Assembly: GCA_020072965.1 (NCBI GenBank)
Contig: JAIQFY010000046.1
Coordinates: forward strand, 1-41,235
DNA: 41,235 nt
Direction: 5' to 3'
DNA from: Terriglobia bacterium
GTDB taxonomy: Bacteria; Acidobacteriota; Terriglobia; JAIQFV01
How positions within the stretch are numbered: the stretch's first letter is position 1; each line of letters starts with the position of its first letter. The notes beneath the pieces are model-generated. The model saw only the letters and a list, made by a program, of their open reading frames with translations, did not search any database and was not told the origin of the DNA. Below are positions 1 to 41,235 of this stretch, in pieces. The translations under genes were made by a program, and so were the position numbers.

Positions 1-155
1 CTACTTTGATCGCTGTGGACTCGTCTCGCTGCGAGATCAACACTTCGTGCTCCAGCGGTCTTTCTGAACCGCCGGATACGGAACCGTACGTCCGGTGGTG
101 TGGGAGGACGGCGGGGGTAACCCCGCCTCCTACCCGATGTCAGGGACCAATCGAG

Positions 156-380
156 AAATTCCAAATTCCAATATCCAAAATCCAAATAAAACCCAAGTAC
201 CAAATTCCAAAGAAAGCGAAACCACGAAAATTTCAAGTCATAAAGATCACGTTTCATAGAAGAAAGTGTTTCCGAATTGGTGTCGCAACGCTAGGCTTAT
301 CTGACAAAAGGGATCTCTGGGTTCTTTGGACACTGGAATTTGGGTTTTATTTGGATTTTGGACATTGGTATTTGGAGTTT
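156..380. repeat. Foldback pair of AT-rich dispersed repeats
   Basis: Two copies of an AAATCCAAATAAAACCC-type repeat face each other. Positions 175-196 are a perfect 22-bp reverse complement of 340-361, and similarity continues imperfectly on both sides. The roughly 145 bp between the arms shows no recognisable gene. Related copies lie near 1341, 17761, 18164, 18309 and 37831. The open frame running through this stretch encodes only repeat-derived sequence. Confidence 0.75.
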
Positions 381-573
381 CTGCAGTGTAGTTCCTTAAT
401 GCGAATTCCCCGAGATCAATGAAGGCAGTGTTGGGGCGGAAGAAAACTGTCCCACCGTCTTGGTGACGATAAAACGGTTAGGTGGGCTCGATTGGAAGCG
501 AGGCGGTGTATACTCTCCCGTACCGCAACGCCCGATTGGAAATTCCGGTGGTGCGCTCACCAGGAGGTTCTCA

Positions 574-1116
574 ATGCGTTTTCTATGGTTTCTTGTCCTT
601 GGTATCGTGCTCTTGTCACCTGCTGCTTTCGGCCAATCTGTCGCAACGGACTCACAAACGTTGCAAGCCCTGCTGGTGGAAGTGCGTCAGCTGCGTCAGG
701 ATCTGCAGACCAGTTTTGTGGCTGCGCAACGCGCGCAGATTCTCATCTACCGCGCGCAGGCCCAGGAGACCGTCGTCACCCGCCGAGTGCGTCAGCTCGA
801 TGACACCCGCGCAAAGCTTGCGGCGACTCAGTCTGATCGAAAGAGGCTGGCGGACCAAATCAAACGTATGGAGGAGACCGTGAGCAGCACGGAGAATACG
901 GTCGAACGGAAAGAGGTTGAAGCCGCCCTCCCCTTATTCAAGGCAAAGCTCGAAATGTTAGGCAACGAGGAACAGCAAAGCCAAGCGAGGGAAATAGAAT
1001 CAGAAGAGCAATTGCGGATGGAGCAGGCGAAGCTCGCCGAGCTGCATGACCAGTTGGACCGACTCCAAAAAACCCTTGAGAATTTGGGCCGGGAATCCGG
1101 CACCAGCCCACACTGA
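574..1116 (+). CDS. Secreted coiled-coil protein, unknown function
   Basis: This encodes 180 residues. The ATG at 574 is chosen because AGGAGG at 562-567 sits 6 bases upstream and because the product then begins with a clean signal peptide (MRFLWFLVLGIVLLSPAAFGQ), cleaved probably after AFG-Q. The mature part is almost entirely heptad-like and rich in Gln, Glu, Arg and Lys, with stretches such as VEVRQLRQDLQT and LAELHDQLDRLQKTLENLG, so a long coiled coil is expected. I see no catalytic motif. It stands alone between repeats. The role is unknown; an envelope or periplasmic structural protein is a guess. An in-frame start at 460 exists but has no ribosome site and would hide the signal peptide. 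Confidence 0.8.
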   Translation: MRFLWFLVLGIVLLSPAAFGQSVATDSQTLQALLVEVRQLRQDLQTSFVAAQRAQILIYRAQAQETVVTRRVRQLDDTRAKLAATQSDRKRLADQIKRMEETVSSTENTVERKEVEAALPLFKAKLEMLGNEEQQSQAREIESEEQLRMEQAKLAELHDQLDRLQKTLENLGRESGTSPH

Positions 1117-1340
1117 GCGACGCCCAGCACGGTTTCTTCTGAGGCAAGCAAAGGAATACACCTTCATCCCGGCTCAGACTCCACACCTGCGTCAATCGAA
1201 CAAGGCAAAATGTAAGGACGGCCTCGATCGAATGGAAGTTTTAGCTTTGGTAGTCCCGGTGAGCGTTCTTCTCACCGGGGGCTTTTGCACACATACAAGA
1301 GAAGCTCCCCCACGCTGAGTGGAAGAGTCCCCCGGAGCAG

Positions 1341-1403
1341 ATTGGAATTTGGGTTTTATTTGGATTTTGTCCGCCGCGGCGGATTGGATTTTGGATTTTC
1401 CCA
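1341..1403. repeat. AT-rich dispersed repeat split by a GC palindrome
   Basis: A copy of the TTGGGTTTTATTTGGATTTT repeat is interrupted at 1370-1383 by the perfect 14-base palindrome TCCGCCGCGGCGGA, after which TTGGATTTTGGATTTT resumes. A 15-base relative of the palindrome replaces part of a tRNA-Arg copy at 6959-6973. Confidence 0.7.
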
Positions 1404-1450
1404 CGGGTATCCCATCACACTCAGGAATATGGAGGAAAGTAAGCGGGATT

Positions 1451-1526
1451 TGGTGAGCCGTGCTGGACTCGAACCAGCGACCCTCTGCTTAAAAGGCAGA
1501 TGCTCTACCTCCTGAGCTAACGGCCC
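1451..1526 (-). tRNA. tRNA-Lys(TTT)
   Basis: Read on the minus strand this 76-base segment folds as a complete tRNA. The acceptor stem is GGGCCGT/ACGGCTC (one G-T pair), the D stem GCTC/GAGC, the anticodon stem TCTGC/GCAGA with loop CTTTTAA, and the T arm GCTGG-TTCGAGT-CCAGC. Discriminator A is followed by an encoded CCA. Anticodon TTT reads lysine codons. Confidence 0.96.
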
Positions 1527-1586
1527 CACCGGGAGAGGGAAGAATCATAGTCGAGGCGTGGGAGAGGTGTCAAATGCGAAGAGGTC

Positions 1587-1770
1587 TTAGGTGATAGGGG
1601 ATAGGTAATAGGTGATAGGGAGAGGGACCAGGCCCACAATTCGATCGCAAACCAAGGGACTGCTCCGATGACCCATTATTGGATCAACGCCTGAGCTGAT
1701 TCTATGATTTTCCTACCACCTATCACCTACCACCTATCACCTATTACCTATCACCTACCCCTACCCCTAC
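1587..1770. repeat. Inverted GGTGATAG-type repeat arrays
   Basis: Short tandem runs of GGTGATAGG/GGTAATAGG at 1589-1620 face reverse-complement runs (CCTATCACC) at 1713-1765. The 20 bases at 1600-1619 are a perfect reverse complement of 1733-1752. The array lies between tRNA-Lys and the 3' end of the lipoprotein gene and could form a large hairpin. No gene is seen in it. Confidence 0.7.
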
Positions 1771-1773
1771 CCC

Positions 1774-3249
1774 CTACTCCCTCTTCCCAAACAGCGTCCA
1801 GGGCTGGCCGGGCATATCGCGCAGATATTTTTCCTGCCACTGATATTCCGGATGCGCCTTGAGGAAATCCTTGGCCACGAAGTTCTGGCCGCAGGGATGA
1901 CCCATAGCCGCCCAGAATTTCATCTCGCCGGCGAGGGTTCCATCGATGGCCTTCGACTGCACCGTCCCGCCGGGATAGAATTTACCCCACTCCCACTCCG
2001 GAGTTCCCCGCGCATCCCGGTCGACGTGCCCGCACAGCGTGTTGGCGTCCGCTTCCTCCTTGTTTCGAAATGTGTCGAGGTGGTTGGCCTCAAATTTCTT
2101 GGCGGATTCGACGTCGATCCTTCCTTTATACTGTTTCATCAACGATTCCCAGCAGACGCGCCGCGCGTTGGGTGAAGTATTCTTTGCCTTCGTGTTGAAA
2201 GTCGTCTCCTCTTTGATCACCTTGGGATCGACGGGAAAATTCGAGCCCACAAAATATCCGTCCTGGGTCCGCTCCAGCGGGGTGTTCTTGAGTCCCAGTT
2301 CGAGGCGGGCGATTTCGCCGGTCTTGTTGTCGCCGATCAGCCAGTCATTGGCATAGCCGCCGTTGTTGCCTTCGCGCATTGTGGCAACCCAGTCATCGAT
2401 GGAGGCAGCGTATTGAATGGCCTTGCGCGCGCGAACAAATTCCGCAATGCCGTTGGGATCAAATCCCTGAAACTGGGTGATCGTCGTTTCCGTCACCATG
2501 ATACCGGCATCGTTCACATTAAAATCGTCGCCGCTGTGGATGAACCCGGGCATGGCATCCATCAGGACGCGGTGGCCTTTCTCGGGGACGAGGTCCATGA
2601 TCACATTCCACCGTTCTCCGGTGACGTAGCTGGTCCAGTTGTTGTGGGCCATGACGATTTGACCGTCCTTGGTCCATGAACCCGTGGCCACGAAGGCGCT
2701 GCAGTTGCCGGGCGCTTTGTTTTCGGCGGCCTTGGGATCCGTTTTCGATTTGAGCCATGGCACATAATAGAACGCCATCTCCTCCATCGCGTTCATCGCG
2801 ACAACGTCCTCGCGATCAATCTTGTTGGCGCCCAGCTTGGCGTTGGCGCCGCGGACGATGCCGTCGATCTCTTTCTGATATTCTTCGGGGGTCTTCGACC
2901 AGAACAGCTTGAGCGATTCGGTGCGGTAGAAGTCCCAATTCTTTTTGGTGTCATGATCCAGGACCATCGAGAGGGCCCCGCGCAGATCGAGAATTTCGTT
3001 GGCCAGCAGATAGCCATGCTGGTAGCCCACTACATCGGGAGCGCCTTCCAGGTGGACATGGATCCAGCCGTTTTCATCCCGGCGCGAGGCCTTGGCCATC
3101 ATCTGGTCCGAGGTTGGCGCGCTGACCGTAGTCTTTGGCTCCGGCTTGGGCGCTGGCCTTGAACAGGCCGACAGGAAAAAAAGGAGAAGAACACACAGCC
3201 CAACAAAGAGTGGCCGCTTCGATGCGGGCAGTCTTGGATCGAGACTCAT
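1774..3249 (-). CDS. Phospholipase B-like (Ntn-hydrolase) lipoprotein
   Basis: This encodes 491 residues. The start at 3249 follows a G-rich ribosome site and gives a lipoprotein signal with lipobox LSAC (Cys29), so the protein should be anchored to the envelope. The body resembles the phospholipase B-like / C45-type N-terminal nucleophile hydrolases, which self-cleave before a Cys and hydrolyse amide or acyl-ester bonds. The diagnostic stretch is GNCSAF (Cys183 as likely nucleophile) followed by IVMAHNNW, matching the family pattern CSA...AHNTW. Further family-like segments are HSGDDFNVNDAGIMVTETTI and GNNGGYANDWLIGD. The substrate cannot be told. The open frame continues upstream without a stop into a GIY-YIG remnant, but lipobox and ribosome site favour the internal start. 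Confidence 0.82.
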   Translation of the reverse strand: MSLDPRLPASKRPLFVGLCVLLLFFLSACSRPAPKPEPKTTVSAPTSDQMMAKASRRDENGWIHVHLEGAPDVVGYQHGYLLANEILDLRGALSMVLDHDTKKNWDFYRTESLKLFWSKTPEEYQKEIDGIVRGANAKLGANKIDREDVVAMNAMEEMAFYYVPWLKSKTDPKAAENKAPGNCSAFVATGSWTKDGQIVMAHNNWTSYVTGERWNVIMDLVPEKGHRVLMDAMPGFIHSGDDFNVNDAGIMVTETTITQFQGFDPNGIAEFVRARKAIQYAASIDDWVATMREGNNGGYANDWLIGDNKTGEIARLELGLKNTPLERTQDGYFVGSNFPVDPKVIKEETTFNTKAKNTSPNARRVCWESLMKQYKGRIDVESAKKFEANHLDTFRNKEEADANTLCGHVDRDARGTPEWEWGKFYPGGTVQSKAIDGTLAGEMKFWAAMGHPCGQNFVAKDFLKAHPEYQWQEKYLRDMPGQPWTLFGKRE

Positions 3250-3375
3250 GAATAACCCCCTGTTCCGAAAAGAGAGAGTGTGTAAAATCGGGTTTGGAAA
3301 TTCTGCGAATATCTGTGAAATCTGCGGATCGCTATGTACTTTAATCGATTTGATGGGGAGAAGCACTTCAAAAAT

Positions 3376-3492
3376 TAAGGCAACTATGATGATTTCCCGG
3401 TTGTGCGGCTCGATCCGGTGGGACAAATCCGACGTGTGACCGGTATAAGACCGTCTCGTCATCAAGCTGCGAAGGACATAAACACTGAACAT
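3376..3492 (-). pseudogene. 5' remnant of a GIY-YIG nuclease-like gene
   Basis: Translation from the ATG at 3492 gives MFSVYVLRSLMTRRSYTGHT, clearly the same N-terminus as the GIY-YIG genes at 6687 and 7101. The similarity ends after about 32 residues (near HNREI) and the rest of the domain is missing. The sequence then runs in frame into the lipoprotein gene. It lies just downstream of the 3' end of tRNA-Arg, the same arrangement as in the two plus-strand copies. Confidence 0.8.
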
Positions 3493-3578
3493 GATGGAGT
3501 CTTCTATCGGGGGAGGGTGAATGTGAGTCTGCGGATTTCCACCACTGGTCAACCATTTAGATTTCGCGGGGGAGATCG

Positions 3579-3655
<77 letters not shown>

Positions 3656-3720
3656 ACAGGCGGGCTGCTAAATCAGAACGGCCAAGAAAAATAGCACAGA
3701 ATCGGATTTTTTTGAAGAGT

Positions 3721-3876
3721 TCGTTCGTCAGTTTGAGGGACAACCTGGATCTGACGATTCCCGCAGGGAGACTCATGTATCAGGTTGTCGGGGCTCTGGC
3801 AGAGTTTGAGCGCTGTCCGATTGCCGAGAGGGTCAAGGCCGGAATTGAAAACGCCCAATCGAAAAGTGTGAGAATC
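3721..3876 (+). pseudogene. Serine recombinase (resolvase/invertase) fragment
   Basis: About 50 codons in one frame read FVSLRDNLDLTIPAGRLM, then a stretch containing GALAEFER and ERVKAGIENA. This is the central part of the resolvase/invertase family of serine recombinases, at the end of the catalytic domain and the start of helix E. The catalytic N-terminus with the active Ser and the DNA-binding C-terminus are absent, so it cannot be active. It lies about 65 bp from tRNA-Arg, a common insertion site for integrating elements, and is followed directly by a dispersed repeat. Confidence 0.8.
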
Positions 3877-3885
3877 GATCTGCGT

Positions 3886-3964
3886 CATCCGCGAAATCTG
3901 TGGATCAAACAATGGCCCAATGTCAGTGAACGACCCGAATTTCTTTCTGACCCTCGCATGTGGA
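3886..3964. repeat. Dispersed repeat, copy 1 (CATCCGCGAAATCTGTGG)
   Basis: The stretch starting CATCCGCGAAATCTGTGG and ending GACCCTCGCATG recurs with scattered differences at 7805-7880. Its first part (to GGATCAAA) occurs a third time at about 16292-16315. Function unknown; it borders gene fragments in two of the three places. Confidence 0.75.
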
Positions 3965-4064
3965 ATGACCCTGAAATAATTGGGAGAGCAGGCCGGCGTG
4001 ATGGACTCTTGTGCGGGCAGCAAAGCCATTCTCCGGTTCCAAGAAAGACTAAAGTGCAAATGGA

Positions 4065-4127
4065 GTCAAGTCTAAATTTTCAATTGTGATGTTTGTGGAG
4101 GAGAACTATTGAAAATTTAGATCTGAC
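4065..4127. repeat. Solitary inverted repeat of the GTCAAGTCTAAATTTT family
   Basis: Arms at 4065-4084 (GTCAAGTCTAAATTTTCAAT) and 4108-4127 are 20 bases each and reverse-complementary with two mismatches, around a 23-base loop. A close relative sits at 37622-37688 and single arms at about 17512 and 21402. This looks like a small non-autonomous or REP-like element. Confidence 0.7.
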
Positions 4128-4687
4128 ACAACTTTGAGATGTGTGACCCTAAAATGCAAACGCCCTCTCTCTCGCATCCGTCTGGGGATGGATATAGCGC
4201 TGTGTGATGCTGATGGAACTGTGTTCGGCGATGCGGCTTCGTGTTGCAGTGATGACTCAACTTGATTGTGCCGTAGCCGAGCGTTAGAGGTGAGAACAGA
4301 AGTGTGATGTGAAAAAGCGCACAAGACCAAATATAGATTGAATTTTTCAATGGTGAGATTAGAATCGGCTCGGTAATACTTATAGCAGCCGTGTCCGAGA
4401 AATCCAGGAACCTCCGAGACAAGGCAAGTCGGTATACAATGCCGCTTGCTCGGGGTTCCAAGAGAGAGGTCGCTCCTGGGTATCCTCTTGGAAACTCGGC
4501 GGCGCTCACCCAAGATGACGAGCGTCCGGCTGAATCTTCGATTTCAACTGGTTCCCGGACAACAAACAACTGCTTCCATCTCGGGGTGAGATCAGGACCG
4601 ATGCGGTCCTACTGAGCAATCTCCGCTGAATCTCGGAAAAAGACTCTTAAGATACCCCAAGCTAGTCCTGAGCGTCGGCTACTCCAA
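4128..4687. other. Region without recognisable gene
   Basis: About 560 bp with no supportable gene. Open frames exist on both strands, but none has a ribosome site, a recognisable domain or coding-like composition. I see no RNA fold or repeat apart from the end of the inverted repeat just upstream. Confidence 0.5.
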
Positions 4688-4945
4688 ATGCACTCTGGAG
4701 TGGGCGCCAGTTATATTGCCAAGTGCTCCGCCTGCCACCCGCGGGACGGCTCGGGTGCAGGCACTATCGGCAGGAGCATGCGAATTCCCAGCCTCTCCTC
4801 GCCACAAGTTCACGCGCAAAGCGATGAAGACCCGGCAAGCGTGACCAGCAACGGCGCAAGCAAAATGCCTGCCTACAAAAAGAAGTACAGCTCGGAGGAT
4901 ATTCAGCGATTAGTTGCCTATATTCGCGAGCTAGCCAGGAAGTAG
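4688..4945 (+). pseudogene. Cytochrome c domain lacking its export signal
   Basis: The 85 residues form one small class I cytochrome c domain: a CSACH haem-binding motif (CxxCH) near residue 13, then KMPAY, whose Met is the probable axial ligand, and a final helix DIQRLVAYIREL. No signal peptide or membrane anchor precedes the haem motif, although haem c is attached outside the cytoplasm. No ribosome site is visible before the ATG. I therefore think the 5' end is lost. It lies 360 bp upstream of the tetrahaem cytochrome on the same strand. A functional gene with an unseen upstream start is possible but unlikely. Confidence 0.6.
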
Positions 4946-5306
4946 CAGCAGTACAGTATCCTTGAGCTCTGGGCGGCATCGGACGGCCGCAAATTTGAAA
5001 ACCCTGAATTGAGCTGTTGACATCAAGATTGACAAGGCGCGAAAACAAGCTACATGAATCCCGGGTTGTTGAGCTTGCAGAGCAAGGGTACAACCGCAGC
5101 GATCTGCCGGAGACGGGAATGAAACTGCCGACGGCTGAGACCTGCAGATAATGTCACAACAACAAGAGCTCTTTTGTTAGGAAAGGTCAACCCTTCAATT
5201 GTGAGCAGCGGAAAGCACAAGGAGTTCATCAGCACCTTCCCATGAAATATCCCCACTGAAATCGCACTGTGGGAGAAGACTCAAGGGCTGGTTCAGGAGG
5301 TCTCAA
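4946..5306. other. Gap between cytochrome genes
   Basis: About 360 bp with no gene I can support. The last bases hold the strong ribosome site of the tetrahaem cytochrome gene. I could not pick a convincing promoter by eye. Confidence 0.5.
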
Positions 5307-6545
5307 ATGGAATCCAGGCAAAAGAAGGAATTTCTCTTTTGGGTGATGGCTGCAGCGGCTGCTCTCCTCATTTTTTTCCTGGTGTTCAAATACTGGAAAT
5401 ATTCTCGCCTCCGCAATGAGCGCATGTTGAGCACTTTCATGGCTGGAAATCCCCATGAAGGAGGGCGGGTGTTTTCTGATAAAGGATGCGGGCGTTGTCA
5501 TGCCATTGGCGGCGTTGGCGGCGCTCAAAGTGGCGGTCAGGCGCGCGACTTGGGAAGGATGCCGGGGGAAAATCTGAGTCTGAATGAATTGGCAACCGCC
5601 ATGTGGAATCACGCTCCCGAGATGTGGAAGCGCATGGGAGAAGAAAAATTCGATTATCCACGCCTCAATGAAGAGGAGACCACAAACCTGTTCGCATTCC
5701 TCTATGAAATTCGGTACTTGAATGAGGACGGGGATCCGGATCGCGGTCAAATGCTCTTCTCAAGCAAGGGATGTATCCAGTGCCATGCGATTCAAGGTCA
5801 CGGCGGGCACACGGGACCTGACCTGGCGGAGAACCCCTCACTGCAGGTTCCCTTCATCTGGGCACAAGAGATGTGGAACCATGCCCCTCGCATGCAAGAA
5901 CTGATTCGCTATAAAAACCTGCCTTGGCCCAAGTTCGGTGAGAACGAAATGGTTGATCTGATGAGTTACGTCCAAAGCCAGAACGGAGGTGTACGTCGGG
6001 GATTTGAGGTTCTGCCGGCGGACCCGGCCCATGGGCGTGAACTCTTCCGTGAGAAAGGATGCATTCTCTGTCACGCGGTCGACGGTGAGGGAGGTACTGT
6101 CGGGCCCGACTTGGGGCGGAACCAAAAGCTTCTCCATACGCTCACGCAGTTGGGTGGGCAGATGTGGAATCATTCGCCCGAAATGGGGCAAGCCATGAAA
6201 TCGAAGGGAATCGAACGTCCTCGATTTGAGGGAAGGGAAATGCCCGATCTGATTGCCTATCTTTACACGGTTCACTACTTCGACGATCCCGGAGACATGC
6301 AGACAGGGAGCCAGGTTTTTAAAGCCAAGGGCTGTGCCACCTGCCATGGAGAAAATGGTCAGGGCGGGAAAGGGGGGCCCGCTATCCAATACCTCAAAGG
6401 GAAATTCTCGGTGGTCCGAATGGCCTACACCATGTGGCAGCATGGCCCTCAGATGTATGCTCGCGCGCAGCAACAGAATATCCCGTGGCCAAAATTCCAG
6501 GGAAACGACATGGCAAATCTGATTGCCTACTTGAATTCCCGATAG
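5307..6545 (+). CDS. Membrane-anchored tetrahaem cytochrome c
   Basis: This encodes 412 residues, with CAGGAGG ending 6 bases before the ATG. One transmembrane helix (about residues 9-28) anchors a periplasmic part made of four tandem cytochrome c domains. The haem motifs are CGRCH (61-65), CIQCH (156-160), CILCH (252-256) and CATCH (343-347). Each domain then has MW[NQ]HxPxM (99, 189, 286 and 376), whose last Met is a likely axial ligand, and a closing helix like EMxDLxAYL. The regular spacing points to internal duplication. It should carry electrons in the envelope; the partner is unknown because no oxidase, reductase or quinol enzyme lies nearby. The gene is intact, unlike most of its surroundings. 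Confidence 0.9.
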   Translation: MESRQKKEFLFWVMAAAAALLIFFLVFKYWKYSRLRNERMLSTFMAGNPHEGGRVFSDKGCGRCHAIGGVGGAQSGGQARDLGRMPGENLSLNELATAMWNHAPEMWKRMGEEKFDYPRLNEEETTNLFAFLYEIRYLNEDGDPDRGQMLFSSKGCIQCHAIQGHGGHTGPDLAENPSLQVPFIWAQEMWNHAPRMQELIRYKNLPWPKFGENEMVDLMSYVQSQNGGVRRGFEVLPADPAHGRELFREKGCILCHAVDGEGGTVGPDLGRNQKLLHTLTQLGGQMWNHSPEMGQAMKSKGIERPRFEGREMPDLIAYLYTVHYFDDPGDMQTGSQVFKAKGCATCHGENGQGGKGGPAIQYLKGKFSVVRMAYTMWQHGPQMYARAQQQNIPWPKFQGNDMANLIAYLNSR

Positions 6546-6556
6546 TGTTGGAATTC

Positions 6557-6599
6557 ACGAATCAGAAGGCCAGGTGTTCGAATCACCTCGGGCGCACCA
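6557..6599 (+). pseudogene. tRNA-Arg 3' half, copy 1
   Basis: The 43 bases from ACGAATCAGAAGG to GGGCGCACCA match the tRNA-Arg gene at 3579-3655 from the anticodon to the CCA end. No 5' half is present; a different sequence (TTGGAATTC) abuts the anticodon position. The flank after CCA is shared with the second copy at 7014 and leads into a GIY-YIG gene. Confidence 0.88.
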
Positions 6600-6686
6600 C
6601 GATTCTCCCTGTTGAATGGATAGCGTTCGCCGCCGTTGGAAACTAGAACGCCCGATATTCACCCTCCTCCAATACAGGACTCAATC

Positions 6687-6956
6687 ATGTTCAGCGTTTA
6701 TGTCCTTCGAAGCGTCATGACCGGACGATTTTATACTGGGTACACATCGGATTTGTCGCACCGGATCAAGCAGCACAACCACGGAATCACAAAGTCAACC
6801 CAGCATGAGGGCCCATGGGAGCTCGTTCACCAAGAGCAGTTTGCGACGCGTTCGGAGGCGTTGCGTCGGGAGCGCTATCTAAAAACCGGAAAAGGCCGTG
6901 AGGAGCTTAAGAGATTATTAGTTTTGGTTGAAGTCGTCTCACGCTCAGCTGGATAG
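6687..6956 (+). CDS. GIY-YIG nuclease superfamily protein (full copy)
   Basis: The 89 residues form a single small GIY-YIG domain of the UvrC-like/YhbQ-like type, usually 80-100 residues. The first strand is YVLRS and the second FYTGYTSDLSHRIKQHN, with the Tyr and Arg expected at the active site. Then come GPWELVHQEQF and RSEALRRERYLKTGKG, carrying the conserved Glu. Small proteins of this group are often called structure-specific nucleases, but their role is poorly known. The ATG at 6687 is conserved in all three copies in the window. The last residues (VVSRSAG) and the TAG stop are read from a tRNA-Arg copy: the stop lies in the D-loop sequence GGATAGAG. A tRNA-Arg 3' half lies 88 bp upstream. 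Confidence 0.82.
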   Translation: MFSVYVLRSVMTGRFYTGYTSDLSHRIKQHNHGITKSTQHEGPWELVHQEQFATRSEALRRERYLKTGKGREELKRLLVLVEVVSRSAG

Positions 6957-7013
6957 AGTCCGCCGGCGGCGGAAATCAGAAGGCCAGGTGTTCGAATCAC
7001 CTCGGGCGCACCA
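6943..7013 (+). pseudogene. tRNA-Arg pseudogene, anticodon arm replaced
   Basis: Positions 6943-6958 (GCTCAGCTGGATAGAG) match the D arm of tRNA-Arg(ACG), and 6974-7013 match from AATCAGAAGG to CCA. Between them the 12 bases holding the 5' side of the anticodon stem and the anticodon are replaced by 15 bases, TCCGCCGGCGGCGGA, a near-palindrome. The 5' acceptor strand is also missing. It cannot make a working tRNA. Its D-arm part supplies the stop codon of the GIY-YIG gene before it. Confidence 0.88.
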
Positions 7014-7100
7014 CGATTCCCCCTGTTGAATGGATGGCGTTCGCCGCCGTTGGAAACCAGAACGCCCGATATTCACCCTCCTCCAATACAGGACTCAATC

Positions 7101-7268
7101 ATGTTCAGCGTTTATGTCCTTCGAAGCGTGACGACCGGGCGATTTTACACCGGTTACACGTCGGATTTGTCGCACCGCATCGAACAGCACAACCGGGGAA
7201 TCACAAAATCAACAAAGCACGACGGCCCGTGGGATGAATGGGGTCGTATCTTTGCAATCTACAATTAG
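7101..7268 (+). pseudogene. Truncated GIY-YIG gene, second plus-strand copy
   Basis: The first 45 or so codons (MFSVYVLRSVTTGRFYTGYT and on to KSTKHDGPW) are nearly the same as in the gene at 6687. After GPW the frame runs into foreign sequence (DEWGRIFAIYN) and stops, exactly where a foldback element starts at 7236. The conserved Glu region is lost, so activity is unlikely. The upstream flank back to the tRNA-Arg 3' half is almost identical to that of the first copy, showing a tandem duplication of about 415 bp. Confidence 0.85.
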
Positions 7269-7539
7269 GATTTGGCCGGATGGAAGATCTCTGCTAACTG
7301 CTTGTCTTTCTCCAGTCTTTCTTGGAACCGAGGGAGAGCCAGAGACGGTGATCCGGCCCGTCGCGCTTGCCACAACACCAGGCCTGGTGCTGTGATGCCA
7401 TTCCCCTGCAGAGGCGACCGACCACGTTCTTGTTATGGACCCTCCCTCGGACCCTACAGTGGGTAGCACAGAGGGGGAAAACTCGTCCGAAATCTTTACT
7501 GCTATTAAATTGAAGAATGCAAAGATACGACCCCAATTC
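7236..7539. mobile_element. Foldback (MITE-like) element, 304 bp
   Basis: The ends 7236-7266 and 7508-7539 are reverse complements over about 31 bases with two mismatches and one gap; the core GGGGTCGTATCTTTGCA is perfect. Weaker complementarity continues inward (GGATTTGGCCGGA against TCCGAAATCTTT). The left end cuts the truncated GIY-YIG copy and the right end joins a phosphatase fragment. The inside carries no recognisable gene. A 17-base piece (CGGTTCCAAGAAAGACT) also occurs at about 4034-4050. No clear target duplication is visible, so transposition is inferred from structure only. Confidence 0.6.
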
Positions 7540-7544
7540 TTTTG

Positions 7545-7715
7545 TTCGGGGTCGAGAGACTGGGCGAGACGGTTCGACGGTCGAGCCATCTCCCTCCCGA
7601 AGAGATTATTGCAGAACTGTACAACTCGGTCTTGACCTTTGCGAATGGAGCCCGGCAACTGGACGATTTGACCGCCGTCGTGATCAAACGCGCCGAAGCC
7701 CGGCCAGTGCATTAG
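7545..7715 (+). pseudogene. 3' fragment of a PP2C/RsbU-type phosphatase gene
   Basis: There is no start codon, but the frame from about 7545 reads FGVERLGETVRRSSHLPPEE, then IIAELYNSVLTFANG and QLDDLTAVVIKR, ending at TAG 7713-7715. This is the C-terminal end of SpoIIE/RsbU-type serine phosphatases; the DDLTAVVIK strand holds the final metal-binding Asp. The catalytic core upstream is missing. The fragment begins at the right end of the foldback element, so that insertion or its excision probably removed the rest. It is the remains of a partner-switching regulator, not a working gene. Confidence 0.8.
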
Positions 7716-7804
7716 TCCGCTGCCGGCGAATCGCCCTTGGCATCCGGCCCTGTCCCCAACTTCCATTTCGGAGCCCTGGAGTTTGACCTGGTTTTCCTTC
7801 TGTG

Positions 7805-7880
7805 CCATCCGCGAAATCTGTGGATCAAACAAATGTTTAGTGTCAGTGCCTGGCCCGAATTCCTTTTTGACCCTCGCATG
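7805..7880. repeat. Dispersed repeat, copy 2 (CATCCGCGAAATCTGTGG)
   Basis: This matches 3886-3964 with scattered changes, from CATCCGCGAAATCTGTGG to GACCCTCGCATG. It lies between the phosphatase fragment and the HigA gene. Confidence 0.72.
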
Positions 7881-7970
7881 CTCAATACCCGAATGAGTTT
7901 CTTTCTGCCCGATAATTGCTGCAGCTGTCACTTTTCAATTGTAGAAAAGTTCAGACCTGCCCCGGCATCC

Positions 7971-8273
7971 TTAAGCGTGAACCGGCGCGGGGCGTTTGAG
8001 GGTGGGCAGATGCCTGATGGATTTCCCTGCTTTCTTCTGGGCGAGACGAAGTTCGTAGAGGCTTTGCAGGTTCAGCCAGAACTCCGCCCTCGTGCCGAAG
8101 AAATGGGCCAGGCGCAAGGCGGTGTCGCTCGTGATGGCACGCTGTCCGTTCAGAATGCCGGTGATCCGATTGGTGGGCACATCGAGTTGGCGTGCCAGTT
8201 CGGCGGCGCTCATGCTGAGTTCCTTTAATTCTTCGGCCAGGTGCTCGCCTGGGTGGATAGCGGTGAGTGCCAT
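7971..8273 (-). CDS. higA: HigA-type antitoxin (XRE helix-turn-helix)
   Basis: The 100 residues match the HigA 'addiction module antidote' group. IHPGEHLAEELKELSMSAAE opens the domain, then the helix-turn-helix LARQLDVPTNRITGILNG and the typical AITSDTALRLAHFFGT followed by FWLNLQSLYELR. Antitoxins of this kind bind their HigB toxin and repress their own promoter. The toxin gene should lie just upstream on the minus strand; only its 3' half remains (8289-8444), 15 bp away. The antitoxin frame is intact, so this may be an orphan that still binds DNA or neutralises related toxins. Confidence 0.9.
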   Translation of the reverse strand: MALTAIHPGEHLAEELKELSMSAAELARQLDVPTNRITGILNGQRAITSDTALRLAHFFGTRAEFWLNLQSLYELRLAQKKAGKSIRHLPTLKRPAPVHA

Positions 8274-8288
8274 GATGTTTCCTCTCTC

Positions 8289-8444
8289 CTAGTGATAATC
8301 GACAATCTCTACGTTCACAGGCCCCGCCGGCCGGTCCGGCCACTCGAACCAGATCCGCCATTGATCATTGACGCGGATGCTGTACTGACCTTTGCGGTCG
8401 CCAACGAGCGCTTCGAAACGGTTGCCGGGCAGGAAGGAAGCGGC
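8289..8444 (-). pseudogene. higB: HigB toxin, 3' half only
   Basis: The frame reads AASFLPGNRFEALVGDRKGQ, then YSIRVNDQWRIWFEW and VEIVDYH before its stop. This is the C-terminal half of a RelE-fold HigB mRNA interferase: the GxYSIRVNDQWRI strand and VEIVDYH ending are typical. A TAA stop lies in frame directly upstream and the N-terminal half (about 40 residues) is missing, so no toxin can be made. Order and spacing relative to the HigA gene are as in an intact higBA operon. Confidence 0.85.
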
Positions 8445-8536
8445 TTAGGGGGCTAATTTTGAGGGCGAAAAGGGCCGTTTAAGCCTTAAAAACACCCTCT
8501 TTTTGAAATTATCCCCGCTCGTTAAAACAAATTAGC

Positions 8537-8845
8537 TTGGTCCGACCCCGTCATGCATGTCATGCGGCCCTTCTTCACGCCACCGATCTCCGCCGCCTCA
8601 GCTTCAAAGGAACCTGCGACACTCGGCGCCAGTGGGCACCCCATCTGGCTTTCGTCGCCGCCCATGCCGCCCTCTGTCGTCGCCTCTATTGCGCCCTGCT
8701 CCGCACCCTCGCCCAGGATCTCCTCCCACTTCGCCCCAACCGATCCGAACCTCGCGCTGTCAAACGACGACCCAAAAACTATCATCTCCTCACGAACCCC
8801 CGCCACCTGATGGGAAATCTCCCCCATAGGAATCGACCAAAATGA
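8537..8845 (+). pseudogene. IS4-type transposase, C-terminal fragment
   Basis: About 102 codons read DLRRLSFKGT, ALLRTLAQDLLPLRPNRSEP and RAVKRRPKNYHLLTNPRH. This is the tail found after the DDE core in many IS4-family transposases. The catalytic DDE residues and the start are absent. About 20 bases after its end comes a repeat (8850-8880) that recurs near 27065, probably the right terminal region of the same insertion sequence. The fragment overlaps nothing else and marks a decayed insertion. Confidence 0.8.
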
Positions 8846-8885
8846 GCCCCTTATCTAAGCGCCATTCAAACCTGACCCCCCCAAA
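8846..8885. repeat. Insertion-sequence end, copy 1
   Basis: The sequence around TAAGCGCCATTCAAACCTGA matches TAAGTGCCATTCAGACCCGG at about 27068-27087 in the same orientation. It lies directly after the IS4-type transposase remnant. It also supplies the last codons and stop of the CHASE2/HD-GYP gene on the other strand. Confidence 0.6.
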
Positions 8886-10887
8886 ATTTCTTTCGTGGCG
8901 TAACCATACCGCTTGATGGCCCAACACTACCCGGCATCAGCGGCGATTCGTGTTCATCAGAGCATTGTTCCTTAATCCGGCGTATGGATTCGTGAATTTG
9001 CAGAAAGGCCTCAACGATGTCCGGGTCGAATAGGGATCCGCCCCCGTCCGCAATGACCTGGACCGCCTCTTCATGTTTCATTCCTTCCTTGTAGACTCGC
9101 CTGCTGACCGAAGCGTCATAGACGTCGGCCACCGCCAATAGCCTTCCGGCGATGGGGATGTTGTCTCCACGGAGCCCTTGGGGGTACCCAGTCCCATCCC
9201 AACGCTCATGATGCGTGTAAACGATCTCACCAGCCAGCTTCATCGTAGTCGCGTCCTGGATATGGGATTGGAAGCTTGCGGTTTGAATCACTTTCAAGCC
9301 CTGTTCTGCGTGGGTTTTCATTATCTCGAACTCTTCCGGCGTCAGATGGCCCGGTTTGCGCAAAACATGGTCCGGGATGGCCACCTTTCCGATGTCATGT
9401 ATGGGTGCCAGTTTCACGATCAGCGCGATCGTTTTCGAGGTGAGGAAACGGCGGAAACGTGGGTGACGGGCAATGGCCTTGCAAAGGAGTTCAGTATAAC
9501 TTTGCACCCGTAAGACGTGCGCTCCCGTTTCCACGTCCCGAATCGTTGTCATAGCGGTCAGGGCGGTTAGCATAAATATCCGGGCACTTTCCAATTGCCG
9601 GTCCGCGCGGCGCTTCTCAGTGGAAATCCTCCAGAAGGTCAGACAAGCATGGTTGCCGACCAATACCGCGGTCACCGGAAGAGGAGAAAAATAGACCCCG
9701 GTCCTGGAAAGGAGCAAACCACATGCCACCCACGCGGCGAATACGAGGCAAACAGCAATCGGCGCGACCCAAGTCAGCGAAACCCTGGCGAGCAGGACGC
9801 CGGAGGCCAGGCCCACCATCAACATCAATACCAGCTCCCAGACTAAGGCTGCAGTTGGCCGGCGGAAGGAATCGTTCTGCAGCAGGTTGTCGATGACCGT
9901 GGCATGCACTTCAACGCCCGGAAAGTTGGTATCGGCCGAAGTGGTGACTACATCCTGCAGCCCGGCCGCACTGAGGCCGACGATCACGATTTTGTCATCG
10001 AGCGCCATGGCGGGCACGCGCCTGGCCAACACATCGACTGCCGGGACGTAGGGGAAAGTCCCACCGACTCCGCGGAATCGCAAAAGCAAATTACTTTTTG
10101 TATCGACCGGGATCGTCACATCGTTTAAGCGCAATCGAACGGCGCCTCGGGAGGAGGTTGTTAGCCGGGCAGTGGGATTGCGTTTATCCGCCATGAAAGC
10201 GGCGAGGCCGAGACTGGGATAAACATTTTCGCCATAGGCGATGAGCAGTGGGGCCCGTCTGAAAACCCCGTCACTTTCCGCCGCCCCATTCAGAAAACCG
10301 GAGCCGGAAGCTGCTCGTGAAATCTCCTGAACACTGCAAACAGCGCTAGAGGCCCGGAAGAACGCTTGACCACGTGTCGTCTCCGTGTCAACGATGGCCA
10401 GCTGAAAAGGATGGAGGAAACAGGAGGATGGACGAGCTGGGTCGGCCCTGAACTGCAGTTGGTATCCTACAATCACCCGCCCGGTGGCCAAAGATTCCGC
10501 CAAGAAATCGTCGGCAGTCTTGGGGTGGAGAGTGTTCATGGAGTCTGAAGCCGCCCGGGCAGCGGCTGCTTTCGCGGGTGGACTGAGGGTGGGTGCCCGC
10601 AAATCCGGTTCGGGAAACATCATGTCGAGAGCGACCGTGCTGGCGCCCGCCTCCAAGATCCTCCGGACCAGCATACCCAGCAGGTCGCGAGGCCAAGGCC
10701 AACGGCCATACTGAGCGAGGCTGTTCTCATCAATCGGGACAAGGACAACGCGTCCGGAGGGTCTGCCGGGGTCGACCCGGCGGGTCATCACGTCGTACGT
10801 CTTTTGATCGAGGTTCGCGACGAATTGTGGCTGAAGGAGGATCAGAAGGACCACGCCCACCAAAACGCCCACACCGACGATCCGCAT
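8866..10887 (-). CDS. CHASE2 sensor with HD-GYP c-di-GMP phosphodiesterase domain
   Basis: This encodes 673 residues. One membrane helix (4-20) leads into an extracytoplasmic CHASE2 sensor domain (about 25-340), with typical VVLVPIDENSLAQYGRWPWP and GASTVALDMMF. Several membrane helices follow (about 348-418), then a cytoplasmic HD-GYP domain (about 445-640). HD-GYP marks are ETGAHVLRV (453-461), HDIGK (497-501), HHERWDGTGYP (559-569) and DVYDAS (588-593). HD-GYP enzymes hydrolyse cyclic di-GMP using a bound metal centre. CHASE2 is more often seen with adenylate cyclase, kinase or GGDEF output, so this output is notable. It is the last gene of a FecR-OmpA-CHASE2 operon, 15 bp after the OmpA stop. 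The final residues and stop are read from an insertion-sequence end, so the tail may be shortened or altered. Confidence 0.92.
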   Translation of the reverse strand: MRIVGVGVLVGVVLLILLQPQFVANLDQKTYDVMTRRVDPGRPSGRVVLVPIDENSLAQYGRWPWPRDLLGMLVRRILEAGASTVALDMMFPEPDLRAPTLSPPAKAAAARAASDSMNTLHPKTADDFLAESLATGRVIVGYQLQFRADPARPSSCFLHPFQLAIVDTETTRGQAFFRASSAVCSVQEISRAASGSGFLNGAAESDGVFRRAPLLIAYGENVYPSLGLAAFMADKRNPTARLTTSSRGAVRLRLNDVTIPVDTKSNLLLRFRGVGGTFPYVPAVDVLARRVPAMALDDKIVIVGLSAAGLQDVVTTSADTNFPGVEVHATVIDNLLQNDSFRRPTAALVWELVLMLMVGLASGVLLARVSLTWVAPIAVCLVFAAWVACGLLLSRTGVYFSPLPVTAVLVGNHACLTFWRISTEKRRADRQLESARIFMLTALTAMTTIRDVETGAHVLRVQSYTELLCKAIARHPRFRRFLTSKTIALIVKLAPIHDIGKVAIPDHVLRKPGHLTPEEFEIMKTHAEQGLKVIQTASFQSHIQDATTMKLAGEIVYTHHERWDGTGYPQGLRGDNIPIAGRLLAVADVYDASVSRRVYKEGMKHEEAVQVIADGGGSLFDPDIVEAFLQIHESIRRIKEQCSDEHESPLMPGSVGPSSGMVTPRKKFWGGQV

Positions 10888-10902
10888 CTGCGCGAGCCTC
10901 CT

Positions 10903-11550
10903 CTACCGGACGATGACTTCGACCCGCCGATTCTTGGGTTCAGGAACACCTTTCGCAGTGGGCACCAGGAGATCGCTCTCTCCGTGGGAGGTAACGGACA
11001 TGTTCGCGGGGTCCATTCCCCTGGAACGAAGGATCTCAGCCACCGCATGAGCCCTCCTCATCCCTAGCTCGATATTGGACTCCGCAGTACCCGTGGTATC
11101 TGTATGTCCTATCACCTCAATGTCGGTTGAATGGCGCTCTTGGATGGCTTTGAAGATATCGGGGAGCCGAGCTTCGGACTCCGGGGTCATCGTGGGGCTG
11201 TCTAACAAAAAGTACAAAGTGAAGGACGCTTCTGCGGCAGGAAGCAGATCGAGTGTACTTCCAAAAATGCGCTTCACCTCGACCGGGTCTACCTGGAACG
11301 GAGTCCCGGGAGGGGCATCCGGCCGCTCCACACGAAGTCCCGAATAGCTTTCCACGAGTACGCGAGAGACACCTGCGTTAGTCACAGTCACTTTGCCTAA
11401 AGTGCCGTCGTCGTCGGGCAGCAAGACGATCAAGTTCTGCGTGGCAGGGGGCTGCGGAACCGGCTGCAGGGGCGCATGCTTGGGCGCACAGCCCGTGGCC
11501 AGAAGCAGTGCCAATCCCATGGCGGCAAAGCTTCTCCGATGAACGGTCAT
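10903..11550 (-). CDS. OmpA-family lipoprotein
   Basis: This encodes 215 residues. A signal peptide ends in the lipobox LATGC (Cys21). The C-terminal half (about 105-215) is an OmpA-like peptidoglycan-binding domain with IEVIGHTDTTGTAESNIELG, RRAHAVAEILRSRG and the final NRRVEVIVR, including the Asp and Arg that bind diaminopimelate. The stretch between (residues 35-95) contains IVLLPDDDGTLGKVTVTNAG and fits no family I can name. Its ATG overlaps the FecR stop by four bases (ATGA), so translation is coupled. It would tether the complex to the cell wall. Confidence 0.9.
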   Translation of the reverse strand: MTVHRRSFAAMGLALLLATGCAPKHAPLQPVPQPPATQNLIVLLPDDDGTLGKVTVTNAGVSRVLVESYSGLRVERPDAPPGTPFQVDPVEVKRIFGSTLDLLPAAEASFTLYFLLDSPTMTPESEARLPDIFKAIQERHSTDIEVIGHTDTTGTAESNIELGMRRAHAVAEILRSRGMDPANMSVTSHGESDLLVPTAKGVPEPKNRRVEVIVR

Positions 11551-12008
11551 GGGGAGCCTCGCGGTGCGTCGAGTGCCACGGCAAAGCGCGTCCCCCGCAC
11601 GCCTACGATTCCTACCGGTGTCTGGAGTTTTACCGATTCCGGCGAGAATTTGGCGATCTTTCCCGAAACGTATGCAACGATTCCTTTCGCTAAAACGAGA
11701 ACCAAAGCGTACTTGTTTTGGGCGGGTTCGTAGACGAACTGATCAATGCTCATCTCGGAATTCGAACCCAGCGAAATTCGCGTGCCGTCATGGAGGATGA
11801 AGGTAAGGCGGCCATCGGCTCCGGTGTGCAGAACGTCATGTGGCAATAGATGCAGACCTTGGGTACCGGGAAGTGATCCGGAGGCTCGCTGAACGAGAGT
11901 GCTGCCTTGGACGGTTTTGATGCTCCCAACGAAGGAATCGGCCGCGCGTGCCGCAGGAATCGCGCCCGCGATCATGAGAATCACCACGCCGCTGAAACCG
12001 CGAAGCAT
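11547..12008 (-). CDS. FecR-domain periplasmic protein
   Basis: This encodes 153 residues. A signal peptide (MLRGFSGVVILMIAGAIPAA) is followed by a FecR domain: VQGSTLVQRASG, VLHTGADGRLTFILHDGTRI, SLGSNSEMSIDQFVY and the closing VKLQTPVGIVGVRGTRFAVA. Stand-alone FecR domains of this sort act outside the cytoplasm, probably binding ligands or partner proteins, and are not the classical anti-sigma iron regulators. AAAGGAG lies just before the ATG. It is the first gene of the operon with the OmpA lipoprotein and CHASE2/HD-GYP protein. Confidence 0.9.
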   Translation of the reverse strand: MLRGFSGVVILMIAGAIPAARAADSFVGSIKTVQGSTLVQRASGSLPGTQGLHLLPHDVLHTGADGRLTFILHDGTRISLGSNSEMSIDQFVYEPAQNKYALVLVLAKGIVAYVSGKIAKFSPESVKLQTPVGIVGVRGTRFAVALDAPRGSP

Positions 12009-12039
12009 TTTCGCTCCTTTATCAAAACCCCGTTGCTGA

Positions 12040-12067
12040 ATTCTAACAGAAAAATTCTTAGAAACAA
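12040..12067 (-). promoter_or_regulatory. Candidate promoter of the FecR-OmpA-CHASE2 operon
   Basis: On the minus strand a TTGTTT box (12062-12067) and a TAGAAT box (12040-12045) are 16 bases apart, about 32 bases upstream of the FecR start. Chosen by eye; weak -35 match. Confidence 0.4.
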
Positions 12068-12116
12068 CCGAAGCTTATTTCCGGGGGACGTCAAGCCGCT
12101 TGTGTAGTTCGTGGGG

Positions 12117-12217
12117 TCAGACCTTTTCAATTTTCATTTTGAATCGAAACAGGTGCATCGACCAATCCCGCTTCAACGTTTCATTCGATTTGAAAATTGA
12201 GAAGGTCTGACCCCCAA
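12117..12217. repeat. Inverted repeat ending in GGTCAGACC
   Basis: GGTCAGACCTTTTCAATTTT near 12117 and its imperfect reverse complement AAAATTGAGAAGGTCTGACC ending near 12213 bound about 100 bp. An inner pair (TTGAATCGAA and TTCGATTTGA) strengthens the hairpin. It resembles other solitary terminal-repeat pairs in the window and lies between the FecR operon promoter and the toxin-antitoxin genes. No gene inside. Confidence 0.6.
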
Positions 12218-12313
12218 ATGGTCCTTAAACCGAACACCAAATGTGGATTGTGGGGATGCGACCCCAACATGCCCTTCTTCCTTGGCTGTCCTGAGCATTC
12301 GCGTGTAGGGCTT

Positions 12314-12652
12314 TCAACCGGCCGGTTTGGGCGGTGGATTGTCTTCGGCGATGCCGGACAGCACGACGGGTGCGCGGTCTGGAAATTCAGCGACCAGCGA
12401 CAGGTTCCCGCCCATGGCTTCGACCGTCTTCCGCAACGTCGACAGCAGGAGGTCGCTGCGCTTTTCGAGGCGCGAGACGCTGTCCTGGGTGATCCCGAGT
12501 ACCTTGGCCATGCGGACCTGCGTGAGCTTGCGAGCCTTGCGGAGCTCACGCAAGGTCATTTCCTCGGCCTTGAGCTCCGCTGCGCGGGCCTCGATCTTCT
12601 TGCGCTGAGTGGGACTCAGCTTCCTGATTTTGTCATTCACGTTCACAGTCAT
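12314..12652 (-). CDS. XRE-family antitoxin of a HigBA-type pair
   Basis: This encodes 112 residues. A central helix-turn-helix (LRELRKARKLTQVRMAKVLG, then ITQDSVSRLEKRSD) is followed by STLRKTVEAMGGNLSLVAEF, usual for antitoxins paired with Gp49-like HigB toxins. The charged N-terminus (RKKIEARAAELKAEEM) is probably the toxin-contacting helix. The start overlaps the toxin stop by four bases, so the two are coupled, toxin first, as in other higBA operons. It should neutralise the toxin and repress the shared promoter. This pair is distinct from the broken HigBA remnant at 7971-8444. Confidence 0.88.
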   Translation of the reverse strand: MTVNVNDKIRKLSPTQRKKIEARAAELKAEEMTLRELRKARKLTQVRMAKVLGITQDSVSRLEKRSDLLLSTLRKTVEAMGGNLSLVAEFPDRAPVVLSGIAEDNPPPKPAG

Positions 12653-13023
12653 GGTCGCTTCCTTTCCCTTTTCAGCCGGCCAAGATGGGCGTCGAAACGG
12701 TCGTCGGCCTCCCGGATCAGCTCACGGTAGAATCGTTTGTCGCTGACGCCCGACTTATCTCCCGCCAGGAGCAGGATCGCCTTTCGTCTCGTATCGAAGG
12801 CGGAGGCCACCCTCCACTCGCCATCCGCCGCGTTGAAGCGCAGCTCCTTCATGTTCGCGTGGCGGGAACCTTTGAGCGTGTCCACGCGGGGCCGTCCCAA
12901 CTGCGGCCCAAACTGCTGGAGAAGGCGTGACAATGCCAGAATTTCCATCCTGACGTCCTCGTGCAGGGCGTCGAACTCCGGCTCAAATTCATCGCCGATC
13001 TCAACAACCCAGCTCACTTCCAT
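12649..13023 (-). CDS. HigB/RelE-superfamily toxin (Gp49-like)
   Basis: The 124 residues match the phage-derived Gp49-like HigB family: EFEPEFDALHEDVRMEILAL, then LGRPRVDTLKGSRHANMKEL and RFNAADGEWRVASAFDTRRK, with AILLLAGDKSG and FYRELIREADDRF. Members cut mRNA at the ribosome or inhibit growth; the conserved Arg/Lys residues around KELRF and WRVASAFD are the likely active surface. The length is normal and the frame intact. It is the first gene of the pair, with an AT-rich, palindrome-rich segment directly upstream. Confidence 0.88.
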   Translation of the reverse strand: MEVSWVVEIGDEFEPEFDALHEDVRMEILALSRLLQQFGPQLGRPRVDTLKGSRHANMKELRFNAADGEWRVASAFDTRRKAILLLAGDKSGVSDKRFYRELIREADDRFDAHLGRLKRERKRP

Positions 13024-13067
13024 AATATGACATATAATCCATATGATATCAAATACATATTAACCGA
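13024..13067 (-). promoter_or_regulatory. AT-rich operator/promoter of the toxin-antitoxin pair
   Basis: This segment is markedly AT-rich compared with both sides and is built of CATATG, ATATGACATAT and ATGATAT motifs forming imperfect palindromes. A TTGATA box on the minus strand could be a -35 site. Position and palindromes fit autoregulation by the antitoxin; the exact operator is not resolved. Confidence 0.5.
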
Positions 13068-13208
13068 ACGTCCTGCGTGATGGATTCTTGTGCTGCTCCT
13101 GCGCTCCCTCCGAGAGGAAATGGCATGTCATTCCCAACGGCCAGTCGCTTGTGTGTAAGAAGCGGGCCGCAATTTCTCCTTTCTAACTTGACCCTATTCG
13201 GAATGGCT

Positions 13209-14243
13209 TTACCTCCCCGCGCCCGATCCCCTTGCCCGCATCGATGGCCGGTTTAATCTCGACCCTGGTAGACCTGCCCCGGTATCGCTCCCTTCGACAA
13301 GGTGGAATGCGCTCATATGAACCAACCTCTCCTCAGCAACAAGTGCGGCTGCCGTAACCGCGGGTCCTGTCAGCCGGACATCAACACCTTCTCCCACTGC
13401 CGGAAATGTTTCTGCACGAGCTTCAACAACGGACCGCAGAAATTCTCCGGCCTCGGCAAGAGTCGGCGAACCCAGGGCCGGATCCCCCTGGTTCTTCGAG
13501 AACGAGCTCTCGATGGCGTCGAGCGCATAACTCCGCGCTAGCTTGGGCAAGAGGTATCTCAATGTCGCTGTGCAATCAAACACGTCAAAGCCGACGATCT
13601 TTCCATCGATGGCAAACAAGGCTCCCACCTGGTCCTCTCGGGCGGTAAATGCCCGGACAAATTCCTCGATATCCCCCGTGTGGGTCTCATACATCGCGTC
13701 CATGGCCGACGTGGGTGAATGCACCCTCATGCGGCTCGCTTTGAGGTCGTTCATCTCCCAAAGTTCGGACTGGTTGGAATTTCGCAGTCCCGTTTCCTTT
13801 AAACTGGCTGAAACCTGTTCATGCCGCATCGCACGGGCTTCGGCGTAATGAGCACTCTGAGACGAGGTGAATTCTCTCGATTGGTATCCCCACCGCCCGC
13901 GCTCCACGCAGGAAACCGGAATCACAATCGTTTTTCCCGCAGGGACAAGGATACTGAGGTTGAGGACGCGGTTCTGCTTCGCCCCGACCAGTTCCTCCCC
14001 ATCCATCAGGAAGATGCGGCGGTCGCTTTCGTTGATGAACTTCAGCTCAGGGACAGACCCTGATTCCGAGACTTCAGTGACGTGGACGCATCGAAGAGAA
14101 ATCGCCTGGTCCAACAACAAATAATCCGGCTGCCGGCTCCCTTCACCCGCGATCGGGAACATCGACAGGTTGCGAGAATTGATCGGCTCCGCCAGTTTCA
14201 GTCCGGAAAGTGACTTTTCAATTAGTTGCATGAAATCCCCCAT
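13209..14243 (-). CDS. ARPP-1 domain protein
   Basis: The 344 residues match the ARPP-1 family ('ARG and rhodanese-phosphatase-superfamily-associated protein'). The core is ESDRRIFLMDGEELVGAKQN followed by RVLNLSILVPAGKTIVIPVS, CVERGRW and a second region with GKIVGFDVFD. No enzyme activity is established for the family; it is thought to work with ADP-ribose or nucleotide-handling proteins, which are absent here. The last 20 residues are Arg/Gly/Ser-rich and may be tail drift. A second start at 14231 has GGGGGA upstream and may be the true one. It is the third gene after the sigma and anti-sigma genes, 82 bp from the latter. Confidence 0.82.
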   Translation of the reverse strand: MGDFMQLIEKSLSGLKLAEPINSRNLSMFPIAGEGSRQPDYLLLDQAISLRCVHVTEVSESGSVPELKFINESDRRIFLMDGEELVGAKQNRVLNLSILVPAGKTIVIPVSCVERGRWGYQSREFTSSQSAHYAEARAMRHEQVSASLKETGLRNSNQSELWEMNDLKASRMRVHSPTSAMDAMYETHTGDIEEFVRAFTAREDQVGALFAIDGKIVGFDVFDCTATLRYLLPKLARSYALDAIESSFSKNQGDPALGSPTLAEAGEFLRSVVEARAETFPAVGEGVDVRLTGPAVTAAALVAEERLVHMSAFHLVEGSDTGAGLPGSRLNRPSMRARGSGAGR

Positions 14244-14325
14244 TCGTGTGGCTTCCCTGTGAATTGAACTTCGAAAATAGGACGTAAAGAGAAAGGGCTT
14301 TCTTACAGGGGAGGAACAGTTTTTA

Positions 14326-15324
14326 TCAGAATCGAAAATAGAGCAGCAGTTCAGAAGTCGGTTCGGTATGGATCAATAACCGGGACGTGCCGGTGAACAG
14401 GTCGAAATGGGCGGCTCCATGACGGTCTGTCTCCACGGCTAATGGATCCCCCTTTTCCGGGATCAGTGTCAATTCCAGTCTCTGGGCGGGTGTGTTCGTA
14501 GGAACATGCAACGCTGAAATTTCAAGACGCGGTGTCTCGTCCGCGAGCCTCCCGTTGAAGGAAATACGTAGCGCCCCGACGTTAAGCACCACTTCGCCGG
14601 CAGCCCCCCCGCCGGACATCGCCGATGCGAGTGGAAGGTCTTCCGGTCTCTCAAGGCGGGGGACTTCTTCGCGTTCCTGACGCGGCCCTCGGCCCGAGGG
14701 CAATATTTTGCTCTTAGAGGAGGTCAGCCTATAGCGCTCGCTCGGTCTGGAAATGCGATTCGAAGAGACAATAGAATCTGGGGAAGGGGTAGGAGGAGAT
14801 TCATCCTTCAAGTACCCCACCGCTAATTCACTCAAATCCATCATGGCATCGGGAGCCATTGCGTCAGGAACCAGAGGATGGTACGTCAGTCCAAGCGCCA
14901 GGTCTTTGATGGGTTGAATGAAAATCTCACCAAGGGGTCGACGTCTTTGCCGTGATCTGAATTGTCTCTTGGCGCGCTCGACCACCTGGGGAGCGGGGAG
15001 AGTGGTGGGTTGGTTTATCAAGGACTTTCGAAGATCAAGCAGTTGGGCGAGGCAGCCATCACACACCCGGGCATGCTGTTCAACCGCGGAGGCATCATTC
15101 TCTGTGAGGGCATTGCTCAGATAGGCGACGAGCAGGTCGTCCTCGGGATGAGAATCCTGTTTCTCAGACTTGGGGCTCGAAAGCAAGAGCGCGAACAAGC
15201 AGGAATCTTTGAGTTTTTCCTGACAAGATTCGCAGCCGGCCAGGTGCCGTAGCATCTCAGTGTTTTTGAGTTCCCCATCTCGATAAGCCACAAGCTGTTC
15301 AGGATCAAGATGATTCGATTTCAT
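14326..15324 (-). CDS. Zinc-finger anti-sigma-like protein
   Basis: This encodes 332 residues. Two tandem zinc-binding anti-sigma motifs of the HxxxCxxC kind are visible: His27-Cys31-Cys34 and His84-Cys88-Cys91. Such domains hold an ECF sigma factor inactive. The usual following membrane helix is absent, so it appears cytoplasmic. The middle (about 170-230) is Ser/Pro/Arg-rich and disordered-looking. The C-terminal 90 residues look like a small beta domain (VVLNVGALRISFNGRL, LELTLIPEKG, AAHFDLFTG) that may sense a signal. It lies 66 bp downstream of the sigma gene on the same strand and is very probably its partner. Confidence 0.85.
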   Translation of the reverse strand: MKSNHLDPEQLVAYRDGELKNTEMLRHLAGCESCQEKLKDSCLFALLLSSPKSEKQDSHPEDDLLVAYLSNALTENDASAVEQHARVCDGCLAQLLDLRKSLINQPTTLPAPQVVERAKRQFRSRQRRRPLGEIFIQPIKDLALGLTYHPLVPDAMAPDAMMDLSELAVGYLKDESPPTPSPDSIVSSNRISRPSERYRLTSSKSKILPSGRGPRQEREEVPRLERPEDLPLASAMSGGGAAGEVVLNVGALRISFNGRLADETPRLEISALHVPTNTPAQRLELTLIPEKGDPLAVETDRHGAAHFDLFTGTSRLLIHTEPTSELLLYFRF

Positions 15325-15390
15325 AATACCTTTCCCATCCTAATTGACGGTCTTGGGCCGGTAAATATTACACTGGCGTCCATTCCTGAG

Positions 15391-16011
15391 TTACTTGTAT
15401 GGGAATAAGTCAGGATCCCTGGAATGGAGAATCTCGCCCAAACGCGCCTCCGCCCGTGATAGAGCGACGCCCACATTATTAACTGTCATGTCCATGTCCG
15501 CAGCAATTTCCGCGTAGCTCTGCTGTCGAAAATATCTCCGTTGAAGCAGTTCCTGATCGCGTTGTGAAAGGCTTGCACTGGCCTTTCGGACCATACGCCT
15601 TCGTTCCTCAAGGGCGGCCAGTTTTTCGGGATTGATCTCATTGCAGCCGGGCTCCGGACCCGCGTCGTCTCCCTTTTCCGATTCGGATTCTCCCGACCGG
15701 TTGCGTGCGGAAGGATGACTCCGAAAATGGTCGGCAGCAAGATTTCTAACGATAATGCCCAGATAGGGGACAAAGGATCCGCTCCCCTGCCAGTGACGCA
15801 ATCGCCGGTAGTCGCCTTCCCACAGGCGCAGCCAGACCTGCTGAAAGATGTCTTCCGCATCTTCCTGGCTGAGGCGAAAATCGCGCTTGAGAACGCAAAA
15901 GACAAATCGACTGAAGCGCTCGACGAACAGGTCGGCGGCGTGGGAATTCCCGCTCAAAATAAGATTTATCAACTCGCGGTCGTTCGCGTTGGACATTAAA
16001 GCAGCACTCAT
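15391..16011 (-). CDS. ECF-type RNA polymerase sigma factor
   Basis: This encodes 206 residues. Region 2 covers about 25-95 (LSQEDAEDIFQQVWLRLWEG, then GSFVPYLGIIVRNLAADHFR). Region 4 covers about 140-195 (LSQRDQELLQRRYFRQQSYA, EIAADMDMTVNNVGVALSRA). Regions 1.2 and 3 are missing, as in extracytoplasmic-function sigma factors. The linker (100-135) is acidic and Glu/Ser-rich. Two ATG starts are possible (16011 and 15996) and neither has a clear ribosome site. The zinc-finger protein downstream is the likely anti-sigma factor. Confidence 0.9.
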   Translation of the reverse strand: MSAALMSNANDRELINLILSGNSHAADLFVERFSRFVFCVLKRDFRLSQEDAEDIFQQVWLRLWEGDYRRLRHWQGSGSFVPYLGIIVRNLAADHFRSHPSARNRSGESESEKGDDAGPEPGCNEINPEKLAALEERRRMVRKASASLSQRDQELLQRRYFRQQSYAEIAADMDMTVNNVGVALSRAEARLGEILHSRDPDLFPYK

Positions 16012-16435
16012 TTTTTATGGAATACGCAAGCTCCCAACCCGTTGGATTTGAATCGCGCAGGTAGCCTGGCCGAGTCCGCTCGTACCTCGTAAGCAGCAGT
16101 TGACCCTTCGCATTGATGCCGATGTCCTGAGTTGGTTTCCGTTGCAAGGCTCCGGTTACCAAACCCGCATCAACCAGTTGTTAAGGACCTATATGCAGGC
16201 GCATCGTCCGCGATGACTGGAGCAACTCGGCCCGGTCCCTCAAAGTTGTAGGCCGGGTCCCCCGACCCGGTGTTTGCCGAATCCATCGGCGTCATCCGCG
16301 AAATCTGTGGATCAAAGAATGGCCTAATGCAGAAAAGGGGTCAGGCCGCGACAATCCTGACCCCTTTTGTATCTTCGAATATCAAAAATGGATAGTGGAA
16401 ATGCGACCCCAATCATAAGTCCTGGCACCTTCCTT
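16012..16435. other. Gap upstream of the sigma factor gene
   Basis: About 420 bp without a supportable gene. It holds a third partial copy of the CATCCGCGAAATCTGTGG repeat (16292-16315) and the hairpin at 16333-16368. The sigma factor promoter must lie here but I could not identify it. Confidence 0.5.
16333..16368 (-). terminator. 13-bp perfect hairpin, possible terminator
   Basis: AAAAGGGGTCAGG (16333-16345) and CCTGACCCCTTTT (16356-16368) pair perfectly around a 10-base loop. On the minus strand the stem ends in TTTT, 67 bp after the stop of the nuclease-like gene. The GGTCAGG core also resembles solitary repeat ends elsewhere in the window, so it could be a mobile-element remnant instead. 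Confidence 0.4.
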
Positions 16436-17209
16436 TTAGACCGCCCGCTTCGCAGGCAGTAACGGATTCCAACGAAGGCAATCCGCATAAAAGCGGCGAA
16501 GTCCGACCGCGCTGGGCGGGTCGACAGCCTCAATCTGGTCAAGCACCGCCTCCCAGCTAACAACCACGATACGGCAACGAGCCAGCACGGCCGCGAAGGC
16601 CCTGTCGCACCACTCCAGGGTGGCCGCATCGAAGGCTTCGGCCCGTTTTCTAACGGCACGGCCAATGTCCTCGCTGTTAACCAGTCGAAATGCTCCCTCC
16701 TGAATTCTAGCGCTGGGCGCCAACACGACGAAGCCGCAGTTGGTGATGGACGCTCCACAGTCAGGTTGAGACTCTAGGAGATGCGCGATGCAGGCGACAT
16801 TCCGGGCTGCTTGATTGTAGTCAGGCGCGTGCTTGATGCCCGGCGAGAGCCCGCTCGCCAGCTTGGCCTCTACGACTGTGAGTTGTCGAGCATCAGCCAG
16901 AAGCTCGATATCGCCGCGACCGCCGGGACGAAGCTGGAAATGACCGATCACTGCGTCTGCATGGGTGAAGCCCTCACCAGACGCGTCGCCACGACTCCGC
17001 GGTTTGAAACGGCTGCCCAGTAGCGCCTCTGAATACCACGAGCTGCCCTCGTCGAAAGGGAGCGCGGAGATAGAGCGCGGATGAGCAGACGCCCAGTCCA
17101 GGACGAGCCGGAGCATCCAGCCTTCGTTGAAGAGCTCGGTGGCCGGAAGGATTGACTCTCCACTGCCACATCTCAACAGGAGTTCAGCCACGCGCTGACT
17201 CGGATTCAT
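16436..17209 (-). CDS. PD-(D/E)XK nuclease-like protein
   Basis: The 257 residues contain a probable PD-(D/E)XK core: GDIELLADARQLTVVEAKLA, with Asp at the start of one strand and VVEAK at the end of the next. A helix with a conserved-looking YNQAARNVACIAHLL follows, as in many nuclease-fold proteins that place a Gln/Asn after the core. An N-terminal region (1-85) precedes it. I cannot name a family. There is no methyltransferase, helicase or specificity gene next to it, so a restriction or defence role is only a possibility. It stands alone between repeat-filled gaps. Confidence 0.65.
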   Translation of the reverse strand: MNPSQRVAELLLRCGSGESILPATELFNEGWMLRLVLDWASAHPRSISALPFDEGSSWYSEALLGSRFKPRSRGDASGEGFTHADAVIGHFQLRPGGRGDIELLADARQLTVVEAKLASGLSPGIKHAPDYNQAARNVACIAHLLESQPDCGASITNCGFVVLAPSARIQEGAFRLVNSEDIGRAVRKRAEAFDAATLEWCDRAFAAVLARCRIVVVSWEAVLDQIEAVDPPSAVGLRRFYADCLRWNPLLPAKRAV

Positions 17210-17760
17210 AGTGCATTCCCCCTTGCGGTCTAATCAGGATGGTGCCGGGTCTCAAAGATCAACAAGTCCACGGGCCAAGTCTTGACTACGGCCACCTGAT
17301 TCAAAATAAAACCCAAATTTGAGCGTGTGGAAAACCTAAAATGGACTTGTCCCCTAGCCAATCCGATGACAACGGCTGGACTTTTCCACCGCCGTGAAAC
17401 TGGCGTGGCTAGAATTCTATGTCTTCAGTAGACGGGTAGATGGTACCACCTGACGTGGCACCATTATTGAACTTTCGATTTTTGAGACCTGGCACCAACG
17501 TTCTTTGTTGAAAATTTAGACTTGACCCCAAAATGCTTCGCTCGTTCTACGCACATATCGTTCCCGCGGCGAACGATGTGTGCGCCACCCTGTCCGCTCG
17601 TAACGGAGCTGGAGAATAGTGAGTTGGAAGTCGTACCCCGATGAATCGGGGTGGGTGGAAAATGAGTTGGTCGTTAACGACCGACCCGGGTATGCGGGCA
17701 ACCCCGATGAATCGGGGTATCTGCTCCAGGGGGGGTTCGCTACCCGCCATGGTTGGAAGA

Positions 17761-17815
17761 AAATCCAAATCCCAAATTCCAAACAAAAATCAAATTCCAA
17801 AATCCACAAAACCCA
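17761..17815. repeat. AT-rich dispersed repeat
   Basis: AAATCCAAATCCCAAATTCC and similar units, the same family as 156-215, in plus orientation. Confidence 0.7.
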
Positions 17816-18163
17816 GGAAGAGACAAAGGGGGAGACACTGGCTTCAGAAAAGTTTCTAAGTACAGGAGAGGAAGCCGTGTCCCCTATTTCTGGATGCGAT
17901 GCGCAGGCATGCAAAGAGCACATGCCTGCGCCACCCGATGAAGGCGGTCGTCACGGCGTATTTGTAAATCGAACCAATCAGAAAACTTCGACTGTCCCCC
18001 GACACCCCATAATTAATGACTATCTCGCCCGCAAGATTTGTCGGGACCTGCATATCCCTGAACCTTAAACCACCCAACGGCCGATTCGAGCGGAGGGCAA
18101 TCCCGGATTGTTCAATATTCAATGAAGTTGGCAGTCTCCATTCATCGGGTCCTGCTGAAAAGC

Positions 18164-18219
18164 AAATTCCAAATTCCAAACCGCCAAATTCCAAACAAAA
18201 CTTAAATTCCAAAATCCAA
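18164..18219. repeat. AT-rich dispersed repeat
   Basis: CAAATTCCAAATTCCAAACC followed by AAATTCCAAACAAAAC and AATTCCAAAATCCAAG; same family and orientation as 17761 and 18309. Confidence 0.7.
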
Positions 18220-18308
18220 GGAAAAGACGAGGAGCAGGGGTGGAAGCCTTGATTTATCGGGTCCTGACTCTCAGGCGGGTTTAAACTTCAGCGCCCCTTA
18301 ATTGAAGC

Positions 18309-18360
18309 AAATTCCAAATTCCAAACCGCCAAAATCCAAACAAAAACCAAAATCCAAATC
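18309..18360. repeat. AT-rich dispersed repeat
   Basis: AAATTCCAAATTCCAAACCG followed by AAAATCCAAACAAAAACC; nearly the same as the copy at 18164, about 145 bp away. Confidence 0.7.
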
Positions 18361-18362
18361 TG

Positions 18363-18447
18363 CATTTCGGATCTGGCCCAGATTGTAAATAGGGAAATAC
18401 CCCCCTGGGGAAGCCTAAAGCGGATTTCGAATTCCCATTCTGAATCA
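18363..18447. repeat. Direct repeat left of the first ADOP gene
   Basis: CATTTCGGATCTGGCCCAGA and the bases that follow (ATTGTAAATAGGGAAATACC, CTGGGGAAGC) match 21157-21238 in the same orientation with scattered differences. The pair brackets the permease gene at 18673. Confidence 0.65.
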
Positions 18448-18672
18448 ATGCCGCAAGCTGGAATGGTTGTCCGCTTCTGGGATGGTTCAATCCCACAATC
18501 GGGCGGAGGTGCTCCCTTCCCGGACCTTACCTACCCCGCTAAGTCCTGTCATTGCAATTGAAAACTCGTAATCTCTCATTGGTAAGAAAGATGCTATTTG
18601 CAATGCTGCGGACAAAGCTACGGCAAGGAATTCTCGCCCTGGGAGCGAGTGTGGTGAGAGGAGGGGTGGAGG

Positions 18673-21132
18673 ATGGGAGACCTCATCAGTGATCTTCGCC
18701 AGGCGATCCGGATGATGCTGGGCAATCCCGGCTTCACTGTGGTGGCGGTCCTCACCCTGGCGCTCGGCATCGGCGCGAACACCACGATTTTCAGTTGGAT
18801 CAATTCGGCATTGCTCAATCCGGTTCCCGGACTGGACCGCCCCAGCGAGGTGGTGGCGATGACCCAGGGCAAGTCCGGGGACAATCCCCTCGGTTTTTCA
18901 TATCCTGATCTCGAAGCCATGCGCGACGGGCAACAGAGTTTTACCGGCATCACGGCGTGCGGCTTCACGGCGATGAGCCTGACTGGAAAGGGTAAACCGG
19001 AGCGCGTTTGGGGCATGGTCGCCACGGCGAATTACTTCGATGTCCTGGGCGTGCGGCCGATCTTGGGACGCGGCTTTCTCCCCGCGGAGGACGAGAAGCC
19101 GGGAGGCGCGCCCGTGGCGGTCATCAGCCACCGGTTCTGGCAAACGCATTTCGGTGGGAATCCGAACATCGTGGGCCAGACCCTTGAAATCAACCAGCAC
19201 CCCTACACCATTGTGGGCGTCACGCCGGCCGTGTTTCAGGGGAGCCAGACGGGGGTGCGAACCGAGATCTGGCTTCCGGTCATGATGGAAGCCCAAGTGA
19301 ACCCGCAGGGCGACCTGCTTCATGACCATCACTACTTCTGGTTACTTGCGTTTGGACGGTTGAAGCCGGGCGTCGCGCTGACGCAGGCGCAGGAGGAAAT
19401 GACGCTGCGACTGAAGCGGGAGGCAAAGAATTATCCCGAGGAGCACAAAGGGCACGACAGCGTGACGGTGTACCCGCTGTGGCGCAACCCTTACGGCATG
19501 AATTATTTTCTCGCGACGCTGCTGCCCATCCTGATGTCCATTGCCGGGCTCGTGCTGCTGCTGGCCTGCGCGAACGTGGCCAATCTGGTGCTGGTGCGGG
19601 CGGTGGGGCGGCGGCGTGAAATCGCCATTCGCATGTCGCTGGGGGCGAGCCGATGGCGGCTGGTGCGGCAACTGCTGGTGGAAAGCCTGATGGTGGCGAT
19701 GGCCGGAGGCGCGGTCGCCTTGTTGATCACGGTCTGGACGGCCGGAACCCTCATGAAGTTCGTGTCAGACGGGGGGGACGGTGGAGGCGGCTTCCCGATC
19801 TCGCTTATCGTCCGGGTGGACCGTACGGTGCTGCTGGCAACGCTGGCGATCTCGGCGCTCACCGCCTTGATTTTCGGGATTCTGCCGGCGCTGCGGGCTT
19901 CGAGCGAAGCGCCGGTGACCGTGTTGAAAGAGGACACCGGCAGCGCTTCGGGCAGCCTGCGAAAGGCGCGCCTCGCGAGCGGGCTGGTGGTGGCACAAGT
20001 CTCGCTGTCCCTGCTTCTGCTGATCTGCGCGGGTTTGCTCATTCGCAGCTTCCGGAGCGCGCAGCAGATCGATCCCGGATTCAATCCACATAACGTGCTG
20101 AACGCCTCCTACGATCTGTTTACCGCAGGATACTCCGAGGCGAGCGGGGCGGAGTTCAATCGCCAGCTCGTCGCGAAAGTGGAAGCGCTGCCGGGCATGG
20201 AGTCGGTGGCCCTCGCGGATCACGTGCCGCTGGAATTTGACCATGGTTCGACCAGCGTGAAGCCCGAGGGCTACGTCCCGCAGGCGGATGAATTGATGGA
20301 GACGCAAGAGGCCATCATCACGCCGAATTATTTCCGGACCCTGCAGATTCCCCTGGTGAAGGGACGCGACTTCACGCTCGAGGACACGAAGAGTTCGCAG
20401 CGCGCGGTTATTGTCAACGAAGCCTTTGCGAATCGCTACTGGCCGAATCAGGAAGCGCTCGGCAAGCAGCTCAATTCCGACTTGACGCACGAATGGTTCA
20501 CGGTGGTCGGCGTGGCTCGCGACAGCAAAATGACCAGCCTGAATGAAAAGCCGACGCCCTTCGTGTTTCTGCCGTTGTATCAGGTCTACCGGCCGACCGT
20601 GACGCTGCTTGCAAGGACGACGGGCGATCCGCTGATTTTAGACAAGACGGTCGAGAAAACGATCCATGATCTGAATGCCGACCTGGTGGTCTTCGACGTG
20701 GGGTCGCTCGAATCGGGCGAGCAAATTGCCAGTTTCCCCCAGCGCCTCGCTGGAACCTTTGTGGGCGCCTTCGGGCTGCTCGCGCTGGTCCTCGCGGCGG
20801 TCGGAATTTACGGCGTCACGGCCTACACCACACGTCAGCGCACCCATGAAATCGGCATCCGCATGGCGCTGGGTGCAAACAAAGATAACATTCTGCGGCT
20901 CGTGCTCCGCCACGGGGTTCGGTTGACGTTCGTCGGGGTGGGCCTGGGCCTGGCAGGGTCCTTCGCCCTGACGCGCTACTTGAGCAGCTTGCTGCTGGGC
21001 GTGACGAGCACTGATGCGCTGACCTTTTCTTTGGTGGCGGTTCTGCTCTGCGCCGTGGCGCTCTTCGCCTCCTTCATTCCCGCGCGCCGCGCCATGCGCG
21101 TGGATCCAGTGGTGGCGCTGAGATACGAATAG
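18673..21132 (+). CDS. ADOP-type permease (MacB/FtsX family), solo copy
   Basis: This encodes 819 residues. GAGGAG lies about 10 bases before the ATG. It begins directly with DLRQAIRMMLGNPGFTVVAV and [19 protein letters not shown], the first membrane helix of the MacB/FtsX permease fold. A periplasmic core domain follows, then three helices with the family motif ANLVLVRAVGRRREIAIRMS (about 305-325). A second membrane/core unit ends in RQRTHEIGIRMALGANKDNI and PARRAMRVDPVVALRYE. Such double-length permeases without an ATPase gene are typical of acidobacteria. Substrate unknown; MacB relatives move lipopeptides, peptides or lipoproteins or transmit force across the membrane. It lacks the N-terminal linker of the PadR-associated copies and has no PadR neighbour. 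Confidence 0.93.
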   Translation: MGDLISDLRQAIRMMLGNPGFTVVAVLTLALGIGANTTIFSWINSALLNPVPGLDRPSEVVAMTQGKSGDNPLGFSYPDLEAMRDGQQSFTGITACGFTAMSLTGKGKPERVWGMVATANYFDVLGVRPILGRGFLPAEDEKPGGAPVAVISHRFWQTHFGGNPNIVGQTLEINQHPYTIVGVTPAVFQGSQTGVRTEIWLPVMMEAQVNPQGDLLHDHHYFWLLAFGRLKPGVALTQAQEEMTLRLKREAKNYPEEHKGHDSVTVYPLWRNPYGMNYFLATLLPILMSIAGLVLLLACANVANLVLVRAVGRRREIAIRMSLGASRWRLVRQLLVESLMVAMAGGAVALLITVWTAGTLMKFVSDGGDGGGGFPISLIVRVDRTVLLATLAISALTALIFGILPALRASSEAPVTVLKEDTGSASGSLRKARLASGLVVAQVSLSLLLLICAGLLIRSFRSAQQIDPGFNPHNVLNASYDLFTAGYSEASGAEFNRQLVAKVEALPGMESVALADHVPLEFDHGSTSVKPEGYVPQADELMETQEAIITPNYFRTLQIPLVKGRDFTLEDTKSSQRAVIVNEAFANRYWPNQEALGKQLNSDLTHEWFTVVGVARDSKMTSLNEKPTPFVFLPLYQVYRPTVTLLARTTGDPLILDKTVEKTIHDLNADLVVFDVGSLESGEQIASFPQRLAGTFVGAFGLLALVLAAVGIYGVTAYTTRQRTHEIGIRMALGANKDNILRLVLRHGVRLTFVGVGLGLAGSFALTRYLSSLLLGVTSTDALTFSLVAVLLCAVALFASFIPARRAMRVDPVVALRYE

Positions 21133-21156
21133 TTTAAAAAGCAAATTTCAAACCTC

Positions 21157-21238
21157 CATTTCGGGTTTGGCGCAGATTGTAGATAGGGAGATGTGCCCCC
21201 CTGGGAAAGCATAATGCGGTTTTCGATTTTGAATGGGC
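21157..21238. repeat. Direct repeat right of the first ADOP gene
   Basis: CATTTCGGGTTTGGCGCAGA with ATTGTAGATAGGGAGATGTG after it; second copy of the repeat at 18363-18447. A shorter piece (GCGAGATTGTAGATAGG) recurs at about 41094-41110 after another ADOP gene. Confidence 0.65.
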
Positions 21239-21798
21239 CCCATCCGAGGGGAGGCCTTATCCGGGCTCAGGAAGGTCTGACGAAAGGGGCAAGGGTGTCA
21301 GCGAATAGTAGTCCCGGGTCTCAAAATTCAAGAAGTAGACTCGTTGATTGTTTAGACCACACCCCATCAACTGGATGCCAAGCTTCATCTCAGAAGAGAA
21401 AAATTGAAAATGTAGACTTGACCAACAAAAATTCTTTCGCCCCGCAAGCGGGGCTCGGATGTCATTGGGGAGACCGGTACCCCACCCTCGCTCCACCCCG
21501 CAAAGAACGCGGGACGGAGCGAGGGTGGGGTTACAATCTTCGAGCCCTCCGGGCCTAAAGCGGAGGGTCCCGCCGCGGCGGAGATCACGGGCTCTTGCGA
21601 CCGGCAGGGAAAAACCCGGGAGCCCCAAGAACGGGATCCCGGCTACCAAAACCCATGCGAGTCGATCTTCCCGGGACAACGAATGTCACTATGAGTTGAA
21701 ATCATACATAAGTGAGATTTGCCGAATGTTGAAGACTTTTGCGTCCCGTTGAGCAGTTTCCACCATTCATTAGTGCTCACAAAGAGGGGAAGCTCAAA
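21239..21798. other. Gap with strong hairpins before the candidate selenoprotein gene
   Basis: No gene is supportable. Visible structures are a hairpin CGCCCCGCAAGCGGGGC near 21439-21456, a long hairpin whose arms are CCCCACCCTCGCTCC (21480-21494) and GGAGCGAGGGTGGGG (21517-21531), one copy of the GC palindrome CCGCCGCGGCGG near 21571, and a single arm of the GTCAAGTCTAAATTTT family near 21402-21422. GAGGGG at 21784-21789 is the ribosome site of the next gene. Confidence 0.5.
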
Positions 21799-23031
21799 AT
21801 GGAGAGCAACAACGTTCCGAGTTCACACGGGTCTCGATCCTATGAGGGCACATTCCTCAAACTCCAATTGAAGACTTGGGGTAAGGAATACCTGTCAGGA
21901 CTGCGTGTAGGCAGAGCACTGCGACACAACCGTCATTTGCGGCGAAGGCGATCCGGTGTCATGAGCTTATTCTTATACCTGGGCCTCCTGCTCATGGCGC
22001 ATGGGTCATACGGCCAGGAACCCCGGGCGCAGATCAGTTTACAGATCGGCCGGCTTGAACATGCCATAAACTCCGCTCCCGACTCCGATCAATCCGCGGA
22101 TGACACAGCAAGTCTTCAACAGGTCAGGAAAGCCTTCGATGCCGGCTACGTATATGCCAGCTTGTATGGCCTTGAGCCGGCCATGCTCCACATCACCACC
22201 CTCCAATACACCCTTTCCAAGAGCACCCTGGAATCGAAGGGCCTGGAAGCTTTTGAAGAGGAATGGCTACGGGTAGGAACGCAGCTGGACAAGGAAGAAC
22301 AAAGCTTGACCGGGACAAGTCTCGCATCGCTCCCTTCAGCGGTAAGGGCGATGGTTGAGGCCGCCCAGGTGCAGAGCCGTACTTACTACCAGGCGGCGCG
22401 GCTGTATGGCCGGGAAACCACCACGCAGTACGGACTCCAGTACCTCGGCCTCTCCAAAGGGTATCTCGACTTTGCGGTCTGGTGCAGCCAATTGCAATTT
22501 CCCACGAGCCCATCGTGGAAGGCCCACTCCCCCGGGGACGAGATCGCGGCGCTGGAAAGGGACGTCATCCGATCCTACAACCAGCCCCAGGCCTTGAAAC
22601 AAAATGAGCAGTTCATTGGGATCAGCTCGCGGTTGAAATTCGCCAGGGAACTCGACGAGCAGGGAAGATGGGAAGCCGCGCTGCAGGTCTACCTGAACGC
22701 GTCCCTCGCCTTCGGCCTGATCGACCCGCCTTCAACAGAAGGCTCGAAGCTCAGCACACTGCAAAAGGAAAGCAAAGATCTGCGCAACCGTCTGGCCGCA
22801 GGCCCTCTTGACCAGAGCCTCGGTCAATTGTACTGGGAAATTGCCCAGCTCGACCTGGAGGGGCTGGCAAGCAAGAAGATCGACAATGAGAACGCCAATC
22901 ATGCCGGCGTCCTTCTGAAGGAGGTTTTACCCCGGTACCTGCGCTACCTCGAGCACAGTGCTGTCACGGCCTCCGCCGCCCTGGCCGCCGCTAAAGTCAC
23001 GGTCACGCTGGTCCGCTGGCCGTACACTTGA
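21799..23031 (+). CDS. N-terminal part of candidate selenoprotein (helical secreted protein)
   Basis: Read to the TGA at 23029-23031 this gives 410 residues. The ATG at 21799 has GAGGGG 9 bases upstream. A basic stretch (HNRHLRRRRSG) precedes a hydrophobic segment MSLFLYLGLLLMAHGSYGQ, an internal export signal; an alternative start at 21961 would begin exactly there. The exported part is almost all helical and repeat-like, with Tyr/Leu/Ala-rich helices reminiscent of TPR proteins, but I recognise no named family. The last 12 residues before the TGA (KVTVTLVRWPYT) look like the first strand of a thioredoxin fold and make no sense as a protein end. I regard this as the front part of a longer protein (see 21799-23778). 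Confidence 0.8.
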   Translation: MESNNVPSSHGSRSYEGTFLKLQLKTWGKEYLSGLRVGRALRHNRHLRRRRSGVMSLFLYLGLLLMAHGSYGQEPRAQISLQIGRLEHAINSAPDSDQSADDTASLQQVRKAFDAGYVYASLYGLEPAMLHITTLQYTLSKSTLESKGLEAFEEEWLRVGTQLDKEEQSLTGTSLASLPSAVRAMVEAAQVQSRTYYQAARLYGRETTTQYGLQYLGLSKGYLDFAVWCSQLQFPTSPSWKAHSPGDEIAALERDVIRSYNQPQALKQNEQFIGISSRLKFARELDEQGRWEAALQVYLNASLAFGLIDPPSTEGSKLSTLQKESKDLRNRLAAGPLDQSLGQLYWEIAQLDLEGLASKKIDNENANHAGVLLKEVLPRYLRYLEHSAVTASAALAAAKVTVTLVRWPYT

Positions 23032-23036
23032 CATCT

Positions 23037-23064
23037 CTGTGATCCGGCAAGTTTGCTGGCACAG
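23037..23064 (+). promoter_or_regulatory. Candidate bacterial SECIS element
   Basis: Lower stem CTGTG (23037-23041) pairs with CACAG (23060-23064). A two-base AU bulge (23042-23043) sits on the 5' side. Upper stem CCGGCA (23044-23049) pairs with TGCTGG (23054-23059), including one G-U pair, around the loop AGUU (23050-23053). The loop begins 18 bases after the TGA and has G then U at its second and third positions. In E. coli fdhF, SelB contacts G23 and U24, counted from the U of UGA; here positions 23 and 24 are also G and U. Confidence 0.55.
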
Positions 23065-23778
23065 GACGTCATCCAGCGGTACGGTGACCGAGTTCGGTTC
23101 GTAAGCGAGAACTGGGGAAGCTCGAAACGGGCCGATCGTTTCGGTTTGAAGCGGTACCCCGTGGTGTTTGTGAACGATGTACTTCTTGCCCGCTCGGAGG
23201 ATTTTGGGTGGTTTGGCGCGAAGGGCCGGTACACGCCCTGGCTCAAGACGGAAAATCACGAGAAATTCAAGAAGGACTTGACTCACATGATTGACCTGGA
23301 GCTCAAGGGGGACACGCGAGCGGCCCAGCAGGCGCAGTCGCCCGCCCCACAAGAGGAGGACCTGGCACGTCTGCCCCACCTCAGTGCCAAAGACCTTGCC
23401 GGGTCGACCGTCGACGCGGCCTCGTTGTCCGGGAAGCTCGTCGTGGTGGAGTTTTGGGCCACCTGGTGTCTGCCGTGCCGCTCGACGCTCGAGTGGTTGG
23501 GAGAATTGAAGCGGAGGCACGGGGATAAGATTGAAATCCTGGCGATCGCCGTGGACTCGGAAGAATCTGAAGTACGGAAACTCACTCAACCGATGGGCCT
23601 GCCTTATCACGTCGTCCTGGGCGGCGCGGGGTTGGCCGAATCGTTCGGCGATATCAGCAGCGTCCCGACGATGTTTATTTTCAAGCCCAACGGCACGACG
23701 GCCTCCATTCTTTACGGCGCTCCTCAGGATTTGCACGACCGAGTCAGCCATGCGATCGACGCCTTGCTTCAGGAATGA
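23053..23778 (+). CDS. C-terminal part of candidate selenoprotein (thioredoxin/TlpA-like)
   Basis: As a separate gene this would need a TTG start at 23053 without a ribosome site (the TTG lies inside the hairpin), giving 241 residues and no export signal. It contains the remainder of a first thioredoxin-like fold (helix, strand, RYPVVFV cis-Pro loop) whose strand 1 and active-site residue lie upstream of the TGA. It also holds a complete TlpA/ResA-like domain with VVVEFWATWCLPCR, IEILAIAVDSEE and SVPTMFIF. WCLPC is the thiol-disulfide active site. Proteins of this type reduce or shuffle disulfides outside the cytoplasm, which requires the export signal found only in the upstream frame. Confidence 0.8.
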   Translation: MLAQDVIQRYGDRVRFVSENWGSSKRADRFGLKRYPVVFVNDVLLARSEDFGWFGAKGRYTPWLKTENHEKFKKDLTHMIDLELKGDTRAAQQAQSPAPQEEDLARLPHLSAKDLAGSTVDAASLSGKLVVVEFWATWCLPCRSTLEWLGELKRRHGDKIEILAIAVDSEESEVRKLTQPMGLPYHVVLGGAGLAESFGDISSVPTMFIFKPNGTTASILYGAPQDLHDRVSHAIDALLQE

Positions 23779-24298
23779 GTGATTGAACTCATGGCCCTCA
23801 GGTTCCGCAGGATGATTCGATAGATACTGTCGATCACCGAATCCGGGGAGATACCGATTGAGCCGGTAAAAGAGGATGGCAAGGTCTCGAACTTCAAGCC
23901 GTAGCAAGGCGACACCCACAACAACCAGGTTGAACAGAGAGAGGGGAGATGGTCCTTCCTCGACAATTGAATTCAGGAAAAGGTTTGAGAAAGAGGCTTG
24001 CCGGGTTGACTGCTCCCGCGCGGGTCTCCCTTCAGGAGGTTTCGGCAATTCAAACCGCAGAAAATGCGCGTATGCCCGGCGACACAGAATATTTGCGTGG
24101 AAACAGAAACCCTCGCTGCCCCGCGTTCGTCTAATTGATTTGATACCGTCTCATCGTCATCCATTGGCAACTCCAGGGGTACTCCGATAGATTCGGAGCG
24201 CTCTTCCTCATCACAAAAACAGATTCGTCGGTCTTCTGTCAAATGACTCGACGCGATTTTTCATGGTCTAACATTTGATCTTGAACGGGGGAAGGGGC
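23779..24298. other. Gap of about 520 bp before the second ADOP gene
   Basis: Open frames exist on both strands but none has a recognised domain or ribosome site. A long minus-strand frame that also covers the selenoprotein region is an antisense shadow. No repeat of the window's families is evident. The last bases hold GGGGGAAGG, the ribosome site of the permease. Confidence 0.45.
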
Positions 24299-26788
24299 AT
24301 GAACAATGTTCTGCAGGACTTTCGTTATGGCCTTCGGATGCTGGCAAAAAATCCGGCATTCACCCTGGTGGCGGTTTTAACACTGGCTCTCGGGATTGGG
24401 GCCAATACGGCCATTTTCAGTGTCATGAACGCGGTCATCCTTCGTTTTCTGCCGGTGTCCAATCCCCAGGAACTTGTCTACCTTCACACCACCGGAAATC
24501 CGAGCGGGTCTTCTCAAACGGGTGAAGGCAGTCTCTCGTTCACCATACCGATCTTTGATCGATTACGGATGGAGAGCCGGGTTTTTGCGAGCGTCATGGC
24601 TTATGTACCGCTTTCCATCGGCAAGGTTGCCGTACGTCATGGTGAAGAGCCGGAGGAGGCGCAAGCCGATATGGTGAGCGGGAATTTCTTCTCCGGGCTG
24701 GGGGTTCAGCCGGCGCGGGGCCAGACGTTCACGGCCCAGGATGAAACTCAACACAGCCAGGTGGCCGTGTTGAGCTACGGCTATTGGTCGCGGCGGTTTG
24801 GCCGCAATCCTTCCATCCTGGGCGAGACACTGTACATCAAGGGTGTGCCATTCACGGTGATCGGCATTGGCGCACGCGATTTTGCAGGTGTGGAATCCGG
24901 GGTTGCCACCGATGTCTGGATTCCCTTGCAGAACAGGCCGGACCTGACGGCCTGGGGACAACCGGCGCAGGACGGGAACACCTTGTACGGTTCGCCAAAT
25001 TGGTGGTGCCTGATGATGATTGGCCGGCTCGCACCCGGGATCAACCAGAAGCAAGCCAGCGCCCAACTGACTCCCATTTTCGAGCGGGCTGCCTACGAGG
25101 GAGTAGGGAAGCGAGACCCGAATGAACATCCCCCCCAACTCTATTTTTCAGACGCGCGAGGAATCGGGAGCCAGCGCAGTGACTTCGAGCAGCCCATCGC
25201 TGCATTGATGGGAATGGTGGGGTTGGTTCTGATCATCGCTTGCGGCAATGTGGCCATGCTGCTGGTGGCCCGGAATTCCACAAGACAACGAGAGTTTTGC
25301 CTGCGCATGGCACTCGGCGCCGGTCGCGGACGGCTCTTCTGTCAACTGCTTACCGAAAGTCTGCTGCTGGTTGCCGGCGGAGGAATATTGGGGTGGCTGT
25401 TCGCGGTGTGGGCCACCCAGTCGCTGGCTGCCTGGTCGGAACTCAAGCTCAGTCTCGCGCCGGATCTTTCGGTCCTGCTCTTTACTCTGGGAGTCTCGAT
25501 TCTCGCCGCCCTCCTGTTTGGGCTGGCTCCGCTCAGAAACGCTGTGGGGACACCCATTGGACTTGTATTGAAGACTTCCGCCGCGACGACGTACCAGGAT
25601 CGAAAAAAGGTCCGGGGCGGCCAAGTGGTCATTGCACTGCAAATGGCGATGTGCCTCGTGTTGCTGGTCTGTTCGGGTCTTCTCGTTCGAACCCTGCGGA
25701 ACCTTGAAACCACTGACCTGGGAATGCGCGCACCGGGTCTGCTCGTTTTTGGTATCACGCCGCCGCAGACTCTGGCGACTGATCCGGAAGTCCATCGTTT
25801 TCATCAGGAGCTGTCGGCTCGCTTGCGCGCTTTGCCCGGAGTGGAGTCGGCGACGCTCATGCAGAACCGTATTGGCTCGGGATGGAGCAACAACACGAGT
25901 GCCTACGTGGACGGGAGGCGTCCCGGTGAAGGGAATCGCGAGAGCCCGTTACGATGGAATGCCGTGGGGCCGGATTATTTTCATGTACTCGGCATGACTC
26001 TTCTCCTGGGACGCGACTTTACGGATGCCGATTCCGCCACCGCGCCCAAAAGCGTCATCGTCAGCCAGACTTTTGCAGAACAGTACCTCCCGAAACTCAA
26101 CCCGCTGGGCCACCATGTTTCAATGTCTTCCAAGCCCGACAGCACCCAGTACACCATCATCGGTGTTGCCGCCGACAGCAAGTACACGGGTGTGCGCGAG
26201 AGCAAAAGACCGACGGCGTACTTCCCTTACACTCAGATAAAAGGCACTGGGACGATGCACTATGAACTGCGCACGCCAGGCAACCCGGCCGCACTTCTGT
26301 CGAGCGTCCGGCGCGTGGTGCATGACTTTGGGCCCGATCTGCCGCTGCTACAGCCGATGACCCAGCAGAATCAATTCAAGGAATCATTCTCGCAGGAGCG
26401 GTTGTTTGCCCGGCTCTCCATGTTCTTTGGATTTCTGGCTGCGCTGCTGGTGGCGACGGGTCTTTACGGAACGCTCGCTTACCGCGTGAGCCGGCGGACG
26501 GCCGAGATCGGCGTGCGGATGGCTCTGGGAGCACAACGACGCCAGGTCTTGTGGATGGTGCTGCTTGAAAGCCTGGCGGTAAGCCTCGCAGGTGTCATCG
26601 TCGGATTGCCCATTGCCTTCGGCGGTGGCCGCCTGCTGCGCTCGATGCTCTTTGAGCTCACGCCGGGCGATCCGGTCACCTTCGTCTGTGCATTGTTCGG
26701 ATTGACGCTGGTGGTGCTTGTGGCCAGCTTGATTCCCGCGCGCCGCGCCGCCAGCGTCGATCCCATGGTGGCGCTGCGATATGAATAG
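24299..26788 (+). CDS. ADOP-type permease (MacB/FtsX family), second solo copy
   Basis: This encodes 829 residues. The ATG at 24299 follows GAAGG; an in-frame TTG at 24275 is less likely. The first helix region reads DFRYGLRMLAKNPAFTLVAV and [20 protein letters not shown]. The mid-protein motif is ARNSTRQREFCLRMALGAGR and the C-terminal one SRRTAEIGVRMALGAQRRQV, with PARRAASVDPMVALRYE at the end. Like the copy at 18673 it lacks the linker domain before helix 1 and has no PadR gene. The two share architecture but differ widely in sequence, so this is an old duplication. No ATPase gene is near; the energy source and cargo are unknown. Confidence 0.93.
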   Translation: MNNVLQDFRYGLRMLAKNPAFTLVAVLTLALGIGANTAIFSVMNAVILRFLPVSNPQELVYLHTTGNPSGSSQTGEGSLSFTIPIFDRLRMESRVFASVMAYVPLSIGKVAVRHGEEPEEAQADMVSGNFFSGLGVQPARGQTFTAQDETQHSQVAVLSYGYWSRRFGRNPSILGETLYIKGVPFTVIGIGARDFAGVESGVATDVWIPLQNRPDLTAWGQPAQDGNTLYGSPNWWCLMMIGRLAPGINQKQASAQLTPIFERAAYEGVGKRDPNEHPPQLYFSDARGIGSQRSDFEQPIAALMGMVGLVLIIACGNVAMLLVARNSTRQREFCLRMALGAGRGRLFCQLLTESLLLVAGGGILGWLFAVWATQSLAAWSELKLSLAPDLSVLLFTLGVSILAALLFGLAPLRNAVGTPIGLVLKTSAATTYQDRKKVRGGQVVIALQMAMCLVLLVCSGLLVRTLRNLETTDLGMRAPGLLVFGITPPQTLATDPEVHRFHQELSARLRALPGVESATLMQNRIGSGWSNNTSAYVDGRRPGEGNRESPLRWNAVGPDYFHVLGMTLLLGRDFTDADSATAPKSVIVSQTFAEQYLPKLNPLGHHVSMSSKPDSTQYTIIGVAADSKYTGVRESKRPTAYFPYTQIKGTGTMHYELRTPGNPAALLSSVRRVVHDFGPDLPLLQPMTQQNQFKESFSQERLFARLSMFFGFLAALLVATGLYGTLAYRVSRRTAEIGVRMALGAQRRQVLWMVLLESLAVSLAGVIVGLPIAFGGGRLLRSMLFELTPGDPVTFVCALFGLTLVVLVASLIPARRAASVDPMVALRYE

Positions 26789-27141
26789 GCGCCGGAGGCG
26801 GTGCATTTATGTTTTCACAACCCCGATGGAGTTGTGACCGGAGATTCGGGACTGTCCAGAACTTAAATGAATTGGACGCCACCAGAAATGCGGGTGTCTG
26901 TCCCCGCTTGAACCGAATCCCCCTACCGGGAGGTGGGGGATCCTTGTTCCTTCTTCTCTAAGGGCGATCCCCACCCAGGGTAGGCCGCAAGGCGGCCAAC
27001 CCTGGGCTATTGAAGACTTCCCCCGCCGCGGCGGGGAAGTGGATCATTCGCCATCTCAATTTCTTAACTAAGTGCCATTCAGACCCGGCCCCGCCAGTTC
27101 TTTCTTGGGCGGAGATTGCTTCCGGTTGCGCGCCATGAAAA
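26789..27141. other. Gap between convergent ADOP genes, with repeats
   Basis: Plus- and minus-strand permease genes end toward each other here. Contents are a degenerate GGTGTCTGTCCCC repeat (about 26898-26911), the stem-forming CCCCTACCGGGAGGTGGGGG near 26925, GGCCGCAAGGCGGCC, a hairpin CCCCGCCGCGGCGGGG near 27020, and a second copy of the IS-end repeat (27065-27090). Some of these could act as bidirectional terminators. No gene. Confidence 0.5.
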
Positions 27142-29796
27142 CTATTGTTCGCGGAGCAGGTTTGCCGGGTCGACGTCGAGGACGCGTCTCACGGGACCGG
27201 CGACCGAAAGTGATCCGGTGAGCAGCAAAGTTAATGCAACAGCACCAAGTACGAATGGATCCTGCGCTGTGGCCTGGTAGACGATCGCCGAAAGCAGTCG
27301 GCTTGCGGCCACGCCGAGCAGTATGCCGACCACCGAGCCGCTGGCAAGCAGGATCAGCAGGCGGCCGAGCGCGGCATAGAGAATCTGCTTCGCCTGCGCA
27401 CCGAGAACGACACGAATGCTCAGTTCGCGCAGTCGTTTGCTGACAGTGTACGAGGCGAGGCCGAAGGTCCCGGTGATCGAGAGGAGGAGTCCAAAAGCGC
27501 CAAAAAGGCCGAGGGCGACGGTCGCCACCTGGGATGGAAAGAGACTCAGTGCAAGCTGGCTGTTCCAGGGGCCCGATTCCTGAATAGGAACGGCGCGGTC
27601 AAGATCGCGGACCGCGTCGCGAATGGTGGCTACCATATCGGCCGTGTCGCGCCGGGTCCGGACGATGAGCGATGTCCTGGTGTCCCCTACCTGCGAGATC
27701 GGGAAAAACGCTGCGGCTTCCGGATCTTCACTGAGCGTAAAGTGTTTTCCATCTGCCATGATGCCCACGATCTGAATCGACACCCCGGAGCGGTTTTTAA
27801 AATAGCGTCCGACGGCGTGCTCGGAGTGGAAGAGTCGCCGAGCGAATTCCTGATTCACAATGGCAACGGGCGGCGTCTCCGCGGTGTCGGTAAAGCTTAC
27901 ATCGCGCCCCGCGAGCAGTGGTGTTCCAGAGGCGGTCAAATATCCGGGTGAGACTTCGTAGAAATAGGTATTAAAAGCTTTCTTTGAGGGTCTGAAATCG
28001 ACACTTTGTTGAGAGAAGACAGCAGTGCCGGCTTGCTCGAAAGATAGGGGCGTGGTATTCGCGTAGCCTGCTGCTTCCACTCCCGGGATCTCGGAGACCC
28101 TTTCCAGCAGCTGGCGCTGGAAATGATCCGCGGCGGCATCGCTCGAATAGCCAGCCCGGCTCAGATCGAATTGCGTACGAACAGCATTCTTCGGATTGAA
28201 ACCCAGGTCCATGGTCAGTGCTTTGCCCAGGCCGCGCAGCGAGACAAAGGCAGCCGTGACGGTAACGCAGCAGAGGGCGATCTGTGCTGCCAGCAGGACA
28301 TCGCGGAGCGCCCAGCGGCGTCCTGCGGAGTATTGGCTTCCGCCGCTCTTAATCGCGTCATTTGGGTCGGTCTTGAATATCTGCCGCAAGGGCATCACTC
28401 CGAACAGAACGCCGGCGAGCACCGAGATAAGGAACGCCATTAGGATCAACGATGGCTGCGGCAGCACGTGGAACTTGAAAGGGAATCTGCTGGGCGGATG
28501 CCAGCCGGCCAGCCCGGTGAGGGCCATCCACGCCAGGCCGCAGGCGCACGTGCCCCCGAAGATCGAAATCACAAAGGCCTCGACAAGGATCTGGCGGAGG
28601 ATGCGCCAGCGGCTCGATCCGATGGCCAGGCGGATGGCAATCTCGCGCGTGCGGTCTGCCGTACGCGCTGCAAACAGGCTGCCCAGGTTGGCGCAGGCGG
28701 CGAGCAACACAATGCCGGCCAGCCCCATCACCCCAGCCAGAAAACCGCGCGCCGGCCCGCCGATAAAGTCACCGATCAGACCAGGACGAGCCAGCTTGAA
28801 TGCCAGGCCCTCTTCATCCTTGGGATACTGCCGGGCAATGCGGGCAGCAATCGTTTTCAATTCAGCCTGCGCCTGGGGCAGGGTGAACTCGTTCTTGATG
28901 CGCACGATCGAAAAGACATCCTTATGGCTCCGCGACTCAAGCCAGTTGACTCCGTCCAGCGATGCTTCATTCGCCATCGGAACGAAAATGTCAATCTGGG
29001 CAAATTTTTCGGTCCCGTAGAAGCCTTCAGGCGTGACCCCGACGATTGTGTACCGGTGCTTGGCAATGCGGACCGTCGTCCCCACGATGTTGGGGTCCGC
29101 GCCAAAATCACTCTTCCATGCTGACCAGGAAAGCACCGCAGCCTCCGAGGCTCCGGGATGATCGTCATCGGCGCGCTCCAGCAGACGCCCGAGGAACGGC
29201 TTGATACCGACGACTTCGAAGTATTGCCCGCTCACTTCGTATCCCCAGACGTGCCGGGTGACGCCGTTGGCTTCCAAGCCAAATTCCTGAATCTCAACAC
29301 CGGCTACAGCAGAAAACACCGTATTGTCATCGCGCACATCGCGCATTTCCGGATACGAAAGAAAGGGGCCACCCTCTTGGGGCTGGAGCGTCATCACCCG
29401 GTCTGCATGAGGCAAATCCAGTTGCCGCAGGACCAATGCCTGCAGGACGCCGAAAACGATGACATTGGCGGCGATGCCGAGCGCCAGGGTGAAGACCGCG
29501 GTGAGGGCAAAGCCGGGAGAACGGCGCATCTGGCGTAAGGCGAATCGCAGGTCCTGCACCAGGGATTCGAAAAACGCGCCCACCCGCGCATCGCGCACGC
29601 GCTCCTTGACTTGCTCGACTCCGCCCAGTTCGATCCGCGCGGCCCGTCGCGCTTCCTCCGGCGGCATGCCCGCGCGAATCTTTTCCTCTATCAGCATTTC
29701 GAGGTGGGAATGAACCTCCTGGTCGAGGTCTGCCTCCACACGACGAAATAAAAAGAGATTTCTCAGGAAACTTCGGGCTTTCACAAGGAGCGGCAT
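27142..29796 (-). CDS. ADOP-type permease, distal gene of PadR operon
   Basis: This encodes 884 residues. The ATG at 29796 follows GAGGTG six bases upstream. An N-terminal cytoplasmic linker (1-75: DLDQEVHSHLEMLIEEKIRA, GMPPEEARRAARIELGGVEQ) precedes the first membrane helix (FALTAVFTLALGIAANVIVF). The rest has the usual core, the motif ARTADRTREIAIRLAIGSSR, a second half ending SKRLRELSIRVVLGAQAKQI and RRVLDVDPANLLREQ. It starts 40 bp after the stop of the ADOP at 29837. The first 70 or so residues are nearly identical to that gene's, whereas the remainder is very different. Confidence 0.93.
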   Translation of the reverse strand: MPLLVKARSFLRNLFLFRRVEADLDQEVHSHLEMLIEEKIRAGMPPEEARRAARIELGGVEQVKERVRDARVGAFFESLVQDLRFALRQMRRSPGFALTAVFTLALGIAANVIVFGVLQALVLRQLDLPHADRVMTLQPQEGGPFLSYPEMRDVRDDNTVFSAVAGVEIQEFGLEANGVTRHVWGYEVSGQYFEVVGIKPFLGRLLERADDDHPGASEAAVLSWSAWKSDFGADPNIVGTTVRIAKHRYTIVGVTPEGFYGTEKFAQIDIFVPMANEASLDGVNWLESRSHKDVFSIVRIKNEFTLPQAQAELKTIAARIARQYPKDEEGLAFKLARPGLIGDFIGGPARGFLAGVMGLAGIVLLAACANLGSLFAARTADRTREIAIRLAIGSSRWRILRQILVEAFVISIFGGTCACGLAWMALTGLAGWHPPSRFPFKFHVLPQPSLILMAFLISVLAGVLFGVMPLRQIFKTDPNDAIKSGGSQYSAGRRWALRDVLLAAQIALCCVTVTAAFVSLRGLGKALTMDLGFNPKNAVRTQFDLSRAGYSSDAAADHFQRQLLERVSEIPGVEAAGYANTTPLSFEQAGTAVFSQQSVDFRPSKKAFNTYFYEVSPGYLTASGTPLLAGRDVSFTDTAETPPVAIVNQEFARRLFHSEHAVGRYFKNRSGVSIQIVGIMADGKHFTLSEDPEAAAFFPISQVGDTRTSLIVRTRRDTADMVATIRDAVRDLDRAVPIQESGPWNSQLALSLFPSQVATVALGLFGAFGLLLSITGTFGLASYTVSKRLRELSIRVVLGAQAKQILYAALGRLLILLASGSVVGILLGVAASRLLSAIVYQATAQDPFVLGAVALTLLLTGSLSVAGPVRRVLDVDPANLLREQ

Positions 29797-29836
29797 GGTG
29801 AACACCTCAACAATCGAAACGACCCGAAACCAAGTT

Positions 29837-32515
29837 CTATTCGCAACGCAACGCAACCATTGGGTCTACTTGAGTGGCTCGCCGCGCCGGAATGAAACAA
29901 GCCAGGAGCGCGGCCCCCACGAGGAGCAGGGTCACCCCGCCGAAAGTCAGCGGATCGGTGGCAGTGACGCCAAAGAGCAGCGACTCTATGGTGCGTGTTA
30001 GAGCCAGCGAGCCGGCAATCCCAATCGCCACGCCGATGAAAATAGTGCGCAATCCCTGGCTTAGGATCATTCTCAGAACGTCGCCGGATCCCGCGCCGAG
30101 AGCGACGCGCACGCCAATCTCGCGCGTGCGGCGGCTGACGGAATAGGCCATCACGCCAAACACGCCTGCCGTAGCGAGAAGCAGCGCGACGATTCCGAAA
30201 AATCCGATGAGAATGACGTTAAATCTCCGCGAGCCCAACGAAGCTGAATAGACCTGCGAAAAAGTCCGGAACCTCGCCGGAATCTCCGGGTTGAGGTCCT
30301 CGAGGATTGCGCGCGCTGCGGATGTGACCAAGCGCGTGTCGGCATCGTTCAGCATAGTTAAGGTGATCGCGGCGCGCGGCCTCTGGAACAAATTCACATA
30401 GACGGTTGGACGCGGCGGCACATCGAGGCCGTATTCGTGAATGTCGCCCACGATCCCGACAATGGTCAGCAAGCGCAGGTCGCCATCCATGTTTCCGAAC
30501 TCAATCGTGTGGCCGATCGGGTCCTGATTTGGCCACCGGTCGCGCGCAAGCGATTCGCTGATCACGGCAACGTGCGGAGAGTCCGCGCCATCGCGCTCGT
30601 CGAAGATCCGCCCTCGAATCAGCGGAATTCCGAGAACCTGGAAGTATCCGTCCGTGGCCACGCCAAAGTCCGCATTGCCGATGCGTTCTTTTTGCTGCAA
30701 CAGCGCGCCAAAACCATCCATGGTCTTGGGGATCTCATTCTGGGTCATCAGTAGAAACATTCCGTCGGGAAGGCCGCCCTCCACCATCGGCAGGCCGCTC
30801 GTGGCGCCGACCTTGCGCACGCCCGGGATTTGTTTGAGCCGGTCAATCAGGTTTGAAAAGAAAATCGCCTGACGTGCCTTTGCTTTGGGATCGTCCACCC
30901 ACGGAAGCGCGACGTCCATCGTGACAATTTTATCCACGCGGAACCCGGGATTCACTTCGAGCACTTTCAGCAGGCTGCGCCCGAGCAATCCCGCTCCGAC
31001 CACGAGAACCAACGTGATCGCGAGCTGGGTCGCCACGATGACCCGGCCGACGCGCTGGCTGCCTTGCGAACCTGCTTGTCCCCGCCCGCCTTCCACCAGA
31101 CCCTTGCGCAGGTCGCCGGAAGTTGCCCGCGCAGCGGTGAAGGCTCCCAGGCCGGCGGCGACCGCAGTGGAAAGCAGGAACGCGAACACAAGGACTGGAA
31201 TGCTGATTGAGACGCTGTCCAGTCGCGGGAGATTTTGCGGCGCCAGCCCTACTAATCCCGCCACACCCCAGAACGCTCCCAGGACGCCGAGGCCGCCGCC
31301 CACGAGCGAAAGTAGAAAGGCTTCGGTAAGAAATTGACGGATCAGCCGTCCGCGCGCGGCACCGAGCGCGAGGCGAATGGCGAGCTCGCGCTCCCTCGCC
31401 GACGCTTGTGCCAGCAGCAAATTCGCCACGTTCGCGCAGGCCACCAGCAGCAGAAATCCCACCGCACCGAGCAGGACCAGCAGCGCCGGGCGAGCTTTGC
31501 CCGTGATCGAGTCCTGTAGAGGGACGACAATCCCATTTTTGAGGAGATAGTCGCCTTGCTCGCTCGATGTATCGTGAATGCGCCGGGCGATCGCGCTGAT
31601 GTCTCGATTCGCTTGCTCGACAGTCACACCGCCGCGGAGACGCCCGACCGCAGAGTAGTTATGCGACGTCCTGCTTGGGTTTTCGCCGTCCAAATCGGTC
31701 GGCAGCCACACATCCACGTCTGCCGGGAAACGAAATCCGGCCGGGAGCACGCCGATAATGGAGAAAACCGCGCCATCAATCTTCAGGTGCGACTGCGAGA
31801 GATCCTGCGGCGATCCGAGATATTGCCTCCAGTATCCATAGCTGACAAGAACGGTGGGGCCGGCCCCTTTTTTCGCGTCGCTGGCGCTGAAATCCCGCCC
31901 GAGGATCGGCTGAATACCGAAGACCTTGAGAAAGTCAGGGGAGACGCCCGCGACTGTCGTGCGCGTCGGCTGTGAGGGACCCGAAACGGACGCGATGTTG
32001 CCATTGTACTTTGCAATTGCCTGAAAGCTGCGGTTTTGATCGCGAAAGTCGTCGAAGTTCGGGTCCGCGAGGCGGGACCACCGGCCCTTTGAGGTGACCT
32101 CGAAGACGGCCATGATCCGGTCCGATTCGGGGTACGGCAGCGGCCGCAACAACACCCCGTATACAACGCTGAAGATTGCTGTGGTCGCGCCGATGGCCAG
32201 CGCGAGCGTAAAGATCATGACGGCGGTCGTGCCGGGGTTTTTGCGGAGTTGGCGGAGACCGTAGCGGCAATCGGAGAGCACGGAGTGGAGCCAATTTCCA
32301 AGCCGTTCTTCGCGAACCTGTTCTTTCACCTGTTCGATGCCGCCCAGTTCGATCCGCGCGGCCCGTCGCGCTTCCTCCGGCGGCATGCCCGCGCGAATGT
32401 TCTCCTCGGTCAGCATTTCGAGGTGGGCATGAACCTCCTGGTCGAGGTCTACCTCCACACGCCGGGATAAAAAGAGATTTCTCAAGAAACTTCGGGCCTT
32501 CACAAGGAGCGGCAC
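29837..32515 (-). CDS. ADOP-type permease, proximal gene of PadR operon
   Basis: This encodes 892 residues with a GTG start at 32515. The start is chosen because the preceding AGGTGTTTAGC lines up with the ribosome site of the paralogue, whose ATG stands at this position; an in-frame GTG at 32524 is the alternative. The N-terminal linker (DLDQEVHAHLEMLTEENIRA) is followed by TTAVMIFTLALAIGATTAIF, the core domain, ASARERELAIRLALGAARGR, and a C-terminal half with SRRTREIGVRVALGAGSGDV and PARRATQVDPMVALRCE. It lies 13 bp after the PadR stop, so the regulator and both permeases form one operon. Confidence 0.93.
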   Translation of the reverse strand: MPLLVKARSFLRNLFLSRRVEVDLDQEVHAHLEMLTEENIRAGMPPEEARRAARIELGGIEQVKEQVREERLGNWLHSVLSDCRYGLRQLRKNPGTTAVMIFTLALAIGATTAIFSVVYGVLLRPLPYPESDRIMAVFEVTSKGRWSRLADPNFDDFRDQNRSFQAIAKYNGNIASVSGPSQPTRTTVAGVSPDFLKVFGIQPILGRDFSASDAKKGAGPTVLVSYGYWRQYLGSPQDLSQSHLKIDGAVFSIIGVLPAGFRFPADVDVWLPTDLDGENPSRTSHNYSAVGRLRGGVTVEQANRDISAIARRIHDTSSEQGDYLLKNGIVVPLQDSITGKARPALLVLLGAVGFLLLVACANVANLLLAQASARERELAIRLALGAARGRLIRQFLTEAFLLSLVGGGLGVLGAFWGVAGLVGLAPQNLPRLDSVSISIPVLVFAFLLSTAVAAGLGAFTAARATSGDLRKGLVEGGRGQAGSQGSQRVGRVIVATQLAITLVLVVGAGLLGRSLLKVLEVNPGFRVDKIVTMDVALPWVDDPKAKARQAIFFSNLIDRLKQIPGVRKVGATSGLPMVEGGLPDGMFLLMTQNEIPKTMDGFGALLQQKERIGNADFGVATDGYFQVLGIPLIRGRIFDERDGADSPHVAVISESLARDRWPNQDPIGHTIEFGNMDGDLRLLTIVGIVGDIHEYGLDVPPRPTVYVNLFQRPRAAITLTMLNDADTRLVTSAARAILEDLNPEIPARFRTFSQVYSASLGSRRFNVILIGFFGIVALLLATAGVFGVMAYSVSRRTREIGVRVALGAGSGDVLRMILSQGLRTIFIGVAIGIAGSLALTRTIESLLFGVTATDPLTFGGVTLLLVGAALLACFIPARRATQVDPMVALRCE

Positions 32516-32528
32516 GCTAAACACCTTT

Positions 32529-32861
32529 CTACGATGCGTCCAAAGCTTGAGCGATAGCCCAAGTAATGCGGCCCCATCGCTTGGTTTCGACTTCCAGCTG
32601 CCTCCGGCCCGCCTTGGTCAAACGGTAGTATTTCGCGCGGCGGTTGTTTTCGGAGTCTCCCCAGAAGGAGGAAATCCAACCTTCTTCTTCCATTCGGTGC
32701 AGAGCGGGAAAGAGCGATCCGGGCTTAACAAGAAAAGTGCCGCCTGTGATCTGCTGGATTCGGCGCGAGGCTCCCAAGCCGTGCATCTCGCCGGCGATCA
32801 GCGATTTCAAGATCAGCAGGTCCAAGGTCCCCTGCAAAAGGTTGGTCTGCTCAGGGCTCAT
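32529..32861 (-). CDS. PadR-family repressor
   Basis: This encodes 110 residues. The PadR winged helix is clear: LLQGTLDLLILKSLIAGEMH, GLGASRRIQQITG, VKPGSLFPALHRMEEEGWIS and the wing RRAKYYRLTKAGRRQLEVET. It is of the short PadR-s2 type with a brief dimerisation helix. PadR proteins repress nearby transporter or efflux genes until an inducer binds. It heads the operon with two ADOP genes; a strong promoter lies just upstream, where it probably acts on its own transcription. Confidence 0.93.
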   Translation of the reverse strand: MSPEQTNLLQGTLDLLILKSLIAGEMHGLGASRRIQQITGGTFLVKPGSLFPALHRMEEEGWISSFWGDSENNRRAKYYRLTKAGRRQLEVETKRWGRITWAIAQALDAS

Positions 32862-32891
32862 ATGGATGTCTCCTATCGACTCTCTATAGGG

Positions 32892-32920
32892 AGAATACGG
32901 ATCTACGTATAGAATGTCAA
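32892..32920 (-). promoter_or_regulatory. Sigma-70 promoter of the PadR-ADOP-ADOP operon
   Basis: On the minus strand a perfect TTGACA (32915-32920) and TATTCT (32892-32897) are exactly 17 bases apart. The spacer contains the dyad TCTATACGTAGA and the sequence after the -10 box the dyad CTCTATAGGGAG (plus-strand reading), both possible PadR sites. The -10 box lies about 31 bases before the PadR start. Confidence 0.7.
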
Positions 32921-33051
32921 TAGGAAAAGAACACGCCGGGAGACGACAAGTCGGATAAAAAGTGTTGTTGTAGTGCCGGAAAAAGCGCTGGGCAAAGTGG
33001 TACGATAGGACCTCGAGGGAACACGGCCAGACCCCGTCCAGGAGCCAGACG

Positions 33052-33438
33052 ATGTCAAAACATGACCGCCACGACCCGAACGATCCAATTCAGGATCTTA
33101 TAGATTATGAGGAACACCGCTACGACCCGGGCTACTGGCCGACGGAATGGGCTCGGAAGGGCCGCTTCTCTCCCTTCATTATGTTCCTGCGGAAGGTGCG
33201 CCTTTCAAGTCTTTACAGGGCGTGGCTCATAACTCTAGTCCTTTTCCAAATTCCTCTTGTCGTTTTACTCAATCTCCGCCATCCCCTGCGTCCCGTGCTA
33301 TGGTTTGCATCAGTACTCGTCGTCGTGTTTTTCGGGCTTTGGTACTTCATCCATCGATCCATGGCGCGCACCCGCAATCGCCCAGCATCTGGAGACATCC
33401 ACCATCCCCACAACAGGAAGCATCGCGAGCACACCTAA
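33052..33438 (+). CDS. Small membrane protein, unknown function
   Basis: This encodes 128 residues, with CAGGAG 8 bases before the ATG. A charged N-terminus (SKHDRHDPNDPIQDLIDYEE) is followed by two hydrophobic helices (about 57-75, LITLVLFQIPLVVLL, and 82-100, WFASVLVVVFFGLWYFI) and a basic, His-rich tail. No family is recognised. It lies between the divergent PadR operon promoter and a block of repeats. Confidence 0.7.
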   Translation: MSKHDRHDPNDPIQDLIDYEEHRYDPGYWPTEWARKGRFSPFIMFLRKVRLSSLYRAWLITLVLFQIPLVVLLNLRHPLRPVLWFASVLVVVFFGLWYFIHRSMARTRNRPASGDIHHPHNRKHREHT

Positions 33439-33481
33439 ATTCCTGACTTGCCGCGACCTGTGGCTGCAGCTCCTGAATGAA

Positions 33482-33542
33482 GGGGACTGACACCTTTTTC
33501 GATATTAATCGGATGCCATCATCAATACAGGTGTCTGTCCCC
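33482..33542. repeat. Inverted repeat GGGGACTGACACCT, copy 1
   Basis: Arms 33482-33495 and 33529-33542 (AGGTGTCTGTCCCC) are reverse complements with one mismatch, 33 bases apart. The same arms recur at 33685-33746, and a degenerate right arm near 26898. Confidence 0.75.
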
Positions 33543-33559
33543 GCTTGATCCCTTTTCCC

Positions 33560-33665
33560 AAATCCCCCCAACGGTAGTTGGGGGATCGTCCAGATTCAGC
33601 CTACCGACGGGCACCCTCCCGGACATTGAAATCCCCCCCCGGGAGGTGGGGGATATTTCAGATCC
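33560..33665. repeat. CCCCC/GGGGG hairpins between two inverted repeats
   Basis: AATCCCCCCAACGGTAGTTG followed by GGGGGAT forms one stem-loop (33564-33590), and AATCCCCCCCCGGGAGGTGG with GGGAT another (33629-33655). A close relative is near 26923. These separate the two GGGGACTGACACCT repeats. Confidence 0.55.
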
Positions 33666-33684
33666 GGCCTGTCGCAGAGATGGA

Positions 33685-33746
33685 GGGGACTGACACCTAT
33701 TTGCGACATCAATTGGACGCCTTCATGAATGCAGGTGTCTGTCCCC
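33685..33746. repeat. Inverted repeat GGGGACTGACACCT, copy 2
   Basis: Arms 33685-33698 and 33733-33746 are the same as in copy 1, 34 bases apart. The loop contains ATTGGACGCC, which is also found near 26872 in front of the degenerate copy. Confidence 0.75.
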
Positions 33747-33767
33747 GCTTGATCTTACCCCTAAAAT

Positions 33768-34607
33768 TTACTTTCTCTTTGGTTTCCAGAACCCGGGATC
33801 GGCGGCAACAAAGTCTTTTGACACATGCGACAATTCCGGGCTGATGGCGTACAGGTTGCTTTCCAGACTCAGGTAGGCCTCGCGCACAAGCTGTTGCATG
33901 TGCTGCCGCTCGGCCTCAGAGGCATCGCGCTGCCGGGAATTCGAGGAAGCTAGCAAGTCGTCCAAGTCCTTTAACGAGCGCAAGGGAACAAGAAAGATGT
34001 AAGCGGGGCGTTCCATGCCCAGGTCCACCTGGTACACCGCCCACGGAAACTTCGAATCGGCCTTCTCATAGGACGCAGCCAGGGCCTTGGTCTCTTCGGC
34101 GAAATCGGCTTCGTGGCCGGGTGCGACACGCGCCACGAGGATGCGCAGGTACCGGGCCTTTGAAAGATCGAAGGTATCGGTGTGGTATCCGAGGTCGTCG
34201 CGGCGCAAGGCGGTGAGGGTCGTCTGCCGGGTGACCAGCTCATCGATCATCTGCTGGGCCCGGACAAGGTCCGAGTGCCTGGAGTTCGCGTCGGCGATCG
34301 CCGCGGCGGCCTTCTCCACCGCCTCAAAGGAATCAAATGGGTCGAGACAGAGCGTGCCAGCTGAGCCGGTCACCGCCTCCATATCAATGAACTGGGCGGG
34401 GATATTGTAGCGCTCGTAGGCAGTGGCTGCTTCCTCGAGCTTGTGGCGGGCGGCGGCCGCGGCGCCCGGCTTGAACTGCTGGTAAACCAGCAGTAGGACT
34501 TTGGGAGGTGCGCCGGCGCGCACCATGATGCGCTCTGCCTGGGCTTCCAGCAGTCGTGGCATCGCGAGCAGCAGGAGAATCAGGATAGCTTTGGGGAGAT
34601 TTTTCAT
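33768..34607 (-). CDS. Secreted protein, unknown function
   Basis: This encodes 279 residues. The start at 34607 follows GGGGGAT and gives a signal peptide MKNLPKAILILLLLAMPRLL with cleavage after EAQA or nearby. The mature part shows two similar alpha/beta stretches: PPKVLLLVYQQFKPGAAAAA followed by a helix, and SKARYLRILVARVAPGHEAD followed by FAEETKALAASYEKA. These resemble ferredoxin-like (NIPSNAP or monooxygenase-like dimeric alpha-beta barrel) repeats. No active-site motif is clear. It follows the AraC gene on the same strand after a 152-bp gap. Confidence 0.75.
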   Translation of the reverse strand: MKNLPKAILILLLLAMPRLLEAQAERIMVRAGAPPKVLLLVYQQFKPGAAAAARHKLEEAATAYERYNIPAQFIDMEAVTGSAGTLCLDPFDSFEAVEKAAAAIADANSRHSDLVRAQQMIDELVTRQTTLTALRRDDLGYHTDTFDLSKARYLRILVARVAPGHEADFAEETKALAASYEKADSKFPWAVYQVDLGMERPAYIFLVPLRSLKDLDDLLASSNSRQRDASEAERQHMQQLVREAYLSLESNLYAISPELSHVSKDFVAADPGFWKPKRK

Positions 34608-34759
34608 GCAATCCCCCGGTACGAGTGAAATCGTCCGGCTCGGACGATGGTCCGGGTGACCGGAATTCTTACGACGCCGAAGGCTCGACAGCAAGAGTTG
34701 ACGGACGGGGCCGCCCATTGAAATTCGGCACTGGCTCGAATTTTCTCCGGGTGTGACCC

Positions 34760-35809
34760 TCAAGGTCGTGCTGCGGGGCGGGCCAAAGCTTTCTTCCTCC
34801 AGACGGCGGGCGGCGCACCGATCTGGCGTTTGAAGGCGCGGTTGAAGGTGTACTCGGATTCATACCCGATGCACTCCGCGACTTCTGCGAGGCTACGATT
34901 GCCCTCGAAAAGCAACTGTTTGGCCAGGTGCATTCGCCAGCTGGTCAGATACCGCATGGGCGACTCGCCGATCAAATCCGTAAAGCGGTCGGCCAAGGCC
35001 GAGCGCGAGACGCCCACGTGGCGCGCCAGGTCTTCGACAGTCCATGCCCGAGCCGGCTCCGCATGAAGCATCGTGATGGCGCGGTTGACGCCGGGATCAT
35101 TCAGTCCTGCGAGCCAACCCTTCTGATCCGGCGCGAGCTTCTGCATGTAGTGTCGCAAGACTTCGACAAACATGAGCTCGGTCAACCGCGCTACCATCGA
35201 TTCGTTCCCCGGTTTCTGCGTTTGTGCCTCTTTGACCATGTAGTCGAGCGTCGTGCTGAGCCACCTGCCGGTGTGCGGAGGCACGGCTGCTGCCGACGTC
35301 CTGTTTTTTGGCCCCACGGGCTCAACCACTACGCCGCCCTCGCCGCTCCGCACGCACAACAGCTTGGGCAAAGTGCTAAAGAGCGGATTGAATTTCTGGT
35401 CGCAGTGCAGGTAGCCACATACGAACCGAGCGACCTCACCCCCGCCGCCATGAATGACAGGCGGCATTCCCGGCCAGGGAATTTGCGGTACCAGTTCCCT
35501 CATCGGGACCGGCCGGAGGGCGGGGTCGCTTGCCATCATGTGCTCATCGCCTTGGGGGACAATGAGGACATCGCCTGCCTGCATGTTAAGTGGGGGCTCG
35601 CCCTTGACCTGCACCCAGCAGGAGCCTTCGGCGAGGACGTGAAAGAGCGAAAAGCACTCGGCGTGCGGCATGATGAAGGGCGCGAGCCTTCGGGAGGGAG
35701 GAGATTCGATCGCCCAGGGTGATGAGAACTCGGCCACGAAAAAGACCGCTCCAGAGAGGCGGACGACCCGCAAGACGTCGGAGAGTACATCCATCGTACT
35801 TACCTGCAT
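34760..35809 (-). CDS. AraC-family regulator with cupin sensor domain
   Basis: This encodes 349 residues. The N-terminal part (about 20-200) is the cupin_6-type sensor of AraC-type activators: PHAECFSLFHVLAEGSCWVQ, MQAGDVLIVPQGDEHMM and FVCGYLHCD. The C-terminal 100 residues carry two helix-turn-helix units: WTVEDLARHVGVSRSALADR and LAEVAECIGYESEYTFNRAF, followed by APPAVWRKKALA. Two ATG starts (35809 and 35794) are possible. It is divergent from the FAD oxidoreductase at 36207 and may control that gene and the secreted protein downstream. Confidence 0.92.
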   Translation of the reverse strand: MQVSTMDVLSDVLRVVRLSGAVFFVAEFSSPWAIESPPSRRLAPFIMPHAECFSLFHVLAEGSCWVQVKGEPPLNMQAGDVLIVPQGDEHMMASDPALRPVPMRELVPQIPWPGMPPVIHGGGGEVARFVCGYLHCDQKFNPLFSTLPKLLCVRSGEGGVVVEPVGPKNRTSAAAVPPHTGRWLSTTLDYMVKEAQTQKPGNESMVARLTELMFVEVLRHYMQKLAPDQKGWLAGLNDPGVNRAITMLHAEPARAWTVEDLARHVGVSRSALADRFTDLIGESPMRYLTSWRMHLAKQLLFEGNRSLAEVAECIGYESEYTFNRAFKRQIGAPPAVWRKKALARPAARP

Positions 35810-36206
35810 GGCATTACAGCCTTGGACGGTTTTGGAGTCTGGGGTAAGAATCTCAGAGTCCCGGACATTGTGTCAACCCCCCCTCTTCGACGAAACTCAC
35901 CCGCGTCGACCCTGCTGGGGTGAGTCAAGAACGGTGGGGGACAGGGAGAGAATGGAATGAGCAGCAGCACGAAAAGACCCGACCCCCCGAGTTGTCAAAT
36001 TCCCTGCACCTGTGGACGGAACAAACAAAACCGTTCAGGAGCCGAAGCCATCTGGTTTCTCCTGCACTGATAGAAGCGGTATGTTACTATGACTGCCATC
36101 CAGTGGAAGAACAACGGATGAGTAGGCCTCCCGAGGCCACTCGGAAAGTGCGGGCGTCAGGGCGCTGGCGCGGACCTTCCTGACTTTTTGAAACGGAGGA
36201 ATTTTC
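35810..36206. other. Divergent intergenic region, AraC / FAD oxidoreductase
   Basis: About 400 bp between divergent genes. It must hold both promoters, but I could not identify AraC half-sites or boxes with confidence. GGAGG at 36197-36201 is the ribosome site of the oxidoreductase. No gene or known repeat is seen. Confidence 0.5.
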
Positions 36207-37613
36207 ATGACCACTCAACTCAACCAAAAAATTCAAGGATTGAAAGGCACCGTGAAGGGCAAGATAGTGGTTCCTGTCGATCCGGCCTATGACAAAACTC
36301 GCCAGATATGGAACGCCATGATTGACCGGCGCCCCGCTGTCATTGTGCAATGTGCCAATGCCGATGATGTTGGACCAGCGATCAGGTTTGCCCGCGAGAA
36401 CAAGCTCGAGATATCAATTCGTGGCGCGGGGCATAGCATTGCCGGGCTCTCTGTTTGTAATGACGGGTTGATGATCGATTTCTCGAGCATGAAGAGCGTG
36501 CGCGTCGATGCCCAGAAACGACGGGCGTATGTTGAACCGGGGGCTACGCTTCGTGATTTTGACGAAGCGGTGCAAGCACATGGGCTGGCGACGCCGGTCG
36601 GAATCAATTCCACCACTGGAATTGCGGGTCTGACACTGGGGGGCGGCTTCGGTTGGCTAACGCGGCGCTATGGCCTGACCATTGACAACCTCGTCTCCGC
36701 TGACATGATCACCGCCGACGGGAACAGGGTTCGCGCCAGCGAAAACAGCAATACCGATCTGTTCTGGGCGATTCGCGGCGGCGGCGGCAACTTCGGGGTG
36801 ATTACCCAATTCGAGTTCAAACTCCATCCCGTGGGTCCGGAAGTACTTGCAGGGCTGATTGTTTTCCCCTTCCACCAGGCAAAACAGGTACTGAGACAAT
36901 ACCGTGAATTCGTAAGGTCAGCGCCCGAGGAGCTGAATGTGTGGGTGGTGATGCGGCAGGCCCCGCCTTTGCCCTTTGTTCCCGAGAACTGGCACGGCAA
37001 GGAGGTTGTGGTGCTGGCGGTTTTCTATTCAGGCGAGATCGCAGAGGGCGAGAGGCTCATCCAACCCCTGCGCCGCCTGGGTGATGTTCTTGGTGAACAC
37101 GTCGGGGCTATGCCCTACACCCAATGGCAGCAGGCCTTTGATCCTCTGCTGACACCCGGTGCCCGGAACTACTGGAAATCGCACAATTTCACAGAACTTC
37201 GCGATGAGGCGCTGGACATCATGATTGAGTATGCGGGCAAATTGCCCTCGCCTCACTGTGAAATCTTCGTCGGCCTGATCGCGGGAGCAGCCAACGCCGT
37301 GCCCCCCGATGCGATGGCATACAGCAGCCGGGACGCGAAGTTTGTCATGAACGTGCACGGACGGTGGGATAGCGAAAGGGATGACGAGAAGGGGAGAGGA
37401 TGGGCGCGCGCCTTCTTCGCCGCTGCTGCCCCATATGCCTCTTCCGGTGCCTACGTGAACTTTATGACCGAGGAAGAAGACGACCGCGTGGCCGCGGCCT
37501 ACGGACCGAACTACCCTCGGCTCGTACAAATCAAGAAGCAATACGACCCCGAGAACATCTTCCATCTGAACCAGAACATCAAGCCTGGCGCCAAGGTCCG
37601 CCCCGCGATCTAG
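36207..37613 (+). CDS. FAD-linked oxidoreductase, berberine-bridge type
   Basis: This encodes 468 residues, with CGGAGG about 6-10 bases before the ATG. The N-terminal FAD-binding domain has RPAVIVQCANADDVGPAIRF, then ISIRGAGHSIAGLSV, where His76 is the expected covalent 8-alpha FAD attachment, and TTGIAGLTLGGGFGWLTRRY plus DLFWAIRGGGGNFGVITQFE. The second covalent Cys of plant-type enzymes is replaced (GINSTTG). A substrate domain and the C-terminal BBE segment (YPRLVQIKKQYDPENIFHLN) follow. The family oxidises sugars, alkaloids or other secondary alcohols and amines with oxygen; the substrate cannot be told. There is no signal peptide, so it is cytoplasmic. Confidence 0.93.
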   Translation: MTTQLNQKIQGLKGTVKGKIVVPVDPAYDKTRQIWNAMIDRRPAVIVQCANADDVGPAIRFARENKLEISIRGAGHSIAGLSVCNDGLMIDFSSMKSVRVDAQKRRAYVEPGATLRDFDEAVQAHGLATPVGINSTTGIAGLTLGGGFGWLTRRYGLTIDNLVSADMITADGNRVRASENSNTDLFWAIRGGGGNFGVITQFEFKLHPVGPEVLAGLIVFPFHQAKQVLRQYREFVRSAPEELNVWVVMRQAPPLPFVPENWHGKEVVVLAVFYSGEIAEGERLIQPLRRLGDVLGEHVGAMPYTQWQQAFDPLLTPGARNYWKSHNFTELRDEALDIMIEYAGKLPSPHCEIFVGLIAGAANAVPPDAMAYSSRDAKFVMNVHGRWDSERDDEKGRGWARAFFAAAAPYASSGAYVNFMTEEEDDRVAAAYGPNYPRLVQIKKQYDPENIFHLNQNIKPGAKVRPAI

Positions 37614-37621
37614 GGACGTGG

Positions 37622-37688
37622 GGGTCAAGTCTAAATTTTGAATTGTGATCGTTCCAGATGAGAAGAATAGAAAATTTGGACTTGACCC
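37622..37688. repeat. Inverted repeat of the GTCAAGTCTAAATTTT family
   Basis: Arms 37622-37639 and 37671-37688 are 18 bases with one mismatch; the 31-base loop starts with GAATTGTGATC like the copy at 4065-4127. It begins 8 bases after the oxidoreductase stop. Confidence 0.75.
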
Positions 37689-37715
37689 TCAGCACCTGAA
37701 TCGTTCGGGTAGCCT

Positions 37716-37750
37716 CGCCATCCCATCCTTTGGGATGGCGGGGGCCTTTT
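37716..37750 (+). terminator. Probable Rho-independent terminator
   Basis: CGCCATCCCA (37716-37725) and TGGGATGGCG (37731-37740) form a perfect 10-bp stem with loop TCCTT, followed by GGGGCCTTTT. It lies about 100 bp after the FAD oxidoreductase stop. A second perfect hairpin follows at 37800-37826 (CCTCGCCGGCG, loop GAGAG) with a T-rich tail. Confidence 0.5.
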
Positions 37751-37830
37751 GTCGCGGAATGTGAGGGCCTAGGGGTTGGACCGGCATGAGGGAAGAGCCC
37801 CTCGCCGGCGGAGAGCGCCGGCGAGGTTAT

Positions 37831-37878
37831 TTTGTTTGGATTGTATTTGGAATTTGGCGGACTGGAATTTGGATTTCC
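37831..37878. repeat. AT-rich dispersed repeat, reverse orientation
   Basis: TTGTTTGGATTGTATTTGGA followed by ATTTGGCGGACTGGAATTTG; same family as 156-215 but on the other strand. Confidence 0.65.
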
Positions 37879-37946
37879 TTAAGAAGGCCCTCTGCACTCC
37901 TTTCACGTCTCTGGATTCGGGTAATTCAGCTCATCCCAAATAAGGG

Positions 37947-37982
37947 TAGACGCTCTGTCCTGATGAGGGTAGAATCTCTACC
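37947..37982 (+). promoter_or_regulatory. Candidate promoter and operator of the PadR-ADOP pair
   Basis: TAGACG (37947-37952) and TAGAAT (37970-37975) are 17 bases apart. The -10 box lies inside the dyad GGTAGAATCTCTACC (37968-37982), which ends one base before the PadR ATG. A PadR dimer bound there would block the polymerase. The transcript would start at or very near the ATG, so the mRNA may be nearly leaderless. Confidence 0.5.
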
Positions 37983-38348
37983 ATGACGACACTCAAGAGA
38001 CCCCTGGGGCGGACTGAGCTCTTACAAGGCACGCTGGACATGCTCATTCTCCGTACGCTCCGCTTCGGGCCCGCGCACGGCCATCAGATTGCCAAGCACA
38101 TCCAGCGGACAACGGACGAAGTGCTCCAAGTCGAGCACGGCTCGCTGTACCCGGCTCTACATCGCATGGAGCGGAAGGGCTGGATCACATCAAAGTGGGA
38201 GGCGGCCAAGGGCCAGAAACGTGAGCTCAAATACTACCGGTTGACGCAGGCCGGGAGGAAACAGCTGGCGCATCAAGAATCGAAGTGGAAACGACTGGCC
38301 GGAGCCATCGCGTTGGTGATGTGGCCGGCTTCCAGGGAGGAGTCATGA
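37983..38348 (+). CDS. PadR-family repressor
   Basis: This encodes 121 residues. The winged helix reads [60 protein letters not shown] and the wing [20 protein letters not shown]. It is the short PadR type. Its stop overlaps the start of the ADOP gene (ATGA), so the two are translated together. No ribosome site is seen before the ATG, consistent with a near-leaderless message. It probably represses this operon through the dyad directly upstream. Confidence 0.93.
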
Positions 38349-41041
38349 GCGTGTGGCACTGGCTGAGCAGGCGGCTTTCTTTGCTCTGGAGACGGCGCGC
38401 TCTCGAAGACGATCTGGAGCGCGAGCTGCGGTCACATCTGGAACTGGAAGTTGAGGAGCAGCAGGAGTCCGGTGTGCCTGCGGAAGAGGCCCGTTACGCC
38501 GCGCGACGAGCCTTTGGCAATCCTGTGCTGGTGGCCGAAAAGGTGCGGGAATCGTGGGGCCTGATTTGGCTTGAACATTTTCTTCGGGACGTTCGGTACG
38601 GCGCGAGGTCGCTCGGTAAGTGCCCGGGCTTCACTGCAGTTGCGGTTCTCACGCTGGCCTTAGGCATCGGGGCCAACACGGCGATCTTCAGCGTTATTGA
38701 TGGTCTGATGTTTCAGCCGTTGCCTTTTTCCGAACCGGATCGGCTCGTGCGAATTTCCTCGATCAATAACGGCCTTCCTGTGGGGCCATCACGCCCGGAC
38801 CTGCGAGACTTTGCCCAGGACAGTCGCACCTTTCAGCAGATGGTCATTTATGACGCGTGGCGCAAGAACGTCAGGTTCAGTGACGCTTCGGAGCCGGAGC
38901 AAATGGCGGTTGGCCTTGTCCCCGCAGCTTATTTTGAAATCCTTAAGTTGCAGCCGCTCCTCGGTCGCCTGTTTACGGAAGACGAAAATCAGTACGGTAG
39001 ACACCATGTGGCGGCGATCACCGCCAGTCTGTGGAAGGACCGGTTCGCTGGCAATAGGGCGATTCTCGGCCAAAAGATACGAATCAATGACGAGTCCTAC
39101 ACCGTTGTGGCCGTCATGCCGGATTCGATTCCCGACTGGGTGGAGTCACGGCGGATCGTGCTGTGGACTCCTCTCGCTTTCGCTCCGTCTGAGGGCGAGT
39201 GGTCGGAGACCTCCCGGGCAGGGCGTGGTTTCACGACCCTTGCCCGATCAAAGCCAGGCGTCTCGCTCGAACAAGCCCAGGCAGATCTCGCGACCATAGC
39301 AGCCCGGCTTGCCGCGGAGCATCCGATCGATCAAGGCATCGGAGTCGTTGTCAGACCGTTGGCGGACACGCGGGTGGGAACACTGAGACCCGTGCTGTTC
39401 ATGCTGATGGGGGCAGTGAGCCTGATTCTCCTCATTGCGTGTTCGAATCTTGCCAACCTGCTCATGGCCCGCAATTCGGTGCGGCAGCGGGAACTCGCGG
39501 TCCGCCTTGCTCTGGGCGCGGGGAGAGGCGGGCTGATCCGGCAACTGCTCGCCGAAACATTACTTTTGTCCTTCATCGGTGGGGCCGCTGGATTGGCGCT
39601 CGCCGAACTCGGACTGGCTGCTCTTACGAAGATGCATCCCGAAAAGCTGCCGCAACTTGCCACGATCGGAATCGATTCCCGCGTCCTGCTGTTCACCGTG
39701 TTGGCTTCTCTCCTCACTAGTTTACTTTTTGGCCTGGCTCCGGCGATCACGGGGACCCGTGTGAATCTGATTGATGCCTTGAAGGATGGCGGCCGCTCCT
39801 CGACCGCCGGACCGGGCCACCGGCGCCTGCGCGACGCCCTTGTCGTTGTGGAAATGGCGCTCTCCCTGATGCTCCTGATGGGGGCAAGCCTGCTGATTCA
39901 AAGCATTGTCCGGCTGCAAAGCCAGGGCCTGGGAATCCGTCCTGACCATTTGCTCAAAGGACATTTCTATCTGCCGGACGTCCGCTACCCGGACCCCGGA
40001 GCGATCACGCGCTTCTCCGATGAGTTTGGGCAGAGGGTGCGCGCTTTGCCGGGCGTGGTTGAAGCGAGTGTAACCACGGTGTTCCCCCCCGCCAACCGTT
40101 GGTCGCAGATGTTCAAGATCGCGGGATCTCCGAATTCATCACGAATCGAAGACATACCCACGGCGAAATTTGGCCTGACGGATGCCCATTTTCTTAAGAC
40201 GTTCGGAATCCCGCTGATTCGCGGCAGAGACTTCTCCGAATCGGACACCGCCTCGAGCCCGCCCGTCTGCCTGATCAGTGAGGGCTTCGCGCAACGCTAT
40301 TTCACGAGGGAAGATCCGATCGGCCGGGAGATTCACATTGGGCCTCCTGCGGGTCTGGGCATCGTTCCCGGCCTCACGACGACGGACTCCTCAGACGTTG
40401 CCGTCGTCGGCGTGATTGGCAATTTCAGGAACAGTGGCCTCGCGCTGCCACCGGAGCCGCAGATCGTCGTCCTGTATTCTCAGCACCCTTTTGTGAACTA
40501 CGGGTTCAAGGATATCGTGATTCGCACCGCGTCAACGCCGCACTTCATCGTGCCTTCTTTGCGCAGCCAGCTTCATGCCATGGACTCCGAGATGCCATTT
40601 GCTGAGGTGCAAACGATGGAAGAGCTCATCAATCAACAGACCGGCGGGCAGCGCTTCACCACGCTGCTGCTGGCTCTGTTTGCCGCGGCCGGATTGTCGC
40701 TCGCCGTGGTTGGTATCTACGGGGTCCTTTCATACCTTGTGAGACAACGCACTCAGGAGGTGGCGGTGCGGCTGGCGGTGGGCGCGAGGCCCGCAAACGT
40801 CCTTTGGCTCGTCGTACGGCAAGGCCTGAAATTGGCGACGATCGGAGCCGCCATTGGATTGCTTGGCGCATGGACATGCCGGCAGTTGATGAGTGGACTT
40901 CTGTTTGGCATTTCGCCGGTTGACCCTGTCACGTTTGCAGTAGGAACTGTCTTCTTGCTTGGGGTCGCTGCGATCGCGAGTACCATCCCGGGCATGCGAG
41001 CCATGCGGATCAACCCGGTAGACGCCCTTCGCCAGGACTAG
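38345..41041 (+). CDS. ADOP-type permease coupled to PadR
   Basis: This encodes 898 residues. The ATG at 38345 follows GGAGG and overlaps the PadR stop by four bases. An N-terminal linker ([40 protein letters not shown]) precedes the first helix ([20 protein letters not shown]). Then come the core domain, the motif [20 protein letters not shown], and a C-terminal half with [20 protein letters not shown] and [15 protein letters not shown]. The linker found in PadR-associated copies, but not in the solo copies, suggests it goes with this subtype. No ATPase gene is nearby. Confidence 0.94.
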
Positions 41042-41117
41042 AGGATCGTTCCAAAATAGATGGGCATGCCCGCCCCTTAGGCCCGGAGGGCTGGCGAGAT
41101 TGTAGATAGGATGAGAA

Positions 41118-41203
41118 GGCCAATCTCCGCGGAGTACCGGTACAATGGTCTCCAAGGAAAAAAATCAACCCGGGCTTAAAAGCCCAGAGAGAGGAGATTG
41201 GCC
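41118..41203 (+). promoter_or_regulatory. Inverted repeat covering the ribosome site of the last gene
   Basis: GGCCAATCTCC (41118-41128) and GGAGATTGGCC (41193-41203) are perfect 11-base reverse complements. The right arm includes part of the GAGGAG ribosome site and ends directly before the ATG at 41204. A small hairpin GGGCTTAAAAGCCC lies between them. This could sequester the ribosome site, or be the end of a mobile element. Confidence 0.45.
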
Positions 41204-41235
41204 ATGACGGATTATAACAAAGCAGGGCGGGTGAT
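41204..41235 (+). CDS. Start of a gene cut by the window edge
   Basis: ATG at 41204 with GAGGAG at 41191-41196. The visible product is MTDYNKAGRV and continues past the window. Too short to identify. Confidence 0.5.
   Translation, partial: MTDYNKAGRV

Follow-up and report, generated by a model that had tools for sequence, protein, structure and literature searches.

A candidate family of mainly acidobacterial selenoproteins with a UxxS thioredoxin-fold domain and a fused TlpA-like redoxin domain

Introduction

Selenoproteins as such, and selenocysteine (Sec) within a thioredoxin fold, are well known. For thioredoxin (Trx) we take Cys32, Trp28 and Pro76 as the reference positions, and proteins of the DsbD/CcdA type are the known reductants of TlpA-like dithiols. 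Among the 119 selenoprotein families or subfamilies in Table 1 of PMC13188914 (2026) are Sec-thioredoxin, with its UxxC motif, a UGC-containing selenoprotein of the TlpA family and three entries with UxxS spacing (rhodanese form 1, arsenate reductase and AhpC/TSA cd02970); the same source gives a Sec-containing peroxiredoxin (PxxxTxxU), and NCBIfam holds a ResA-like WAxxUGC protein (NF041054). For the Acidobacteria, two further reports give three families with four selenoproteins (PMC1794560) and, in the one acidobacteriotal genome tested, three known selenoprotein genes and no new one (PMC12013277).

Here we analyse a gene in a stretch of 41,235 nucleotides from a Terriglobia bacterium (assembly GCA_020072965.1, contig JAIQFY010000046.1), hereafter the window, for which an earlier note had proposed that an in-frame TGA takes the place of the first Cys of a thioredoxin CxxC. 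Like thioredoxin (PF00085) and the tabulated Sec-thioredoxin, the product is predicted to have this fold, with Sec at the position of the first Trx Cys and a Trp four residues before it; the family to which it belongs nevertheless has no PF00085 match in its Sec domain, carries UxxS in 32 of 34 loci and has a second redoxin domain fused to the first, the CxxC/UxxC spacing of the thioredoxin family being found in just two members, the window and a sister locus (L017). The C-terminal domain resembles the TlpA/ResA-like oxidoreductases (PF00578, PF08534), as it passes the Pfam cut-offs and keeps a WCxxC, whereas it falls far below the NCBIfam cut-offs for ResA and TlpA and carries Cys, not Sec. 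The UGC-containing TlpA selenoprotein and NF041054 likewise have a TlpA-like domain in a selenoprotein, but their Sec, going by the names of these entries, lies within that domain and not, as here, in a separate thioredoxin-fold domain; the window protein reached 28.4 bits with NF041054, whose cut-off is 300. With the Sec peroxiredoxin of PMC13188914 our family would share a thioredoxin fold whose only Sec is served by an external dithiol, as proposed below, whereas its R-W-P-Y-T-U places Thr at -1 and Pro at -3 and the peroxiredoxin motif has them at -3 and -7; the Sec domain gave no peroxiredoxin family match, and no PxxxTxxC/U motif lies at the Sec. The three UxxS entries have the same spacing and are set apart, as tabulated, by their assigned domains alone.

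No entry of that table has this motif or architecture, and a search of the full-text literature, with preprints and most subscription papers outside its reach, found no description of the family. The architecture, which the earlier note did not recognise among known selenoproteins, has indeed no equivalent in Table 1 of PMC13188914. Family, motif and architecture appear new, the UxxS neighbours in the table being compared by description only.

The gene and the predicted parts of its product

As first read, the whole gene occupies positions 21799-23778 of the forward strand. A single TGA (23029-23031, codon 411) is the sole break in this frame before its end at a second TGA (23776-23778), just as the earlier note had it, and we read it on comparative grounds as selenocysteine (Sec411). 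The claim that the downstream frame has no ATG holds near its beginning, but not throughout, as Met codons such as Met497 are present farther on. The start is uncertain. A Shine-Dalgarno-like AGAGGGG (21783-21789, forward strand) stands before ATG 21799, and the sister genome has AGAGGAG at the equivalent site. Residues 1-54 (21799-21960), however, have a near-neutral dN/dS of 0.22/0.26 (about 0.86) between the window and L017, and because they evolve almost freely the start at 21799 is doubtful and possibly too far upstream. The true start may be TTG 21937 or ATG 21961, immediately 5' of a hydrophobic signal-peptide-like stretch (MSLFLYLGLLLMAHGSYG, 21961-22014), and leader stretches of this kind suggest that the product is probably exported.

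Read through the TGA, the product consists, in this order, of the signal-peptide-like stretch, an all-helical domain (approximately residues 75-390, 22021-22968), the domain with codon 411 (residues 396-507, about 112 residues, 22984-23319), delimited by profile matches and a predicted model, and a TlpA/ResA-like redoxin domain (residues 525-659, 23371-23775), recognised by its Pfam matches and carrying the CxxC motif CLPC (23467-23478), which is evident from sequence and alignment. A presumed cis-Pro454 (23158-23160) lies before strand 3 of the thioredoxin fold and is invariant in 25 aligned loci; the distance of 43 residues from Sec411 given in the earlier note is correct. Several large genes for MacB/FtsX-like permeases, named by eye, flank the selenoprotein gene (18673-21132, 24275-26788, 27142-29856 and 29837-32524).

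In a model of the full-length protein the helical domain is all helix and mostly confident. Residues 390-464 stay under pLDDT 50 in it, so the Sec domain was predicted alone. It reached a mean pLDDT of 82.6, with an order of strands and helices compatible with thioredoxin and the Sec immediately ahead of the first helix; around the Sec, at residues 16-18 of this model, pLDDT drops below 50. VIA-align placed the model closest to a designed thioredoxin (Z 10.2, 2.4 A over 83) and gave Z 9.0 (3.0 A over 87) with the Trx of T. thermophilus, its 50 rows being mostly thioredoxins together with SelW-related proteins, PDI domains and KaiB. Foldseek alone returned no PDB match for the Sec domain at E <= 0.001, and a sequence search of the PDB gave weak matches, mostly thioredoxins, the best at E 0.51. 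On the mean pLDDT and the VIA Z of the isolated domain, the thioredoxin fold put forward in the earlier note stands as a prediction.

Family models were scanned in Pfam (the whole window protein, its Sec and helical domains alone, and four relatives) and in NCBIfam 20.0 (the window protein and four relatives, five of the 34 loci). In the members scanned no model of either collection passed its cut-off on the Sec domain, and in the five run against NCBIfam no model did so at all. Below the cut-offs, TraF matched the Sec region with 13.3 bits and TIGR02187 (PDO_seleno_TRX), the only NCBIfam model to appear there, matched it in two of the five members with 10.8 and 14.5 bits against 185; residues 396-507 alone gave no PF00085 match, only DUF7020 with 13.8 bits against a cut-off of 25. 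The TlpA-like domain of the window, on the other hand, was matched by AhpC-TSA (PF00578) with 45.2 bits against 26 and by Redoxin (PF08534) with 37.5 against 26.6.

A family with the same TGA

Three sequences served to build a profile of the Sec domain, which had matches in 8 of 399 genomes of the window's class, in 17 of 396 genomes of its phylum (one of them, L088, being dropped), in 7 of 154 genomes from the class to which G1131 belongs, and in 5 of 392 genomes from the phylum of G748, which carries L073 and is labelled Planctomycetota. A query with the sequence that follows the Sec, run against a collection of named genomes, gave six loci. These sets overlap, and after removal of duplicates (L060=L017, L061=L009, L069=L064, L072=L062, L091=L073) there remained 34 distinct Sec loci, 33 of them complete, as L067 ends at a contig edge. 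Two candidates were rejected: L033 (G090), whose match covers query residues 447-645, beyond the Sec, at 27% identity, and L088 (G579), set aside before the phylum count, a CPFC protein of 21.1 bits without the TGA that may be a distant thioredoxin-like relative. Among 25 aligned loci, the 23 from outside the window's genus share 50-62% of their Sec-domain residues with the window.

Members occur in many families of one phylum and also in genomes placed in a second. From a tree of 30 rows, in which 5 of 27 inner branches are starred and the bootstrap is unsettled, we derive no transfer history; L090 (G751, phylum of G748) groups in it inside acidobacterial sequences, by transfer or through a problem of labelling.

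Codon 411 is TGA in all 34 distinct Sec loci, each in a separate genome. The alignment of homologues at this position that the earlier note had called for thus gave TGA throughout the Sec loci and TGC (Cys) in one clear homologue without the TGA. The recurrence of this TGA across 34 loci, each from a different genome, makes chance untenable as its origin, and equally a pseudogene or an error of sequencing, both of which the earlier note had named as possible refutations. Selection was compared between the window and L017, an 84%-identical copy in the same genus. Before the TGA, dN/dS is 0.116/0.495 (residues 55-410); after it, 0.014/0.315 (residues 412-505) and 0.037/0.414 (506-659). Purifying selection is stronger after the TGA than before it.

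The family motif around the Sec reads [VIML]RWP[YF]-T-U-x-[ILV]-S-D-P-A-[SG]-L-L. Its U+3 residue is Ser in 32 of 34 loci and Cys in the other two, the window (U-H-L-C) and its sister species L017, so that the UxxC of the earlier note is right for these two and does not hold as a family motif. Judging from the aligned loci, UxxC is a local variant of the window's genus and the Sec normally has no resolving Cys at U+3. The only Cys residues after the Sec that are fixed in all 33 complete loci are the CxxC pair of the TlpA-like domain, where the WCxxC is likewise found in 33 of 33; stray ones occur in L066, L094 and the window's genus. None of the Cys residues that precede the Sec is shared by all 25 loci examined.

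The SECIS hairpin

From the TGA onwards, the RNA of the window is predicted to fold into a bacterial-type SECIS hairpin (23029-23071, forward strand) of -20.4 kcal/mol, with its core aligned at 23044-23059. The core sequence CCRGCA[A/G]GU[U/C]UGCUG, with an apical G-U, matches in 34 of 34 loci, followed in most by a closing G. In the bSECIS model quoted in PMC13188914, the apical loop has 3-9 nt with G in its first two positions, lies 16-37 nt after the UGA and comes with a minimum free energy (MFE) of -7.5 or lower; in our family the loop is AGUU or GGUC, 18 nt after the UGA, and the minimum energy over 50 bases from the TGA lies between -8.5 and -21.8 in 33 of 33 loci. Compared with shuffled sequences, the hairpins of three loci proved only moderately unusual, with -20.4 kcal/mol for the window (z -2.84, 4 of 200 shuffles folding as well), -16.5 for L017 (z -1.79, 13 of 200) and -13.9 for L018 (z -1.85, 8 of 200). 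An Rfam search of 22900-23300 gave no match at E <= 1. The AGGUCU form of the loop equals what we take to be the apical loop of E. coli fdhF.

The rare codons of the hairpin are fixed, two of them in two forms. The Ala codon is GCA in all 34 loci, the next is AGT (Ser, 25) or GGT (Gly, 9), the following Leu is TTG (25) or CTG (9), and the last Leu is CTG in 34 of 34; in the family genes of 25 loci, GCA makes up 8%, AGT 6% and TTG 10% of their own synonyms. The pair closing the loop is A-U in 20 of 25 loci and G-C in 5, the exchange of AGU-UUG for GGU-CUG preserving the pairing. RNAalifold alone proposed five pairs, none of them changed on both sides, and the compensating loop-closing pair was picked by hand. 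In a covariation test with this hand-picked pair, the number of covarying pairs was ordinary (reached by 352 of 500 shuffles) and the number of covarying cells was reached by none of 500. As read from these sequences, the fixation at the codon level is a stronger RNA-level argument than covariation.

Selenocysteine machinery

The search of the same genome for selA, selB, selD and tRNA-Sec that had been suggested in the earlier note found all four over their cut-offs: a tRNA-Sec with anticodon TCA (UCA) at 69.8 bits, selB at 381.7, selA at 556.5 and selD at 376.7 bits. The selD of this genome (L055, C68:64978-65904) is a selenoprotein gene itself: a TGA lies within its frame, and the sequence after it folds into a hairpin of -24.6 kcal/mol. 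In the phylum sample, selA was present at E 1.8e-129 or better in 16 of 16 family-bearing genomes and over the cut-off in 250 of 396 overall; this co-occurrence (hypergeometric p 5e-4, relatedness not corrected for) is supporting evidence only. G748 has a selA of 496.8 bits.

A Cys homologue and the company of the domain

In G1131, two copies of the domain lie about 4.4 kb apart: L094 has the TGA and L095 has TGC at the same place (RWPFL-C-RLSDPASIL). The SECIS codons are gone from L095, where GCC AGC ATC CTG is found. It is the only clear Cys homologue that we found, and its TGC together with the lost SECIS codons amounts to the exchange of Sec for Cys that a true selenoprotein should show, which speaks against decoding as Trp. 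L095 comprises a sigma-70 region 2/region 4 protein, a hydrophobic stretch, the Cys domain and a C-terminal helical domain. It has no TlpA-like Pfam match, so the Cys form of the domain can exist without a built-in donor. As an observation in its own right, L095 (L096:4362-6428, G1131:C131) fuses an ECF-type sigma-70 region 2/4 to a Cys thioredoxin-fold domain and is a possible transmembrane redox-controlled sigma factor.

The order of parts in L094 is Sec domain, TlpA and helical domain. In six short forms (L070, L075, L076, L085, L086 and L087) Sec-TlpA has a gene of its own, and the helical-domain profile matches the ORF directly upstream of it or overlapping it in 6 of 6, at E 9.7e-55 to 1.2e-72. 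In all three arrangements the helical domain accompanies the Sec domain: fused N-terminally, as in the window, fused C-terminally, as in L094 and L095, or encoded upstream, as in the short forms. For 17 loci the ORFs with 120 codons or more were clustered, without a control; besides the family itself and antisense ORFs, one cluster was present in six loci and another in three. The six-locus cluster comprises DNA-binding/TPR/propeller-type proteins, with a Pfam name only for its member in L096, and in these 17 loci nothing next to the gene, apart from the helical partner, is conserved reliably enough to hint at a substrate.

Competing readings of the TGA and of the Sec domain

Comparative evidence and machinery together make it very probable that UGA 411 is decoded as selenocysteine by SelB with the help of the SECIS. 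A complete helical domain lies before the TGA and is a gene of its own in six relatives, as would be expected if the TGA were a real stop, whether in a pseudogene, between two separate proteins or at the end of a truncated helical protein that is secreted; yet all 34 loci have the TGA at this codon, the sequence after it is under strong purifying selection, conservation at the RNA level extends across it, and the break between genes in the six short forms falls well before a TGA that is still present, which makes termination here extremely improbable. Hardly better is our opinion of a read-through without selenium, in which the TGA would be translated as Trp or another residue. The open frame is all that speaks for it, and it is opposed by the conserved SECIS, the complete Sec machinery and the choice of Cys as replacement in L095, as well as by the fact that 16 of 33 complete family genes, the window's included, themselves end in TGA.

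Granted the Sec, two other views of its role deserve attention. The earlier note implied a classical Sec-thioredoxin, in which a UxxC selenothiol would reduce disulfides and form an internal Se-S bond in each cycle, and both the U-H-L-C of the window and its sister genome and the predicted thioredoxin fold agree with it; with Ser at U+3 in 32 of 34 loci, however, such a bond cannot be general, and we consider this unlikely as an account of the family, while a UxxC cycle of the classical kind is possible in the window's genus, which has the Cys at U+3. Rather unlikely, too, though with a little more in its favour, is a redox sensor in place of an enzyme, the Sec/Cys domain sensing an oxidant outside the cytoplasm and relaying the signal: the Cys paralogue L095, placed behind sigma-70 region 2/region 4 and a hydrophobic stretch and accompanied by the same helical domain, is what one would expect of it, but the sigma fusion was seen once and the TlpA-like CxxC is there in 33 of 33 complete Sec loci.

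Proposed mechanism

Under the preferred reading, SelB, guided by the SECIS hairpin that starts at the UGA, would insert Sec at codon 411 instead of letting translation terminate. The product would then have three parts: the helical domain, a thioredoxin-fold domain in which a single Sec replaces the first catalytic Cys, and a TlpA/ResA-like dithiol domain. The Sec, normally without a resolving Cys, shares its chain with a CxxC redoxin in all complete loci, which suggests a monoselenol site regenerated by a dithiol. For the resulting proposal, a periplasmic monoselenol enzyme with the motif UxxS that would be regenerated by its own TlpA domain, we see an even chance. The Sec selenolate would attack a substrate in oxidised form, be it a peroxide, a mixed disulfide or a sulfenic or sulfoxide group. 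The CxxC of the attached TlpA domain would then resolve the Se-OH or Se-S form so produced and be re-reduced in its turn by a membrane donor of the DsbD/CcdA type, the helical domain probably positioning a partner or the substrate. That the substrate is a peroxide or an oxidised protein residue is a guess, as is the order of electron flow.

Significance

More tentatively, and as something possible rather than probable, the loci may represent a mainly acidobacterial family of selenoenzymes in which a lone selenol and a TlpA reductase on the same chain form a self-contained periplasmic selenoperoxidase or reductase, while the same pair of thioredoxin-fold and helical domains, in its Cys version, has also been joined to an ECF-type sigma factor and may act there as a transmembrane redox switch. 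Annotation easily cuts selenoprotein genes in two. The family is a defined target for the role of selenium in soil bacteria outside the cytoplasm, and its pairing of a lone Sec with an internal dithiol domain lends itself to a clear test of mechanism.
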